NCBI RefSeq assembly: GCF_014138625.1
Contig: NZ_JACJHY010000009.1
Span: forward strand, 62,001 to 126,000
Length of the DNA stretch: 64,000 bases
Direction of reading: 5' to 3'
DNA from: Aminobacter ciceronei
GTDB lineage: Bacteria > Pseudomonadota > Alphaproteobacteria > Rhizobiales > Rhizobiaceae
Part shown: piece after piece, positions 1 to 64,000 of the stretch
How positions within the stretch are numbered: the stretch's first letter is position 1
Layout of the letters: the number at the start of each line of letters is the position of its first letter
Made by a program: the position numbers and the translations under genes
The notes under the pieces: generated by a model
Database searches by the model: none
Seen by the model: only the letters and a program-made list of their open reading frames with translations
What the model was told of the DNA's origin: nothing

Positions 1-161
1 CTGCGCCGCGCGGCGCAGCGACGCCAGGCTTCTGAACACAGCCGCTGCGTTTCGGCATTTTCGCAGCCAGGGAAACTCATCCCCGCGACCGCGGGCTTAT
101 CTTGAGCCTGACCACCTTGCCCGGCGGCATTTCGTTTGCACCCTGGCTTGCCTGAAAAGGC

Positions 162-189
162 GGAGCCGGCCCGGGGATGGGCCGGCTCC
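162..189 (-). terminator. perfect 11-bp hairpin, possible terminator
   Basis: GGAGCCGGCCC at 162-172 is exactly complementary to 179-189, with a 6-nt loop. Read on the minus strand the hairpin is followed by GCCTTTT, so it could end transcription from the gene that stops at 354. The 165-nt distance and the short T run keep confidence moderate. Confidence 0.4.
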
Positions 190-246
190 TAGACCCGGTC
201 GTTGGGGACGGGGAGGGTGGGGACGCGACCGGGTTTTCTCACCAGC

Positions 247-288
247 GCATGCCCCCGAAAACCGGGGCCGATTTTCGGAATGCCATGC
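247..288. repeat. palindromic intergenic repeat, copy 1
   Basis: GCATG (247-251) pairs with CATGC (284-288) and CCGAAAA (255-261) pairs with TTTTCGG (272-278). The same arm sequences recur at 15719-15766 and, in part, at 57518-57559. This suggests one dispersed family of short palindromes like those found between genes in Mesorhizobium and relatives. Confidence 0.55.
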
Positions 289-353
289 ACCGATTCATAG
301 GGCTGCAGCTGCCTTGGCGCGCCTCTCATAGGGCGCGCCCGGGGCTGCTGCGC

Positions 354-959
354 TTAGCGAACCGACGCCACCGCGTCGGCGCGGCCGTCGTTGATCGCAA
401 TCCAGACGCCCGAATTCCGCTCCGACTGGCGCTTGAGATAGGTGTATTCGGTCTCGTCCCAGGCCAGGACCCGCGTGTCGAGGTTGTCGAGGATGTATTC
501 GCCGAGGCTGGTTCGCACCGTCAGGACTGCATGGCCGTCGCCATTGGGCTGGCGCACGACGGTGATCAGCAGATTGCCGGCGGGGACGCCCAGCTCCATC
601 AGGTTGCGGCGCTTTTCCAGAACATAGTCCTCGCAGTCGCCGGCGCCGTTGTCGGGATAGGACCAGACTTCTTCCTGGCCCCACATTTCCATGTCGGTGC
701 GCGGCGCGACGTCGGTGTTGACCTTGTCGTTGATGGCAATCATCGCCTTCCACAGGCTGCGGGTCAGCTCGACCGGCTTGCTGCTTGCGGTCTTTTCATT
801 GCACTCGATCGGCGAGCGCTTGCACAGCTCATAGTGGCCGACCGGCTGGGTGGTGCGGCCGTTGGTCTGCATGACTGCCGGTGTCGCCATGGCGGCGCTG
901 ACGGCACCTGCCTGAATTGTCGTGGCCAGAAGCAGAAGCCATCCCCGACGCATGTTCAT
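354..959 (-). CDS. BTLCP-type transglutaminase-like cysteine protease
   Basis: Predicted 201-residue secreted protein of the bacterial transglutaminase-like cysteine proteinase family (PF06035 type). Residues 1-25 form a signal peptide. The Cys-His-Asp triad is visible: C109 in GDCEDY, H143 in GHAVL and D158 in ILDNL. Family members are periplasmic proteases often tied to biofilm or cyclic-di-GMP circuits, such as LapG. No LapD partner is visible here, although the next gene on the same strand encodes a PilZ protein, so that link is only suggestive. An ATG two codons downstream is an alternative start; the first is preceded by GGGGAGA. Confidence 0.85.
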   Translation of the reverse strand: MNMRRGWLLLLATTIQAGAVSAAMATPAVMQTNGRTTQPVGHYELCKRSPIECNEKTASSKPVELTRSLWKAMIAINDKVNTDVAPRTDMEMWGQEEVWSYPDNGAGDCEDYVLEKRRNLMELGVPAGNLLITVVRQPNGDGHAVLTVRTSLGEYILDNLDTRVLAWDETEYTYLKRQSERNSGVWIAINDGRADAVASVR

Positions 960-1416
960 TTTGTTGTCTCCCCGTTTGAGGTGACAATGACAGGTCCGGA
1001 TTTATTTGACGCAAAACTGCGAAGTAGATGTTGAGTAAAAACAAAAGAGAAATTGCGGAAACAAAGAATAGAACAATAATAAAACTTGCGGAAAATTTGA
1101 TTACATTTTTATCGAATTTGGCATGACGACGCTGCGTGCCGCAGGGATCGGGCAAATCAGGTCCGAGTGGCATGACCTGTTTCGCGGGCTTGGGTGGTAA
1201 GCCCGGTTTGTCCGGACCTGCCTCTCCGCTTCGTCATCCCAGAGGCCTGCCCCGAGGATCCATGCTGTGATGGTGGGGGGCGTGATGCCGGGAAGGTGAC
1301 GCCGGAGAGGCAGTCGCGGGCTTGTCTGTGCTGGAATGAAACAGCAGTCGAGCCGCTGCCGTTGTTCTGGAACGCTACGCTTGTGCGCTTTCGGATGTGC
1401 CTGCGTCAAAATACAA
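960..1416. other. intergenic region, AT-rich upstream of protease gene
   Basis: No convincing gene. Positions 1020-1125 are clearly AT-richer than the surroundings and probably carry the promoter of the minus-strand protease gene, but I cannot pick out a confident -35/-10 pair. The reading frames crossing the rest have no recognisable protein character. Confidence 0.5.
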
Positions 1417-1448
1417 ACAGCCTGACCTTCGGCGGAAGGTCAGGCTGT
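1417..1448 (-). terminator. 14-bp stem terminator after PilZ gene
   Basis: ACAGCCTGACCTTC (1417-1430) is perfectly complementary to 1435-1448 around a GGCG loop. It lies 25 nt beyond the stop of the minus-strand PilZ gene. T-rich sequence follows the stem on the minus strand (TTTGTATTTTG) and a CTTTTT run follows on the plus strand, so it may act in both directions. Confidence 0.8.
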
Positions 1449-1473
1449 GCCTTTTTATGAAAACTGGGCGCAG

Positions 1474-2091
1474 TCAGGTGCGCGGGCGGTTGAACTCGGT
1501 GTCGAGCGATTCGGGGCGCTGGATGACGGCGAATTCGATGGCGACGCCGTCTTCGAAGTGGCGGACGATCTGGCCCCGCATGGTGCCGAGCGTGACCTGG
1601 ACGCCGATCGCCGGCTTAACCTCGATCTCGATGGCAGCACCTGAGAGCGACAGGTCGATGATGCGGCAGGGATATTGCCGGCCATCCATGAGCTGCAGCG
1701 CGCTGATCGGATTGCGCGGGGCGACGCGCTCGTGGCGGCGGTCTTCCGGCAGGTCGAGTTCGTGCTTGTTGGCAAGCCAGGTCAACTGGGCCGCCAGCTT
1801 GTCCTTCTTGCGCTCGGAGGCGATGACGGTCATGGCGAAGCCGTCCGATAGCGTGCGGGTGATGACGCCCTCGACGCGGCCGATATGGTCGATATAGGCA
1901 ATGACTTTTTCGCCTGCGGCGCCTGAGCGGTCGGTGCGGAAGGCGACGTTGCCGGGCGACATGTCGACGACCTGGCCGGCATGCTCGGTTCGATCCTCGA
2001 GCATGAAGCGACCATAGATCTTCACGCGGACGCGCTGGAAGTTGCGTCGTTCCGCCCGTGACGGCGCGTAGTCAATCGCCGCTGGCCTCAT
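1474..2091 (-). CDS. tandem PilZ-domain protein (putative c-di-GMP receptor)
   Basis: A 205-residue cytoplasmic protein with two PilZ-like domains. The first begins with RNFQR near residue 16 and contains DMSPGN near residue 63. The second begins with RRHER near residue 119 and contains DLSLSG near residue 146. PilZ domains bind cyclic-di-GMP through RxxxR and (D/N)xSxxG motifs. The second domain matches both. The first lacks one residue of the second motif, so it may be a non-binding or regulatory half. It is probably transcribed alone, with a strong terminator behind it. The specific output is unknown. Confidence 0.8.
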   Translation of the reverse strand: MRPAAIDYAPSRAERRNFQRVRVKIYGRFMLEDRTEHAGQVVDMSPGNVAFRTDRSGAAGEKVIAYIDHIGRVEGVITRTLSDGFAMTVIASERKKDKLAAQLTWLANKHELDLPEDRRHERVAPRNPISALQLMDGRQYPCRIIDLSLSGAAIEIEVKPAIGVQVTLGTMRGQIVRHFEDGVAIEFAVIQRPESLDTEFNRPRT

Positions 2092-2208
2092 GTTACCCTC
2101 ATATCTGCAAACTCCCGCCGAACCGCATCGGGGAGCTATTGGGCGAAACTAGCGCCAAAGAGGTTAACAAAACGCCTAGCAGCGGGCCTCTGGGGTCGCC
2201 CGCTTGCG

Positions 2209-2847
2209 CTATTCTTCGCGTCCGCCTTCGAGAACGAACAGGTGGCGTATCCGGCGCGCGCCATCGAGCGGGCTCGGCTCGCCGGAAAGGGCGCTATCGC
2301 TCGGTGCGAGCGATGGCACGGTGACCGCCGGACGGTTCTTGAGGAACATCGGTTCCAGGTCCGGATCGACGACGCGCACGCTTTCGATGGAGGCATCGGT
2401 GAGCGGATCGGAGCCGAGCCAGAACGGCCGGTCGACGCTCGACAGGACGCCCAGGCTGCGCGGGTTTTCGATGCCGCCATCGAGCGGCAGCAGAAGCATT
2501 TCGAAGCTCGTTGCGCGCAGGCTGGAGGTGAAGCCTTCGAAGTTGATTACCACCACGGACTTCTGCTGGAACACACCATAGGCAAGGCGTGCCATCAGCC
2601 TTTGGTCCTTCTGACGCCACAGCGAGGGGAACGAAAAGCCCTTGAGCTCGCGGCCGAAGGTGGCGCATAGCCGGGTGCCGGCGAGGCGGAAGACCGCTTC
2701 GCCGCGGGTGTCGCGCTCGAGGATGAAAGTGTCTGCAAGCAGGGCCTTGATCTCGGCCGGCTCGACTTCCGTCCGTTTGGGTGCGGGTCGGCCGTCGCGA
2801 AGGCGGTTCCAATATTGGAACAGTGCCAGCGATCCTTTCTGTTTCAT
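2209..2847 (-). CDS. PAS domain protein (PAS_5/DUF1457 family)
   Basis: A 212-residue cytoplasmic protein resembling the alphaproteobacterial PAS_5 family (PF07310). The recognisable core runs from FQYWNRLR near the N-terminus through the LLADTFILE and FRLAGTRLCATFG segments. The start chosen is the ATG at 2847, preceded by AGCGGAG. An upstream in-frame start would add 20 residues that do not look like family sequence. No output domain is fused, so it probably senses or scaffolds rather than signals by itself. Proteins of this family often occur near PilZ genes in rhizobia; the ligand is unknown. Confidence 0.75.
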   Translation of the reverse strand: MKQKGSLALFQYWNRLRDGRPAPKRTEVEPAEIKALLADTFILERDTRGEAVFRLAGTRLCATFGRELKGFSFPSLWRQKDQRLMARLAYGVFQQKSVVVINFEGFTSSLRATSFEMLLLPLDGGIENPRSLGVLSSVDRPFWLGSDPLTDASIESVRVVDPDLEPMFLKNRPAVTVPSLAPSDSALSGEPSPLDGARRIRHLFVLEGGREE

Positions 2848-3121
2848 ATTGCTCCGCTCCGAGCGTTTCTGTGCCTGATGTGCCATCTCTGGACAGAATC
2901 GCTTCATTCTTGAGGACTACATGAGGCGCGGAGCAGGACGCGTGCCAGTCTTGGTAACAGTTGTTAACGGGTCGGGATCGTTAAGGTTAACAAAGGGTTT
3001 ACGTTGCTGTGCCCAGGCTTACGTGGCACGTTCCATTCACTCCATGAAGTGGCCGCGCAGGCGCGGTCGGCAGCACTTCAGTCAAGAGTTACTTTTGGGG
3101 ACGGGCAGGGGGGCTCGACCA
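2848..3121. other. leader region; candidate sRNA or attenuated rhomboid leader
   Basis: No convincing protein gene. The region lies between the divergent PAS and rhomboid genes and ends at a very strong plus-strand terminator (3122-3156) that no plus-strand gene accounts for. GGACGG at 3099-3104 could pair with CCGTCC at 3123-3128, inside the 5' arm of that terminator. That pairing would compete with the terminator and allow an attenuator arrangement. Confidence 0.4.
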
Positions 3122-3156
3122 GCCGTCCAGGGGCAACCCTGGGCGGCTTCTTTTTT
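3122..3156 (+). terminator. strong Rho-independent terminator without upstream gene
   Basis: An 11-bp stem with one G-U pair (3122-3132 with 3137-3147) is closed by a GCAA tetraloop and followed by TTCTTTTTT. It lies 71 nt before the rhomboid start codon. It either ends a small RNA or acts as an attenuator in the rhomboid leader. Confidence 0.85.
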
Positions 3157-3227
3157 GCGCTTTCGGCCGGCCTGCACTAGATGGAACGAGGCTGGCGCAC
3201 GCCGGACCACAAACGAATCGGAAGTGC

Positions 3228-3959
3228 ATGAGCGAACCAGCAAGACAGAACGACGCGCCTGAGGTCATCGAGGCCGAGCCGCAGCGCCGCGAACCGGTGT
3301 TCAACCTGCCAGCCATCGTCATTGCGATCATCGGCGCCTGCGTGGCGATCCATCTGATCCGTGTCTATGTCCTCAGCTCCGACCAGGATTTTGCCATGGT
3401 GGTACGGGCGGCTTTCATTCCGATCCGCTATTCGGGCCAATACGATCTCGAAATCTGGGCTTTCACCAGCCCGCTGACCTATGCCTTCCTGCATGGCGGC
3501 TTCGCCCACCTGATCATCAACATGGTGTGGTTGGCAGCGTTCGGCTCGCCGCTTGCCAACCGACTCGGGGTCGCTCGGTTCTCGGCGTTCTTCGCCGTCA
3601 CGACGCTTGCGGCGGTGGCGCTGCACTATGTGCTGCATTCGACCGATGCCTCGCCGCTCGTCGGCGCCTCGGGCGCGATTTCAGGCATGATGGGGGCTGC
3701 CGCGCGTTTCAGCTTCCAGGTCGACCGTTCGCAAGGCAAGCCGGCTTTTGCAGGCGCGCCGCTGCCGATCCGCGATGTCTTCCGCTCACGGACGGCAATG
3801 ACCTTCTTGGGCGTGTGGATGGTCATCAACCTAGTCACCGGGATCGTCGGTTTCACCCCTGGCGTCGACAATCAGATCGCTTGGGAAGCCCATATAGGCG
3901 GCTTCCTGGCGGGCTTTCTGGGCATCAGGTTTTTCGACCGCAGGCGCGAGTTTGCCTGA
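3228..3959 (+). CDS. rhomboid family intramembrane serine protease
   Basis: A 243-residue polytopic membrane protein. Rhomboids cut substrate transmembrane helices inside the bilayer with a Ser-His dyad. The catalytic serine is S148 in GASGAISG and the histidine is H222 in WEAHIGGFLAG. N98 in HLIINM fits the conserved oxyanion asparagine. Hydrophobic segments cover about residues 28-50, 80-105, 117-137, 142-160, 189-210 and 220-235. A GGAAG ribosome site precedes the ATG. A strong terminator sits in its 5' leader, so expression may be attenuated. No substrate can be named. Confidence 0.88.
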   Translation: MSEPARQNDAPEVIEAEPQRREPVFNLPAIVIAIIGACVAIHLIRVYVLSSDQDFAMVVRAAFIPIRYSGQYDLEIWAFTSPLTYAFLHGGFAHLIINMVWLAAFGSPLANRLGVARFSAFFAVTTLAAVALHYVLHSTDASPLVGASGAISGMMGAAARFSFQVDRSQGKPAFAGAPLPIRDVFRSRTAMTFLGVWMVINLVTGIVGFTPGVDNQIAWEAHIGGFLAGFLGIRFFDRRREFA

Positions 3960-4061
3960 GCGCGTTTTACTTGAAATGCGACCCAATGCAGCGCACGATG
4001 CAGTTGGCCCGGTGGGCCGGCATGGAGTGTTTTGACTGATCGACAGCAGCAGGAGGCCACG

Positions 4062-4493
4062 ATGACTGTGAAGGCAATTCTCGAGAAGAAGGGCCACGAC
4101 GTTTTTACCATTGGGCCCAATGTACAGCTGTCGGAAGCGGTTCGCATTCTTGCCGAACACCGTATCGGTGCCCTGGTCGTGACCAATGGCGACCGCAAGA
4201 TCGTCGGCATCCTGTCCGAGCGCGACGTCGTCCGTATCATCGGCAAGGAAGGTGGTGCCGCCCTTGAAAAGGCGGTGCGCGACGTGATGACCCCCAAGGT
4301 CAAGATCTGCAACGAGAACCACACGGTCAACCAGGTCATGGAGATCATGACGGTCGGCCGATTCCGCCACCTACCTGTCGAGCGCGACGGTTATCTCTAC
4401 GGCATCGTGTCGATCGGCGACGTGGTCAAGCGCCGCATCGAGGATGTCGAGCGGGAGGCAGAGGAAATCAAGGCCTACATCGCCACCGCCTGA
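4062..4493 (+). CDS. tandem CBS-domain protein
   Basis: A 143-residue cytoplasmic protein made almost entirely of two CBS motifs (about residues 8-65 and 73-130), which together form one Bateman module for binding adenine nucleotides. Conserved pieces include GILSERDVVR in the first motif, and RHLPV followed by GIVSIGDVVK in the second. The ATG at 4062 has an AGGAGG site 5-6 nt upstream and is preferred to a TTG ten codons earlier. With no catalytic domain fused, it is likely a regulatory subunit or energy sensor. Its partner is not evident from the neighbours. Confidence 0.85.
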   Translation: MTVKAILEKKGHDVFTIGPNVQLSEAVRILAEHRIGALVVTNGDRKIVGILSERDVVRIIGKEGGAALEKAVRDVMTPKVKICNENHTVNQVMEIMTVGRFRHLPVERDGYLYGIVSIGDVVKRRIEDVEREAEEIKAYIATA

Positions 4494-4515
4494 GCTCAGG
4501 AGCACGCAGGGCTTG

Positions 4516-4556
4516 CGCCGGCCAGGACTGATCCCGGCCGGCGATGCCGCCTTTTA
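4516..4556 (+). terminator. hairpin between convergent CBS and YjhX genes
   Basis: CGCCGGCC (4516-4523) pairs perfectly with GGCCGGCG (4536-4543) over a 12-nt loop. CCTTTT follows at 4550-4555. It is a plausible plus-strand terminator for the CBS gene. Confidence 0.4.
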
Positions 4557-4811
4557 CCTGTTGTCGAGTTCGGAGCGGACGAGTTCGAGTCCGCGCCGTG
4601 TGATGCGATAGGGGCCGCCATCGGAAGAAGAAACAGCCTTCTTTCGCTTCAGTTTCCTGAAAAGGTCGAGATCGAAGCCCGGATAGCGCCAGCCATCGCG
4701 GGTGAGGCAGATGGCTGCCTCGATCTTGCTCTTGTCGTTCTTCTCGATTTCGATACGTCCGCCCTGGGCGAGCAGGTGGAGGATGCGCTGTTCCGTGCGC
4801 GAGATGTCCAT
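4554..4811 (-). CDS. YjhX-family small protein (putative toxin family)
   Basis: An 85-residue basic protein resembling YjhX (PF09857), which is annotated as a putative toxin in Escherichia coli. The N-terminus (MDISRTEQRILHLLAQGG) and the Lys/Arg-rich middle are typical, and the pattern suggests a small winged-helix fold. The ATG at 4811 is chosen because it matches the family start. An upstream in-frame start would add 22 residues of unconvincing sequence. In E. coli the partner is the acetyltransferase YjhQ, but no acetyltransferase adjoins this gene. The name therefore does not prove toxicity; a DNA-binding role is equally possible. Confidence 0.7.
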   Translation of the reverse strand: MDISRTEQRILHLLAQGGRIEIEKNDKSKIEAAICLTRDGWRYPGFDLDLFRKLKRKKAVSSSDGGPYRITRRGLELVRSELDNR

Positions 4812-5183
4812 TCTTGATGAGTCCTGGAAAACCTGGCCGATGGGCCAAAGAAAAATGCCGCCGCCGCGAGAACTCACGGCACGGGGTTTCAGGTTTTCAT
4901 GCCCCGCCTTCAGGAGAAGGCTGGGGCCTCAGCAGGGCTCAGACGAATAGAACATCCACACTCCATAGGGATGGCCAGGATATAGCAACGAAGCAGGCGA
5001 AATGCCAGCCCACCGACCCGCGCGGTCGGGTTGCTGGCTGGCGGATCTGTTGCCGATGCCGGCATCGCTGCAACAAGACTTGACATTACTTCATACCGGC
5101 ACGGGTTCCGAATTGGGATGACTGGTCGCGTCGGGTGCAACGCCCGGTGGGGCGGGGCGCCCATCTCAGGCTTCGGAGTACGC
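4812..5183. other. intergenic region, no gene seen
   Basis: No supported gene. The stretch separates the minus-strand YjhX-like gene from two truncated plus-strand genes and may contain decayed sequence. I recognise no protein fragment in any frame. Confidence 0.5.
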
Positions 5184-5357
5184 ATGTCCGCAAATATAGA
5201 TACTGCACCGGTTGCTTTCCGCATGTCGCTGGCGGTCATGGTCATCGGGATTCTCGCCCCGGATACGGCTTGGGCAGCAGATCGCGCCACAGCCAATGAC
5301 GAACAAATCTCTGCGACAACAGCGTCAAGTTCGCGCCCAATGTCGAGGTGGTGCTGA
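5184..5357 (+). pseudogene. N-terminal stub of an exported protein
   Basis: An ATG with a good GGAG ribosome site opens a 57-residue frame. Its residues 14-32 look like a signal peptide (hydrophobic MSLAVMVIGI, then AWA-AD as a cleavage site). After about residue 38 the frame loses protein character and runs out of frame through the start of the histidine-kinase fragment at 5300. The simplest reading is a gene whose 5' end survived a deletion that joined it to the 3' end of a kinase gene. It might still make a short secreted peptide. What the original protein did cannot be told. Confidence 0.45.
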
Positions 5358-5629
5358 CCGCCACCGACGACGCGGTGCTGATCGAGGTCAGCGACAACGG
5401 CCCCGGAATCCCCGAAACGGTGCGGGCGCGTGTATTCGAACCCTTCTACAAGGTCGACGCCTCACGCGGCGCGAGCGCCAGGCGCGGCTTCGGCCTGGGC
5501 TTGTCGATCGTCGCCGACATCGTGCACGGCCATGGCGGCAGGATGGCGCTCGACGACAACAGGCCGACCGGGCTTGTGGTCAAGGTCGACCTGCCAAGAG
5601 GCCTTGTCGCCGCCGAAGCGATGTCCTGA
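5300..5629 (+). pseudogene. truncated sensor histidine kinase (C-terminal ATPase half)
   Basis: The frame reads NLCDNSVKFAPN (N box), DNGPGIP (G1 box), EPFYK (F box) and GFGLGLSIV (G2 box), then ends normally. This is the ATP-binding domain of a HATPase_c sensor kinase. The sensor, membrane and phospho-accepting H-box regions are missing. An in-frame TGA at 5297-5299 lies directly before the surviving homology, and the signal-peptide stub overlaps it in another frame. A GTG or ATG near 5339-5348 could start an ATPase-only fragment, but there is no clear ribosome site. No response regulator is adjacent. Confidence 0.8.
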
Positions 5630-5773
5630 AGCGAGATGAGAACGCAAGCCGCAGCCTTGCCGCGCAGGCAGCGCTTGCCTCCATTGGCTGTTTGCACTAG
5701 CGAAGGCGCACACTAAACTATGCGTTTCGTACTTCTCGATCCGCATCTTCTCGATCCAATGACGCAGGCCGCC

Positions 5774-7276
5774 ATGTCCCTCATCGATACCCGCACGCCC
5801 GACGCCAAGCGCTTCATTTCCGGTGCCACCGGTGACTGGGAGGTCATCATCGGCCTGGAGGTCCATGCCCAGGTCACTTCGGAAGCCAAGCTGTTCTCCG
5901 GTGCGTCGACCGCGTTCGGCGCCGAGCCCAACGCCAATGTCAGCCTGGTCGACGCGGCAATGCCCGGCATGCTGCCCGTCATCAACGAGGAATGCGTCAA
6001 GCAGGCGATCCGCACCGGCCTCGGCCTCAAGGCGCAGATCAACCTGAAGTCGGTGTTCGACCGCAAGAACTACTTCTATCCCGATCTGCCGCAGGGCTAT
6101 CAGATCTCACAGTTCAAGCAGCCGATCGTCGGCGAGGGCAAGATCACCATCTCCGTCGGCCCTGACCGCAAGGGCGAGTTCGAGGACATCGAGATTGGCA
6201 TCGAGCGCCTGCATCTCGAACAGGACGCCGGCAAGTCGATCCACGACCAGCATCCGACAATGTCTTACGTCGACCTCAACCGTTCGGGCGTGGCGCTGAT
6301 GGAGATCGTCTCCAAGCCGGACATGCGCTCGTCGGACGAGGCAAAGGCCTATGTCACCAAGCTGCGCACCATCGTGCGTTATCTCGGCACCTGCGACGGC
6401 AACATGGACGAGGGCTCGATGCGCGCCGACGTCAACGTTTCGGTGCGTCGTCCGGGTGGCGAGTTCGGTACGCGCTGCGAGATCAAGAACGTCAACTCGA
6501 TCCGTTTCGTCGGCCAGGCTATCGAATATGAGGCACGTCGCCAGATCGCCATTCTCGAGGATGGCGGCAAGATCGACCAGGAAACCCGCCTGTTCGACCC
6601 GAACAAGGGCGAGACGCGTTCGATGCGCTCGAAGGAAGAGGCGCACGACTACCGCTATTTCCCCGATCCGGACCTTCTGCCGCTGGAATTCGACCAGGCC
6701 TATGTCGACGCGCTCGCCAAGGACCTCGTCGAGCTGCCCGACGACAAGAAGGATCGCCTGGTCACCTCGCTCGGCCTGTCGGTCTATGACGCCTCGATTC
6801 TGGTTTCCGAAAAGTCGATCGCCGACTATTTTGAGAAGGTGGCAAGCGGCCGCGACGGCAAGGCGGCCGCCAACTGGGTCATCAACGATCTGCTCGGCGC
6901 GCTCAACAAGGCCGGCAAGGATATCGAAAACGCACCTGTTTCTCCGGATCAGCTCGGTGCCATCATTGACCTGATCAAGGAAGGCACGATCTCCGGCAAG
7001 ATCGCCAAGGACCTGTTCGAGATCGTCTGGAACGAGGGCGGCGACCCCAAGGAGCTGGTCGAGAGCCGCGGCATGAAGCAGGTGACCGACACCGGCGCCA
7101 TCGAAAAGGCCGTCGACGACGTCATCGCCGCCAACCCCGACAAGGCCGACCAGGCCCGCGCCAAGCCGACAATGGCCGGCTGGTTCGTCGGCCAGGTGAT
7201 GAAGGCGACCGGCGGCAAGGCCAATCCGCAGGCGGTCAACGACCTGGTCAAGGCCAAGCTCGGCATCGAGGAATAG
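5774..7276 (+). CDS. gatB: Asp/Glu-tRNA amidotransferase subunit B
   Basis: A 500-residue subunit of GatCAB, which converts Glu-tRNA(Gln) and Asp-tRNA(Asn) to the amide-charged forms in the cytoplasm. Family landmarks include IIGLEVHAQ near the N-terminus, [30 protein letters not shown], a tail YqeY-like domain and the closing KAKLGIEE. The start is set at 5774 because rhizobial GatB proteins begin with [10 protein letters not shown]-like sequence; in-frame starts at 5720 and 5759 cannot be excluded. gatA and gatC are not in the window. The next gene starts 2 nt after the stop, so the two are cotranscribed. Confidence 0.95.
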
Positions 7277-7278
7277 CG

Positions 7279-7770
7279 ATGTTCGTACGCATGGCGAGCG
7301 AGCGCGACCTTGAGACGATCAAGGCGCTGCTCGCCGACACGTGGCACGCGACCTACGACGCCATCTATGGCGTCGAGCGGGTCGATGAAATCACGGCAGA
7401 GTGGCATTCGCTGGCGTCGCTCAAGGCGCGGCTGACGCGGCCGAATTCCGAGTTTCTTGTTGCCGACGACGGCAAGACCATCGCCGGCATGGCCTTCGCG
7501 GCGGCATCCGGTGACGCCAAGACAGTCATGCTGCACCAACTTTATGTGCTGCCGCGCCACCAGCGGGCCGGCGTCGGTCGGCTGCTGCTCGACGAGATCG
7601 AACAGTGCTTTCCCGAGGCGCGCATGTTGCGGCTCGAAGTGGAAGAGGCAAATGCAGGCGCCATTGCCTTCTACGAAGCAAATGGTTTCGCCCATGCCGG
7701 TGCGACTGCCAATTGCGGCGCCGACCAGTCCGGCATTCCGGCGCTGATCTTCGAGAAGAAGCTGGGCTGA
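7279..7770 (+). CDS. GNAT family N-acetyltransferase
   Basis: A 163-residue single-domain GNAT protein. The acetyl-CoA-binding motif A is LYVLPRHQRAGVGRLLL (about residues 92-108), and NAGAIAFYEANGF is the conserved C-terminal segment. It sits 2 nt after gatB, so translation is probably coupled. The substrate is unknown and coupling to gatB does not imply a role in tRNA amidation. It converges on panC with only a 12-nt gap. Confidence 0.85.
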   Translation: MFVRMASERDLETIKALLADTWHATYDAIYGVERVDEITAEWHSLASLKARLTRPNSEFLVADDGKTIAGMAFAAASGDAKTVMLHQLYVLPRHQRAGVGRLLLDEIEQCFPEARMLRLEVEEANAGAIAFYEANGFAHAGATANCGADQSGIPALIFEKKLG

Positions 7771-7782
7771 TACAGGCCGGAC

Positions 7783-8628
7783 TTAGCTGGCCGAAATCTC
7801 GACATTGTCGATGAGACGCGTCTTGCCGAGGCGGGCCGCAACCAGCACTCGACCGTCCGTGTCGCGTTGCCATGGCGCGAGCGTGTCGCTTTGGCGCGCG
7901 GCGACATAGTCGACGGCATCGAATCCGGCTTCCAGCACGTCCTGCCGCGCGGCGGCCATCGTCACCGCCTCGTCGGCACCGCCTTCAAGGGCGGACGCTG
8001 CCTTGCGCAGGATCTTGTTCAATCGGCGCGCGATCTCGAGTTCCTGGGCGCTGAGATAGGCGTTGCGCGACGACATGGCGAGGCCCTCGCTGTCGCGGAT
8101 CGTCGGCGAGCCCACGATCTCCAGCGGCAGGTTCAGGTCCTGCACAAGCTTCTTCACCACGCAGAGCTGCTGGTAGTCCTTCTCGCCGAACACGGCGAGG
8201 TCGGGCTCCGACTGGATGAACAGCTTGCCGACGACGGTGGCGACGCCGTCGAAGAAAGCCGGCCGGAAATCGGTCTCGAGCCCGGCCGACGGGCCGCCGA
8301 CCGAGATCGAGGTGGCAAAGCCTTGCGGGTAGACCTCCTCGACACCGGGCGTGAAGGCGAGGTGGACGCCCGCCTTTTCCAGCCTGTCGAGGTCGAGCGC
8401 CAACTGGCGCGGATATTTGTCGAGGTCTTCGGTCGGCGCAAACTGGCGCGGATTGACGAAGATCGAGACGACGCAACGGTCGGCGCGCTCAAGGGCGGCA
8501 CGCATCAGCGAGACATGGCCGTCATGCAGCGCGCCCATTGTCGGCACCAGCGCGACCTTCAGTCCTTCGGCACGCCATGCCCGCACCTGGGCGCGGAGGG
8601 CGGCGATGGTTTCGACGACAATGGTCAT
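7783..8628 (-). CDS. panC: pantothenate synthetase
   Basis: A 281-residue cytoplasmic enzyme that joins pantoate and beta-alanine at the cost of ATP to AMP, the last step of vitamin B5 synthesis. Signature motifs are present: [10 protein letters not shown] (ATP-site HxGH-like), [17 protein letters not shown] and SSRNAYLS. Its ATG overlaps the stop of panB by 4 nt (ATGA), which shows translational coupling in a panB-panC operon. panD, the beta-alanine supplier, is not in the window. Confidence 0.97.
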
Positions 8629-9461
8629 GCCTTGTCCTTGTTCAGCGAAAACAGGTGCTCGGGGCCGGGAAAGGCGCGGCTGCGGACGTCGCGAGCGTAG
8701 GACGCGGCGGCGTCAGCGACGACATCGCGCAAATGCGCGTATTCCTTGACGAATTTGGGCACCCGGTCGACGGTCAGGCCAATGGCGTCATCGATGACCA
8801 GCACTTGGCCGTCGCAAGCGGGGCTGGCGCCGATGCCGACGGTGGGAATAGTGATGCGCCGGGTGATCTCGGCCGCAACCGGCTCGACGGTGCCTTCGAT
8901 GACGACCGAAAAGGCGCCCGCCGCCTCGACCGCCCTGGCATCGGCATAAAGCGCCTCGGCATTGGCCTCGGAGCGGCCCTTGATCTTGTAGCCGCCTTCC
9001 TTTTCGACCGACTGCGGCAACAGCCCGATATGGCCCATGACGGGAATGCCTGATGCGACGATGGCTGCGATCTGCGCGGCAATTGCCACGCCGCCTTCGA
9101 GCTTGACGGCATCGCAGCCGGTTTCGCGCATGATGCGGCCGGCGGAAGTGACGGCGTTTTCGACGCTGTCCTCGTAGCTGCCGGCGGGCATGTCGACGAC
9201 GACGCAAGCGCGGGACGCGCCGCGCATCACCGCCTGGCCGTGGGCGACCATCATGTCCATCGTCGCGCCCAGCGTGTTGGGATGGCCATGCAGCACCATC
9301 GCAACGCTGTCACCGACGAGCAGCAGATCGACATGCGGATCGAGCAGCCGGGCGATCGGATAGGTGTAAGCGGTGAGACAGACGATGGGCTCCTTGCCCT
9401 TGCGGGCCAGCAGAGCGGCGGGCGTGATGCGGCCGGCAGCCGCAGGCGCGTCGGAAGCCAT
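8625..9461 (-). CDS. panB: ketopantoate hydroxymethyltransferase
   Basis: A 278-residue enzyme that transfers a hydroxymethyl group from methylene-tetrahydrofolate to ketoisovalerate, the first committed step to pantothenate. Recognisable are [13 protein letters not shown], the metal-binding LLVGDS, the [10 protein letters not shown] segment, [10 protein letters not shown] and [14 protein letters not shown]. The ATG at 9461 follows GGGAGG and is chosen over longer readings whose upstream part lies in another gene's shadow. First gene of the panB-panC operon. A structured leader lies 32-77 nt upstream. Confidence 0.96.
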
Positions 9462-9492
9462 GTCTTTTCCTCCCTCGACGTTTCCGGCCAAG

Positions 9493-9538
9493 GCCGGTCC
9501 GTGAGCCCTGTCAGGGCGAGAGTCCTTTAAGGACCGGC
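9493..9538 (-). promoter_or_regulatory. structured panB leader, nested hairpins
   Basis: GCCGGTCC (9493-9500) pairs with GGACCGGC (9531-9538) and encloses GCCCT/AGGGC (9505-9509 with 9513-9517). A competing small hairpin GTCC-TTTAA-GGAC overlaps the outer arm. On the minus strand the structure ends 32 nt before the panB start codon. There is no T run, so it is not an intrinsic terminator. A role in controlling panBC is inferred only. Confidence 0.35.
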
Positions 9539-9595
9539 TAATTACTTTGCAAGTGCGAGATGAAAACGTGAGCAAGTGCGAAATGGCATCGTCCA

Positions 9596-10078
9596 TCAGG
9601 ACGAGCGCGGCTCTGCCTCTTCTTGCGCAAGGCGCCTGATGTAGACGGCGAACGCGGGGTCTTCGCCTGGCAGGAGCTGGGGCAGGGCGTTGCGAAAATC
9701 CTCGCGCCGGCACCATTCGCGCATGAAATCCTCCCAGGATGCCCAGCGGCGGCGCTTGCGATCGGACATGCCGGGTTCGTAGGCGACGAGATAGGCACGT
9801 TCGAACAGGGAGATCAGGATGGCGAACATGGCGAGCAGCCGGTCCTTTTGTTCGGCCGTCAGGTCCTTCGTTGCGGTCTGCGATTGCAGGTAGAGGTCGG
9901 AATGGTCGAGCGACAGCGTCAGGAAGTTGGTGTAGCCGTCTGAGAGCATCTGGTAGATTTCTTCCTCTTCGTTGACCCGCGCCTTGCGCTGTTCGAAGAC
10001 GAAGATGAAGATCGCCAGCGGCAGGCCGAAGATCGTCACCAGCATGCTCAGCATTTCGAGGATCTGCATGAAGGGCAT
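9596..10078 (-). CDS. membrane-anchored protein of unknown function
   Basis: A 160-residue protein that I do not recognise. One hydrophobic helix covers about residues 8-28. A charged, largely helical cytoplasmic part follows, beginning [12 protein letters not shown]. No catalytic motif is visible. It stops 134 nt before panB on the same strand and could share a transcript, although the structured panB leader suggests separate control. The plus-strand NDUFA12 gene diverges from it. Another ATG three codons in is possible as the start. Confidence 0.65.
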
Positions 10079-10235
10079 GGATTGCGTCCATTCTGGTGCT
10101 CACCGTGAACAGTAGGTGTTGATGGATCGTCTGCCAATCGTCGCAGGCACCAGGCTGCGGCGTCTAATCTCTTGCCTTCGCGCCGGCGTGACGCCATAAG
10201 CAGGAGACTTTCGACGCGCCTGCCGCGAGGATCCG

Positions 10236-10634
10236 ATGAAGAAATTCCTTGTCCAGTTTTTCACCTGGTGGAACGGCCAGACCCTTGGCACGCGTTTCCA
10301 CACCTGGCGCAAAGGCACCAAGGTGGGCCAGGACGAGTTCGGCAACGTCTACTATGAAGGCGGCAAGGATTCGGAAGGCCGCACGCGCCGCTGGGTGATC
10401 TACAACGGTTATGCCGAAGCCTCGACGATTCCGCCCGGCTGGCACGGCTGGATGCACCATCGTGTCGACGTGGCGCCGCCGAGCGACAACTACATTCCGC
10501 GTGACTGGCAGAAGCCGCATCAGCCGAATCTGACCGGCACCGGCGGCGCCTACCGCCCGAAGGGTTCGGTGCTGGGCTATACGCATCGCCCGCAGGTCAC
10601 CGGCGACTACGACGCCTGGACGCCCGGCGCTTAA
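10236..10634 (+). CDS. NDUFA12-family NADH:ubiquinone oxidoreductase subunit
   Basis: A 132-residue homologue of mitochondrial complex I accessory subunit NDUFA12 (B17.2), found in alphaproteobacteria. Typical features are the WWNGQTLGTRF start, DEFGNVYYEG, RRWVIYNG, the PPGWHGWMHH core and the WQKPHQPNLTGT segment. The protein should bind the peripheral arm of respiratory complex I at the inner membrane. It stands apart from the nuo operon. In rhizobia a DUF2155 gene commonly follows, as here. Confidence 0.9.
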   Translation: MKKFLVQFFTWWNGQTLGTRFHTWRKGTKVGQDEFGNVYYEGGKDSEGRTRRWVIYNGYAEASTIPPGWHGWMHHRVDVAPPSDNYIPRDWQKPHQPNLTGTGGAYRPKGSVLGYTHRPQVTGDYDAWTPGA

Positions 10635-10773
10635 GACAGACAGCTTAACGGCGCGGACATTTGTCGCCACAATTGGCGGCTAACTCCTTGCCCATTGGCG
10701 TCAGGCGATTAGCCTTGGCGCGTGGGAATCAGCGAGTGGGACACACTCCGGGCGCAACGGCGGTAACGACTGA

Positions 10774-11382
10774 ATGATTTTTCCTGGCCGGATTCCGTCG
10801 AGCGGACGATCGAAGGCGAAAACCCTACTTGTGGCGGCAACGCTGTGCGCAGCGCTTGGCCAGGCAACGGCCCAGGACAGCATCGAGCGGCTGCCGCTCG
10901 ATCAGCAGGTCGAGCAAGGTGACGATCTGCCTGCCATCGACGTCCCACCCTTGCCGGGTGAGGGGCAGCCTGCTCCCGATCAGGCCCAGCCTGCTCCTGC
11001 AGAGACACAGGCAGCACCCAAGGTCGCGGCCCCGCCGCAGCGGATCAAGAACGCGGTTGCCGAGTTTGCCGGCATCGACAAGATCACCGGCCGCATCATC
11101 ACCTTCGACGTCTATGTCGACGAGACCGTGCAGTTCGGCGCGCTGCAGGTGACGCCGCGCGTCTGCTATTCCAGGCCCGAGAACGAAGAGCCGAAGACCG
11201 ATTCCTTCGTCGAAGTCGACGAGATCACCCTCGACCGCAAGATCAGGCGCATCTTCACCGGCTGGATGTTTGCCGAAAGCCCGGGCCTCAACGCCGTCGA
11301 GCACGCCGTCTATGACGTCTGGCTGAAGGCCTGCAAGCAGAAGTCGGACGTTCCGGCTCCGGAAGCCGCCAAGACCAACTGA
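10774..11382 (+). CDS. DUF2155 periplasmic protein
   Basis: A 202-residue exported protein of the DUF2155 family, function unknown. Residues 15-33 form a signal peptide ending ATAQD. A Pro/Ala/Gln-rich linker (about 55-90) precedes the conserved domain, which contains FAGIDKITGRI, the VTPRVCYSRP strand with a conserved Cys, and FTGWMFAESPGLNAVEH. The family is widespread in alphaproteobacteria and often follows NDUFA12 genes. A cell-envelope role is inferred from export alone. Confidence 0.85.
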   Translation: MIFPGRIPSSGRSKAKTLLVAATLCAALGQATAQDSIERLPLDQQVEQGDDLPAIDVPPLPGEGQPAPDQAQPAPAETQAAPKVAAPPQRIKNAVAEFAGIDKITGRIITFDVYVDETVQFGALQVTPRVCYSRPENEEPKTDSFVEVDEITLDRKIRRIFTGWMFAESPGLNAVEHAVYDVWLKACKQKSDVPAPEAAKTN

Positions 11383-11451
11383 GCCTTTTTCGGAACCGCT
11401 TGGGGCCCCTGACGTTTGGCGTCGTGAGCAACGCCAGCGGAGGATCGTGCC

Positions 11452-11826
11452 GTGACCGTCAACCGTGACGAACTGCTTGAGCTCGAACGGGAATTCTGGA
11501 CCGGGAACCAGGAGTTTTTTGCCGAAAACGCCGACAGGGAGTGCCTTGTCGCTTTTCCCGAGATGGCGGGCGTGATGAGCAATGCCGAGCTTGCCGCCAC
11601 CGCGACCAAGCCGCGCCGCTGGCGCAATCTCGAGATGAAGGTGCAAGGAATCGTCGAACCGGGCAGCGACATCGTCATGCTGACATACGAGGCCAAGGCA
11701 ATCCGTGAAGATGGCGAGCCGTACCAGGCGCTGGTGAGCACGGGCTACGTCCATCGCCTGCAGGGCTGGAAGATGATGTTCCACGCCCAGACGCCGATAA
11801 CGCAAGCGGCTCAGACGAAGAGCTAG
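11452..11826 (+). CDS. NTF2-like (DUF4440/SnoaL-type) small protein
   Basis: A 124-residue protein starting at GTG with a well-placed CGGAGG site. Its composition and the alternating strand pattern (YEAKAIREDGEPYQALVSTGYV, shown in part) fit a cone-shaped NTF2-like fold of the DUF4440 type. Such proteins are small enzymes or binding modules with varied functions. No catalytic residue can be assigned. It converges on aat with a 7-nt gap. Confidence 0.65.
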   Translation: MTVNRDELLELEREFWTGNQEFFAENADRECLVAFPEMAGVMSNAELAATATKPRRWRNLEMKVQGIVEPGSDIVMLTYEAKAIREDGEPYQALVSTGYVHRLQGWKMMFHAQTPITQAAQTKS

Positions 11827-11833
11827 CTTGCCC

Positions 11834-12451
11834 TCAGGGCGTGAAGGTGGCTTCGCCGAGGAGCGCCTTGGCGAGCAGCTTCTCGTATTTGTCGCGTGGC
11901 ACGTCGACCGCACCGAAGCGCTTCAGGTGATCGGTTGTGAACTGCGTATCGAGCAGCAGGAAGCCGCGTTCTCTGAGCCGCTGCACCAGGTGGACGAGGC
12001 ACACCTTGGACGCATCTGTCTCGCGTGAGAACATGCTTTCGCCGAAGAAGGCGCGGCCCAAGGAGACACCGTAGAGCCCGCCGACCAACTCGCCGTCGCG
12101 CCAGGCCTCGACGGAGTGGGCGTTGCCGATCCGGTGAAGGTGGGTGTAGGCCTCGCGGATCGGCGCGTTGATCCATGTCGACAGGCGGCCTGCGCGCCGT
12201 TCGGCGCAGGCGTCGATGACGCCTTCGAAGTCGCTGTCGAAGCGGATCTCGAAATGGCCCTGCCGGATCGTCTTGGCGAGGCTGTGCGGCACATGGAAGC
12301 CGTCGAAGGGGATGATGCCGCGTGTCTCGGGCCGGACCCAGAACACTTCCGGATCCGACGCGCTTTCTGCCATGGGAAAGACGCCCGACGCATAGGCCTT
12401 CAGAAGAAGGTCCGTGGGTATGCCGTAGCCGGGCGCATAAGGTCGGGTCAT
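11834..12451 (-). CDS. aat: leucyl/phenylalanyl-tRNA-protein transferase
   Basis: A 205-residue enzyme that adds Leu or Phe from aminoacyl-tRNA to proteins with N-terminal Arg or Lys and so marks them for ClpAP (N-end rule). Family motifs are visible: [58 protein letters not shown] and [16 protein letters not shown]. It sits downstream of accC with a 12-nt gap on the same strand, so it is probably the last gene of the aroQ-accB-accC-aat run. Confidence 0.95.
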
Positions 12452-12463
12452 GCGACCCTCATT

Positions 12464-13807
<1,344 letters not shown>

Positions 13808-13825
13808 TGCGCGCAGCCTTCCGGC

Positions 13826-14299
13826 TTACTCGACGACGACGAGCGGCATGCCGTATTCGACAGGCTGCGCGTCTTCGATGAGGATCGCCTTGACCGTGCC
13901 GGAGCGCGGTGACGGAATCTGGTTCATCGTCTTCATCGCTTCGATGATCAGCAGCGTCTGGCCTTCCTTGACCACCGAACCGATCTCGATGAACGGCTTG
14001 GCATCCGGCGACGGCGCGAGATAGGCGGTGCCGACCATCGGCGAGGGCACTGCGTTCTTCGAGCTGTCGACGGCAGCAGCCGGGCCAGCGGCAGCCGCTG
14101 CGGCCACCGGTGCGGCGGCTGCAAGCGGGAGAGGCGCCGGCGCGGCGTAAGCCTGGACGGCAGCCGCTGCCTGGCGCGACACGCGCACCTTGAGATCGCC
14201 GAGTTCGACTTCGATCTCGGTCAGGTTGGTATCGTTCAGGATCCCTGCGAGGTCGCGGACCAGCTGCTGATCAACACCATCGGTCTTCTTCGTCGCCAT
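13826..14299 (-). CDS. accB: biotin carboxyl carrier protein of acetyl-CoA carboxylase
   Basis: A 157-residue carrier subunit. The N-terminal domain (about 1-45) is followed by an Ala/Pro-rich flexible linker (about 45-80) and a C-terminal biotinyl domain. The biotin-accepting lysine is K123 in EAMKTMNQI. The bacterial thumb region ([13 protein letters not shown]) is present. It is cotranscribed with accC downstream and probably with aroQ upstream (29-nt gap). Confidence 0.97.
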
Positions 14300-14328
14300 G
14301 TTCTAGCCTTTTCTCTTCCTGTTTCCGG

Positions 14329-14763
14329 TCAGAGCCGGGCGGCCAGCGCCTGCAGCGCCAGCGTGTATCCGAGCGGTCCGAAGCCGCAGATCATGCCCAC
14401 GGCCACTGGTGCCACCATCGATTTGTGGCGGAACGGCTCGCGGGCGTGGATGTTGGAAAGGTGCACCTCGGCGACCGGCAAGGGCGAGACGGCACGAATG
14501 GCGTCCTGCAGCGCGATCGAGGTGTGGGTGTAGGCGCCTGCATTGAGCACGATGCCGACAGCTTTTTCGCCGGCCTCGTGGATCCAGTCGACCAGGACGC
14601 CCTCGTGGTTCGATTGGCGGAATTCGATCGCAAGGCCGAGCGAGGCGGCTGCCGCCTGGCAGTCGGCTTCGATGTCGGCCAGGGTCTTGCCGCCATAAAT
14701 CCCGGGCTCGCGTTTGCCCAGCATGTTAAGGTTCGGACCGTTGAGGACGTAAACCGTTTTCAA
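14329..14763 (-). CDS. aroQ: type II 3-dehydroquinate dehydratase
   Basis: A 144-residue dodecameric enzyme that converts 3-dehydroquinate to 3-dehydroshikimate in the shikimate pathway. Typical motifs are [17 protein letters not shown] with the catalytic Tyr, [16 protein letters not shown] and [17 protein letters not shown] with the catalytic His. First gene of the aroQ-accB-accC group, an order common in proteobacteria. The promoter should lie in 14764-14894. Confidence 0.95.
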
Positions 14764-14894
14764 ATTAAAGACCTTTCCACCCGCCAGATCCTCTCTGGCG
14801 CGGCGGACCCTCTATAATCGGCATAAGCCGTCGCGGAAAGAGCGCAAGCGACTTCTTGCGCTGTCCACAACGGCTCGCGCTGAACAAAGCTTGC

Positions 14895-15689
14895 TCAGCA
14901 GGTGGAATTTGCCTGGCAGGCGGCTGCCGCGGCGATCTTTTCCGCCAGCACATCCTGGCCGAGTGCGCCGAAGACGACCTCGTTGCCGACGACATAGGAT
15001 GGCGTGCCGCTGATCTGCAGCTTGTTGGCGAGATCGTAGGTGCGGTTGAAGGCTTCGCCGATCGTGGGGTCCTTCATCGCCTCGCGCAGCTTGGCCTCGT
15101 CGGCACCGAGCTCGAGCGCCAGCTTGACGGCGCTGTCCTCGCCGGCGCGACCTTCGCCGCCGAGCAGCTTGTCGTGGAACTCGCCGTACTTCTCGGGCAT
15201 CAACTTGCGGAAGGCCATCGACACGACATGGGCCTTCTGAGAGTCCGGGCCGAGGATCGGGAACTCCTTGAGCACGAAGCGCAGGTCGGGGTTGGTCTTG
15301 ACCAGCGCGTTCATGTCGGCCTGGGCGCGTTTGCAGTATCCGCAATTGTAGTCGTAGAACTCGACGATAGTGATCTTGCCGTCGGGATTGCCGACGATGC
15401 CGTCGAACTTCGAGTTGAAGATTTCGTCCTTGCTCTCCTTGATCACGCTCAGGCTGGCGATGCGCTGCTCTTCCTTCTGCTTGGCTTCGAGAGCGCCCTG
15501 CATTTCGAGCAGCAGTTCAGGGTTGTTGAGCAGGTAGTCGCGCACGATCGTCTCGACCTGCTTCTTGTCGAGGGCCGTGGTAGCCGCTGTTTCCGCATGT
15601 GCGGCATTTGGCGAACCGGCGAGGCCGAAGGCCAGCATGGCGAGGGCGACGGCGATGCCGGTCGTGCCGAGAAGAAGTGCTTTTTTCAT
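14895..15689 (-). CDS. DsbA/BdbD-like periplasmic thiol oxidoreductase
   Basis: A 264-residue exported protein: signal peptide 1-32 (cleavage after AHA), then a helical N-terminal extension (about 40-90) and a thioredoxin-like DsbA domain. The active site is CGYC (C116, C119) in YDYNCGYCKR, and SGTPSYVV contains the cis-proline. Such proteins introduce or shuffle disulfides in periplasmic proteins; the extension is typical of the Com1/ScsC-like group. It may follow the M48 protease gene in one transcript, separated by a palindromic repeat. Confidence 0.9.
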   Translation of the reverse strand: MKKALLLGTTGIAVALAMLAFGLAGSPNAAHAETAATTALDKKQVETIVRDYLLNNPELLLEMQGALEAKQKEEQRIASLSVIKESKDEIFNSKFDGIVGNPDGKITIVEFYDYNCGYCKRAQADMNALVKTNPDLRFVLKEFPILGPDSQKAHVVSMAFRKLMPEKYGEFHDKLLGGEGRAGEDSAVKLALELGADEAKLREAMKDPTIGEAFNRTYDLANKLQISGTPSYVVGNEVVFGALGQDVLAEKIAAAAACQANSTC

Positions 15690-15718
15690 GGTCCCTTGGT
15701 CTCCAGCCGTTTCGGCTT

Positions 15719-15820
15719 ATGCATGCCTCCGAAAATCTGAAACGATTTTTGGCAAGGGGCATGCATCAGGTTTAAAGTTCTACAGCGTCCTTTGCGCGTC
15801 CGGATGACGCGCGGCGCTGT
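15719..15820. repeat. composite palindromic intergenic repeat, copy 2
   Basis: ATGCATGCC (15719-15727) pairs with GGCATGCAT (15758-15766). An inner CCGAAAATC (15729-15737) pairs with GATTTTTGG (15744-15752). A second palindrome follows: ACAGCG (15782-15787) with CGCTGT (15815-15820), enclosing GCGCGTC/GACGCGC. The order matches dispersed elements I remember between genes in rhizobia. It lies between the M48 protease gene and dsbA and would fold strongly in a joint transcript. Confidence 0.7.
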
Positions 15821-15845
15821 GTGTCGCTGTCCGCCGAATGAAAGT

Positions 15846-17246
15846 TCACTTCTTTTTCTTGCTCGGCGCTTTGTAGTTGATGATGTCCTGCGCGCGGACC
15901 CAGCCCGGCGAGCCTGGCTTGAGCTTCTGCTGGGCTCGCATCGCAAAGATTTTCGCGTCCTGATAGGCGCCGCTGTAGTAGTGACCGTCGGCGGTGGCAA
16001 GGTCGGCGTCGGCGACGTCGCCGAGCATGCCGTAGGCTTGAGCGAGGTAGCGATAGCCCGAGGCGTTCTCGCGGTCGCGGTCAAGGCCCTTGCGGATTTC
16101 GACGACAGCCTTCTTCAGCGCGTCGGGCGTGCCCATGGCGAGATAGGTCTGGCCGAGTTGGATCGGCAGGATACCTGATTTCGCCGTGTCGAGCCGGACA
16201 GCGTTGGTATAGGCCTCGGCTGCGGCCGCGGGCTTGTTCGACTTCATCAGGATGTCGCCGCGCAGCTCGTGGAAGTAGGCGTTTTTCGGCTGCGACTTGA
16301 TCAGCGCATCCGTCTTGCTCAGCGCCGAACGCAGGTCGCCGAACAGATAGGTCGACTGGGCGTCGCCATAGCGCGAGGCGAGACCGTCGGTGCCGCGCAG
16401 CAGTCGTGAAGTGGCGGCCTGCCCTTGGGTGTAGGCGGCGATCTTGACGCGCATCATGTCGTGCCGCTGCTGCAGCGCCTCGGAATCCTTCTTGTCGAAA
16501 TAGGGGCTTTCGCGCGCCAGCGTCTCGAGATTGGCGATGCGCTCGCGCGGCATCGGGTGGCTGACCTGGTATGGATCGACGCGCGCGCCCGACAGCGACA
16601 GTGCGTTCTGGAAGCGCTGGAATGTCTTCAGCATGCCCTGCGCCGACTGGCCGGTGGCATTGAGATAGGTGATCGCCGAACGATCGGCGGTGACTTCTTC
16701 CGTGCGCTGGTAGCCGAGCAGGCTGCGCCGTGCCATTTCCGAGCCCCCGGCGACGACGCCGGCGCCCGCCGCACCAAGGCCCTTGGCATCGCTCGCTGCA
16801 CCGGCGACCATCGCACCGGCGCCTAGCAGGGCGGCAACGATCGCCATCGTCTGGGCACGCGCCAACTGGTCGCGCAGGCGCTCCTGGTGGCCGCCGGCGA
16901 TGTGGCCGGCTTCATGGGCGATGACGCCGATGATCTCGTTCGGCGTCTCGGCCGTCATCAGTGCGCCGGTGTTGATGAACATGCGCCGGCCGGCAACGAA
17001 GGCGTTGAAGGCCGGGTCGTTGACGAGCACGATGTTGATGTTCGAATTGGCAAGCCCCGCCGCCTTGAGAATCGGCCGGGCATAGTCGCGCACCAGAGCC
17101 TCGATCTCGGCGTCCCGGACGATCGGAACACCCTGTGCATGGGCAGTTCCCATTGTGCCGAGAGCAAGCCCGGCCGACAGCGCAAGCGCAGTGACTGCGC
17201 GCGTTGATCTTGCGACGAAACGCGAAAGACTTGTGATGCTCTGCAT
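15846..17246 (-). CDS. M48 family metalloprotease with TPR repeats (BepA-like)
   Basis: A 466-residue exported protein. The signal peptide is residues 1-37 (AHA cleavage) when started at 17246; a start about 20 codons upstream is possible but lengthens the leader. The zinc site is H111-E112-x-x-H115 (HEAGH), with a later Glu in TEEVTADRSA as third ligand. The C-terminal half contains TPR-like helices. E. coli BepA has this layout and checks outer-membrane protein assembly in the periplasm, so a similar quality-control job is likely. It is followed by dsbA on the same strand. Confidence 0.9.
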   Translation of the reverse strand: MQSITSLSRFVARSTRAVTALALSAGLALGTMGTAHAQGVPIVRDAEIEALVRDYARPILKAAGLANSNINIVLVNDPAFNAFVAGRRMFINTGALMTAETPNEIIGVIAHEAGHIAGGHQERLRDQLARAQTMAIVAALLGAGAMVAGAASDAKGLGAAGAGVVAGGSEMARRSLLGYQRTEEVTADRSAITYLNATGQSAQGMLKTFQRFQNALSLSGARVDPYQVSHPMPRERIANLETLARESPYFDKKDSEALQQRHDMMRVKIAAYTQGQAATSRLLRGTDGLASRYGDAQSTYLFGDLRSALSKTDALIKSQPKNAYFHELRGDILMKSNKPAAAAEAYTNAVRLDTAKSGILPIQLGQTYLAMGTPDALKKAVVEIRKGLDRDRENASGYRYLAQAYGMLGDVADADLATADGHYYSGAYQDAKIFAMRAQQKLKPGSPGWVRAQDIINYKAPSKKKK

Positions 17247-17382
17247 AGCGGGAAACACTCGTAAACGAGCCGTCGGGCTGTGAAAAGGCTGGTTCAAGAA
17301 ACTCATCAACTTGTGATCCCCATATCAATCAGGCATTTGTGCGGCACATTGCCCGGCGGGCGACAGTAGAAAGTGAACGAAA

Positions 17383-18531
17383 ATGGCGGTTGCGATTTCA
17401 CGGCGCGGCGAAGTCGAGCCCTTCCATGCGATGGATATTCTGGCCGAGGCCAACAGGCTCAGGGCGTTGGGCGCGCCGGTCATTTCGATGGCTGTCGGCC
17501 AACCCTCCGATCCGGCGCCGCAGCGGGTGCGTGACGCCGCGGCAGCCGCGCTCAAACTCGGCCGTATCGGCTACACCGACGCGCTCGGGCTTGCCGATCT
17601 GCGCAAGGCGATCTCGGCACATTATGCCGAGCATTACCGCATCGATGTGCCGGTTTCGCGAATCGCCGTCACCACCGGCTCGTCCGCGGCCTTCAATCTC
17701 GCATTCCTGGCAATGTTCGATGCCGGCGACCGGGTGGCGATCGCGGCGCCCGGCTATCCTGCCTATCGCAACATCATGGGCGCTCTCGGGCTCGACGTGG
17801 TCGAGATCGAGCTGGAGGGCGCTGCCTACCTCCATGCCGAGCACCTGCGCACAGCACATGCGCAGAAGCCGCTGAAAGGCGTCTTGTTTGCAAGCCCCGC
17901 CAACCCGACCGGTGCCGTCGTGCCGGCCGGCGACCTCAAGGCGCTTGTCGATACCGCGCGCGAACTCGGGATCGCGGTGATTTCGGACGAAATCTACCAT
18001 AGGCTCGCCTATGGCGCGCCAGATGTGACCGCACTCACCTATGACAGTGACGTCACCGTCATCAACTCGTTCTCCAAATATTACTGCATGACCGGCTGGC
18101 GCATCGGCTGGATGGTGCTACCGGACCGGCTGGTGCGGCCAGTCGAGCGCATCGCGCAATCGCTTTACATCTCGGCGCCTGAGCTGTCGCAAGTGGCGGC
18201 CATCGAGGCGTTCAACGTCACCGACGAACTCGAAGTGATCAAGGCGCGCTACGCCTGGAACCGCGAACTGCTGGCCAAAAGACTGCCGGAACTGGGCTTC
18301 AGCTTCGCCGCACCCATGGACGGTGCGTTCTACGCCTTCTGCGACGTCTCGCGGCTGACCAATGACAGCATGGAATTCGCCAGCCGCATGCTGGCCGAAG
18401 CGCATGTCGCGGCCACGCCGGGCCGGGATTTTGACCCGCTCGCAGGGCACCGTTTCATGCGGTTTTCCTATGCGGGCAGCCATGACGACATGATCGAGTC
18501 GATGGATCGCCTGGAACGCTGGCTGCGTTGA
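17383..18531 (+). CDS. class I/II pyridoxal-phosphate aminotransferase
   Basis: A 382-residue fold-type I aminotransferase related to aspartate aminotransferases. The PLP lysine is in SFSKYYCMTGWRIGW. Other family residues are in VGQPSDPAP, the APGYPAYRN loop, ASPANPTGAV and the C-terminal RFSYAGS with the substrate-carboxylate arginine. The substrate cannot be read from sequence. It stands alone, divergent from the M48 gene and convergent with the subtilase gene. Confidence 0.88.
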   Translation: MAVAISRRGEVEPFHAMDILAEANRLRALGAPVISMAVGQPSDPAPQRVRDAAAAALKLGRIGYTDALGLADLRKAISAHYAEHYRIDVPVSRIAVTTGSSAAFNLAFLAMFDAGDRVAIAAPGYPAYRNIMGALGLDVVEIELEGAAYLHAEHLRTAHAQKPLKGVLFASPANPTGAVVPAGDLKALVDTARELGIAVISDEIYHRLAYGAPDVTALTYDSDVTVINSFSKYYCMTGWRIGWMVLPDRLVRPVERIAQSLYISAPELSQVAAIEAFNVTDELEVIKARYAWNRELLAKRLPELGFSFAAPMDGAFYAFCDVSRLTNDSMEFASRMLAEAHVAATPGRDFDPLAGHRFMRFSYAGSHDDMIESMDRLERWLR

Positions 18532-18539
18532 AAGCGCAA

Positions 18540-18568
18540 CCGCCCCGTCGGCCGTACCGACGGGGCGG
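18540..18568. terminator. perfect 12-bp hairpin between convergent genes
   Basis: CCGCCCCGTCGG (18540-18551) pairs with CCGACGGGGCGG (18557-18568) over a CCGTA loop, beginning 9 nt past the aminotransferase stop. There is no T run after it on the plus strand, so it is only a likely transcript-end structure. Confidence 0.4.
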
Positions 18569-18659
18569 ACAGGGGCAAAGGGGAGGATGGGCTTTGCCGC
18601 CTGAGCGCCGGAATGCCCATGCCCCCCAGCATGCATTCCGACATGAGTTACGCGATCGG

Positions 18660-20336
18660 TCAGGGCGCGAGTATTGCCGCGACCGCCTTGCCGGCATCGA
18701 GCAGGCCAGCGCCGAAGAAATACGTCTTGCCCTTCGCCGGTTCGTTGTCGGCGTTCATCGGATCCTGCGTCAGCGGGGTCGTGCCCGGCTTGACAGAAGC
18801 ATTCTGATCGCAGGCGGCAATGAGGTTGGCTTTGGATGTCAGGCCGTCCAGTTTCGCCGCGGCGCCATGCTTTGCCTTGTGGGCACGGGCCGTGAGGGCA
18901 GCCACACCGGCGACGAGAGCCGCCGCGCCGGAGGTCCCGCCGAAGGTGGTGTAGTAACCGCCGCCGATGCCCTGGTTGTCGAGCGGCGGCAGGATCGACG
19001 AATAGGGGTCGGAGCCACCGGCATAACCGAAGGTGCCGGGCAGGTCGGTGGTCAGCAGCGAGAAATGGCTGTGCGGAATGACCTTGCCCTTGCCCGGATG
19101 GTAGTGGTGCTGGTCGACCATCGGGTTGGTCCGGTCGACGCGCAACTGGTGTCTGGTATAGATCTCGAAATCGTCCGACGGCGCGACAAGCGTCAGCTTG
19201 GCGCCATAGTTGCTGTAGCCGGAGCGGTAGCCATGTGGCGTCACCGCGCCGACGGCGATGATGCCGTTGTTGGCGGCGGCGAGATTGGCCGGGTAGATCA
19301 GCTGGCTCTCGCCGTCATTACCGGCCGCGCAGACCACGGGCACCTTGCGGCTGATGGCAACGATGAGCTTGGCGAGCGTGTTCCAGGCGATCTCGCGGTT
19401 GCCGGTCTTGCCGACCGCATGCGGCCTGATCTCGCTTGCCGGCGGCGTCGCCTCCTCAAGACGGGCGAACAGATCGGCACGCTCCCAGTTGGCACGGTCG
19501 TCGAGGTCTTGAGAGAGCTCCGGCTTGGCATTCAAAACGCTGCGCACCGGGTCGGGGATGCCGCGCGGCAACAGGATGACGTCGGCGCCATTGGCAAAGG
19601 CATAGAGGAGCGCTGCTATGAACTGGTCGGGCTGCTGCTCGAAGCCGGTCCGGATCGAGATCAGCCGCGACAGCGGGTCGACGCCGAAATAAGGCAGCAT
19701 GTTGCGGTTCGGGTTCGGCACGGCAGTGCCGTCGTCTGATATCAGCACATCGGGCAGGGCGATCGCCGGATTGGGCGCGACGCTTGCCGCCGGTTCGCCG
19801 ACGACGAGGCCAGCAACAGCGGTGCCGTGGCTGCCAAAGGTCTCGTCACCCTCGATCAGCGTGTGCAGCACGCCTTCCGAAGCTGCGAGCTCGGCGATCA
19901 GGCTGCCGAGATAGGCGGTCTCCGGGCCCGTCAGGTTGAGCGTGCCCAGCCCTGCGGTGGAGATGCCGGCGAAGAAGGCGGCCTTGACCTCGGGGTCATA
20001 GGGGCTGGCGGCAGGGGCGGCGACATATTTGGCGCCATAGGGGTGGCTCACCAGGTCGATCGACTTCACCGCGTCCAGCCGGCTCTTGAGGTTGGGGTGG
20101 CTACGGCTGACGCCGACGTCGATCAGCGCGACTGTCGCAGGAGCCGTCGCTGCCGGGAACGCCTCTGATATCGTATCCCAGACGGTGCCGTTGATTGTGG
20201 GCGAGGAGTAGTCGACCCCGCCACCCGGGGTCAGCGGCCCGAAGGTGGCATCGATCACGCCGAGTGCCGCAAGGTGCCAGAGGTAGTAGTAGGACTGAGG
20301 GTGCTGGAAGGAGAACTGTGTGTTGCCGTTTGCCAT
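18660..20336 (-). CDS. S8 family (subtilisin-like) serine protease, no signal peptide
   Basis: A 558-residue subtilase. The catalytic triad is D73 (ALIDVGVSRSHPN), H170 (FGSHGTAVAG) and S469 (GGTSGAAA), with the oxyanion asparagine N340 in AAGND. About 85 residues separate D and H, more than in simple subtilisins, so there are inserted loops. No signal peptide, membrane helix or propeptide is evident; the N-terminus begins MANGNTQFSF. It may act in the cytoplasm or leave by another route. It starts 9 nt after the PAP2 gene with a GAGGGG site that overlaps that stop, so the pair is translationally close. Third gene of an operon led by a SARP/TPR regulator. Confidence 0.9.
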   Translation of the reverse strand: MANGNTQFSFQHPQSYYYLWHLAALGVIDATFGPLTPGGGVDYSSPTINGTVWDTISEAFPAATAPATVALIDVGVSRSHPNLKSRLDAVKSIDLVSHPYGAKYVAAPAASPYDPEVKAAFFAGISTAGLGTLNLTGPETAYLGSLIAELAASEGVLHTLIEGDETFGSHGTAVAGLVVGEPAASVAPNPAIALPDVLISDDGTAVPNPNRNMLPYFGVDPLSRLISIRTGFEQQPDQFIAALLYAFANGADVILLPRGIPDPVRSVLNAKPELSQDLDDRANWERADLFARLEEATPPASEIRPHAVGKTGNREIAWNTLAKLIVAISRKVPVVCAAGNDGESQLIYPANLAAANNGIIAVGAVTPHGYRSGYSNYGAKLTLVAPSDDFEIYTRHQLRVDRTNPMVDQHHYHPGKGKVIPHSHFSLLTTDLPGTFGYAGGSDPYSSILPPLDNQGIGGGYYTTFGGTSGAAALVAGVAALTARAHKAKHGAAAKLDGLTSKANLIAACDQNASVKPGTTPLTQDPMNADNEPAKGKTYFFGAGLLDAGKAVAAILAP

Positions 20337-20345
20337 GATCGCCCC

Positions 20346-21323
20346 TCAGATCCATTCGCGCTGTGCGGCGAGATAGTTCGCCATGAAGGCGTCACGCAGA
20401 TATGGCTGGAAGCGCTGTGCCAGCGCCCGGCCGCCATTGGTGTCGCTGGGATAGTGCAGGCCTGCCCATTCGCGGTTTTCCGCGACTTTGCGGGCAATGC
20501 GCGACAGCTCCTCCGTCGCCGGGTGCTCCGGCAGGATGGCGTTGAAGGCAAAGGCAATCGAGTGGCACTGGAACGAGTGGTTGCTCGGATAGGCCTGGTG
20601 CGCTGGATTGGGCAGCATGAGCCGCAGGCGTGGCTCGACCTGGTTGGGCCTGGTGCGGTTGAATTTTGCCTTGTAGATCAGCCCGACATATTCGCAGGCC
20701 GTCAGGATCGACTGGAACAGGCCCTCGGTCTGGTCGAAGCCGCTGATGCCGTCGATGCCCAGCGGCTTGGTGAAGTCGGAGACGTCAAGCGTCGCCTCGC
20801 GCTCGATGTCGTCCTTGCGACGCGAGCGTTCGCGGTCACGGGCCTGGAGCGAAAGCATGACTGTCGTTTCGAGACGGGTGACGTCTGGGCCGGGCGGCAG
20901 CGGAATGTCGAGCTGCTCCCAGGTGAATTTGCGCGCTGCCGTGAACGCATGTGGCGAGGGCGACGTGTGCAGACGCCTGAGCTCGAAGGCCGGGATCAGG
21001 CTTGCCTGCGATCCAGTGCCTGATCCCGATTGAAGAGCGCTGCCCTTGTTCTTGTTTTTGTTCTTGTTTTTATTCTTGTTCTTGTTGAGCGAGGCCTTGT
21101 TGAGCACGCCGGCGCTCATGACGGCACTGGCGACTCCGGCCGACATCACCATCGCCTCGGCGCCGGAGGCGAGTGTGGTTTCCAACACGATCGGAGGCCG
21201 ATCCGTGGCCGCGCAAGGCAGCACGTCGTCGCCGGCGATCTTGAAGCGGTACTGATCGAGAAAGTGCGAAAAGCCGCCCTCAGCAGGCGCGGAACTGTCG
21301 TTGCCAGACACTGAATTCCCCAT
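20346..21323 (-). CDS. PAP2/vanadium-haloperoxidase-like phosphatase
   Basis: A 325-residue protein of the PAP2/haloperoxidase superfamily. The vanadate/phosphate motifs are K218-x6-R225-P226 (KAKFNRTRP), PSNH-S (246-250, where PSGH is usual) and R284-x5-H290-x3-D294. It has no transmembrane helices, unlike lipid phosphatases, which favours the soluble haloperoxidase-like group. Halide oxidation and plain phosphatase activity cannot be told apart from sequence. Residues 80-93 are seven Asn-Lys repeats inside a low-complexity stretch between the N-terminal segment and the domain. It lies 36 nt after the regulator gene and 9 nt before the subtilase gene. Confidence 0.82.
   Translation of the reverse strand: MGNSVSGNDSSAPAEGGFSHFLDQYRFKIAGDDVLPCAATDRPPIVLETTLASGAEAMVMSAGVASAVMSAGVLNKASLNKNKNKNKNKNKNKGSALQSGSGTGSQASLIPAFELRRLHTSPSPHAFTAARKFTWEQLDIPLPPGPDVTRLETTVMLSLQARDRERSRRKDDIEREATLDVSDFTKPLGIDGISGFDQTEGLFQSILTACEYVGLIYKAKFNRTRPNQVEPRLRLMLPNPAHQAYPSNHSFQCHSIAFAFNAILPEHPATEELSRIARKVAENREWAGLHYPSDTNGGRALAQRFQPYLRDAFMANYLAAQREWI
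21045..21086 (-). repeat. in-frame Asn-Lys microsatellite-like repeat
   Basis: Seven consecutive AAY-AAR codon pairs encode (Asn-Lys)7 inside the PAP2-like gene. On the plus strand it reads as a run of TTCTTG/TTTTTG hexamers. The A+T content is far above that of the gene around it. Change by whole 6-nt units would keep the frame and alter only linker length. Confidence 0.85.
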
Positions 21324-21359
21324 TGAATTGATCGAAATGTGCGGTGCTCGGCGCGTCCG

Positions 21360-23147
21360 TCATGTTTTTTTGACACCGGCCTTGATCAGACCGGAGATCA
21401 GATTGGCGCCGCCCTCGGTGCGCATGATTGGATAGCGGGCGTCGATCAGCGAGCTGATCGAGAAATTGGGTTCGACGACGTTCAGCCGGTCGAGCAGCGA
21501 GCGGGCGGCGCGGATGTCGCCGAGCTGGGCGTGGCTCGCCACGAGATAACGCAGCAGCGAATTGAAATCGGGCCGCTCGCGTAGCGCCTGCTCGCCGGCT
21601 TCGATGGCGACGCGATGATTGCCGGCGAGCGTGGCGTTGATCAGCCGCGAGGTGTCGAAATAGTAGCGATAGGGGCTGTAGGCTCCGAGATGACGCGCCC
21701 AGTTGGCGAGGCTGAGCCCTTTGTCCGGCTGGCCGGCATAGGCATGCAGCATCGAATAGAGGTCCCAGCCGAGCACCTGGGTCGGGTTGGCGCGGATGGC
21801 GCGCTCGAACAGGCCCGATGCGTAGTCGTACTCGCCGAACAGGAACGAATGCACATGGCCGACGAGCGCCAGGGTGACCGAATTGCTGGAATCGAGTTCC
21901 AGCGCCTTGCGGGCGTAATGCTGAGCCTGCTCGATGGCCACGGCAGAATCGGAGAAACGCTGGCCGACCTGGAAAGTCATCAGGAAGGCGAGCCAGGCAT
22001 AGGCCTGCGACGACGGCCGCTGGGCGATGATGCGCCGGAGCGACGCCTCGGACATGACTAGGTCGTTGCGCGACAGCCGGAACATGGCGTTGACGGCGGC
22101 ATAGAGGCTCTCGGCCTCGACGACGTCGTCGGTCTGTTCGGAGCGCGCAATGAAATATTTGCGCAACTCGTCCATCGCCTCGTTGATGAGCTGGTGCGCC
22201 GCCGAGGTTTCGCCTGCCTCGATCGCGCGCCGTTCAAGCGTGGCGCCGCCCATCCACAGCAGGCTGCGGTCGGCGGTGCGATGGACACTGACGCTGATAT
22301 AGGCCTGGTGGGCCGAAAAGCGGTAGCGGACCTGAATCGCCAGCGCCACCGAATCGAACGCCGTTTCCGGCTCCTGCGTCGGCGACAGATCCGGCCGCGA
22401 CAGGTCGGAGACGGTCAGTTCGCCGCCTTCGAGCAGCGACCGCACCAAGAGTTCGGAAAACATGTCGGGCAGCGATTCTGCCCCGAAGGCATCGCCTGAG
22501 ATCGCCGGCGGCAGCAGCGCCACCGACCAGCCGGTCCGGCTCCCGGTCAGCGGCAGCGACTTGCGGTTGCCGCCGTCGGAGGAATTCGGTCCCGATTTCT
22601 GTGCCTGGGCCGGGATGAGGCCGTTGCTGCGCCTGTCCTTGGGGCTGACGTCGCGCTGGCCGAGCGCATTTTCGAGCCGGCCCTGCCAGACCTGCCGCTC
22701 GAGCATCAGCCATTCCTCGAATTCGGGGTCGCCGATGTCGAGGCCTTCGAGCAGCTCCGGCCAGGATTCGAGCTCGACTTCGCTGGGCACGGATTGGCGC
22801 GACGGGTCGAGCAACTGCAGCGCGTCGACCGACACGCGGTTGAGGTCGAGCGAGATGGTGTGGTTGTCGGAAATGATGATGCTGTCGGCGATCGGGCCGA
22901 GCGATTTGCGGACGTCGACGAGGGCCTGTCTCAGGCTGGCTGCGGCCTGCTCCTCGCCGCGGTCGCTCCATAGCTTGTCGCGCAGCCAGATACGCGAGCG
23001 GGCACCGCGTGGAGCAAGTGCCAGCATGGCCACCAGCGCGCGCGACTTCTGCGCCTTGGGCGTGCACGACGCGCCGGCTGCGTCGGTGACGGCCAGCGCC
23101 CCGAACAGGTAGATATTGCAAAGCGTACTGGCGTCTTCACCAGCCAT
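21360..23147 (-). CDS. SARP/BTAD-type winged-helix regulator with TPR domain
   Basis: A 595-residue predicted transcription factor. Residues 10-75 form an OmpR/SARP-type winged helix (IYLFGALAV, then KAQKSRALVAMLAL and EQAAASLRQALVDVRKSLG). A BTAD-like helical segment, a long middle region and C-terminal TPR-like helices (about 380-580) follow. The ATG at 23147, preceded by GAAGG, is preferred because it places the winged helix at the N-terminus. Upstream in-frame starts would add about 58 unconvincing residues. It heads an operon with the PAP2-like and subtilase genes, so it probably controls them and perhaps itself. Its signal is unknown. Confidence 0.82.
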   Translation of the reverse strand: MAGEDASTLCNIYLFGALAVTDAAGASCTPKAQKSRALVAMLALAPRGARSRIWLRDKLWSDRGEEQAAASLRQALVDVRKSLGPIADSIIISDNHTISLDLNRVSVDALQLLDPSRQSVPSEVELESWPELLEGLDIGDPEFEEWLMLERQVWQGRLENALGQRDVSPKDRRSNGLIPAQAQKSGPNSSDGGNRKSLPLTGSRTGWSVALLPPAISGDAFGAESLPDMFSELLVRSLLEGGELTVSDLSRPDLSPTQEPETAFDSVALAIQVRYRFSAHQAYISVSVHRTADRSLLWMGGATLERRAIEAGETSAAHQLINEAMDELRKYFIARSEQTDDVVEAESLYAAVNAMFRLSRNDLVMSEASLRRIIAQRPSSQAYAWLAFLMTFQVGQRFSDSAVAIEQAQHYARKALELDSSNSVTLALVGHVHSFLFGEYDYASGLFERAIRANPTQVLGWDLYSMLHAYAGQPDKGLSLANWARHLGAYSPYRYYFDTSRLINATLAGNHRVAIEAGEQALRERPDFNSLLRYLVASHAQLGDIRAARSLLDRLNVVEPNFSISSLIDARYPIMRTEGGANLISGLIKAGVKKT

Positions 23148-23533
23148 CGTGCGGACCTTCGCTGCAGGTCGTCCATGCCCCTGAAGAGCGTACCACAGGT
23201 CGAATCGCCTGTGGTCCTCGCAACTTGCATCGGGAGCATACAACGACATTCCGGCAAGTGCGCGTGCTTGTATGCTTCTGGCACCGGGCAAAACCTGCAG
23301 CATTCCAGCGTTCCTCACCACTCTTGCCGGAGCTGATTCCGGCCTGATTTCGGAAGGACGTTAGGGGAGGCGGGGTGATTGCGGCGTGAGTGAAACGTCA
23401 AAACAGCCGTGAAATGCAGATTTGACGGCCCATCAGATGGGGCCCATGTTCCTCACGCGCCAAGTGTTTCGGCAATCGCCTCGGTGACAGCGACGCGCAG
23501 ATCGTGCGCGGTCGCGTCGCCAGTCGTGAAGGT
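23148..23533. other. promoter region of the SARP operon, no gene seen
   Basis: No convincing gene. The region contains the inverted repeat at 23236-23275 (listed separately) and CCACAGG/CCTGTGG near 23199-23220, both upstream of the regulator start. The part above about 23400 is the downstream region of the small gene at 23534. Confidence 0.45.
23236..23275 (-). promoter_or_regulatory. inverted repeat upstream of SARP regulator
   Basis: GCATACAA (23236-23243) is perfectly complementary to TTGTATGC (23268-23275), 24 nt apart. It lies about 90-130 nt upstream of the regulator start. The arms could be two half-sites of a DNA-binding protein, possibly the regulator itself. This is inference. Confidence 0.35.
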
Positions 23534-23728
23534 TCAGCGTCCCGACGAGCCGTTGCTGCGGCGGGGGCCGGCGAGTTCCCTGCCAAGCGCCAACGCTTCC
23601 TGCAGGTCGGTTGCGTATTTGGCCGTATCTTCGAGGCCGCCGAAATAATTGAGCCGGATGGTTTCACCTCGCTTGCTCATGACCACGCCGATGCTCCGCA
23701 GGCTCTCACGCACATCAGAAAAACGCAT
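23534..23728 (-). CDS. small hypothetical protein (64 aa)
   Basis: A short protein starting at the ATG at 23728 with a GGAGA site 8 nt upstream. The sequence looks like a genuine compact domain: a helical start (MRFSDVRESLRSIGVVMSK), then a strand with NYFGGLEDTAKYATD and a helix with QEALALGRELA. I remember similar unnamed small proteins in rhizobia but cannot give a function. It stands alone between the SARP operon promoter and glsA. Confidence 0.6.
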   Translation of the reverse strand: MRFSDVRESLRSIGVVMSKRGETIRLNYFGGLEDTAKYATDLQEALALGRELAGPRRSNGSSGR

Positions 23729-23986
23729 ATCGCAACGTCTCCGTTTGGTGGGTTGAACGAACATTAGAGGTTGCTTGTAACAGTGCCGTGTTGACGCAAC
23801 GTGAGGGATACGTGAATCGCCGCTACGAAAGTTTCGCTTTCGGCACATCTTTCGACGATTCGGCGGCCGCCAGCCCACAAAGCGTCAGGGTTGTGCCGCT
23901 CTGTGATGACCAGGGGATGGGTGGCGTCGCGCGCGACTTGATGTAGAACGGCCTGCCGGTTCGAGCCGGTCGAAGCAGGAAGTGTC

Positions 23987-24919
23987 ATGCCCAGCCTCCA
24001 GGATACGCTGAACGAGATCGTCGCCGAGATGGCAGCGCAGACGGAGCGCGGCGAGGTTGCCTCCTACATTCCAGAACTGGGCAAGGTCGATCCGGCCAAA
24101 TTCGCCATCGCAGTGGTCAAGAACGACGGCGAAGTGGCGGCGGCGGGTGACGCCGACGAGCCGTTTTCGATCCAGAGCATATCGAAGGTGTTCACCCTGG
24201 CGCTGGCGCTTGGTCGAGTCGGCGACCAGCTGTGGAACCGCGTCGGGCGCGAACCTTCAGGCACGGCCTTCAACTCCATCGTCCAGCTCGAACTCGAACA
24301 CGGCATTCCGCGCAATCCTTTCATCAATGCCGGGGCCATCGTCGTCTCCGACGTGCTGCTGTCGGGCCACCAGCCGCGCGAAGCGATCGGCGAGGTGCTG
24401 AGCTTCATGCGCACTGTGGCCGACGACGATTCTGTCATCATCGACCGCGACGTGGCCAATTCCGAGCGCGCCACCGGCTTCCGCAATTTCGCACTGGCCA
24501 ATTATCTCAAGGGGTTCGGCAATCTGAACCACGCGCCCGAGATGACGCTGGGCGTCTATTTCCACCATTGCGCCGTTGCCATGAGCTGCCTGCAACTGGC
24601 CAATGCGGGGCGGTTCCTGGCCAATGCCGGGCGCATCGAGGAGACGGGTCACACGATCGTCTCGAGCGAGCGCGCCCGCCGCATCAACGCGCTGATGCTG
24701 ACCTGCGGACACTATGACGGTTCGGGCGAGTTTGCCTTCCGCGTCGGCATTCCCGGAAAAAGCGGCGTCGGCGGCGGCATCCTGGCGATCGTGCCTGGTG
24801 TGGCATCGATCGCCGTGTGGTCGCCGGGGCTCAATGCGCGCGGCAACTCGATGCTGGGCTCGATCGCGCTGGAACGGCTGACCAAAAGGATGAACTGGTC
24901 GATTTTCGCCTCGCGCTGA
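23987..24919 (+). CDS. glsA: glutaminase
   Basis: A 310-residue glutaminase of the serine-dependent beta-lactamase-like fold that hydrolyses glutamine to glutamate and ammonia. The catalytic S-x-x-K is SISK in [10 protein letters not shown] (near residue 65). Other conserved pieces are [31 protein letters not shown] and the C-terminal [11 protein letters not shown]. The length is normal. No transporter or partner is adjacent. It converges with the interrupted gene at 24959. Confidence 0.95.
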
Positions 24920-24958
24920 GGCATTCCGCGCTGGACGATGTTGCAGGCCGGCCCGGGC

Positions 24959-25552
24959 TCAGGCACCGCCGGTTTTGCGTTGCTCTGCCAGCCAGCTGTC
25001 ATGCAGCCATTTTTCGCTCTGGCGGCGGCCTTTGAGGTTGGCCCAGACGATGTCGCGCTCGAACACCATCACCTCGCGGTCGGCGCCGACGATCACCTAG
25101 AACCAGCGGCCGTCGACAAGATTGCGCATTTTCACCTTCATGCCCGTCAACGTTGTGCTCTTGCCGTCAGCGCGGATCGTCTCGTCATGCGGAGCAATGA
25201 AGCTGACCTCGCGGCGTGACAGAAGGTCGGCGGCATGGTCGGACAGGAACCGCATGGCGATGTCATGCGCTTCGTCCTGGCTGGGCGGGGCGCCGTCGCG
25301 CAGCGCGAGATGCATGCGCACGAAGCCCTTGAGCCTGCCGGAGGTGGCGCCCACGGTGCTGAAATGCTCGCCGCCCAGGCCAGCATGGCGTTTGTCCGCA
25401 CGTTCCATGCGGATGAGCACGGCGCCTTCGCCGTCGACCTCGATCTTGCCCTTTTCGACATTGACGTAGCCCGCTGGCACCGGGAGTGCCGCGAGGATGT
25501 CATGAGGCGAGGCGATGACGGGCGTTCCGGAAGTTGGGCTGGTCGCTGTCAT
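24959..25552 (-). pseudogene. unknown gene interrupted by an in-frame amber codon
   Basis: The frame from ATG 25552 reads 151 residues to VDGRWF, then TAG (25097-25099). It continues open in the same frame for 45 more protein-like codons (VIVGADREVMVFERD, later WANLKGRRQSEKW and DSWLAEQRK) to TGA at 24959-24961. The continuing codon use and amphipathic pattern after the TAG indicate one original gene of about 197 residues, changed by a single substitution, probably a Tyr codon TAC or TAT to TAG. I do not recognise the family. It could be a recent pseudogene, a sequencing error, or a truncated protein that still works. Confidence 0.7.
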
Positions 25553-25720
25553 GGTTTCCGCGCTGATCTGGCAATCAGCACTGCTGCTGGTCGTTCGCGA
25601 ATCTGCGCGAGGGCGAATGGCTGCGCGGGCGATTGTCCGGCGGGCCTCGGCATTAAGCGGAGAGCGGTCGTGCGGGCAGGGCAACGCCGTGCCGCAAGCC
25701 GTCCCGGCAGGATCACCCCG

Positions 25721-26482
25721 TCACTGCAGGATCGCGTAGCGGGCGCCGGCATTGACCTTGATGGCCGAGCTGCCGCGTTGCGGGGTCGAGGCGATTGTCA
25801 GCGTCATGATGGCGCAATTCTTGTTCTGGGCGCGGATCTTGGCGCAGCCCTTGGTAACGGCGTCGTAATACCTCGTCCGTTGTGAAACCCAGCTGTCGGT
25901 CATGATCGACTTGTCGTCGCCGTCATTCAGGTTGAGCGGGATTTCTACGTAGTTGAGTTCGGGCGCCTTGGCGACCTCGCCGAATGGCTCGCGCTGGACG
26001 AAGGTCAGGCGCATGCTGACCTGGTACAGATCTTCCGTCGGCCGGGCCGAAACCCTGTTGACCGCGCATTTGCTGGCGAAGGCCTTGACGATCAGGTCGC
26101 ATTCGGCGCGCGCCAGGACGGGCAGGCGAGACGCGAGATACGCCTCGACGTCGTTGGCGTCGAAAGCGTTCTGGTCGCCGCGCCGGATGTCCGTCAGCCG
26201 CATATGCATGTTGAGGGAAACAGTGCGCGTCTGCTCGAAGTCGTCGAAGTTGCGCAGCGCCACCAGACCCGGCGCGCCCTCGGACACGACCTTGACGCCC
26301 TGGAAATCCGATGCCCGCCGTTCAGCCGCCTTTTCCTGGCTGTCGCTCACCATGCCCATCATCTGCATGATGTAGGCTGCGGCGGCGACGTTGAAGATCA
26401 GGCTGCCGATGAGCGGCGCGCCGACCAACAGCAGCAGCACGACGACCACGATCTTGAGAAAACTGCCCTGCATGGCCGTCAT
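25721..26482 (-). CDS. membrane-anchored protein of unknown function
   Basis: A 253-residue protein with a long hydrophobic N-terminal segment (about residues 9-40) and a soluble remainder, probably periplasmic. It contains cysteines in AECDLIVKAFASKCAV and in GCAKIRAQNKNC, which could form disulfides in the periplasm. I recognise no family. Its start overlaps the stop of the upstream lipoprotein gene by 4 nt, so the two proteins are made together and may interact. Confidence 0.7.
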   Translation of the reverse strand: MTAMQGSFLKIVVVVLLLLVGAPLIGSLIFNVAAAAYIMQMMGMVSDSQEKAAERRASDFQGVKVVSEGAPGLVALRNFDDFEQTRTVSLNMHMRLTDIRRGDQNAFDANDVEAYLASRLPVLARAECDLIVKAFASKCAVNRVSARPTEDLYQVSMRLTFVQREPFGEVAKAPELNYVEIPLNLNDGDDKSIMTDSWVSQRTRYYDAVTKGCAKIRAQNKNCAIMTLTIASTPQRGSSAIKVNAGARYAILQ

Positions 26483-27516
26483 TGCTTCCGATTGAGAGTT
26501 GTGAGGTCGCCTCCGGCGAGCTGTTGTGCCTTCTTGGTGACGAGGTCGGAATGCTTCGAATCATAGTCGTCGCGGGAGGCGGCAACGAAGGCGTAGTCGG
26601 TGCGGGCGAGTTGCACGGTGGCGTCGGTGATGCCACGGTAAGGCAAGCGCTCTTCGAGTGATGCCGGCAGCGGCCCGACGATGGCGTGGTTCATCTGGTC
26701 GATGCCGATGGTGACCTCTTCGCTGGCCTTGCCGAAACTGACGCGGAACCAGCGGTCATATCTGTTGTAGATCGCATTGCGGCTGGCGACCGCCTCCTTG
26801 GAGATCTGTTCGCCGCCCTTGGCAGCCTCGACGACCCTCCAGAACGGTTGTGGGCGGCGGGATATCGATATCTTGCAATCCTTGGCGGCGTTGCCGGCCA
26901 GCACGGTGACCGGCGTGCCGGGCTCGAGATTGACGATACCGGCGTTGCGCGTGCCGATGATGGCAACGCGCGAGAGGCGGGCATTGGGCGATTTCTGGAT
27001 GTTCCAGAGCGTGTCGAAGCCGCCGGCAAGCACCAGATAGACGGGCGCCGCCGTTTCGGTGACGACCACATTGACCACCCTCAGCCGATCGCCGGAGCGG
27101 TTCGAATTGACGCCTGGGTCCTTTCCGTCATTCTGCCATTGCGAGACATAGGCTTGCGCCCGCTCCAGCACTTCCGCCTGCGACAGGGCGAAGACATCGG
27201 AAACCTGGTTGGTCTCGTTGGTGTGAATCTGGACGAGCTTGTCGCCGACGGACGGAAGCGGAAACTTGCAGCTTTGGGTCGTCTCGAGCCAGCCGATCTT
27301 GGCCGGGCGCTCGCCTTCGACGGGTGCATAGCCCGTGACGACCGATTTGAGCCAGCTGAGAGAATTGTCCTTGCCGACAATGACGTTCGAATCGACCTGA
27401 TAGCCGAAGCGGTCCGTTCTCAGGGAATCGGCAGGATTACCTTGCGGTGGCGAATCGCTGTCCGAACATCCGGTCAGCAGCAGCGTTAGAATGCCCAGTG
27501 AGAGGAAACGTATCAT
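26479..27516 (-). CDS. lipoprotein of unknown function
   Basis: A 345-residue protein with a clear lipoprotein signal: hydrophobic residues 3-15, then the lipobox LTGC with C17. The residue after the Cys is Ser, not Asp, so outer-membrane sorting is expected by the usual rule. No known domain is visible. Its 4-nt overlap with the following membrane-protein gene marks an operon. A palindrome at 27540-27557 lies 24 nt upstream of the start codon. Confidence 0.72.
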   Translation of the reverse strand: MIRFLSLGILTLLLTGCSDSDSPPQGNPADSLRTDRFGYQVDSNVIVGKDNSLSWLKSVVTGYAPVEGERPAKIGWLETTQSCKFPLPSVGDKLVQIHTNETNQVSDVFALSQAEVLERAQAYVSQWQNDGKDPGVNSNRSGDRLRVVNVVVTETAAPVYLVLAGGFDTLWNIQKSPNARLSRVAIIGTRNAGIVNLEPGTPVTVLAGNAAKDCKISISRRPQPFWRVVEAAKGGEQISKEAVASRNAIYNRYDRWFRVSFGKASEEVTIGIDQMNHAIVGPLPASLEERLPYRGITDATVQLARTDYAFVAASRDDYDSKHSDLVTKKAQQLAGGDLTTLNRKQ

Positions 27517-27539
27517 CCTGCGCCCGACAAATGACCTTA

Positions 27540-27557
27540 AGATATGGTTGCATATCT
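27540..27557 (-). promoter_or_regulatory. perfect dyad before lipoprotein gene
   Basis: AGATATG (27540-27546) pairs with CATATCT (27551-27557) around GTTG. It lies 24-41 nt upstream of the minus-strand lipoprotein start. It fits an operator overlapping a promoter or a leader hairpin. No regulator is identified. Confidence 0.3.
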
Positions 27558-27815
27558 AGAGTGGACATATTGCAGGTTGCTTAAGGCTGAATGCGCAATT
27601 CGTTGCGATGTCTGATTCCGACGAATCGCTTGAGCGGCGATGGTGTGAAAGGCCGATCAATACTGACATGGGCGCTGCCGGCGGCCGATATCAGGTGATC
27701 TGCGCTCTAAAGGCGTGACAGGCCTGCAAGGACAGTTTGCGCGGCAAGCGAACAATAACCGAAGACCCGCCAAGGCGAGGGCGGATCTGAAAACTTCAAT
27801 GCTTTGAGAATGAAG

Positions 27816-27890
27816 TGGCTCCCCGGGCCGGATTCGAACCAGCGACCAACCGGTTAACAGCCGGTTGCTCTACCACTGAGCTACCGGGGA
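27816..27890 (-). tRNA. tRNA-Asn (GTT)
   Basis: A full cloverleaf is read on the minus strand: acceptor arm TCCCCGG with CCGGGGA, a D arm with AGCTCAGTGGTAGAGC, anticodon loop CTGTTAA with anticodon GTT (complement of 27856-27858), and T arm GGTTCGAATCC. CCA is encoded at 27816-27818. A promoter with 17-nt spacing lies just upstream (27918-27946). Confidence 0.97.
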
Positions 27891-27917
27891 ACAGCGCTCT
27901 GGTGTGAACGAGGCGGC

Positions 27918-27946
27918 GTATAGCAACGGGAATTCGATTTGCAAAG
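27918..27946 (-). promoter_or_regulatory. sigma-70 promoter of tRNA-Asn
   Basis: On the minus strand, CTTTGC (27941-27946) and CTATAC (27918-27923) are separated by exactly 17 nt. They resemble the alphaproteobacterial CTTGAC/CTATAT consensus. The -10 box ends 27 nt before the tRNA 5' end. Confidence 0.65.
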
Positions 27947-28092
27947 CGGTAATCGAACCTTTTTGCGAGTTTTTCCCAGACAGCTTTCTGGTAATCACCC
28001 CGGGACGGCCTCATATGTCCGCTTTACCAAGCCTCTTGCCGGCTTGGCGCGTCATTCGGGCGCACAGGCTTCATCGAGCAAATGCAGGGATA

Positions 28093-28356
28093 ATGACCAG
28101 CGCCAGCCCCCAGCAGCCACCCAGACGCAAGATTTCGATCTTCGGCCGCGAATTCGCCATGCCGCGTTCGCGCGGGGTGCGCATCGGCATCGGCGTCGCC
28201 CTCTGCTTCTTTGGCCTGCTGGGCTTCCTGCCGGTGCTTGGCTTCTGGATGATTCCGCTCGGACTTCTGGTCCTGTCGCACGAATTCCATGTCGTCCGCC
28301 GCGTACGCCGCAGGCTGATCATCTGGTGGGAGCGGCGCAAGCGGCCAGCGAACTAG
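28093..28356 (+). CDS. PGPGW-like small transmembrane protein
   Basis: An 87-residue membrane protein. A charged N-terminus is followed by a hydrophobic helix (about residues 30-62: a GVRIGIGVALCFFGLLGF segment, then LPVLGFWMIPLGLLVLSHEF) and a strongly basic tail RRVRRRLIIWWERRKR. The pattern resembles the PGPGW family, although the proline-glycine motif itself is degenerate. Function unknown. The ATG at 28093 is chosen because residues upstream of it do not resemble protein and overlap the tRNA-Asn promoter. Confidence 0.6.
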   Translation: MTSASPQQPPRRKISIFGREFAMPRSRGVRIGIGVALCFFGLLGFLPVLGFWMIPLGLLVLSHEFHVVRRVRRRLIIWWERRKRPAN

Positions 28357-28564
28357 CGCAAGCGACGCCAGGGAATAGCCCGACATCGCCCTTGCACCGC
28401 CCGGGCACGTTGCGAAGGCGTTGGCCGAGCCGCGTCTGGAGGGAAAACAAGGGCGTTGCTGCGATTCTTGCTGCTGCGGTGCATGATCAAATCCTTTGTT
28501 GAGCCTTTCCTAGGTCCTTTGCCGTGGCGGCAGCCAAAACCCACGGAGAAAGAGTCGTCTCCCG

Positions 28565-28593
28565 CTTGACGGCGGAATCCTGGCAACCTATTG
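28565..28593 (+). promoter_or_regulatory. sigma-70 promoter of tRNA-Cys
   Basis: CTTGAC (28565-28570), a 17-nt spacer and CTATTG (28588-28593) match the alphaproteobacterial housekeeping consensus. The -10 box ends 27 nt before the tRNA-Cys 5' end, the same distance as for tRNA-Asn. Confidence 0.75.
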
Positions 28594-28620
28594 GAGCGCT
28601 GTAGACGCCCGAAGCGGCGA

Positions 28621-28694
28621 GGCCTCGTGGCGGAGTGGTTACGCAGAGGACTGCAAATCCTTGCACCCCGGTTCGATTCCGGGCGAGGCCTCCA
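28621..28694 (+). tRNA. tRNA-Cys (GCA)
   Basis: Acceptor arm GGCCTCG (28621-28627) pairs with CGAGGCC (28684-28690). The anticodon loop CTGCAAA carries GCA and the T arm has GGTTCGATTCC. The discriminator T and encoded CCA end at 28694. Confidence 0.97.
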
Positions 28695-28774
28695 GCTTCC
28701 TCGGCAACCGCCGCCGAGGACCCATTCGGGCAGTTATAGTTGCGCATCACGCGCCGAAGGCGGACCAGTTGAAC

Positions 28775-29449
28775 ATGAACGCTGATTTTTCCGAACGTCG
28801 CGTGAAGATGGTGGACGGCCAGGTCCGCACCACCGACGTGACCGACGCAGCCATTCTTTCAGCTATGCTGTCCGTGCCGCGCGAAGAATTCGTCGACAGC
28901 GGCCATCGCGAGCTTGCCTATATCGACGAAGACATGCGCTACGGCGCGACCGCCGATGCCGATCAGCCGCGCTATCTCATGGAGCCGTCGCCCTTCGCCA
29001 AGCTGGCACAGCTGGCAGAAATTGCGCCGAGCGACTTCGTTCTCGATGTCGGTTGCGGCACGGGTTATTCCTCGGCGGTGCTGTCGCGCATCGCCAGTTC
29101 GGTGATTGCGCTGGAAAGCGACGCCACGCTCGCCGCAAAGGCAACCTCGACGCTTTCGTCGCTCGGCCATGACAATGTCGTCGTGGTCACCGCACCTCTT
29201 GCCGCCGGTTACCCGTCGCAGGCGCCATACGACGTCATCTTCGTCGGCGGCAGCGTCGAACAGGTGCCCGAGGCGCTGCTCGGCCAGCTCAAGGATGGCG
29301 GCCGGCTGGTCGTCGTCGAGGGTCGCGGCAATGCCGGCGTCGCCAGCGTCTACCTCAAGGACGGTGCCATTGTGACGGCGCGCCGTGCTTTCAATGCGGC
29401 AGTTAAGCCACTACCCGGCTTCAATCGCACACACGAATTTGAGTTCTGA
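28775..29449 (+). CDS. protein-L-isoaspartate O-methyltransferase-like protein
   Basis: A 224-residue SAM-dependent methyltransferase of the Pcm family. The SAM-binding motif I is VLDVGCGTGYSSAVLSR, followed by ALESD (motif II), and the N-terminal MVDGQVRTTDVTD is typical of this alphaproteobacterial group located before tolC. It is the second Pcm-like gene in the window and is distinct from the surE-linked one at 55371. Whether it repairs isoaspartate is uncertain. The ATG at 28775 lies 80 nt after tRNA-Cys, and earlier in-frame starts fall within the tRNA. Confidence 0.85.
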   Translation: MNADFSERRVKMVDGQVRTTDVTDAAILSAMLSVPREEFVDSGHRELAYIDEDMRYGATADADQPRYLMEPSPFAKLAQLAEIAPSDFVLDVGCGTGYSSAVLSRIASSVIALESDATLAAKATSTLSSLGHDNVVVVTAPLAAGYPSQAPYDVIFVGGSVEQVPEALLGQLKDGGRLVVVEGRGNAGVASVYLKDGAIVTARRAFNAAVKPLPGFNRTHEFEF

Positions 29450-29513
29450 TCTCCTTTTTCTTGCGGCGGGCAATGCGTCGTGATGATCTAAGGAGCGGAC
29501 GAGGGTGATTGAT

Positions 29514-29534
29514 TCTGGACTGTTCTGGTCCAGA
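29514..29534 (+). promoter_or_regulatory. dyad between pcm-like gene and tolC
   Basis: TCTGGAC (29514-29520) pairs perfectly with GTCCAGA (29528-29534) over a 7-nt loop. It lies 83 nt upstream of the tolC start. It could be an operator, a leader hairpin or a weak terminator for the gene before it. Confidence 0.3.
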
Positions 29535-29616
29535 TTGGTCGCTTGTTGTCGGATTCGGCGAGGGGCATTAGTAGCTGTCTTCAGGCAGCTCGCCGCAGAA
29601 TGAATGAGGGACGCGC

Positions 29617-30999
29617 GTGTCGTTTTTCCGTAAAAGTGTGTTTGCCGTAGCTTTGGTTTCCGCGACGGCGCTTTCGCCGCTGTCGGCCTCCGCGGAAACG
29701 ATCCTCGGGGCCTTGGCCAAGGCATATCAGAACAACTCCCAGCTCAATTCGGCCCGCGCCGGGGTGCGTATCATCGATGAAAGCGTGGCGATCGCCAAGT
29801 CGGGCTATCGGCCGACGATCAATGGCTCCGCCAGTATCGATTATTCGACGACGCGGCGGGACTCGACGAGCCACCTGACGACCGGCTCGTTCGGCATCGA
29901 GATCAAGCAGTCGCTGTTCGACGGTTTCCAGACCAAGAACAACGTCGCAGCTGCCGAGGCGCGTGTGCGCGCCCAGAACCAGAGCTTGCGCAACACCGAG
30001 CAGAACATCCTGTTCGATGCGGCGAGCGCCTATATGGATGTGATCCGCGACCGCCAGATCGCGGCGCTCAGGGAACGCAATTTGCAGTTCCTCGGCGAAC
30101 AGGTTCGCGCTGCCCGTTCGCGTTTCGACGTGGGTGAGGGCACCCGCACCGACGTGGCGCAGGCGGACGCCTCGCGTTCGGCGGCACTCGCGCAATTGGC
30201 CGCAGCCCGCGCCCAGGCACTGGCAAGTGCTGCGACCTATCGCCGACTCGTCGGCGAAGACCCGAAGAACCTGAAGGGGGCAGCGCCGCTGTCCAAGCTT
30301 CTGCCCAAGAGCCTCGACAGCGCTGTAGCACTGGCGGCCGATCAACATCCGGCGATCCAGGCGACCGAATATCTCGTCGACGCGGCGGGCTTCTCGGTGA
30401 AATCGGCCGAAGGCGCGCTGTTGCCGCAACTGTCGGCATCGGCAGGCATTTCGCAGACCCACCGCGACTTTGCTCCTAACACTGGCAATACTGGCTCCGA
30501 CGGTTGGACGACCTCGGCCAATATCGGCGCATCGCTCGTTGTGCCGATCTATCAGGGTGGCCGCGCTTCAGCGACCGTGCGTCAATCCAAGGAATCGCTT
30601 GGCCAGGCCCGCATCGAAGTCGATGTCAGCCGCGACCAGGTTCGTCAGGCGGTGACGTCCGCCTGGACGCAGTACGCGGCGGCGCGTGAGGCGGTGGCGG
30701 CGAACCGCGAAGTGATCTCGGCAGCACAGCTGGCGCTTAATGGCGTTATCGAGGAGCGCAATGTCGGCCAGCGCACGACGCTCGACGTGCTCAACTCGCA
30801 GAGGGACGTCATCGACGCCCAGATCAACCTGGCGACCGCTGAGCGCGATGTCGTGGTGGCGAGCTATGCCATCCTGTCGGCCGCCGGCAATCTGTCGGTC
30901 GAGCGGCTCAATCTGCAGGTGACCAAGTACAAGCCGGAAGAGCACTACAACGCCGTCAAGGACAAGTGGATCGGTCTCCGCACGCCGGATGGCCGCTGA
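29617..30999 (+). CDS. tolC: TolC family outer membrane channel
   Basis: A 460-residue outer membrane efflux protein. Signal peptide 1-26 (cleavage SASA-E), then the two TolC repeats, each with long coiled helices and beta-barrel strands. Examples are AAAEARVRAQNQSLRN and DAASAYMDVIRDRQ in the first, and QAVTSAWTQYAAAREAV and LNSQRDVIDAQINLATAERD in the second. It forms the outer-membrane exit duct for type I secretion and drug efflux. It starts at GTG with GAGGG upstream. A strong terminator follows. popZ comes next, a common rhizobial order. Confidence 0.92.
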   Translation: MSFFRKSVFAVALVSATALSPLSASAETILGALAKAYQNNSQLNSARAGVRIIDESVAIAKSGYRPTINGSASIDYSTTRRDSTSHLTTGSFGIEIKQSLFDGFQTKNNVAAAEARVRAQNQSLRNTEQNILFDAASAYMDVIRDRQIAALRERNLQFLGEQVRAARSRFDVGEGTRTDVAQADASRSAALAQLAAARAQALASAATYRRLVGEDPKNLKGAAPLSKLLPKSLDSAVALAADQHPAIQATEYLVDAAGFSVKSAEGALLPQLSASAGISQTHRDFAPNTGNTGSDGWTTSANIGASLVVPIYQGGRASATVRQSKESLGQARIEVDVSRDQVRQAVTSAWTQYAAAREAVAANREVISAAQLALNGVIEERNVGQRTTLDVLNSQRDVIDAQINLATAERDVVVASYAILSAAGNLSVERLNLQVTKYKPEEHYNAVKDKWIGLRTPDGR

Positions 31000-31027
31000 G
31001 CTTCAGCGAGCCGGCTACCTGATAGGC

Positions 31028-31068
31028 GGGCGTCTGCTCCTATGGAGCAGGCGCCCGTTTTCGTTTTG
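31028..31068 (+). terminator. tolC terminator
   Basis: A 13-bp stem (31028-31040 with 31044-31056, one G-U pair) with loop TAT is followed by GTTTTCGTTTT. It lies 29 nt after the tolC stop. Confidence 0.85.
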
Positions 31069-31226
31069 CCGACGAGCGGCCGGGACACTGTATTCTGTTG
31101 AAATCGCCAGGGGTGTCCGATTGGGGATTCTCGAAGGGGAATCAGTCGGCTACGCTTGGGCTCTGATTCGACGCCCGTTTCGGCGGGCGCATTTTGTATC
31201 CTGTCACAAAGGCGGCGGATGTGACG

Positions 31227-32015
31227 ATGGCTCAGGCTAGCAGCGCTCAGCGCGAACCCTCGATGGAAGAGATTCTCGCTTCCATCCGCAGGATCATCGA
31301 AGACAACGATACCGGACGCCGTCCGGCGGTTGATTTCGAACAGATGCGGCCGGAGCCCGAAGACGACCGCAGCGACCGCAACATCATCGAAGTCGAGGCA
31401 TTCCGGGCCGAGTTCCAGGCGCCCAAGGCCGCGCCGGTCGATGTGAAGCCGGCAGAGGCCGTACCGATGGCCGCGAAGCAGGAAGTGCCGCGGCGCGACG
31501 AGCCCGCGAAGTGGCCGTCGGCAGAGCCGAAGGTCGCGGCGGCCACCGCAATGCCCATGCGCTCAACCGTCGCCGAGGCGCCAGCGCCCGTCGTCGAGAC
31601 ACCGGCGCCCATCGTGGAGATGCCCGCCGCAACCCGCCCGGCTGCCGCAAACTGGGCGCCGCAGTCGACGATCGCCGTCGAGCAGATGGAGCGCCTGGCT
31701 GGTCCGCGCGAAGCGGAGAAGCAGACACCTCAGGTCGTTGCCCAGACCGTAGTGGCAACGCCGGAGCCTGCCGTGGCCGAAGAGCTGGCCGCGCCGAAGC
31801 CTGCGATCATCTCGGAACAGGCGGGTCGCCAGATCTCAGCGGCTTTCGGCGAGCTCAACGACGCGTACGCGGCGCGCAGCCGCAAGTCCTTCGACGACAT
31901 CGCCACCGAGATGCTGCGGCCGATGCTGCAGGACTGGCTGGACAACAACCTGCCGACGCTGGTCGAACGGCTGGTACGCGAAGAGATCGAACGCGTGGCA
32001 CGCGGCGCACAGTGA
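31227..32015 (+). CDS. popZ: PopZ family (DUF2497) polar organising protein
   Basis: A 262-residue acidic protein. The conserved N-terminal helix (PSMEEILASIRRIIEDND), the long Pro/Ala/Glu-rich disordered middle and the C-terminal oligomerisation helices (SFDDIATEMLRPMLQDW and LPTLVERLVREEIERV) match the PopZ plan. In Caulobacter and Agrobacterium, PopZ assembles at cell poles and tethers chromosome origins and polar proteins. The ATG at 31227 is chosen. It is flanked by terminators, so it is transcribed alone. Confidence 0.85.
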   Translation: MAQASSAQREPSMEEILASIRRIIEDNDTGRRPAVDFEQMRPEPEDDRSDRNIIEVEAFRAEFQAPKAAPVDVKPAEAVPMAAKQEVPRRDEPAKWPSAEPKVAAATAMPMRSTVAEAPAPVVETPAPIVEMPAATRPAAANWAPQSTIAVEQMERLAGPREAEKQTPQVVAQTVVATPEPAVAEELAAPKPAIISEQAGRQISAAFGELNDAYAARSRKSFDDIATEMLRPMLQDWLDNNLPTLVERLVREEIERVARGAQ

Positions 32016-32037
32016 TTTCGGCTCTGCCGACATGAAA

Positions 32038-32064
32038 GCGCCGCCTTCGGGCGGCGTTTTCGTT
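32038..32064 (+). terminator. popZ terminator
   Basis: CGCCGCC (32039-32045), a TTCG tetraloop and GGCGGCG (32050-32056) are followed by TTTTCGTTT. It lies 24 nt after the popZ stop. Confidence 0.88.
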
Positions 32065-32155
32065 TCCGGCTGGTGCTTGCCGCGCTGTTGACTTGGTTGC
32101 ACCCATCCGATTTACACCGGACCAACAGATCCGGACCAAAACGGAACCAATTCCG

Positions 32156-34939
32156 ATGCTTGAGAAGACCTACGACGCCAAAACAGTCGAACCCAGGATT
32201 GCCAAGGCCTGGGAAGATGCCGACGCCTTCAAGGCAGGCGCCGGCGCGCCCGAGGGTGCCGACCCGTTCACCATCGTCATCCCGCCGCCCAATGTCACCG
32301 GCTCGCTGCATATGGGCCATGCGCTGAACAACACGCTGCAGGACATTCTGGTCCGCTTCGAGCGCATGCGTGGCAAGAACGTGCTGTGGCAGCCCGGCAT
32401 GGACCATGCCGGCATCGCCACCCAGATGGTTGTCGAGCGCAAGCTGATGGAAAAGCAGATCCATCGCCGCGACCTGACCCGCGAGCAGTTCGTCGACAAG
32501 GTCTGGGAGTGGAAGGACGAGTCCGGCGGCATGATCTTCAACCAGCTGAAGCGGCTGGGTGCCTCCTGCGACTGGTCGCGTGAGCGCTTCACCATGGACG
32601 AGGGCCTGTCCAAGGCCGTCATCGAGGTGTTTGTGACGCTGCACAAGCAGGGCCTGATCTACAAGGACAAGCGCCTTGTGAACTGGGATCCGAAGCTCCT
32701 GACCGCGATTTCCGATCTCGAGGTCGAGCAGCACGAGATCAACGGCAATCTCTGGCACTTCCGCTATCCTGTCGAAGGTGAGGTCTACGATCCGGAGAAC
32801 CCGGCGACCTACATCACGGTTGCGACCACGCGACCTGAGACGATGCTCGGCGATACCGCCGTTGCCGTCCATCCCGAAGACGTGCGCTACGCAGCCCTCG
32901 TCGGCAGACACGTCGTGCTGCCGATCGTCGGCCGCAGGATCCCCATCGTCGCCGACGAATATTCCGATCCGGAAAAGGGGTCGGGCGCGGTCAAGATCAC
33001 GCCGGCACATGACTTCAACGACTTCGAGGTCGGCAAGCGCCACAACCTGCCGCAGATCAACATCCTGACCGTCGAGGCCAACATCAACATCGTCGACAAC
33101 GACGAGTTCCTCGAAGGCGTCGAGCGCACCGAGATGCGCGACGGCGTGTGGGCGCAACTGCACGGCCTCGACCGCTTCGCGGCGCGCAAGCTGATCGTCC
33201 AGATCATGGAAGAGGGCGGTTTCCTCGACAAGATCGAGCCCCACAAGCACATGGTGCCGCATGGCGACCGTGGCGGCGTGCCGATCGAGCCGTTCTTGAC
33301 CGACCAGTGGTACGTCAACGCCGCCGAGATGGCCAAGCCTGCCTTGCGCTCGGTGCGCGAGGGCCGCACCAACTTCGTGCCCAAGAACTGGGAAAAGACC
33401 TATTTCGACTGGATGGAGAACATCCAGCCCTGGTGCGTGTCGCGTCAGCTGTGGTGGGGTCACCAGATTCCGGCCTGGTATGGCCCGGACGGCCAGGTCT
33501 TCGTCGAGCGCAGCGAGGAAGAAGCCCTCGATGCAGCGATCCAGCACTATCTCGCGCTTGAAGGGCCGTGGAAGGCCTGGGTCGAGGAGCGCCTCGAGAA
33601 TTTCGAACCGGGCAAGATCCTGACCCGCGATGAGGACGTGCTCGACACCTGGTTCTCGTCGGCGCTGTGGCCGTTCTCGACGCTCGGCTGGCCGGACAAG
33701 ACGCCCGAGCTCGAAACCTATTACCAGACCGACGTGCTGGTGACCGGCTTCGACATCATCTTCTTCTGGGTCGCCCGCATGATGATGATGGGCCTGCATT
33801 TCATGGAAGAGGAGCCGTTCCACACGGTCTACGTCCATGCGCTGGTTCGCGACAAGAACGGCCAGAAGATGTCGAAGTCGAAGGGCAACGTCATCGATCC
33901 GCTGGAGCTGATCGACGAGTACGGCGCCGACGCGCTGCGCTTCACCCTGGCGATCATGGCCGCGCAGGGCCGCGACGTGAAGCTCGATCCGGCCCGCATT
34001 GCCGGCTACCGCAACTTCGGCACCAAGCTGTGGAATGCCACGCGCTTTGCCGAGATGAACGGTGTCGCGCGCAATGACGAATTCTGGCTCAACGACGCCA
34101 AGCTGACCGTCAACCGCTGGATCCTGACCGAACTGACCCGCGCGACGCGCGAGGTGACTGCGGCGATCACCACCTACCGCTTCAACGAGGCGGCTGGTGC
34201 TGCCTATCGTTTCGTCTGGAACACCTTCTGCGACTGGTACCTCGAACTGCTCAAGCCGATCTTCATGGGCGAGGACGAGGCCGCCAAGACGGAAAGCCAG
34301 GCGGTCGCGGCTTTCGTGCTCGACGAGATCTACAAGCTCTTGCATCCGATGATGCCGTTCATGACCGAGGAGCTGTGGGCGCACACCGCCGGCGAGGGCA
34401 AGGAGCGCACGTCGCTTCTGTGCCACGCTGCATGGCCGGCGCCTGATTTCGAGGACGTGGGCGCTGCGGCCGAGATCAACTGGCTCGTCGATCTCGTCAG
34501 CGGCATCCGCTCGGTTCGGTCCGAAATGAACGTGCCGCCGGCGGCGATCGCGCCGCTCGTCTTCGTCGGGGCCAATGCCGAGACGCTGGAGCGCCTGAAG
34601 CGCCATCAGTCGGCGATTGCGCGCCTCGCCCGCGTCGGCGAGATCACGCATGAGGCGGCGGCACCCAAGGGAGCGGCCCAGATCGTCGCCGGCGAAGCCA
34701 CTGCCTGCCTGCCGCTCGGCAGCCTGATTGACCTCTCCGCCGAAGCGGCGCGCCTGCAGAAGGAGCTCGCCAAGACGACCGAGGAGATCGCCCGGCTGCA
34801 CAAGAAGCTGTCGAACGAGAAGTTCGTCGCTTCGGCTCCGGAAGAGATCGTCGCAGCCGAGCGCGAAAAGCTCGAGGACTACCGCCGGACGCAGGAAAAG
34901 CTCGACACGGCGCTGTCGCGCGTGCGCGACGCCGGCTGA
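32156..34939 (+). CDS. valS: valyl-tRNA synthetase
   Basis: A 927-residue class I aminoacyl-tRNA synthetase that charges tRNA-Val and edits misactivated threonine. The HIGH-type motif is [12 protein letters not shown] near residue 44 and the KMSKS motif is KMSKSKGN. The CP1 editing domain lies in between, and a C-terminal coiled coil ([20 protein letters not shown]) ends the protein. The ATG at 32156 begins [10 protein letters not shown] as in relatives; a GTG 21 codons upstream is less likely. Confidence 0.97.
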
Positions 34940-34956
34940 CGATTCGAAGCTCAAAA

Positions 34957-34990
34957 CCTGCCGCGCGATGACGTTGCGGCAGGCTTTGCT
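34957..34990 (+). terminator. valS terminator
   Basis: CCTGCCGC (34957-34964) pairs with GCGGCAGG (34976-34983) over an 11-nt loop, followed by CTTTGCTTG, 18 nt after the valS stop. The T run is interrupted. Confidence 0.5.
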
Positions 34991-35080
34991 TGTGCCGTCA
35001 GAAAAGGCATGTCGCTGCGTAAATTGTGGCCAATGTAACTATTTTGCGCCCGATTGTTGCCATAATGTAACAAGCCTCCA

Positions 35081-35106
35081 AAACAGCCCGATTTCGGGCT
35101 GTTTTT
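35081..35106 (+). terminator. strong terminator without own gene (possible sRNA end)
   Basis: AAACAGCCC (35081-35089) pairs with GGGCTGTTT (35096-35104) around GATTTC and runs into TTTTT. It lies about 140 nt beyond valS, past a first terminator, and about 200 nt before the porin start. It may back up the first terminator or end a small RNA of about 60-100 nt. Confidence 0.8.
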
Positions 35107-35306
35107 GCATTCCGGTTCCGGATTTCCCTGGAGATTCAGGATCGAATGATGCGGAATTGGCTAAAATTGACGTTTGCGTAAGCGGAAGGCGATGACCCCT
35201 GCCATGCCCCTGCCGCTGGGCCGCCAATGTTTGCAAAAAATCAATGTTGCGTGAGCAGTCTGAATTCGTTCAATTCTCGTCACGAGGCATTCGGGAGAGG
35301 ACCACC

Positions 35307-36443
35307 ATGAACATTTCGCGTCTCAAAGCGCTGCTGGGGGCAACGGCGCTGACGATCGTTGCGGCAGGCGCAGCCCAGGCTGGCGGTTTTTCGCGCGGCA
35401 CGGCCGATACGGACATCCTGTTTGAACAGGGCAACTTTAACCTGCGTACCAGCGTCGTCGTGGTCAAGCCGCACCGCGAATTCACTGTAAATGGCTACGC
35501 GGACGGTACTGGCTACAATTTCGCGGATACTTATGTCGTCCCGTCAGCTGCCGTTAAGTTCAAGTTCTTTGACCAGCTTTCCTGCGCCGGGACAGTGAGC
35601 CAGCCGTATGGCGGTGGCGTGAGCTATCGTGGGCTGGGCAATGGTACGCTGAGGAAACTGGAAGAGGATTTTACCGTAACTGAGTATGGTGCTACTTGCG
35701 CCTTCAAGTACGAAATGGGCAAGGGAAGCCTCTCGTTCCTTGGCGGTCTTTTTGTCGAAAACGTCGACTACACTCTGCTTGGCGGCAGTGGTACCGTTTC
35801 GGTAAAGCTGAAGGATAACGATATTGGTTGGCGAGCTGGCCTCGCATACGAGATACCGGAAATCGCACTGCGCGCTCAGTTGATGTACCGCTCGGGTACC
35901 GATGTGGCGGCAGAGGGTACGACCAACGGAGCACCGGTTGCTCAGGGCTTCGCGGAGCTTCCACAGAGCGTTGAGTTGAAGGTTCAGTCCGGCATCGCTC
36001 CGGGTTGGCTCGCATACGGTAGTGTGAAGTGGACGGACTGGTCGGTAAACGAGCGGCTCTTGCTCGTTCTAAACAAGTTCAATCCTGGTCCCAACACTCG
36101 GGTTAACACCTACAATTGGCAGGACGGCTGGACGGTCACGGGCGGTATCGGCCACGCGTTTACGGATGCGATCTCCGGCACGGTCTTTGCGACCTGGGAT
36201 CGTGGCGTCGGCACCGGCTGGGATCTTCAGAGCGATACCTACACCGTTGGTGCCGGCGTTTCGATGAAGGACAAGATCGGCGGCGAACTCCGCGCCGGCG
36301 TCGGTCTGTCTTATCTGACCGCCGCGACCGAAGATAAGTATAGCCTTGCTCTGCCCATGACTGATCCGGCATTTGGCTTCAATCGTGCCGTCGGCAACGA
36401 CTGGTCCGTCGCCGTCTCGGCTGGCTACAGCGTGAAGTGGTAA
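35307..36443 (+). CDS. OmpP1/FadL-type outer membrane transport protein
   Basis: A 378-residue beta-barrel protein. Signal peptide 1-25 (AAQA-GG), then GGFSRGTADTDILFEQGNF as in rhizobial FadL-like proteins. Further landmarks are AYEIPEIALRAQLMYRSGT, LPQSVELKVQSGIAPGWLA, WTDWSVN and a terminal YSVKW that ends in an aromatic residue, as outer-membrane barrels do. FadL channels take up hydrophobic substrates such as fatty acids; the substrate here is unknown. Codon use in the first half is less GC-biased than in neighbouring genes. The ATG at 35307 has GGGAGAGG upstream and a strong terminator follows the gene. Confidence 0.88.
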   Translation: MNISRLKALLGATALTIVAAGAAQAGGFSRGTADTDILFEQGNFNLRTSVVVVKPHREFTVNGYADGTGYNFADTYVVPSAAVKFKFFDQLSCAGTVSQPYGGGVSYRGLGNGTLRKLEEDFTVTEYGATCAFKYEMGKGSLSFLGGLFVENVDYTLLGGSGTVSVKLKDNDIGWRAGLAYEIPEIALRAQLMYRSGTDVAAEGTTNGAPVAQGFAELPQSVELKVQSGIAPGWLAYGSVKWTDWSVNERLLLVLNKFNPGPNTRVNTYNWQDGWTVTGGIGHAFTDAISGTVFATWDRGVGTGWDLQSDTYTVGAGVSMKDKIGGELRAGVGLSYLTAATEDKYSLALPMTDPAFGFNRAVGNDWSVAVSAGYSVKW

Positions 36444-36464
36444 GCTCCACAATCGATCCAGAAG

Positions 36465-36491
36465 AAGCCGGGCCTCGTGCCCGGCTTTTTT
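36465..36491 (+). terminator. porin gene terminator
   Basis: AAGCCGGGC (36465-36473) pairs with GCCCGGCTT (36479-36487) over CTCGT and continues into TTTTT, 22 nt after the FadL-like stop. Confidence 0.92.
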
Positions 36492-37153
36492 GTGGCCTGT
36501 CGCCGATGCAGCGCGTTTCTTATTTGGAAACCATGGCGCGGCAAGTCGGCAACAGTTGTGACGATTCGGCAACACTTTTTAATCAAGCTATCGGCTAAGG
36601 AACATGACGGGGACATTGCCAATTTCCCGCCATAAACCCGGCGCACCTCGAATGGGTCTTCGGACCAGCGCCCGGTTGAGGGACGTTGGCAACGGAAACC
36701 AACAGCAAAGTCGCGATGTCGCGGCGGGAACAGAAATGAACGCCAAGGCGACCTTCATGGCCAAGCTGCCCAGCCGTCGAAAGACGGCGGCATCGGCCTT
36801 TGGACGCCGCTTTTCCTGCCGTGCTTCGAGTTTTCGCGCGCCCCGCAGAAGTATTGGCGTCGTCATACACTCCGCAGGCGTGCCGGCGCAGTTGGCCGCC
36901 GATCACGATTTCTTGCAAGGCCTTGGCCGTAGTTTGGTCGAAAACAACGCGCATCTTGATGTGATCGATGTCGTGGACCTGGCGCAGACGGCCGCAGAGG
37001 CTGGCCTGGCGCGGTCCGACTGCGAAAGCGTGGAGAGGGCGAAAGAATGGAATCCGGGTCCGGCCGAAAAGCTGGGCGCGATCTGGAATTGTGTCCGAGC
37101 TGCAGGGCGAGGCCACGGTCACCCACCGAGGTGGGCGGAAGAAACGTACTGCC
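36492..37153. other. long exoR upstream region, no gene supported
   Basis: About 660 nt without a gene I can defend. Open frames cross it on both strands (for example 36604-37167 plus and 36595-37266 minus), but neither has recognisable domains. Positions 36540-36600 are AT-richer and may hold a promoter, which would give exoR an unusually long leader. A small hairpin lies at 37122-37135. Confidence 0.45.
37122..37135 (+). promoter_or_regulatory. hairpin next to exoR ribosome site
   Basis: CCCAC (37122-37126) pairs with GTGGG (37131-37135) over a CGAG tetraloop. The purine-rich GCGGAAG region follows directly and the ATG is 18 nt beyond the stem. It could modulate ribosome access; this is inference. 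Confidence 0.3.
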
Positions 37154-37972
37154 ATGCGCATATCTGAGTTGGTAAGAGCATCAGCCTTTTCGGCGCTTGT
37201 CGCGGTCTCCCTGTTGGGCGCCGCAGGCGAGGCGCTGGCGTTCGACGACAAGGTGTTCGACGACAAGACCGGCGTGAAGCCGGAATCGAACCCGTGGGCT
37301 GTGTTCCAGTTCGGCTTCTCCGCTTACAAGAGCGGTCACAAGGACCAGGCCGTCGAGGCCTATCGTTACGCCGCTGAAAATGGCCAGATCGGCGCCACCT
37401 GGAAGCTCGCGCGCATGTATGCCGAAGGCGACGGCGTCGCCCAGGACGACTACGAGGCCTTCAAGTTCTTCACCGAGATCGCCGAGCAGGATGTCGAGCC
37501 CGGCTCGCCTGAGGAGAGTTATGTCTCCGATGCGCTCGTGGCACTCGGTGGCTACATGAAGGAAGGCATCCCGGGAAGCCCGGTCTCGGCCAACCCGGTC
37601 GCCGCGCAGGAATATTACATGCGCGCCGCCGCCAACTACCGCAATGCCAATGCCCAGTACGAGATGGGCAAGATGTTCCTCAAGGGCGACGGTGGCGTGA
37701 AGGCGTCCGTCAAGCAGGCTGGCCGCTGGCTGCAGCTGGCGGCGGAAAAGGGCCATGCCGGCGCGCAGGCGACGCTTGGCAATCTCTTGTTCCAGAGCGG
37801 CAAGGTGGTGCGCGGCCTTGCCATGATGACCGCGGCCCTCGAACGCGCCCAGCCCTCCGACCAGCCCTGGATCCGCGGCATGCAGGAAGAGGCATTTGCG
37901 CTGGCCGACGAATCCGATCGCCGCACGGCGATCTCGCTTGCCGAAGACATCCTGACCAAAGGCAACCAGTAG
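37154..37972 (+). CDS. exoR: ExoR-like periplasmic Sel1-repeat regulator
   Basis: A 272-residue exported protein. Signal peptide 1-30 (ALA-FDD), then Sel1-like repeats. The segments WAVFQFGFSAYKSGHKDQAV, EAYRYAAENGQIGATWKLA, MYAEGDGVAQDD, MFLKGDGGV and GLAMMTAALERAQP match the rhizobial ExoR pattern closely. In Sinorhizobium, ExoR binds the sensor kinase ExoS in the periplasm and holds the ExoS-ChvI system inactive, which limits exopolysaccharide and affects symbiosis and acid response. exoS and chvI are not in the window. It converges with xth. Confidence 0.88.
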   Translation: MRISELVRASAFSALVAVSLLGAAGEALAFDDKVFDDKTGVKPESNPWAVFQFGFSAYKSGHKDQAVEAYRYAAENGQIGATWKLARMYAEGDGVAQDDYEAFKFFTEIAEQDVEPGSPEESYVSDALVALGGYMKEGIPGSPVSANPVAAQEYYMRAAANYRNANAQYEMGKMFLKGDGGVKASVKQAGRWLQLAAEKGHAGAQATLGNLLFQSGKVVRGLAMMTAALERAQPSDQPWIRGMQEEAFALADESDRRTAISLAEDILTKGNQ

Positions 37973-38014
37973 GCGGCACAGCGGTTGCGGCCGGCTTGCA
38001 GCACTTGTCGGCGA

Positions 38015-38031
38015 GACCGCCATTGGCGGTC
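38015..38031. terminator. hairpin between convergent exoR and xth
   Basis: GACCGCC (38015-38021) pairs perfectly with GGCGGTC (38025-38031) over ATT. There is no T run, so the terminator call is tentative. Confidence 0.35.
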
Positions 38032-38097
38032 GCCAACCAGTTTCCCCAAGATTGTGAATTGCAATAGGTGCGCCAGAGCCGGAGCTGTGGCAGTGCC

Positions 38098-38889
38098 TCA
38101 CGCCGCCTGAAGGGTGAGGTCGATCGCCACCGGCACGTGGTCGGACGGCTTTTCCCAAGCGCGCACGTGCTTTTCGATCGAGGCCGAGGCGAAGCGGTTC
38201 GCGGCTTCCGGCGACAACAGCAGGTGGTCGATGCGGATGCCATTGTTCTTCTGCCAGGCGCCGGCCTGGTAATCCCAGAAGGTATAGACGTCGGGCTGGT
38301 CGGTGACCGCGCGCACGGCCTCGGTAAAGCCGAGGTTGACCAGCCGGCGGAACGCCTGCCGCGTCTCGGGCTGGTACAGTGCATCGCCCAGCCACAGCTC
38401 GATGTTGCGGGCGTCCATGGCCTCGGGGATGACGTTGTAGTCGCCGGCGAGCACCAGCGCCTCTTCGAGTGCCAACCGCTGCGTTGCCCAGCGCTCCAGC
38501 CGCGCCATCCATGACAGCTTGTAGGGGAATTTTTCGGTGCCGACGGGGTTGCCGTTGGGCAGGTAGAGCGACACCACGCGCAGCACGCCCTTGTCGGTCG
38601 AGAACACGCCTTCGATGAATCGCGCCTGCTCGTCGGCATCATCGCCCGGCAGGCCGCGATTGACCTCGTCGAAGCGCAGCTTGGAGAGGATCGCGACGCC
38701 GTTGAAGCCCTTCTGGCCGTGGGTTTCGACATTGTAGCCGAGCGCCTCGATCTCGAAACGTGGAAAGCCTTCGTCGACCGTCTTGATTTCCTGCAGACAG
38801 ACAATGTCCGGATCGCTTTCCTTGAGCCAATGCACAAGGTTCTCGATACGGGCACGGACACCGTTGATGTTCCAGGTGACGATCTTCAT
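38098..38889 (-). CDS. xth: exodeoxyribonuclease III / AP endonuclease
   Basis: A 263-residue member of the exonuclease III/APE1 family for base-excision repair. Catalytic motifs are TWNINGVRAR, CLQEIK (metal-binding Glu), SLYLPNGNPVG, LAGDYNVIPEA, TFWDYQAGAWQKN, IRIDHLLLS and SDHVPVAIDL with the final catalytic His. The ATG at 38889 matches the family start; a GTG three codons earlier is possible. Confidence 0.95.
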   Translation of the reverse strand: MKIVTWNINGVRARIENLVHWLKESDPDIVCLQEIKTVDEGFPRFEIEALGYNVETHGQKGFNGVAILSKLRFDEVNRGLPGDDADEQARFIEGVFSTDKGVLRVVSLYLPNGNPVGTEKFPYKLSWMARLERWATQRLALEEALVLAGDYNVIPEAMDARNIELWLGDALYQPETRQAFRRLVNLGFTEAVRAVTDQPDVYTFWDYQAGAWQKNNGIRIDHLLLSPEAANRFASASIEKHVRAWEKPSDHVPVAIDLTLQAA

Positions 38890-39027
38890 GAATTTCACGC
38901 GATGATTTCAAACAATTCTTGATAGCCTGCACGGCGGTTCCAGACGATCCTGCACCATCCCTTGGGAGAAGGGAACCGGTCCTCTTCGGCATTCTTCGGA
39001 CCGGCTGGCAAAAGGGGAACAAATGCC

Positions 39028-40512
39028 ATGTCCAACAGTACTCATCCTGTGGACGAGGTGCTTCCAGCGCCTCGCCTAGCCGCGCTCGGCATCCAGCACG
39101 TGCTGGTCATGTATGCCGGCGCTATCGCGGTGCCGCTCATCATCGGACGAGCCCTCAAGCTCGATCCGGAGCAGGTCGCCTTCCTGATCTCCGCTGATCT
39201 TTTCGTCTGCGGCCTCGTCACCATCATCCAGTCCTTCGGCGCGACCCAGTGGTTCGGCATCAAGCTGCCGGTCATGATGGGCGTCACCTTCGCCGCCGTT
39301 GGCCCGATGGTCGCCATGGCCAACGCCAATCAGGGCCCCGACGGCGCCCGCATGATCTTCGGCGCCATCATCGGCGCCGGCATCGTGGCCTTCCTGATCG
39401 CGCCGCTTGTAAGCCGCATGCTCAGGTTTTTTCCGCCTGTTGTCACCGGCACCATCATCGTCGTCATCGGCGCGTCGCTGATGCGCATCGGCATCAACTG
39501 GATATTCGGCAACCCGGTCGGTCCGACCGCGCCCCGGCTGGTGGCGCCCGAGCATGCCGAATGGCTGAAGACCGTGACTGAGATGGCGGCTGCCACCGGC
39601 TCGACCATCCCGCCGATCCCGGCCAAGCTTGCGCTCGCCGCAACCGCGCCCAACGCCGCCTATGCGCCGCTGGTCAATGTCGGCATCTCGGCGGTCGTGC
39701 TGCTGTCGATCCTGGTCATCGCCAAGTTCGGCAAGGGGTTTGTCGCCAACATCGCCGTGCTGCTCGGCATCCTCATTGGAGGCGTGCTCACCGCTTCGCT
39801 CGGCATGATGCATTTCGACAAGGTCGCTTCGGCTGAGTGGTTCGAGCTCATCACGCCGCTGCGCTTCGGCATGCCGATCTTCGACCCGATCCTGATCATC
39901 ACGATGGTGCTGGTGATGATCGTCGTGATGATCGAATCGACAGGCATGTTCCTGGCGCTCGGCGACATGACCGGACGCAAGGTGACCCAGCCGATGCTGT
40001 CGGCGGGCCTGCGCACCGATGGTCTTGGCACCATTATCGGCGGCCTGTTCAACACCTTTCCGTACACCTCCTTCTCGCAGAATGTCGGCCTCGTCGGCGT
40101 TACCGGCGTCAAGAGCCGCTTTGTCTGCGTTGCCGGCGGTGTGATCCTGCTGATCCTGGGACTGGTGCCCAAGATGGGCGCGCTGGTCGAGGCGCTGCCC
40201 ACCGTGGTGCTCGGTGGTGCGGGGCTGGTGATGTTCGGCATGGTGGCGGCGACCGGCATCCGCATCCTGTCCAATGTCGACTTCAAGACCAACCGCAACA
40301 ACCTGTTCGTGGTCGCGGTCTCCATCGGCTTCGGCATGATCCCGCTCGTCGCCCCCGACTTCAAGATGTGGATGCCGCACGACATCCACCCGCTGATCGA
40401 GTCGGGCATCCTTCTGGCATCGGTGTCGGCGGTGGTGCTGAACGCCTTCTTCAACGGCACCAAGGTCAACGAGGCTGAGATCCGCGAAGCTGCGATGGCG
40501 TCGGAAGCTTGA
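39028..40512 (+). CDS. NCS2 family xanthine/uric acid-type permease
   Basis: A 494-residue membrane protein with the 14-helix NCS2 plan. Motifs of the xanthine/urate branch are QHVLVMYAGAIAVPLIIG in helix 1, FGATQWFGIKLPVMMGVTFA, and FNTFPYTSFSQNVGLVGVTG before helix 10. These proteins import purine bases with protons. Xanthine, urate and uracil specificity cannot be separated by eye. AGGGGA precedes the ATG. No purine catabolic gene adjoins it in the window. Confidence 0.9.
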   Translation: MSNSTHPVDEVLPAPRLAALGIQHVLVMYAGAIAVPLIIGRALKLDPEQVAFLISADLFVCGLVTIIQSFGATQWFGIKLPVMMGVTFAAVGPMVAMANANQGPDGARMIFGAIIGAGIVAFLIAPLVSRMLRFFPPVVTGTIIVVIGASLMRIGINWIFGNPVGPTAPRLVAPEHAEWLKTVTEMAAATGSTIPPIPAKLALAATAPNAAYAPLVNVGISAVVLLSILVIAKFGKGFVANIAVLLGILIGGVLTASLGMMHFDKVASAEWFELITPLRFGMPIFDPILIITMVLVMIVVMIESTGMFLALGDMTGRKVTQPMLSAGLRTDGLGTIIGGLFNTFPYTSFSQNVGLVGVTGVKSRFVCVAGGVILLILGLVPKMGALVEALPTVVLGGAGLVMFGMVAATGIRILSNVDFKTNRNNLFVVAVSIGFGMIPLVAPDFKMWMPHDIHPLIESGILLASVSAVVLNAFFNGTKVNEAEIREAAMASEA

Positions 40513-40534
40513 TGCCGGACCACTGGCAAGAGAC

Positions 40535-40566
40535 GAGGGCCCCTGCGTGGGGCCCTCTGCCTTTCA
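40535..40566 (+). terminator. permease gene terminator
   Basis: GAGGGCCCC (40535-40543) pairs perfectly with GGGGCCCTC (40549-40557) over TGCGT, 22 nt after the permease stop. A weak T-rich tail (TGCCTTTC) follows. It is also the boundary with the convergent GNAT gene. Confidence 0.6.
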
Positions 40567-41049
40567 GGCGTCCAGCCGGTGCACGTAGAACTTGGTGTCG
40601 ATGAACACGACCGGGAAGCTCGCCGGCAGGTCGGATCTGGCGACCTCGGCAAAGCCGTTCTTCTCGTAGAAGCGATGGGCGGCAAGAAACCTGTCGGTGG
40701 TGCCGAGATAGACCGCGCGGATGCCGCGTTCGCGGGCCGTGGCAAGCAAGAGCCCCAGCAGCTTTGCGGCGATTCCATGTTCGCGGCCACGCCACTCGGC
40801 GGCGACGAACATCTTGCGCAAGGCGGCGAGCCCATCGCCAATGTCGACCAGGCCGATCGTCCCGACGATCTTGCCATCTGCTTCGGCGACCCAGAAATCG
40901 CCAAGGTCGCGCTGATAGAATTCTGGAATGATCCGGAGGTCCGGCTGGTGGTCGACGGTAACGTCAAAGCCGAATTCGTCTCGCTGGATGGGCAGGATGA
41001 CGTTCACCACGGCATCGAAGTCACGCGGTTCAAAAGGACGGATATGCAT
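40564..41049 (-). CDS. GNAT family N-acetyltransferase
   Basis: A 161-residue GNAT protein. MHIRPFEPRDFDAV opens the fold, LRKMFVAAEWRGREHGIAAKLL is the acetyl-CoA motif A region, and FYEKNGFAEV is the C-terminal signature. The substrate is unknown. It stands alone between the permease and the VOC gene and is unrelated in detail to the gatB-linked acetyltransferase. Confidence 0.85.
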   Translation of the reverse strand: MHIRPFEPRDFDAVVNVILPIQRDEFGFDVTVDHQPDLRIIPEFYQRDLGDFWVAEADGKIVGTIGLVDIGDGLAALRKMFVAAEWRGREHGIAAKLLGLLLATARERGIRAVYLGTTDRFLAAHRFYEKNGFAEVARSDLPASFPVVFIDTKFYVHRLDA

Positions 41050-41136
41050 GCTGTTCCCTTACGCTCGGAATCTTAGAACGCCCGGGGGCAGCGGCGCATC
41101 GCGACGAGATGGAGTGGTTCAGAGGAATGCGCAAGC

Positions 41137-41514
41137 CTATTTGCGCTCGACCAGCCCGATCGTGTTGCCGGCGGGGTCCTTCAGGAAAGCCATCCACTCG
41201 CTCTCGCCGGCAGGGCCGAATTCGCCCGCCGCATCGCGGTGGACGAGCGTGGGTGCCGTGGTGAACGCCACGCCATTGTCGGATGCGGTTTCGTAAAAGG
41301 AGTCGAGGTCGTCTATGTCGAGATAGACGGTCGCCTGCGGTATGCCGCCGGTGAAAAACAGCCTGATGCCGCCGACGATGATGAAGGCGATGCCGGGCGG
41401 GTCGTAGCGGGCGTGTACGGGAAGGCCGAAGACATCGAGCCAGAAGGCAAGCGTCGCGTCGATGTCGCGACCGGCCGAAAGCGCCACCTGACGGAGCGCT
41501 TGCGGCCTGCGCAT
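41137..41514 (-). CDS. VOC superfamily (glyoxalase/dioxygenase-like) protein
   Basis: A 125-residue protein with the beta-alpha-beta-beta-beta fold of the vicinal oxygen chelate superfamily: ATLAFWLDVFGLPV, QATVYLDIDDLDSFY and MAFLKDPAGNTIGLVE are characteristic. The final Glu of the last motif is a usual metal ligand. The reaction is unknown. It starts 2 nt after erpA, so the two are cotranscribed, perhaps without a functional link. Confidence 0.82.
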   Translation of the reverse strand: MRRPQALRQVALSAGRDIDATLAFWLDVFGLPVHARYDPPGIAFIIVGGIRLFFTGGIPQATVYLDIDDLDSFYETASDNGVAFTTAPTLVHRDAAGEFGPAGESEWMAFLKDPAGNTIGLVERK

Positions 41515-41516
41515 GA

Positions 41517-41864
41517 CTAGATGGAGAAGCTGGTGCCGCAGCCGCAGCCGGCGACCGCGTTGGGGTTCTTGATCTGGAACGACTGGCCCATCAGGTCGTC
41601 GACGAAATCGACGACCGAGCCGCCCATATAGACGAGCGACAGGTCGTCAACGAGCAGCGTCGCACCATCGCGTTCGATGGCGACGTCGTCGTCGTTGCGG
41701 CCTTCGACGAGGTCGAACTTGTAGGAAAAACCGGAGCAGCCGCCGCCTTCGACCGAGATGCGCAACGCGATCTTGCCCGGATCGCCGGCGACGATCTTGG
41801 CTATCCGCTTCGCTGCGGCTTCGGTCATGTCGACCTTCATGGCGGTCTTGGCATCAGCGCCCAT
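41517..41864 (-). CDS. erpA: iron-sulfur cluster insertion protein ErpA-like (A-type carrier)
   Basis: A 115-residue A-type Fe-S carrier. The three cluster cysteines are in GGGCSGF and in the C-terminal [25 protein letters not shown] and YMGGSVVDF are family landmarks. The ATG at 41864 has AAGGTG 6 nt upstream; a GTG three codons earlier is possible. It delivers clusters to apo-proteins in the cytoplasm. It is divergent from dgt across 71 nt and cotranscribed with the VOC gene. Confidence 0.92.
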
Positions 41865-41935
41865 TGGCGTCACCTTGCTTTCAGTTTCTTATGATAGGTA
41901 TGAAGCCACCTGGGGCAAGTCAACAGGTGGGGAGT

Positions 41936-43156
41936 ATGGCAGGCGAACGGCAACTTGGCGATATCGGCTTCGGCTACCGGCCGCGCGCGGCCTATGCCTG
42001 CGATCCCGCGGCCTCGCGCGGCCGCCTGTTCGACGAGGTTGAAAGCCCGACACGCACGCCGTTCCAGCGCGACCGCGACCGCATCATCCATTCGACGGCC
42101 TTTCGTCGCCTCAAGCACAAGACTCAGGTGTTCGTTGCCCATGAAGGCGATCATTTCCGCACCCGGCTGACGCACACGATCGAGGTGGCGCAGATAGCCC
42201 GCGCCCTGGCGCGTGCGCTGCGCTGCGACGAGGATCTCGCCGAGGCGATCGCGCTGGTCCACGATTTCGGCCACACGCCGTTCGGCCACACCGGCGAGGA
42301 CGCGCTGAACGACAAGATGGCGGCCTGGGGTGGCTTTGACCACAACGCCCAGTCGCTGCGCGTGGTGACACGGCTGGAGAGCCGTTACGCCGAGTTCGAC
42401 GGTCTCAACCTGACCTGGGAGACGCTGGAGGGGCTGGTCAAGCACAACGGCCCGCTGACCGACGCCACCGGCAAGGGGCTGAAGGGCCCCGTGCCGCAGG
42501 CGATCCGCGACTATTCCGAGTTGCATGACCTCGAGCTCGACCGCTTTGCCAGCCTGGAGGCGCAGTGTGCCGCGATCGCCGACGACATCGCCTACAACAC
42601 CCATGACATCGATGACGGGCTGAGGGCAGGGCTGCTGACCCTCGAAATGCTTGACGACGTGCCACTGCCGGCCGCGATCCTGCGCGGCGTGCGCGAGCGT
42701 TATCCCGCGCTCGACCCAATGCGCACCGGTCACGAACTGATGCGGCGCCAGATCACCATGTTCGTCGAGGACGTCATCTCCACCGCGACCGCAAGGATCG
42801 CGCGCCTGGCACCGCAAAGCGCCGATGAGGTGAGGAACGCGGGCGAGGTCATGGTGACCTTTTCGGGCGAGATGACGGCTTCGGAGAAGGAGTTGAAGGC
42901 TTTTCTCTACCGCAACATGTACCGGCACTCCGAGGTGATGCGGGTGCGCGCCAACGCCGACCGCATCGTGCGCGACCTGTTCGACGCCTATTACGCTGAT
43001 CCCCGCGCCATGCCCGAGGGCTGGCGTGAGGGGCTCGACAGGGCCGAGGATCGCATCAAGGCACGCGCCGTCGCCGATTTCCTGGCCGGCATGACCGACA
43101 CCTATGCGGTCAAGGAGCACCGACGCTTGTTTGACCATACGCCCGATTTGGTTTAG
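41936..43156 (+). CDS. dgt: dGTPase-like HD-domain triphosphohydrolase
   Basis: A 406-residue protein of the deoxyguanosinetriphosphate triphosphohydrolase-like family (type 2). HD-domain metal ligands are visible: [26 protein letters not shown] (HD pair) and [14 protein letters not shown]. The N-terminal [26 protein letters not shown] is diagnostic. These enzymes remove triphosphate from dNTPs and adjust dNTP pools. The ATG at 41936 is preceded by GGTGGGGAG. It is followed by argS after 72 nt, a gene order common in rhizobia. Confidence 0.93.
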
Positions 43157-43228
43157 GCCGGGCGAAATCATCATTCAGTGGAATGTCACGTCAAAAGTGA
43201 CGTCGAAGCGTCCTACGAAAGCCCAGAA

Positions 43229-44986
43229 ATGAACATTTTCGCCGATTTCAGCGAGCGGATTACCAAAGCCGTCGAAGCGCTTGATTTGACTCCGAAAGAG
43301 GGCGGCGCGCTCGACCTGACGCGCATTGCCGTCGAGCCGCCGCGCGATGCGACCCATGGCGATCTGGCGACGAATGCGGCGATGGTGCTGGCCAAGCCGA
43401 CCGGGCAGAACCCGCGCGCGCTGGCTGAACGCCTTGTGGCGGAGCTGTCCAAGGATGCCGACGTCGCCAAGGCAGAGGTTGCCGGCCCGGGCTTCGTCAA
43501 TCTCAAGCTCCACGACAGCTTCTGGCAGAAGCACCTGGCTGACTTGCTTTCGCGCGGCACCGACTACGGCCGCTCCGGCTTCGGCAAGAAGAAGCGCGTC
43601 AACGTCGAATACGTCTCGGCCAATCCGACCGGGCCGATGCATGTCGGCCATTGCCGTGGCGCGGTTGTCGGTGATGCGCTGGCCAACATCCTCGGCTTTG
43701 CCGGCTACGACGTGACCAAGGAATATTACATCAACGACGCCGGCGTGCAGATCGACGTGCTCGGCCGCTCGGTAATGCTGCGTTATCGCGAAGCCCTCGG
43801 CGAGCAGATCGGCGAGATCCCTGCCGGCCTCTACCCGGGCGACTACCTTGTGCCGGTCGGCCAGGCGCTGGCCAAGGAATTCGGCCGCGACCTGCTGCAG
43901 AAGCCCGAGGAAGAAGCGCTGGCGCTGATCAAGGATCGCACCATCGATGCGATGATGGTGATGATCCGCGAGGATCTGGCGCTGCTCGACGTTCGCCACG
44001 AGGTGTTCTTCTCCGAGCGCACGCTGCATGCCGACAACGCCAAGGCGATCCGCTCGGCGATCAGCGACCTGACACTGAAGGGCCATGTCTACAAGGGCAA
44101 GCTGCCGCCGCCCAAGGGCGAGAAGCCTGACGACTGGGAAGACCGCGAGCAGACTTTGTTCCGCTCGACCGAGGTCGGTGACGACATGGATCGCGCCCTG
44201 GTCAAGTCGGACGGCGCCTTCACCTATTTCGCCGCCGACGTCGCCTACCTCAAGGACAAGGTCGACCGCGGCTTCGAGGAGTTGGTGTTTGTGCTTGGCG
44301 CCGACCATGGCGGCTACGTCAAGCGCATGGAAGCGCTGGCGCGTGCCGTCACCGACGGTGCGGTCAAGCTCGACGTGCTGCTGTGCCAACTGGTCAAGCT
44401 GTTCCGCGACGGTGAGCCGGTGCGCATGTCCAAGCGGGCAGGGGAGTTCATCACGCTGCGCGAGGTCGTCGAGGAAGTTGGTCGCGACGCGATTCGCTTC
44501 ATGATGCTCTACCGCAAGAGCGATGCGCCGCTCGACTTCGATTTTGCCAAAGTCACCGAGCAGTCCAAGGACAATCCGGTGTTCTACGTGCAGTACGCAT
44601 CAGCGCGCTGCCACTCGGTGTTCAGGCAGGCAAAGGAGCAGCTCGGCCAAGCAGAGTTCGCGCGCGCCGGCCTGATCGGGGCTGTCGAAAGGCTGACGGA
44701 CGAAGGCGAAATCGCACTCATCAAAAAGCTTGCCGAGTATCCGCGCCTGATCGAGTCGGCCGCACAGTCGATGGAGCCGCACAGGCTGGCATTCTATCTC
44801 TACGACCTCGCAAGCACCTTCCACGGACACTGGAATCGTGGCACGGACAACCATGACTTACGGTTTGTTAAGGTTAACGATCCAGAATTGACCTATGCCA
44901 GACTCGGGCTGGTGCAGGCTGTTTCGGACGTTTTGACGTCAGGCCTGGCGTTGATCGGAGCGGATGCGCCGACCGAAATGCGCTAG
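43229..44986 (+). CDS. argS: arginyl-tRNA synthetase
   Basis: A 585-residue class I synthetase for tRNA-Arg. The HIGH-type motif is [15 protein letters not shown]. The KMSKS-like segment reads [14 protein letters not shown], a natural ArgRS variant. DALR-type anticodon-binding sequence ends the protein. The start [11 protein letters not shown] at 43229 matches relatives; its ribosome site is weak, and an upstream ATG at 43178 is less likely. Part of a dgt-argS-SPOR run. Confidence 0.96.
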
Positions 44987-45092
44987 GTTTTCCGGAGCTG
45001 AATGTCACCTTTTGCCCACATTGCGCTGGTAAGGGCCAACCTTACGCGACGTTCACTGCGTCCGAAAAAAGTGCGAGAGTTCGGGAAAAAGA

Positions 45093-48000
45093 ATGGCAGA
45101 CAGAACCCAGCTGAAGATCGCAGACAAGAATGACTTCGCCGACGAAGATCCCTTCGCCGAATTGACGAGGATCATGGGTTTCGACCCGCGCCAGCCAGTG
45201 GTGCGCCAGGATGTTGGTGCGCCCGCTGAGCGCATCGAACCGGCTGTCGACGACGACTTCGGCATTGATCTGGAGAAGGAACTGCTCGGCGAGCTGGCCG
45301 GCGACGATCTCGTCGCGGCGCCCGAGCACGTTGCCCCCGCGGCATATGTTCAGGCAAACGAACCCTCGTCCTACACGCCCGTCGAATCGTCGGTTCCTTA
45401 CGCGCTGACCGAAGAGCGCGCTCGTGAGCCGGAATTCGCCTCCGACGCGTCGTTCGACGATGCCGTTGCCGCGAGCTTCGAGGATTTCTCGCTCGAGGAT
45501 GAGCTGCTTCATCCCGGAGAGCGGGCTTATGCTGCCGCACCTGCCTATGAGCCGGCGCCTGAAGTCAATTTCGCTCCGGAACCCGTTTTCGCTCCTGAGC
45601 CCGCTTTCACGCCCGAACCGTCCTTCACGCCTGAGCCCGATTTTGACGACGCGGTTGCTGCGTCCTTCGAACAGGAATTCTCGATGGAGGACGAACTGCT
45701 GGTGGCCGATGAGCCTGCCGAGCAGGTCGCTGCGCCGGTTTCTTATTCGACTTCGACCGAAGTCGATCTCGATGCCGAGTTTGACGTCGCCCTTGCCGAT
45801 GTCGACATGGATTTCGCGGCTGTTGACGATGACAACTATGCTGTTGAAGCTGTCGCTGACGATCAGCTGACGCTGGGCGAATACCAGCCGGCCGAGCCGG
45901 AAATCGCGTTCTCGCATGCCGATCTGGTCGAGGAGCCGCAGGCGGTTGCAGCACCTGTCGCGCAGGCCGAGGACTATGACGAGTTCGAACGCCGCCTGCA
46001 GGAGGCGCTGCGTGACGAAAAGCCCGCCTATGAGCCTGCCGTCGCTTATGAAGCGCCAGCCGTCGAGTCGGTGGTCGAAGCGCCGGTCCAGGAGATCGAG
46101 GTCGCCCAGGTCGCGGCTCCGGTGGCATCTGTCGAAGACACCAGCCTCGAAGACGAGCTGAACGCACTGCTTGGCAATATGAGCAGCCAGGCCAAGGCGC
46201 TGTCCGAGCCGACGCCGCTTCGCGTCGTCGAACCGGTTGCTGTTGAGCCAGAGCCCACCTTCGCAAGCTCGCTGTGGGCGCCCGAGCAGCCTGCCGAAGA
46301 GCCGGCGCAGGCTTATGACGACACCGACTATGCGCCGTCCTACGACGCGCCGGTCGAGGAATTCGTGGCCGCCGAGGAAGCGGCTCCCGTCCAGGCCGAT
46401 GCCGGCTATTCCGAGCCGAGCTACGATCACCAGGCCGACATCGACGTCAGCTTTGATGACGACGCCTTCGACATGGCGCTCGAGCGCAGTGCCGTGGCCG
46501 AGGTGGCGGAAGTTGCAGCGCCGGCAGTTGCCGTCTCAGCAGCCGCTGCTGCCGCAGCGCCGATGCGTCCGCTTGCGGCCTCGCGCTACGAGCAGGCCCG
46601 CAGCTGGGGCCTCGGCACGCCGGTTGCGCCGCGCGCTGCCGCACCAGTTGTAGCAGCCCAGTCGAGCTACCAGCCGGAAGCAATCCAGCAACCGGATGCC
46701 TATGTGCCGGTCGCGCCGACCTACGAGCCGCAGGCCGAACCCGTGGCCTATGCGCCCGAAGCTTATGCACCGCAGGCCGAACCCGAGGCATATGCGCCAG
46801 CTGAGCCCGAGGTCGATGATCTGGAAGCCGAGCTTTTCGCCGCCGTTTCGTCCTTCGACGATGCACCCGATATCGAGACCGTCGATGTGCCGGAAAAGGC
46901 CGTCGCGCTCGCCGACGACCTCGACATTCCCGAGTTGTCGTTCGAGGATGACGCGCCGCCGGCTCCGGCCTATGACGATCTCGACGGTGAATTCTCGAAC
47001 CTGATGAACGAGATGAATGCACCGGAGGTTACCAAGCCGGCCGCGTCGTCGAACTATGCGTCGAATCCCTATGCCGACGGCTTCGATCGCAAGACGCTGC
47101 GCGATGGCGATGCATCGCAGCCGATCGAACTGGCAGGTGCGGCCGCAGCCGGTGCCGCAGCGATGTATGCCGGCCGCCAGCCGGCCGATGACCGCCTGGG
47201 TGGCTTCGACCTCGGCGGCATGCAGCAGAGCCAGTCCAATGCGCCGCGCCAGCAGGCCCAGGCCGACGAGTTCGACTACGATCCTGATTTCGACGAAGCG
47301 ATGGAAACGCTGCCCGGTTCGCCGGCAGCCCGTCCGGCACGTCGCGGCATGATGATCGCCGCAATCGTCGGTGCGGTCGCGGTTGTCGGCGGCATTGGCG
47401 CCTTCGCCCTGTCATTCGGCGGCGGCGAGGGGGCAGGCGCCCCCGTCATCGTCAAGGCCGACGAGAGCCCGATCAAGATCAAGCCGGAAAATCCGGGCGG
47501 CGCAACCGTGCCGAACCAGGACAGCAAGGTTTATGACCGCGTCGCAGGCGGCTCGACCAATGGTGCTCCGGCCCAGGACAAGCTTGTTACCAACGCTGAA
47601 GAGCCGGTCGATCTCGCGGCACAGGAAGCCGAGGCGAACATGCCCGAGAACCTGCCGCTCAACGGAGACGATGTCGCCGCTGAACCGACCGCGAAGTCGG
47701 AAGAGCGTGTCGCGCAAGTGCCACAGGCCGATCAGCCCGACGCCAGCACCGAGACGGCTGCTGTTGCTCCGCGCAAGGTCCGCACCATGGTGGTGAGGCC
47801 TGATGGCACGCTGGTGCCGCGCGAAGAACCGGCCCCGGCCGTTGTTGCCGCAACCGAGCCGACCGATCCGGCACCGCAGCGCGTTGCCGAGCCGGCAAGC
47901 GAAGCCACCGGCACCGTCCCGGCACAGCCGGCGCTGGCGCCTGTCGCCAAGCCTGCGCAGTCGGCCAACACCCCGTCAACCGCTCCGATCGCGCCACAGC

Positions 48001-48338
48001 GCCCGTCCGAGCAGCCGGTCGATGTCGTTGGCGAGGTCAAGCCTGACCAGGTGGCAGCTATCGCGCCGTCGGCCCCGACGACGGCTGCAGCATCCGGCGC
48101 CTGGGCCATGCAGATCGCCTCGCAGCCGAGCGAAGCCGCCGCGAAGTCGACCTATGCCGATCTCGCCCGCCGCTACGGCAGCGTGCTGAACGGCCGCGAA
48201 GTCAGCATCGTCAAGGCCGACATCGCCGGCAAGGGCACGTTCTGGCGTGTTCGCGTACCTGCCGGCACCCGCAACGATGCGGTCAGCCTGTGCGAAAGCT
48301 ACAAGGCCGCCGGCGGCAACTGCTTCGTCTCGAAGTAA
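45093..48338 (+). CDS. large SPOR-domain membrane protein
   Basis: A 1081-residue protein. About 745 N-terminal residues form an acidic, Pro/Ala/Glu-rich disordered cytoplasmic region. One transmembrane helix (about 751-775, MMIAAIVGAVAVVGGIGAF) follows, then a Pro/Ala-rich periplasmic linker and a C-terminal SPOR domain (about 1000-1081, starting WAMQIASQPSE). SPOR domains bind denuded glycan at division septa, so a role in division or peptidoglycan remodelling is likely. The cytoplasmic part repeats short motifs: FDDAVAASFE at 121 and 184, and S(L/M)EDEL at 133, 197 and 351. A terminator and the nagZ remnant follow. Confidence 0.88.
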   Translation: MADRTQLKIADKNDFADEDPFAELTRIMGFDPRQPVVRQDVGAPAERIEPAVDDDFGIDLEKELLGELAGDDLVAAPEHVAPAAYVQANEPSSYTPVESSVPYALTEERAREPEFASDASFDDAVAASFEDFSLEDELLHPGERAYAAAPAYEPAPEVNFAPEPVFAPEPAFTPEPSFTPEPDFDDAVAASFEQEFSMEDELLVADEPAEQVAAPVSYSTSTEVDLDAEFDVALADVDMDFAAVDDDNYAVEAVADDQLTLGEYQPAEPEIAFSHADLVEEPQAVAAPVAQAEDYDEFERRLQEALRDEKPAYEPAVAYEAPAVESVVEAPVQEIEVAQVAAPVASVEDTSLEDELNALLGNMSSQAKALSEPTPLRVVEPVAVEPEPTFASSLWAPEQPAEEPAQAYDDTDYAPSYDAPVEEFVAAEEAAPVQADAGYSEPSYDHQADIDVSFDDDAFDMALERSAVAEVAEVAAPAVAVSAAAAAAAPMRPLAASRYEQARSWGLGTPVAPRAAAPVVAAQSSYQPEAIQQPDAYVPVAPTYEPQAEPVAYAPEAYAPQAEPEAYAPAEPEVDDLEAELFAAVSSFDDAPDIETVDVPEKAVALADDLDIPELSFEDDAPPAPAYDDLDGEFSNLMNEMNAPEVTKPAASSNYASNPYADGFDRKTLRDGDASQPIELAGAAAAGAAAMYAGRQPADDRLGGFDLGGMQQSQSNAPRQQAQADEFDYDPDFDEAMETLPGSPAARPARRGMMIAAIVGAVAVVGGIGAFALSFGGGEGAGAPVIVKADESPIKIKPENPGGATVPNQDSKVYDRVAGGSTNGAPAQDKLVTNAEEPVDLAAQEAEANMPENLPLNGDDVAAEPTAKSEERVAQVPQADQPDASTETAAVAPRKVRTMVVRPDGTLVPREEPAPAVVAATEPTDPAPQRVAEPASEATGTVPAQPALAPVAKPAQSANTPSTAPIAPQRPSEQPVDVVGEVKPDQVAAIAPSAPTTAAASGAWAMQIASQPSEAAAKSTYADLARRYGSVLNGREVSIVKADIAGKGTFWRVRVPAGTRNDAVSLCESYKAAGGNCFVSK

Positions 48339-48358
48339 GCGAGCCACACCCAAATCGG

Positions 48359-48394
48359 AAAACGGCGCAGCCTGGCTGCGCCGTTTTCGTTTTC
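48359..48394 (+). terminator. SPOR gene terminator
   Basis: AAAACGGCGCAG (48359-48370) pairs perfectly with CTGCGCCGTTTT (48376-48387) over CCTGG and runs on as CGTTTTC, 20 nt after the stop. Confidence 0.9.
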
Positions 48395-48450
48395 AGGCCC
48401 TGACGATGCGCACGATTCTATGTCAGGTCAAAAGGCGCTAAGCTCTTGGC

Positions 48451-48636
48451 ATGACCGAATCACCGCCTGACACGTTGGGGACGCGGCTTTCTGGGGATTA
48501 CCGGGCAAAGACCGCGGCAATCCTTGCGGCGGATGCCGATCTTGTCCTTCACTGCAAAATCGCCGGCAAGTTGCATGCCCGCGCTGAAACCGTGCAGCAG
48601 GCGGAATTCGGACACACTTTCGAGGCAGTTGCATAG
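48451..48636 (+). pseudogene. remnant of nagZ (beta-N-acetylhexosaminidase)
   Basis: A 61-codon frame in the place where rhizobial genomes usually carry nagZ, between the SPOR gene and scpA. The stretch LSGDYRAKTAAILAADADLV followed by LHC resembles the NagZ C-terminus (LSG-type loop, helix, then LHC). IAGKLHARAETV then resembles the last NagZ helix, as if about 16 residues between them were deleted. The catalytic N-terminal three quarters is absent. The ATG has no good ribosome site. I infer loss of nagZ with a decayed 3' end left behind; the identification rests on remembered family patterns. Confidence 0.55.
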
Positions 48637-48659
48637 CCTCTCAAGGAGAAGGCACGGAA

Positions 48660-49502
48660 TTGGCGGAAGCATTGGAAAGCAAGGCGCAAAAGCCAGCACC
48701 GATGGACCGTCTGTGGGCGGAGAACGCTGACGACCGCATGACTGACGATCCGTCGCTGGTCGTTGATGTCGCCGGCTTCGAAGGCCCGCTCGATCTTCTG
48801 CTGCACCTGGCGCGCAGCCAGCGTGTCGATCTGTCCCGCATTTCCATCCTGGCCCTCGTCGAGCAGTACCTGACCTTCGTCTCGCAGGCGCGGGCCCTGA
48901 GGTTGGAGCTCGCCGCCGACTATCTGGTCATGGCGGCATGGCTCGCCTTCCTCAAGTCCAAGCTTTTGATCCCCAAGTTGCCGGGCGACGAGGGCGAGAG
49001 TGGTGAAGAGCTGGCCGCCGTGCTGCAATTCCGCCTGAAGCGCCTGGAAGCGATGCGCGATGCCGCCTCTCGGCTGGTCAACCGCAACCGGCTCGGTCGC
49101 GATGTCTTTCAGCGCGGGGCCCCCGAACTGGTCATTATCGACAAGCGCAACGAGTACTCGGCCTCGTTGTTCGATCTCTTGAGCGCCTATGCCGGCCAGC
49201 GCCAAAGGCAGGCGATTACCAATGTGCAGATCGCCAAGCGCGGTGTCTGGTCGCTGAAGGCAGCACGCGAGATCCTGACCCGCATGGTCGGCGAACTGAA
49301 GGACTGGACTGCGCTCGATCATTTCCTGATCCGCTACATGACCAGCCCCGAAGAGCGTGCAACGGCGATCGCCAGCTCGTTTGCCGCCAGCCTGGAAATG
49401 GTCCGCGACGGGACCGTCGAAATCCGTCAGCACGAGCCGTTTGCGCCGATCTACCTGCGTGAACGCCAGGCCGCGGCCCCGCAGACCGAAGGTGCGTCAT
49501 GA
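48660..49502 (+). CDS. scpA: segregation and condensation protein A
   Basis: A 280-residue kleisin subunit of the SMC-ScpAB condensin. The N-terminal FEGPLDLLLHLARSQRVDLSRISI and LAADYLVMAAWLAFLKSKLL are diagnostic. The start is TTG at 48660 with a strong AGGAGAAGG site 8 nt upstream; an ATG 14 codons later is the alternative. The scpB start overlaps its stop by 4 nt. smc is not in the window. Confidence 0.93.
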   Translation: MAEALESKAQKPAPMDRLWAENADDRMTDDPSLVVDVAGFEGPLDLLLHLARSQRVDLSRISILALVEQYLTFVSQARALRLELAADYLVMAAWLAFLKSKLLIPKLPGDEGESGEELAAVLQFRLKRLEAMRDAASRLVNRNRLGRDVFQRGAPELVIIDKRNEYSASLFDLLSAYAGQRQRQAITNVQIAKRGVWSLKAAREILTRMVGELKDWTALDHFLIRYMTSPEERATAIASSFAASLEMVRDGTVEIRQHEPFAPIYLRERQAAAPQTEGAS

Positions 49503-50233
49503 CCGAAGGATCAAATGTCGTCCCGTTTGCCCTCGACGACGAGGACGAGGAGACTGTCGAGCGCAACCCGGCGGCACGGCTGCATCTGGCCGAGGCTGTG
49601 CGTATGGCGGAAGCCATCGTTTTCGCCAGCGCCGAGCCGGTGAGCGAACGGCAGCTTGTCGCGCGCTTGCCGGAAGGCATCGACGTTCCCGCCGCCATGG
49701 CCGAGTTGCAGCGCATCTACGAGCGGCGCGGCGTCAATCTGGTCAAGGTTGCCGATTCCTGGGCGTTCCGTACTGCCGGCGATCTTGCCTTCCTGATGAG
49801 CCGCGACACCATCCAGCAGAAGAAGCTGTCGCGCGCCGCCCTCGAAGTGCTGTCGGTCATCGCCTACCATCAGCCTGTGACCCGCGCCGAGATCGAGGAT
49901 ATCCGCGGCGTCGAGACCTCGAAGGGCACACTCGACACCCTGATGGAAACCGAATGGGTGCGCATGCGCGGCCGGCGCAAGACGCCGGGCCGGCCGGTGA
50001 CCTATGGCACGACCGACAAGTTCCTCGACCATTTCGGCCTGGAGGAGATCCGCGATCTGCCCGGCATGGAAGAGCTGAAGGGGGCAGGGCTGTTGTCGTC
50101 GCGCATGCCGCCCGGCTTCTCGGTGCCGCTGCCGCCGTCCGATCCTGACCTGCTCACCGACGACGAGGACCCGCTCACCGACATCGACCTGGAAGAGCTC
50201 GGCCTGTTGACACCCCGCGCCACAGATGATTGA
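49499..50233 (+). CDS. scpB: segregation and condensation protein B
   Basis: A 244-residue partner of ScpA with two winged-helix domains. Typical segments are AEAIVFASAEPVSERQL, FRTAGDLAF, LSRAALEVLSVIAYHQPVTR, IEDIRGVETSKGTLDTL and RPVTYGTTDKFLDHFGL. An acidic tail (about 200-244) follows. ATGA overlap with scpA. The next gene, an ABC ATPase, starts 39 nt downstream with its own strong ribosome site. Confidence 0.94.
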   Translation: MTEGSNVVPFALDDEDEETVERNPAARLHLAEAVRMAEAIVFASAEPVSERQLVARLPEGIDVPAAMAELQRIYERRGVNLVKVADSWAFRTAGDLAFLMSRDTIQQKKLSRAALEVLSVIAYHQPVTRAEIEDIRGVETSKGTLDTLMETEWVRMRGRRKTPGRPVTYGTTDKFLDHFGLEEIRDLPGMEELKGAGLLSSRMPPGFSVPLPPSDPDLLTDDEDPLTDIDLEELGLLTPRATDD

Positions 50234-50272
50234 CCCGCGCCGGTGTGGAACCGGCAGCAGGAGGTCGATCCT

Positions 50273-51376
50273 GTGACGACAAATCAAACCCAGACGGCAG
50301 CGCGTGTCACTGCGGGCGTGACCTTCGCCGCGCGGTTGGCTTTTGAGGACATTCGCCATTCCTTCGGCAATGGCTCGGAGACGCTACGCGAGGTCAGTCT
50401 TGCCGCCGAGCCGGGCGAGGTGCTGTGCCTTCTAGGGCCGTCGGGCTCAGGCAAGACGACGCTGCTCCGGATTGCCGCCGGCATCGAGGCGCAGACCTCC
50501 GGGCGCGTACTGCTGAACGGCAAGGAAATCGCTGGTCCTCAGGTGTTCCTGCCGCCGGAACAGCGCTCTATCGGCCTGGTGTTCCAGGATTTTGCGCTGT
50601 TTCCGCATCTGACCATCCTCGACAACGTCCGCTTCGGGCTGACCGCGCTGTCGCGCGAGGAGGCCAGGAAGGAAGCGCTGATCGCGCTCGCCCGCGTCGG
50701 GCTCGAACATTACGCCGACAACTATCCGCATGCCTTGTCGGGCGGCGAACAGCAGCGCGTGGCTCTAGCTCGCGCGTTGGCGCCGCGACCGGCGGTCCTG
50801 TTGATGGACGAGCCGTTCTCCGGGCTTGATTCGCGCCTCAAGGATTCGGTGCGCGCCGAAACCCTGGCAATCCTGCGCGAAAGCCGGGCGACTGCCATCG
50901 TCGTTACGCACGATGCCGAAGAAGCGATGCGCATGGGCGACCGCATCGCGCTGTTGAAGGACGGCAAGCTGGTACAGACGGGCAGGGCGGAAGACCTCTA
51001 CCTCAAGCCGGCAAATCTGTTCGTCGCCGGCTTCTTTTCCGAGCTCAACGTCTTTCCAGCCACTGTTCTGGACGGTTATGCCGCGACCCCGGTGGGCGAG
51101 GTCGAAACAGCCGTTTCAGACGGCGCGGACGTGCTTGTCGCCGTGCGCCTGACCGGCATCGACGTCAGCGAGGACACCGGCGAAACGCAGGCCCGCATCA
51201 TTTCCAGGCGCTATCTAGGCGTCGTCGAACTGCTTGAACTCGCGGTGCCGGGCGCCGAGACGCCGGTGCGGGCGCGCATACGCTGCGGCGCTTTGTCCGC
51301 AAAAGCACGTGATATATGGCTGTCGCTTCGGAAAGCGGATGTTCTAGTGTTTGAATCCGGAAGCGAAAGAGCCTAG
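50273..51376 (+). CDS. orphan ABC transporter ATP-binding protein (FbpC/PotA-like)
   Basis: A 367-residue ATPase. Walker A is GPSGSGKTT, the Q-loop [10 protein letters not shown], the signature [15 protein letters not shown], Walker [13 protein letters not shown] and the H-loop [14 protein letters not shown]-like regulatory domain occupies about residues 270-365, as in ferric iron and polyamine importers. The GTG at 50273 follows AGGAGG with ideal spacing and is chosen over an upstream GTG. No permease or binding-protein gene is near, so it must serve a transporter encoded elsewhere. It sits between scpB and tatA. Confidence 0.85.
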
Positions 51377-51411
51377 ATCAATCGCAGGGAAACTGTTCAA
51401 GAGAGAGTTCA

Positions 51412-51630
51412 ATGGGTTCGTTTTCAATCTGGCACTGGCTGATCGTTCTGGTCGTCGTGCTGCTGCTGTTTGGTCGTGGCAAGATCCCGGAACTGATGGG
51501 CGACATGGCCAAGGGCATCAAGAGCTTCAAGAAGGGTATGTCGGACGACGAAGCCGATGACTCCAAGACGGTCGAGCACCGCAATGATGAGACCGTGAAT
51601 TCGACCAAGGAAAAGGCCAGCAAGAGCTGA
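51412..51630 (+). CDS. tatA: twin-arginine translocase subunit TatA
   Basis: A 72-residue protein: one N-terminal transmembrane helix ([16 protein letters not shown]), the hinge [21 protein letters not shown] and an acidic tail, exactly the TatA plan. TatA oligomers form the passage for folded proteins with twin-arginine signals. First of tatABC. Confidence 0.96.
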
Positions 51631-51662
51631 CCATCGTCTCTTGCTAGCCGGATCGCACCGAC

Positions 51663-52367
51663 ATGTTTGAAATCGGCTGGACCGAAATGCTGGTGATCGC
51701 GGTCGTCATGATCGTGGTCGTCGGCCCCAAGGATTTGCCTAAGATGCTCCGCACAATGGGGCGGATGACGGCCAAGGCTCGTTCCATGGCGGGCGATTTT
51801 CAGCGCCAGTTCAATGAGGCGCTGAAGGAAGCCGAGCTCGACGACGTCAAGAAGTCGGTCGACGAACTGCGCGGTCTCAACCCCGCGCAGCAGATCAGGA
51901 AGCAGCTCAATCCTTTCGAGCAGGCGGCTTCCGATGTGCGTGCCGGCCTCGACGCGGCGATGAAGCCGTCACAGCCGGCGCCGTCGGCTGATCCTGCCGT
52001 GGACGCAACGCATCGGGCCGAACCGCTGAAGAACGGCGCAACCGTCATGCCAGACGTTGCCGGGCCGGACGCGATGCCTGCCACATCACCGGTGTTTCCG
52101 GCCGCCGAGGTCAAGGCCACGCCTGTTCCTGCGCCAGCGGTTGCAGCCAAAGCCGAAGAGCCGAAGGCAGCGACCAAGCCCAAGGCCGCGGCTAAAGCTG
52201 TTGCCGCGCCCAAGCTTGCCGCAAAAGCCCAGGCTTCGGTAGCAACGACCAAGGCACCCGTGGCCAAGTCCGCTCCGGCTAAGGCGCCGGTAGCCAAGGC
52301 TGCATCGGCCAAGGCTGTTGCGCCCAAAAAGACCGCCAAGACGACCAAAGCAGGAAAAGCCTCGTGA
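51663..52367 (+). CDS. tatB: twin-arginine translocase subunit TatB
   Basis: A 234-residue protein. FEIGWTEMLVIAVVMIVVVG is the membrane helix with the TatB-type Glu, and PKDLPKMLRTMGRMT is the amphipathic helix. A conserved helical region (to about residue 95) is followed by a long Ala/Pro/Lys-rich tail, typical of rhizobial TatB. With TatC it forms the receptor for twin-arginine signals. The tatC start overlaps its stop by 4 nt. Confidence 0.95.
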   Translation: MFEIGWTEMLVIAVVMIVVVGPKDLPKMLRTMGRMTAKARSMAGDFQRQFNEALKEAELDDVKKSVDELRGLNPAQQIRKQLNPFEQAASDVRAGLDAAMKPSQPAPSADPAVDATHRAEPLKNGATVMPDVAGPDAMPATSPVFPAAEVKATPVPAPAVAAKAEEPKAATKPKAAAKAVAAPKLAAKAQASVATTKAPVAKSAPAKAPVAKAASAKAVAPKKTAKTTKAGKAS

Positions 52368-53254
52368 GCGCCGAAGACGACGAAATCGAGAAGTCCTCGG
52401 CGCCGCTGATCGAACATCTGGTCGAATTGCGCACCCGGCTGATGTGGTCCATCGGCGGTTTCTTCATCGCCTTCCTTGTCTGCTTCTTCTTTGCCAAGCA
52501 GCTGTTCAACCTGCTGGTCATCCCGTTCAAATGGGCGACCAACTGGGCCGGGCTCGATCCGCACAAGGTCGAGCTGATCTACACCGCGCCGCAGGAATTC
52601 TTCTTCACGCAGATCAAGCTCGCCATGTTCGGCGGCCTGGTGATTGCATTCCCTGTCATTGCCTCGCAGATCTACAAGTTCGTTGCACCCGGTCTCTACA
52701 AGAACGAGCGCGCGGCCTTCCTGCCGTTCCTGATCGCTTCGCCGGTGCTGTTCCTGATGGGCGCGTCGCTGGTCTATTTCTTCTTCACGCCGATGGTGAT
52801 GTGGTTCTTCCTCGCCATGCAGCAGGCCGGCACCGACGACCAGGTGCAGATTTCTCTGCTGCCCAAGGTGTCGGAATATCTCAGCCTGATCATGACGCTG
52901 ATCTTCTCCTTCGGCCTGGTGTTTCAGCTGCCCGTCGTGACGACGCTGATGGCGCGGGTCGGAATGGTCAGTTCGCAAGGGTTGGCCGACAAGCGCAAAT
53001 GGGCGATCGTCATCGCTTTCGTGGTTGCGGCAGTGCTCACCCCACCCGATCCGGTAAGCCAGATCGGCCTTGCCCTTCCCACGATCCTTCTTTACGAGAT
53101 TTCCATCTGGACCGCCCGGATGATCGAAAAGAAGCGCGAACAGGAACGTGTGGCGCGCGAAAAGCAGGATGCGGACGACAGTGCCGCGGCCCCGCAATCG
53201 CAAGCAGCATCCACTTCGCTCGAAGGCACAGGCAGCGCCGACAAGGCCGGCTGA
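52364..53254 (+). CDS. tatC: twin-arginine translocase subunit TatC
   Basis: A 296-residue protein with six transmembrane helices. Motifs include APLIEHLVELRTRLMWS, YTAPQEFFFTQIKLAMFGG (first periplasmic region), KFVAPGLYKNER and FGLVFQLPVV. It recognises the twin-arginine motif. The C-terminal tail after about residue 250 is charged and low in complexity. Translationally coupled to tatB. Confidence 0.96.
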   Translation: MSAEDDEIEKSSAPLIEHLVELRTRLMWSIGGFFIAFLVCFFFAKQLFNLLVIPFKWATNWAGLDPHKVELIYTAPQEFFFTQIKLAMFGGLVIAFPVIASQIYKFVAPGLYKNERAAFLPFLIASPVLFLMGASLVYFFFTPMVMWFFLAMQQAGTDDQVQISLLPKVSEYLSLIMTLIFSFGLVFQLPVVTTLMARVGMVSSQGLADKRKWAIVIAFVVAAVLTPPDPVSQIGLALPTILLYEISIWTARMIEKKREQERVAREKQDADDSAAAPQSQAASTSLEGTGSADKAG

Positions 53255-53309
53255 CAGCCCGATCCGCCGGCGCGGTCGTTCGACAACTGCCGCGACCGGA
53301 ACCTTATAA

Positions 53310-54614
53310 ATGCTTGATATCAAATGGATTCGCGAGAACCCTGAAGATCTGATCGAAGCGCTGATGAAGCGCAGTCAGTCGGCGGATGCGGCAAAGTCGG
53401 CGGTCGAGGACCTGATCGCCAAGGACGAGGCGCGGCGCGCCCATGTCTCGAAGTTGCAGGAGGCGCAGGAGCGCCGCAACGCCGCCTCGAAAGAGATCGG
53501 CAACGCCATGCGCAATGGTGATTCCGCCCTTGCCGAGAAGCTGAAAGCCGAAGTCGCCGAGATCAAGGGCTTCATCCAGGATGGCGAAGGCCGCGAGCGC
53601 GAGCTCGACAAGGCGCTCGACGCAGCCCTGGCCGTGATCCCCAACGTGCCGCTCGAAGACGTGCCCGTCGGCAAGGACGAAACCGGCAATGTCGTGCTGC
53701 GCACCGTCGGCAAGGTGTTGCCGCGCCCGAACTGGGTGAAGGAGCATTTCGAGATCGGCGAGGCGCTCGGCCTGATGGATTTCGAGCGCGCCGCGAAGCT
53801 GTCCGGGGCGCGCTTCACCGTGCTCAAGGGCCAGCTGGCCCGGCTCGAACGCGCCCTCGGTCAGTTCATGCTCGACCTGCACACGTCGGAACACGGCTAC
53901 ACCGAAGTGCAGCCGCCGCTTCTGGTGCGTGACGAGGTGCTGTTCGGCACCAACCAGCTGCCCAAGTTCGAGGAAGACCTGTTCTTCGTGCCGCATGGCG
54001 AGAGCCGGCTCGGCCTGATCCCGACCGCCGAGGTGCCGCTGACCAATCTGGTGCGCGAGGAAATCCTGGCCAACGAGCAGCTGCCGCTGCGCATGACGGC
54101 GTTGACACCGTGCTTCCGTTCGGAAGCAGGCTCTGCCGGTCGCGACACGCGTGGCATGCTGCGCCAGCACCAGTTCTACAAGGTCGAGCTGGTCTCGATC
54201 ACGGACGCCGACAGTGCGCTGGCCGAACACGACCGCATGACCGAATGCGCTGAAGAGGTGCTGAAGCGCCTCGGCCTGCCGTTCCGCACCATGGTTCTGT
54301 GCACCGGTGACATGGGCTTCGGCGCGCGCAAGACACACGACATCGAGGTCTGGCTTCCCGGCCAGAACACCTATCGTGAAATCTCGTCCTGCTCGGTCTG
54401 CGGCGACTTCCAGGCGCGCCGCATGGATGCCCGCTACCGTCCGAAGGAAGAGAAGGGCACGCGTTTCGTGCACACGCTCAATGGTTCGGGCGTTGCCGTC
54501 GGCCGCGCGCTGATCGCCGTCATCGAGAATTACCAGAACGAGGATGGCAGCGTAACGATTCCTGAAGCGCTGCTGCCTTACATGGGTGGCCTGACCAAGA
54601 TCGAAGCGAAGTGA
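53310..54614 (+). CDS. serS: seryl-tRNA synthetase
   Basis: A 434-residue class II synthetase. The N-terminal coiled-coil arm (about 25-105) binds the long variable arm of tRNA-Ser. Motif 2 ([18 protein letters not shown]) and motif 3 ([19 protein letters not shown]) are intact. It lies 55 nt after tatC, and surE starts 1 nt after its stop. Confidence 0.97.
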
Positions 54615-54615
54615 C

Positions 54616-55374
54616 ATGCGCATTCTGCTGACCAACGACGACGGCATCCACGCCGAAGGCCTGGCTGTCCTGGAGCGGATCGCCAACCAGCTGTCGGACG
54701 ATGTCTGGGTGGTGGCACCGGAAACCGACCAGTCGGGTTATGCGCATTCGCTGTCGATCTCGGAGCCGCTCAGGCTGCGCAAGATCAGCGACAAGCATTA
54801 TGCCGTGAACGGCACGCCAACCGACTGCGTCATCATGGGCGCCCGCAAGATCCTGCCAGAGCCGCCGGACCTGATCCTTTCGGGCATCAATTCGGGTCTC
54901 AACGTTGCCGATGACGTGACCTATTCGGGCACGGTGGCGGGTGCCATGGAAGGTGCTCTGATCGGCATCCGCTCGATTGCGCTGAGCCAGGCCTATATCT
55001 ATGAAAACGACGAACGCATCGTGCCTTACGAGACGGCCGAAGCGCTGGCCCCGGCCTTGCTGCGCAAGCTGATCGCCACGGAACTGCCGATCGGCGTGCT
55101 GCTCAACGTCAATTTCCCGAATTGCCCGCCCGAAGAGGTCACCGGACCTGTGGTCGCCAGCCAGGGCAAGCTTGCCTACGGCATCTGGGTTGAGGAGCGC
55201 CGCGACGGCCGCAGCCTGCCATATTACTGGCTGCGTTTCGGCCGCGATGAGCCGGAGGTGAAGCCGGGCACGGATCTGCACGCCGTGCGCAACAAGCAGA
55301 TTTCGGTCACGCCGCTCAAGCTCGACATGACGGCGCATGAACTGCGCGATCAATTGGCCAAGGCTATTGCATGA
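54616..55374 (+). CDS. surE: 5'/3'-nucleotidase SurE
   Basis: A 252-residue metal-dependent nucleotidase acting on nucleoside monophosphates. The N-terminal [15 protein letters not shown] carries the metal-binding DD pair. [39 protein letters not shown] and NVNFPN are family motifs. It overlaps pcm by 4 nt, the usual surE-pcm pairing linked to stationary-phase survival. Confidence 0.97.
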
Positions 55375-56024
55375 ATATGATGCCGGACGACCGTGAGGGC
55401 TTCGCCGCCTTTCTTCTTCGCCTGCGCGGGCGCGGCATCGTTCCGAAAAATCTGATCGCCGCCTTCGAGGCAACGCCCCGTCGCGACTTCCTCGCTGGCC
55501 AGTTCCATTCCATCGCCTGGTCGGACCGCATGCTGCCGATCGAATGTGGCGAGGCGATCGAAGGCGCCGATCTCCAGGCGGCGGTCATATCAGCGCTCAA
55601 CATCGAACAGGGAAACCGTGTGCTCGAAGTCGGTACGGGTTCCGGCTACACAGCCGCGGTCATGGCGCGGCTTGCCGGCCGGGTCGTCACCGTCGAGCGT
55701 TTCAAAACCCTGACCGATCTGGCGCGCCAGCGCTTCGAGATGCTCGGCCTTGGCAATGCGCTGGTCCGCCAGGCCGACGGTTCGAACGGCCTGCCGGGCG
55801 AGGGGCCGTTCGACCGCATCGTCGTATGGGCTGCCTTCGACAGCCATCCGCGCATGTTCGTCGACCAGCTGTCGAGCGGCGGCACCATGATCGCGCCGAT
55901 CGGCCCGGAAGAGGGCGAGCAGGTGTTGTGCAAGCTGACCAAGATCGGAAGCCGCTTCGAGCGCGAAGACCTCGGCGTCGTCCGCCTGCAGCCGCTGGCC
56001 CGCGGCGTCGCTGCCGTCATCTAA
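55371..56024 (+). CDS. pcm: protein-L-isoaspartate O-methyltransferase
   Basis: A 217-residue repair methyltransferase that methylates isoaspartyl residues in damaged proteins. [20 protein letters not shown] is SAM motif I, TVERF is motif II and RIVVWAAFD the post-II strand. It overlaps surE by 4 nt. It is the canonical Pcm of this window, distinct from the tolC-linked homologue at 28775. Confidence 0.94.
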
Positions 56025-56202
56025 GTCGGCACCACCCACATCGCTGCTATCTGCGCGCAGCCGGGGCCTTCAGCCCGCCTCGGAAAGCGTCTTGTCGCGA
56101 GCTGGCGAAGCTTTTGATTTATTTGATCCTCTTAACCGGCCAGTAACATTAACGCGCTTTAATCAAGCCTAGTTGGTATCGGGTAAAGCGCGGGTCAGTG
56201 CG

Positions 56203-57504
56203 ATGCGTTTCAGTATTTTGAAGGCGAATAGACGCTCTCTGGCGCGCGGCGGCGCCGTTCTGCTGGTTGCCGGCATGGCCGCAGGGTGCAGTTCCGGAGT
56301 GTCGCGATTTGGCGGCGGTGGTGTCGATGACATCTTCACCGCATCGACGCCGAACCAGCGTTCGATCATCAACCAGCAGCCGCAGCAGCAGCCATTCCCT
56401 GGCGATGCCCAGATGGCGACGCCGGTTGCCTCGGCCAGTGCCGGTTCGGTCAGTCGCGGCAGTCTGCAGCCGGTGTCGTCGCAGCCTCTGCCGGCACCAG
56501 TCGCCCAGGCGCCAGCGCTTGCTCCGGCTCCAGTTCGTACCGCCCAGGCTCCGGCTCAAGCCCCGGCATTGGCACCTGCGCTGGACAATAGGTCGACCGG
56601 CGCGATAGCCCAGCCGCAGACGGCGCAGGACAATACGCTCAAGGTTCCGGGCAAAAATCCGCAGCCGGCCACCTTGCCGAGCAACAAGGTTGCGGTGCTG
56701 CCGCAGCAGCCCAAGACCAAGGAAACCGCAACCGCGCAGCTCGGCTCGCCGACCGACAGCAATGCCAAGCCGGCAGGTGCCGGCGGCGGCTACAAGGTCG
56801 TCGAAGGCGATACGCTCAACCGTATCGCCAAGAAGCTCGGCGTGTCGACGGCGGCACTCAAGGAGGCCAACAGCCTGCAGGACGGCCGCATCCGGATCGG
56901 CCAGACGCTGAAGGTGCCGGCTGGCGGCGCGACCTCGACTGTTGCCAAGGCTGCACCCGCCGTCGACCCGGTCGTTACCGCAACCGCTGCCACAGCCGCT
57001 CCGAAGCCGGCCGTTGCCGCGGCCAAGCCTGCGGCCGAAGCTCCCGCCGTTGCGGCCTACACGCCGCCGAAGAAGGACAAGCTGGTGCAGCAGGCCGAGG
57101 AATCGGCCGAGGCAGCGCCAAATGCCACCGGTATCGACCGCATGCGCTGGCCGGTGCGTGGCCGCGTCGTTTCCAACTACGGCAAGGGCGGCGGCAAGTC
57201 GAATGACGGCATCGACATCTCGGTGCCCGAAGGCACGCCGGTGAAGGCTGCCGAAAACGGTGTCGTCATCTATGCCGGCGACGGGCTCAAGGAATTCGGC
57301 AACACGGTGCTGGTGCGCCATGAGAACGGCCTCGTCACCGTCTATGGTCACGCAAGCTCGCTCAAGGTCCAGCGCGGCCAGAAGGTCAAACGTGGGGACG
57401 AGATCGCGCTGTCAGGCATGAGCGGTTCGACCGATGCCCCGAAGCTGCATTTCGAAGTGCGCAAGAACTCCACGCCGGTCGATCCGAGCGGCTACCTCGA
57501 ATAG
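56203..57504 (+). CDS. LysM/LytM-domain lipoprotein, NlpD/DipM-like, degenerate M23
   Basis: A 433-residue lipoprotein. Lipobox MAAGC near residue 30, a Pro/Ala/Gln-rich linker (to about 200), a LysM domain (about 205-250: YKVVEGDTLNRIAKKLGVS) and a C-terminal M23/LytM domain (about 320-430). In the M23 domain the usual first zinc histidine is replaced: NDGIDIS occupies the HxGxD site, while VYGHAS and HFEVRKN are kept. It is thus probably inactive as a peptidase and may activate amidases during division, like NlpD or EnvC. The ATG at 56203 is chosen; a TTG ten codons earlier is possible. Confidence 0.88.
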   Translation: MRFSILKANRRSLARGGAVLLVAGMAAGCSSGVSRFGGGGVDDIFTASTPNQRSIINQQPQQQPFPGDAQMATPVASASAGSVSRGSLQPVSSQPLPAPVAQAPALAPAPVRTAQAPAQAPALAPALDNRSTGAIAQPQTAQDNTLKVPGKNPQPATLPSNKVAVLPQQPKTKETATAQLGSPTDSNAKPAGAGGGYKVVEGDTLNRIAKKLGVSTAALKEANSLQDGRIRIGQTLKVPAGGATSTVAKAAPAVDPVVTATAATAAPKPAVAAAKPAAEAPAVAAYTPPKKDKLVQQAEESAEAAPNATGIDRMRWPVRGRVVSNYGKGGGKSNDGIDISVPEGTPVKAAENGVVIYAGDGLKEFGNTVLVRHENGLVTVYGHASSLKVQRGQKVKRGDEIALSGMSGSTDAPKLHFEVRKNSTPVDPSGYLE

Positions 57505-57517
57505 GCACTGGAGCCAC

Positions 57518-57559
57518 GCATCGCTTTCCGAAAATCGTAAGGGGTTTTCGGATCGATGC
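57518..57559. repeat. palindromic intergenic repeat, copy 3 (variant)
   Basis: GCATCG (57518-57523) pairs with CGATGC (57554-57559) and TCCGAAAA (57527-57534) pairs with TTTTCGGA (57545-57552). The inner arm matches that of the repeats at 247 and 15719. It follows the LytM gene by 14 nt and may double as a transcript-end structure between convergent genes. Confidence 0.6.
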
Positions 57560-57640
57560 CGGCGCGGGTCGCGTGACCTCCATCAGTCCCGCCATATCAG
57601 CCCGTCCCGACCAGGGCCGGGCATTTTTCGTTTGGAGGGT

Positions 57641-58513
57641 TCAGTCTTTCAGCGGCTGGCCCAGGCGGCCGGCGAGGTCCTGGATGAACTGCCAGGCAAC
57701 GCGGCCCGAGCGGCTGCCGCGCGTCGTCGCCCACTCCAGCGCCTCGGCGCGCAGGGTCTCCGGATCATTGTCGAAGCCGTGGTAACGGGCATAGCCGTTG
57801 ACCATCTCGAGATATTCGTCCTGCGAGCATTTGTGGAAGCCGAGCCACAGGCCGAAGCGATCGGAGAGCGAGACCTTTTCCTCGACAGCCTCCGACGGGT
57901 TGATCGCCGTCGAGCGCTCATTGTCGATCATGTCGCGCGGCAGGAGATGCCTGCGGTTCGACGTTGCATAGAAGATGACGTTGGCGGGCCTGCCCTCGAC
58001 GCCGCCTTCGAGGGCCGCCTTGAGCGACTTGTACGAGGTGTCGTCATGGTCGAACGACAGGTCGTCGCAGAACAGGATGAAGCGAAAGGGCGCCGCCTTG
58101 AGAAGGTTCATCAGCTTGGGCAGGGTGTCGATGTCCTCGCGGTGGATCTCGATCAGCTTGAGCGGCGTTGCCGTCTTGCCCGAGGCGTTGATCGTGGCAT
58201 GTGCTGCTTTGACCAGCGACGACTTGCCCATGCCGCGCGCACCCCACAAAAGCACGTTGTTGGCAGGCAGGCCGGCGGCGAAGCGCTCGGTGTTGTCGAC
58301 GAGGATGTCGCGGACGCGGTCGACGCCCTTGATCAGGCCGATGTCGACGCGGTTGACCCGCAATACGGGTTCGAGAAAGCCCGGATCGGCCGCCCAGACA
58401 TAGCAGTCGGCGGTGGCGATGTCGGTTTCGGGGACGGACGGAGGCGCAAGCCTGGTTACCGCAGCGATCAGAAGATCCAGCTTGGAGTTGAGCGCTTCGA
58501 TGGTCTTTTCCAT
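57641..58513 (-). CDS. DUF815 AAA-type ATP-binding protein
   Basis: A 290-residue P-loop ATPase. Walker A is GARGMGKSS (residues 91-99), Walker B is FILFCDDL (D150, D151), ATSNRRHL is a sensor-1-like segment and the C-terminus is helical. The DUF815 family is widespread in proteobacteria and resembles AAA+ loaders, but has no settled function. It converges with the LytM gene and diverges from yajC. Confidence 0.85.
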   Translation of the reverse strand: MEKTIEALNSKLDLLIAAVTRLAPPSVPETDIATADCYVWAADPGFLEPVLRVNRVDIGLIKGVDRVRDILVDNTERFAAGLPANNVLLWGARGMGKSSLVKAAHATINASGKTATPLKLIEIHREDIDTLPKLMNLLKAAPFRFILFCDDLSFDHDDTSYKSLKAALEGGVEGRPANVIFYATSNRRHLLPRDMIDNERSTAINPSEAVEEKVSLSDRFGLWLGFHKCSQDEYLEMVNGYARYHGFDNDPETLRAEALEWATTRGSRSGRVAWQFIQDLAGRLGQPLKD

Positions 58514-58694
58514 GGCCGATCCCGTTAGTCTCTAGACATTACCTGTGCGCGACGCTGTAACACGCTCAAATTGCGCGGAAAAGCGCCACGGCTTGGGCCA
58601 AGCGTAGTTGCATTGGTGGCATGAGCGACTATATTCCGCGCACATTTCCGGGGTCCCGATGTGCGGTATCCCGATACTTTCTCAGGAGACATTC

Positions 58695-59036
58695 ATGTTC
58701 GTCACGCCGGCATACGCACAGGCCGCCACCGCGGGAGCGCCCGACGTTCTCATCAGCATCTTGCCGTTTGTGCTGATCTTCGTGGTCATGTATTTTCTGA
58801 TCATCCGCCCGCAGCGCACCCAGTTGAAGAAGCGCGGCGAGATGCTTACGGCGATCCGCCGCGGCGATACGGTCGTCACCGGTGGTGGCTTCGTCGGCAA
58901 GGTGAGCAAGGTCATCGACGACCACGAGCTCGAGATCGATCTGGGCAATGGTCTCAAGGTGACGGCGCTGCGTGCGACGATTTCCGACGTTCGGGTCAAG
59001 GGCGAGCCGATCGCCAACCAGAACGCCAAGAAGTAA
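58695..59036 (+). CDS. yajC: preprotein translocase accessory subunit YajC
   Basis: A 113-residue protein: MFVTPAYAQAA start, one transmembrane helix (about 20-40: ILPFVLIFVVMYFLIIRPQ) and a cytoplasmic beta domain with RRGDTVVTGGGFVGKV. It belongs to the SecDF-YajC complex that assists Sec export. An AGGAG site precedes the ATG at 58695. secDF follows after 50 nt. Confidence 0.95.
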   Translation: MFVTPAYAQAATAGAPDVLISILPFVLIFVVMYFLIIRPQRTQLKKRGEMLTAIRRGDTVVTGGGFVGKVSKVIDDHELEIDLGNGLKVTALRATISDVRVKGEPIANQNAKK

Positions 59037-59086
59037 TCGTAGGCGGGCGATAAGCACCGCGATCACGCCTTATCGGACGAGGCCAA

Positions 59087-61642
59087 ATGCTCTATTTCTC
59101 GCGCTGGAAGACAATCTCGATCTGGGCCGTCGTGCTCCTCGGGGTGCTCTTCACCATCCCGAACATGCTGACCCAGTCTCAGCTCGATTCCCTTCCGGGG
59201 TGGTTTCCCAAGCGGGCACTGACGCTTGGCCTCGACCTGCAGGGCGGTTCGCACATCCTGCTGTCCATCGACCGGCAGGACCTGGTCGATGAACGCCTGC
59301 AGGCGACCCGCGACGACATCCGCACGCTGCTGCGCGACGCTAAGATCGGCTACACCGGCCTGACCGGCACCGGCACCACGGTGCAGGTGCGCATCAGCGA
59401 TGTGAACGAGATCGATGCGGCCAAGACGGCGCTCGCGCCGTTGGTTGCGCCGTTGTCGTCGAGCATGTTCGGCACCGGTACCGTGAGCGAGCTGTCGCTC
59501 GAGGAGCCCGAGGCCGGGCTTCTGCGCTACACGCTGACCGAAGGCGGCATCGACTACCGCGTCAACAATGCCGTGACCCAGTCGATCGAGGTCATCGGCC
59601 GCCGCGTCAACGAGCTCGGCACCACCGAGCCGATCATCCAGCGCGCCGGCGCCGACCGCATCCTGGTCCAGGTTCCGGGCCTTCAGGATCCGACCCGTCT
59701 CAAGGAAATCCTCGGCAAGACCGCCAAGCTGACCTTCCAGATGGTCGACCAGTCGATGTCGCCGCAGGAGGCCCTGCAGGGCCGCCCGCCGGCAGGCTCG
59801 ACGGTCATGTATTCGCAGGACGATCCGCCCGTTCCCTATCTGATCGAAAACCGCGTCATCGTGTCGGGTGAAAACCTGACCGACGCGCAGGCGACCTTCG
59901 ACCAGCGCACCTCGGAAGCCGTCGTTTCCTTCCGCTTCGACGGCAAGGGCGCATCGCGCTTCGGCCAGGCCACCCAGCAGAATGTCGGTCGCCTGTTTGC
60001 CATCATCCTCGACAACCAGGTGATCTCGGCACCGCGCATCAACGAGCCGATCCTCGGCGGTTCGGGTCAGATTTCCGGCAGCTTCACCGCTGAAAGCGCC
60101 AATGATCTGGCAGTGCTGCTGCGCGCCGGTGCGCTGCCCGCCGACCTCACCATCGTCGAGGAACGCACCGTCGGTCCGAGCCTTGGCGCCGACTCGATCG
60201 CCGCCGGCAAGTTCGCCTCGGTCATCGCAGGCATCCTCGTCGTCGGCTTCATGCTGGTCGCCTATGGCACGCTCGGCATCATCGCCAACATTGCGCTTGC
60301 CGCCAACGTGGCGCTCATCATCGCGATCCTGTCCATCCTGGGTGCCACGCTGACCATGCCCGGCATTGCCGGCATCGTGCTGACCGTCGGCATGGCGGTC
60401 GACTCCAACGTCATCATCTACGAACGCGTGCGCGAAGAGCGGCAACTCGGCCGATCCCTGGTACAGTCGCTGGACTCGGGTTTTGCCCGCGCGCTGGCGA
60501 CTATCGTCGACGCCAACTTCACCACCTTCATCGCCGCCCTGATCCTGTTCTATCTCGGTTCGGGTCCTGTTCGCGGCTTCGCTGTCACGCTCGCCATCGG
60601 CATCTTGACGACCGTTTTCACCGCCTTCACCCTGACCCGCTGGCTGGTTTCGATCTGGCTGCGCCGCGCCAAGCCCAAGGAACTGCCCAAGGGCCTGGTG
60701 CGCTTCGTGCCCGACAACACCAGCTATCCGTTCATGTCTTGGCGGCGCCATGCCTTCACCCTGTCCGCAGCGGCGTCGATCCTGGCGGCCGTGCTGTTCT
60801 TCTCGATCGAGATGAATTACGGCATCGACTTCCGCGGCGGCACCAGCATCGAGGTGCAGTCCAAGAGCGGTACCGCTGACTCGGCCGCCGTCCGCGCCAG
60901 GCTGAGCGAGCTCAACCTCGGCGACGTTCAGGTGCAGGAGTTCGGCGCCAACAACACGCTACTGATCCGCGTCGAGGGGCAGAATGCCGGCGACAATGCC
61001 GAGCAGAGCGTGGTCGAGAAGGTGCGCGGCGAGCTTTCCGCCGAGTACGATTTCCGGCGCGTCGAATCGGTTGGACCGACGGTGTCGAGCGAACTGGCCT
61101 GGTCGGGAACGATCGGCGTGCTCGCCGCCATGCTGGCGATGCTGATCTATATCTGGTTCCGCTTCGAATGGCAGTTCGCGCTCGGTGCGATCATCGCGAC
61201 TGTGCACGACGTGACGATGATGGTCGGGCTCTATGTCATAACCGGCATCGAGTTCAATCTGACCAGTATCGCGGCCATCCTGACGATCGTCGGCTATTCG
61301 ATCAACGATACCGTCGTCGTGTATGACCGCGTCCGAGAAAACCTGCGCAAGTACAAGAAGATGCCGATCGAGCAGCTGCTCGACCTGTCGATGAACCAGA
61401 CGCTGTCGCGTACCGTGCTGACCGGCGTGACGACGCTGTTGGCCCTGGTTTCGCTCTACCTGTTCGGTGGCGAGGTCATTCAGTCGTTCACGCTGGCGAT
61501 GATCTTCGGCATCCTGGTCGGCACCTACTCGTCGATCTTCGTCGCTGGTCCGCTGCTCATCCTGTTCAGGCTGCGGCCTGAAGGCGCGGACGACATGGGC
61601 AAGCCGGCCGTGCCGGCCGGTGCCCAGCCGACCAAGTCGTAA
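59087..61642 (+). CDS. secDF: fused SecDF protein-export membrane protein
   Basis: An 851-residue fusion of SecD (about 1-530) and SecF (about 545-851). Each half has six transmembrane helices. SecD markers are LGLDLQGGSHILLSID and GMAVDSNVIIYERVREE (D1/D4-type motifs). SecF markers are GIDFRGGTSIEV and GYSINDTVVVYDRVREN. It uses the proton gradient to pull proteins through SecYEG. The fusion is usual in rhizobia. A Mth938-type gene starts 3 nt after the stop. Confidence 0.96.
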   Translation: MLYFSRWKTISIWAVVLLGVLFTIPNMLTQSQLDSLPGWFPKRALTLGLDLQGGSHILLSIDRQDLVDERLQATRDDIRTLLRDAKIGYTGLTGTGTTVQVRISDVNEIDAAKTALAPLVAPLSSSMFGTGTVSELSLEEPEAGLLRYTLTEGGIDYRVNNAVTQSIEVIGRRVNELGTTEPIIQRAGADRILVQVPGLQDPTRLKEILGKTAKLTFQMVDQSMSPQEALQGRPPAGSTVMYSQDDPPVPYLIENRVIVSGENLTDAQATFDQRTSEAVVSFRFDGKGASRFGQATQQNVGRLFAIILDNQVISAPRINEPILGGSGQISGSFTAESANDLAVLLRAGALPADLTIVEERTVGPSLGADSIAAGKFASVIAGILVVGFMLVAYGTLGIIANIALAANVALIIAILSILGATLTMPGIAGIVLTVGMAVDSNVIIYERVREERQLGRSLVQSLDSGFARALATIVDANFTTFIAALILFYLGSGPVRGFAVTLAIGILTTVFTAFTLTRWLVSIWLRRAKPKELPKGLVRFVPDNTSYPFMSWRRHAFTLSAAASILAAVLFFSIEMNYGIDFRGGTSIEVQSKSGTADSAAVRARLSELNLGDVQVQEFGANNTLLIRVEGQNAGDNAEQSVVEKVRGELSAEYDFRRVESVGPTVSSELAWSGTIGVLAAMLAMLIYIWFRFEWQFALGAIIATVHDVTMMVGLYVITGIEFNLTSIAAILTIVGYSINDTVVVYDRVRENLRKYKKMPIEQLLDLSMNQTLSRTVLTGVTTLLALVSLYLFGGEVIQSFTLAMIFGILVGTYSSIFVAGPLLILFRLRPEGADDMGKPAVPAGAQPTKS

Positions 61643-61645
61643 GCC

Positions 61646-62032
61646 ATGGCGGGAATGATCATCCGCGAGGCGCATTTCCCGGGACGGGCGCCCGTCGACG
61701 CTTATGGCGACGGTGGCTTCCGTTTCGCCGACATGTCGCATCGCGGATCGATCCTGTGCCTGCCGTCAGGCATCTATGGCTGGCAGCCGGCCGATGCGCA
61801 GGCGCTGCAGCCGTCCGATTTCGACAAGCTGTTCGCCGAGGCAGGGGCTGTGGAGATCCTGCTCGTCGGAATGGGTAAGGAGTTGCGCCGCCTGCCGGAA
61901 GCGTTGCGCGCCGCGCTGAAGGCCGCCGGAATCTCGGCCGACCCGATGTCGACGGGGGCAGCGGTGCGCACCTACAACGTGCTGCTTGCCGAAGATCGCG
62001 CCGCCGCCGCGGCCTTCATTGCTGTCGACTGA
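61646..62032 (+). CDS. Mth938-like protein (NDUFAF3 family)
   Basis: A 128-residue protein of the Mth938/DUF498 family, whose human member NDUFAF3 assists assembly of respiratory complex I. PGRAPVDAYGDGGFRF, CLPSGIYGW, VEILLVGMGKELRRLP and STGAAVRTYNVLLAEDR are family landmarks. It lies 3 nt after secDF and 1 nt before the GTG chosen for the next gene, whose human relative NDUFAF6 is also a complex I assembly factor. Confidence 0.85.
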   Translation: MAGMIIREAHFPGRAPVDAYGDGGFRFADMSHRGSILCLPSGIYGWQPADAQALQPSDFDKLFAEAGAVEILLVGMGKELRRLPEALRAALKAAGISADPMSTGAAVRTYNVLLAEDRAAAAAFIAVD

Positions 62033-62033
62033 C

Positions 62034-62867
62034 GTGCACGGCGCAAACGACCCGGCGAAAGCCCTGATGGATACGGTGCGCGTTGCCGATCGCGACCGCT
62101 ATCTTGCCGCGCTCTACGCCCCCGAGGACAAGCGGCCGGCGCTTCTGGCGCTCTATGCGTTCAACGCCGAGATTGCAGCCATCCGCGACCGCGTCAGCGA
62201 GCCGATGCCCGGTGAGATCAGGCTGCAATGGTGGCGCGACGTCATTGCCTCGGGCAGTCGGGAAGCCGGCGCCGGACATCCGCTCGCCTCAGCCTTGATG
62301 GCGGCGATCGAATCCTATCGTCTGCCTGTCGCGGCTTTCGACAACTACCTCGAAGCCCGGATCTTCGATCTCTATGACGACCCGATGCCGTCGCGAACCG
62401 ACCTCGAGGGCTATTGCGGCGAGACTGCCTCGGCGCTGATCCAACTGGCTTCGCTGGTGCTCGATGCCGACGGCGCGCCGAAGCATGCGGAGCTTGCGGG
62501 CCATGCTGGTTGCGCCCAGGCGATCGCAGGGTTGCTGCGCCTGCTGCCGATGCACCGGGCGCGCGGCCAATGTTATGTGCCACGGGACATCCTTGCTGCG
62601 GCCGGCCTGACGCCGGAAGAGTTCGTCGCTGGCATCGACGACCAGAGATCGACTGTCGCCGTCCAGGCGATGATTGCCTTGGCGCGCGAGCATCTCCGTG
62701 CCTTCGAACGCGGCGCCAAGGCGCTGCCGCAGTCATTGCGGCCAGCCTTCCTGCCGATTGCGCTGACGCCTGCCTATCTCGACCGCGTCGAGCGCGGCAA
62801 AGATGGCATGTCTGTGCTGCGCAAGCATTTCGCCATGGTCGCGACAGCTTCCCGTGGGTGGCGCTAG
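62034..62867 (+). CDS. squalene/phytoene-synthase-like protein (NDUFAF6 family)
   Basis: About 277 residues with a trans-isoprenyl-diphosphate-synthase-like fold. RDRYLAALYAPEDKRPALLA and LYAFNAEIA, RLQWWRD, YCGETASALIQLA and HAGCAQAIAGLLRLLP match the NDUFAF6-like branch. The aspartate-rich DxxxD motifs of true squalene or phytoene synthases are not evident, so terpene synthesis is unlikely. The start is uncertain: TTG 61986, GTG 62034 or ATG 62067. I chose the GTG because it lies right after the preceding stop. Translation is probably coupled to the NDUFAF3-like gene. Confidence 0.82.
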   Translation: MHGANDPAKALMDTVRVADRDRYLAALYAPEDKRPALLALYAFNAEIAAIRDRVSEPMPGEIRLQWWRDVIASGSREAGAGHPLASALMAAIESYRLPVAAFDNYLEARIFDLYDDPMPSRTDLEGYCGETASALIQLASLVLDADGAPKHAELAGHAGCAQAIAGLLRLLPMHRARGQCYVPRDILAAAGLTPEEFVAGIDDQRSTVAVQAMIALAREHLRAFERGAKALPQSLRPAFLPIALTPAYLDRVERGKDGMSVLRKHFAMVATASRGWR

Positions 62868-62869
62868 AC

Positions 62870-62895
62870 TATCGTTGACGTAAACGTCAACGATA
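62870..62895. promoter_or_regulatory. perfect 26-bp palindrome, probable operator
   Basis: TATCGTTGACGT (62870-62881) and ACGTCAACGATA (62884-62895) are exact reverse complements around AA. The site begins 3 nt after the preceding stop and ends 54 nt before the next start codon. No T run follows. The form fits a dimeric regulator (TetR- or MerR-type operators look alike) controlling the small membrane protein and sterol-desaturase genes downstream. Confidence 0.6.
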
Positions 62896-62949
62896 CTAAT
62901 CTGCCGCTGAAATCGCCTGGAGAGCGGTTTCGGGAGGACATCTGTTATC

Positions 62950-63387
62950 ATGAGCTTGCCAATTCTGGTGGCGATGGTCGTCGTCGGCATATCAGCGGTA
63001 GTGGCTGCCGTGCATCTTAGCGGCGGCAGTGCAAAGGCGCAGCTGGCGGGCACGGACCATGCGCTGCAGCGGTTTGCCACTGACTTTCCTGATGTCGCGT
63101 CTCGCGCGGTGCTGCTGACCGAGGACGGCGGCACGGCGTTCCTGCAGCTCGACAACGGCTCCGTCGGTATCGTCCGCGGCATCGGTGACAAGTTTCTCAC
63201 GCGTATCGTGACCGGGGCCGATGTGGCGGCCGTAACTGTCCGCGATGACAGGACCGTAGCGCTGAGCTTGCTCGACTTCACCTGGAAGGGCGGAGACTTC
63301 CGCTTCACGGATGCCGAGGCTGCCGGCGCTGTGGTCGCCGCGCTTTCGGGCAGATCAGGCGCAAGCGGCGAAGGGGATAAGGCGTGA
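62950..63387 (+). CDS. small membrane-anchored protein of unknown function
   Basis: A 145-residue protein with an N-terminal transmembrane helix (about 3-22: LPILVAMVVVGISAVVAAV) and a predicted beta-rich soluble part (RAVLLTEDGGTAFLQLDNG, VGIVRGIGDKFLTRI). I do not recognise a family. Its stop overlaps the start of the sterol-desaturase-family gene by 1 nt (TGATG), so the two are translated together and probably act together. A 26-bp palindrome lies just upstream. Confidence 0.65.
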   Translation: MSLPILVAMVVVGISAVVAAVHLSGGSAKAQLAGTDHALQRFATDFPDVASRAVLLTEDGGTAFLQLDNGSVGIVRGIGDKFLTRIVTGADVAAVTVRDDRTVALSLLDFTWKGGDFRFTDAEAAGAVVAALSGRSGASGEGDKA

Positions 63388-64000
63388 TGGAGAACTACGA
63401 TTTTCCCAAGGTCACGGAGCTTGCGATTCCGTTCTTCGTGATCGCGATCCTGATAGAGCTTTGGCTTGTTCGCACAGGCCGGGCGAAGGGCGCTTTCGAA
63501 ACGCGTGACACGCTGACGAGCCTGATGATGGGCACAGGAAACGTGGTTGCCGGCCTTTTGCTCGGCGTCGTGTCCTACTGGGCTCTGCTCTGGGTCTGGC
63601 AATTCAGCGTCTTCGACCTTGGCCTGTCGCTCTGGGTGTTCATCACAGCCTTCCTGCTCGATGACCTGCGCTACTACTGGTACCATCGCATCGCCCACCG
63701 CGTGCGCTGGGTCTGGGCCGAGCATGTGAACCACCATTCGAGCCAGCACTACAATCTGTCGACCGCGCTCAGGCAAAGCTGGACCGGCCTGTTCACCGGC
63801 ATGTTCATCCTGCAGATGCCATTGGTGCTGCTCGGCTTCCACCCGGCGGTTATCGCCTTCGTCTTCGGCTTCAACCTGGTCTGGCAGTTCTGGATCCACA
63901 CCGAGGCCATCGGCAGGATGTGGGCGTGGTTCGAGTTCATCTTCAACACGCCGTCACATCATCGGGTGCACCACGCCACCAACCCGCGTTACCTTGACGC
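63387..64000 (+). CDS. sterol desaturase/fatty acid hydroxylase family protein (partial)
   Basis: The first 204 codons of a membrane di-iron hydroxylase; the gene runs off the window. Several hydrophobic helices surround the histidine boxes: YYWYHRIAHRVRWVWAEH, HVNHHSSQHYN and SHHRVHHATNPRYLD. These bind two irons that insert oxygen into lipid C-H bonds. Substrates in this family range from sterols and fatty acids to ether lipids and carotenoids, so the product cannot be named. It is coupled to the preceding small membrane protein. Confidence 0.88.
   Translation, partial: MENYDFPKVTELAIPFFVIAILIELWLVRTGRAKGAFETRDTLTSLMMGTGNVVAGLLLGVVSYWALLWVWQFSVFDLGLSLWVFITAFLLDDLRYYWYHRIAHRVRWVWAEHVNHHSSQHYNLSTALRQSWTGLFTGMFILQMPLVLLGFHPAVIAFVFGFNLVWQFWIHTEAIGRMWAWFEFIFNTPSHHRVHHATNPRYLD

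Follow-up and report, generated by a model that had tools for sequence, protein, structure and literature searches.

The three genes at positions 18,660 to 23,147 of the window (the entire 64,000-nucleotide stretch of Aminobacter ciceronei DNA that was analysed) form a conserved three-part module, which consists of a TPR regulator, a PAP2 enzyme with a tandem-repeat tail, and a protease. This module is widespread but apparently undescribed: among the matches listed in openly licensed PMC papers, which give partial coverage, no description of the trio or of the repeat family was found. Its tail is a segment held perfectly uniform by selection, yet repeatedly replaced in sequence, which is very unusual. 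As the tail is tied to a fixed operon of sensor, enzyme and protease in many bacteria, including legume symbionts, its purpose is directly testable.

A conserved operon of regulator, PAP2 enzyme and protease

The order of the genes is regulator, PAP2 enzyme, subtilase; their coordinates bear out the sequence-only reading, which had described three same-strand genes with gaps of 36 and 9 nt. All of them are encoded on the minus strand. The regulator (21360..23147, minus strand, 595 amino acids) was delimited by its open reading frame and characterized by Pfam and motif reading; an alternative GTG start at position 23321 would extend it to 653 residues. The only Pfam domain reported is the C-terminal TPR region (TPR_19, 26.6 bits). 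Thus, the TPR half of the proposed SARP/TPR assignment is backed by Pfam, whereas the putative SARP-type winged helix at the N-terminus is suggested by motif reading and by relatives that NCBI names 'SARP family transcriptional regulator', and has no Pfam match; a BTAD domain was found in 2 of 53 relatives. Across the module, three kinds of N-terminal output occur: winged helices of the SARP type, winged helices of the OmpR type, and class III nucleotide-cyclase domains. These types were assigned by regular expressions, which left over four regulators: three were read as cyclases, among them one with a broken N-terminus, and the fourth is truncated by the end of its contig.

The second gene (20346..21323, minus strand, 325 amino acids) encodes a PAP2 enzyme resembling class A acid phosphatases. 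Its Pfam PAP2 score of 25.6 bits is slightly below the cut-off of 27.2; other members reach 36.7 (L099) and 50.4 bits (L120). The catalytic pattern is K(x6)RP...PSGH...R(x5)H(x3)D, and K, R, H, R, H, and D occur in all 120 loci; judged by sequence, the catalytic residues are intact. The glycine of PSGH is replaced by asparagine in seven of the 120 loci, the window included, and by alanine in four. The PAP2 part of the initial label "PAP2/haloperoxidase-like" therefore holds with the catalytic residues present, whereas a haloperoxidase identity is unsupported, because both sequence and fold are nearer to class A acid phosphatases. The nearest PDB entries by both measures belong to this class (7f17, 1d2t, 2a96). 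Structure prediction had been proposed as a check, and a structure search with two predicted models ranked acid phosphatases, not haloperoxidases, at the top for both; the best E-values were 2e-5 for the acid phosphatase 7f17 versus 0.02 for the haloperoxidase 4usz. We therefore rejected haloperoxidases as the nearer match.

The third gene (18660..20336, minus strand, 558 amino acids) encodes an apparently leaderless S8 subtilase (Pfam Peptidase_S8, 70.6 bits, cut-off 21.8). Its triad D73/H170/S469 is intact, as had been noted, and the same residues are invariant among seven relatives of the window type. More widely in the family, D, H, and S are invariant in 38 of 38 aligned subtilases, 33 of which have a Pfam S8 match. 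The proteases of the module, apparently leaderless where tested, are of two subtilase types or, at one locus (L066), a glutamic peptidase unrelated to subtilases, which takes the subtilase's place (Pfam Peptidase_A4); non-subtilase proteases were sought by eye, and by Pfam in this one locus. The view that neither enzyme of the window has an evident signal peptide agrees with a crude test, which detected no strongly hydrophobic 12-residue stretch near either start. Similarly, when 63 PAP2 proteins were scanned over their N-terminal 45 residues, simple hydropathy gave no signal-like segment.

In order to be considered more than a local arrangement, the trio had to recur as neighbours elsewhere, and the outcome favours a real module. 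Of the 120 loci, 118 are informative for the regulator, and every one of these has a TPR regulator close to the PAP2 gene; a subtilase is nearby in 114 of the 120; a position filter labelled 79 loci with both neighbours, and reading the other 41 by eye led to these numbers. For the 95 distinct non-seed loci, the values are 93/93 for the regulator and 92/95 for the subtilase. The loci belong mainly to Alpha- and Betaproteobacteria, and the relatives retrieved were the best 80 of 394. Note that L099, L125, and L153 are duplicate genomes of L074, L081, and L083; these count towards the 120, but the tree and the pair tests were made without them. A reciprocal search of 297 genomes, in which at most three candidates per genome were scored, gave 19 Csp-like subtilases of at least 300 bits; 17 of these adjoin a PAP2 match, and the remaining two lie at fragmented or contig-end places. 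Seven weaker matches (75-151 bits) do not adjoin a PAP2 gene of the family. This near-absolute co-occurrence and the reciprocal search led us to reject chance adjacency.

The module had also been taken for an accessory element among core genes. At the level of the order it is patchy (22 of 297 genomes, with at most seven candidates scored per genome, so that absences are soft). Within the window's own genus, 9 of 10 genomes have the PAP2 gene, which makes it almost a core gene there, and the genomic location is shared by all five relatives in which this region was compared. In Rhizobium, the module is often plasmid-borne. A PADLOC search for anti-phage systems gave no match beyond a 13.7-bit one to the subtilase.

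A uniform but rapidly exchanged tandem repeat

The tail of the PAP2 family is a short perfect tandem repeat, which is nearly always N-terminal. In the window it is (Asn-Lys)7, residues 80-93 of the PAP2 protein (21045..21086, minus strand), encoded by mixed AAC/AAT and AAG/AAA codons; the sequence-only reading did not mention this repeat, which emerged as the hallmark of the family. Other members carry (GGA)n, (GGV)n, (LNG)n, (GNQ)n, or (TAM)n, and L064 has a C-terminal (SL)4 as its sole repeat and no subtilase that we could find. A repeat is present in 118 of 120 loci, the remaining two stopping at a contig edge, and in all four members added later. Repeats of at least 12 residues occur in 100 of 104 family PAP2 genes versus 2 of 1093 other neighbour genes. 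Among 16 lower-scoring PAP2 homologues without module neighbours, none has the repeat, and 15 have a secretion-signal-like segment.

Inside each protein the unit is uniform; between proteins it changes fast. There are 42 different units of 2-6 amino acids, none of which contains proline or cysteine, and the tree requires at least 53 unit changes. The mismatch between units is 2.4% at codon positions 1 and 2 and 64% at position 3, and 852 distinct codon-units were observed versus 833 expected at random. Synonymous codons are thus randomised while the amino acids are fixed; therefore, selection acts on the repeat at the protein level. (The analyses of unit composition and copy number, of codon mismatch, and of unit covariation in pairs excluded L064 and L098.) A DNA microsatellite or slippage artefact within an ordinary local operon could account for copy numbers that differ in 11 of 13 same-unit pairs of more than 90% identity, and for the local DNA duplication visible in a few arrays. 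As a general explanation it is refuted by the randomised codons and the uniform protein; with a repeat in nearly every member and a conserved trio, we give it practically no chance.

The predicted conformation of the tail varies: in L120 it is predicted to be disordered, whereas in the model of the window protein the repeat has pLDDT values of 64-77 and is partly strand, so that disorder is not clear. In one genome (G662) the regulator is lost and the repeat is eroded. This erosion may reflect general decay, because the PAP2 protein has lost one catalytic arginine as well.

Possible roles of the tail

Our preferred, still tentative, reading is that the module works as an intracellular switch. 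The tail, free of proline and cysteine, would be a sequence-tolerant handle, used for docking or self-association, by which phosphatase and TPR sensor are linked; what is required of it would be uniformity, not one particular sequence. The protease might clip the tail or its partners and thereby alter the state of the phosphatase, which the regulator would report to transcription, directly or via a cyclic nucleotide. The predicted disorder in L120 and the eroded repeat of G662, where the regulator is missing, are in line with this reading, as is the somewhat lower but confounded TPR identity of different-unit pairs (see below). Four loci (L072, L094, L096, L098) have kept the repeat although no subtilase was found; the tail is thus more than a substrate of the protease.

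These members would also suit a self-assembly tail, whose identical units stack or phase-separate homotypically and cluster the phosphatase, the protease being a separate effector or a disassembler. In favour of such a role, uniformity is retained while unit identity is free, and proline and cysteine are always avoided. Five genomes with at least two members (G286, G382, G598, G395, G245) carry different units in each member; given so few genomes, this is not beyond chance. Moreover, polar or charged units (NK, NR, DAR, GNQ, SGGE) and hydrophobic ones (GGF) probably do not share one mode of assembly, and the predicted disorder in L120 speaks against this role. We regard self-assembly as rather unlikely, but worth serious consideration.

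By analogy with the Gram-positive RRNPP systems, the tail might instead be a tandem peptide precursor: an array at the front of the phosphatase, cut by the protease into many peptide copies, which the TPR regulator would read as receptor and pass on through DNA binding or a cyclic nucleotide. Receptor, repeated pro-peptide, and protease constitute the RRNPP cast, the regulator is always nearby, and one signal would need perfect copies; hypervariability fits as well, since the fast-switching unit would then be a lineage-specific signal. The covariation of unit and regulator is ambiguous. The TPR identity of regulators is somewhat lower for different-unit pairs in four of five bins and higher in one. 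For close pairs of the same regulator type (160 same-unit versus 37 different-unit), a difference in unit goes with a TPR identity that is lower by 0.06 after correction for the identity of PAP2 and subtilase, these pairs not being independent. However, within Microvirga (GGV/GGI) it is about equal for different-unit and same-unit pairs. The subtilase showed no greater divergence in the pair tests when units differ, the trend being opposite to that of the regulator. Recognition of the tail by the regulator is thus unproven, because the covariation is confounded by kinship, as the vanishing difference in Microvirga indicates. With units of just 2-6 residues and PAP2 proteins lacking a signal-peptide-like start, we consider proteobacterial peptide signalling of this kind improbable.

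Finally, the repeat could be a RiPP-like core peptide, modified by HEXXH (aKG-HExxH beta-hydroxylase family) and ThiF enzymes, which adjoin the module in Rhizobium. The HEXXH-family protein (77 bits, cut-off 40) occurs in 68 plasmid records, annotated copies lying in the PAP2 operon in the regions examined, and related enzymes hydroxylate runs of glutamine according to PMC12636437. The family was not found in the window's genome, and its HExxH motif is broken in six of seven aligned copies and intact in one. We therefore rejected hydroxylation of the repeat and deem a RiPP-like origin very unlikely. The module as a whole would be either a new wiring of proteolysis to transcription or second messengers, or a peptide signal of a new kind.

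Comparison with known systems

The fold and the K..RP/PSGH/R..H..D active site of the module's PAP2 enzyme recur in class A non-specific acid phosphatases of the PhoN/PhoC type, from which the enzyme differs by its repeat tail, its fixed operon, and the lack of a secretion-signal-like segment. Vanadium haloperoxidases belong to the same superfamily but are a weaker structural match. A shared feature is a histidine seven residues ahead of the PSGH histidine, a position linked to bromoperoxidases, which is present in 118 of 120 PAP2 proteins.

The best PDB profile matches of the module's subtilases are the clostridial Csp germination proteases CspB and CspC. CspB activates a zymogen by cutting the zymogen's N-terminal extension. 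In contrast, the module resides in another operon and in other bacteria, and the window subtilase is another S8 type.

RRNPP receptors are TPR proteins. As in RRNPP/RRNPPA systems, a TPR regulator is accompanied by a protease and by a stretch of repeated peptide; unlike these, the module is proteobacterial, its repeat is fused to an enzyme, and an export signal was not seen. For RRNPP, PMC11343458 describes tandem pheromones and maturation by a protease.

The window subtilase reaches 62.7 bits with the mycosin model, far below that model's cut-off of 278.75. A likeness to the module's tail is offered by the mycobacterial PE_PGRS proteins, in which GGA/GGX repeats are attached to other domains; the units of the module, however, vary well beyond GGX.

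The trio in the window and among its relatives

In the window, the three genes lie on the minus strand: a regulator gene (21360-23147), in which Pfam found only TPR, a PAP2-family gene (20346-21323) with a weak Pfam match of 25.6 bits (cut-off 27.2), and a subtilase gene (18660-20336) with a match of 70.6 bits (cut-off 21.8). These coordinates bear out the sequence-only reading, which had described three same-strand genes with gaps of 36 and 9 nt. PADLOC returned for the trio a 13.7-bit subtilase match and nothing else, and the window's PAP2 protein has one match within its own genome. An open frame of about 90 amino acids (23537-23806, minus strand) lies between the trio and a glutaminase gene; it has no Pfam match, and each of the six relatives checked has a copy at about 70-89% identity, even where the trio is missing.

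Of the records in a plasmid collection, 76 matched the PAP2 protein and 71 matched the subtilase, most of them from Rhizobium, and the regulator-PAP2-S8 order was that of the window in all five annotated regions opened. A PAP2 match was found in 27 of 297 genomes of the order; for 19 of the 28 order loci fetched besides the window's, a regulator match lies no more than about 1.5 kb away. An alignment of repeat-free PAP2 domains from members having a regulator neighbour (A1) was used as search seed. Among 398 genomes of the phylum, 66 had a match at 1e-10, family members being distinct at 150 bits or more. GTDB contigs, searched with a subset of A1, gave 394 relatives, of which the best 80 were fetched (L099-L178). 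The window, L030-L032, and L063-L178 together form the comparison set of 120 loci.

When 1416 neighbouring genes were clustered, a single regulator cluster covered 112 loci, and subtilases covered 96 + 8. Based on profile searches and positions read by eye, the regulator occurs in 118 of the 120 loci (the exceptions, L133 and L171, end at a contig edge) and the subtilase in 114, which bears out the co-occurrence of the three families as neighbours, put forward earlier as a check. The automatic position filter was too strict, labelling both neighbours in just 79 loci; the others were read by eye. Seed loci had been picked for their regulator neighbour; L081-L178 include 95 distinct loci that were not seeds, and there the counts are 93/93 for the regulator, 92/95 for the subtilase, and 93/95 for the repeat. 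The regulator is divergent in eight loci and lies beyond the subtilase in L097; the subtilase is on the opposite strand in three. These counts show a fixed set consisting of a TPR sensor, a repeat-tailed phosphatase-like enzyme, and a protease. Locus L162, labelled as an Anaerolineae MAG (Chloroflexota), also has the module, possibly due to mis-binning or transfer.

For the reciprocal search in the 297 order genomes, a profile of the subtilases resembling clostridial Csp germination proteases (A7), with a threshold of 300 bits, found 19 places, and the PAP2 profile, with a threshold of 200 bits, found 25 places in 22 genomes. Seventeen of the 19 subtilases adjoin a PAP2 match; that of G199, a fragmentary genome, is on a contig other than the 3-kb one with PAP2, and that of G122 extends to the contig end. 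Seven weaker subtilase matches (75-151 bits) do not adjoin family PAP2 matches. The partners at the 25 PAP2 places were 18 Csp-like subtilases (including that of G199), four window-type subtilases, and one glutamic peptidase; beside two places, no protease was found.

The tandem repeat of the PAP2 protein

The PAP2 proteins of 118 of the 120 loci bear a short perfect tandem repeat with 3 or more copies and a length of 8 residues or more, the two others being the contig-end loci; in L064 the only repeat is a C-terminal (SL)4, and that of L098 is irregular. Searches for members ran on repeat-free domains, and all four members fetched later carry a repeat: (GGF)13, (LGS)14, (GGI)13, and (SGGE)6. 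Repeats of at least 12 residues occur in 100 of 104 PAP2 genes versus 2 of 1093 other neighbours; the numbers are 0 of 115 for regulators and 1 of 104 for subtilases. As a control, 16 distinct lower-scoring PAP2 homologues were inspected: none has the repeat, and for none does a regulator match lie closer than about 1.5 kb. In 71 of the 78 members of the large group, the repeat starts 1-13 residues into the protein, if the nearest upstream ATG is taken as start; in the window's protein it starts at residue 80. Window-type PAP2 proteins share a leader-like FLxxY[KR]FK and an Ala/Val/Met-rich segment directly before the repeat, as noted in residues 19-73 of the window's protein (21105-21269, minus strand) and in the PAP2 N-termini of L030 and L032. 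Each of five genomes (G286, G382, G598, G395, G245) has at least two family members, whose units all differ (MT, GGV, and NGL in G286).

With rotations collapsed, the 118 arrays contain 42 units. Of these arrays, 104 have a period of 3 and, likewise, 104 contain glycine; Cys and Pro are absent from every unit. The number of distinct codon-units was 852, compared to 833 expected under random draw from local codon usage. Within 113 arrays, 81 of them without any imperfect extension, inter-unit base differences amounted to 2.4% at the first two codon positions, compared with 64% at the third. A quick method counted at least 53 unit changes on a 117-row tree having several long branches. In close pairs, whole arrays were switched, for instance between (GGV)12 and (GGI)12 at 91% domain identity and between (GGF)12 and (GGL)11 at 88%; in 11 of 13 pairs that are more than 90% identical and share the unit, copy numbers are unequal. 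The array is thus changeable in DNA but kept uniform as protein.

Enzymes, regulator and local variants

The active-site residues K, R, H, R, H, D are kept in all 120 PAP2 proteins, and 118 have a His 7 residues ahead of the PSGH His. AlphaFold models were generated for the window's protein (pLDDT 72; repeat region 64-77, partly strand) and that of L120 (pLDDT 84; residues 1-52, repeat included, disordered). For both, class A acid phosphatases are the best match, ahead of haloperoxidases, so that the earlier label of haloperoxidase-like is not supported. The proposed lack of an evident signal peptide in both enzymes agrees with a crude hydrophobicity test, which saw a strongly hydrophobic start in none of 63 PAP2 proteins and 38 subtilases; 15 of the 16 control homologues, scanned over a longer stretch, have one. 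The most hydrophobic 12 residues before the domain of the window's PAP2 protein (58-69) are below the same threshold.

All 38 subtilases aligned keep D, H, and S, and 33 of them have a Pfam S8 match; the residues D73/H170/S469, previously read as the triad, recur in all seven window-type relatives compared. The solved structures nearest to the subtilase profile are clostridial Csp germination proteases. At L066:8283-9350, the place of the subtilase beside an (AGN)6-tailed PAP2 protein is taken by a glutamic peptidase (Peptidase_A4, 82.6 bits), in which no signal peptide was seen by eye. The regulators combine a common TPR region with varied N-termini, which motif rules assigned to 78 cyclase-type, 26 SARP-type, and 10 OmpR-type cases (4 unclassified, 2 missing); of 53 regulators compared with Pfam, 22 matched Guanylate_cyc, 4 matched Trans_reg_C, and 2 matched BTAD.

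Nine of ten genomes of the window's genus have the PAP2 gene, located at the same site in the five relatives with the region fetched; G660 has no trio there. Eight of the nine proteins still carry (NK)7 or (NK)8, encoded by differing codons. Genome G662 has an eroded repeat, no regulator gene at the site, and a catalytic Arg missing; its subtilase frame is unbroken. As a single case, this is consistent with a functional tie but could be plain decay.

An aKG-HExxH hydroxylase-family protein (77 bits, cut-off 40) and a ThiF protein are encoded after the trio both in Sinorhizobium sp. B11 and in the annotated regions opened for Rhizobium; the former gene has matches in 68 plasmid records and was seen after the trio, in Rhizobium and relatives, at L030:9994-12377, L032:9949-12677, and in L080, L206, L207, L208, and L209. 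As enzymes of this type can hydroxylate Gln strings according to PMC12636437, the Asn of (NK)n was proposed as a substrate. This proposal was rejected: six of the seven copies aligned have a broken HExxH motif, and the gene is absent from the window's genome. The degenerate motif suggests that a non-catalytic role was retained.

Possible mode of action and relation to known systems

For the way in which the set works, we infer the following. Because the tail must be uniform while its sequence is free, it may serve either as a handle that tolerates different sequences or as a tail for assembly. Proteolysis itself would matter to the module, as protease types substitute for one another, and the ever-present TPR partner suggests that the sensor may read the tail or the enzyme. 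Alternatively, the repeat copies could be a peptide pheromone, a reading with a precedent in PMC11343458; it accounts for perfect copies and hypervariability, but no export signal was seen. The TPR identity of regulators was lower for different-unit pairs in four of five identity bins, the pairs not being independent, and within Microvirga there was no clear difference between different-unit and same-unit pairs; subtilase identity did not drop with differing units.

Among the matches listed, all from openly licensed papers, there was no description of the trio or the repeat family. As far as these matches show, we consider this system of sensor, repeat-tailed enzyme, and protease to be new.
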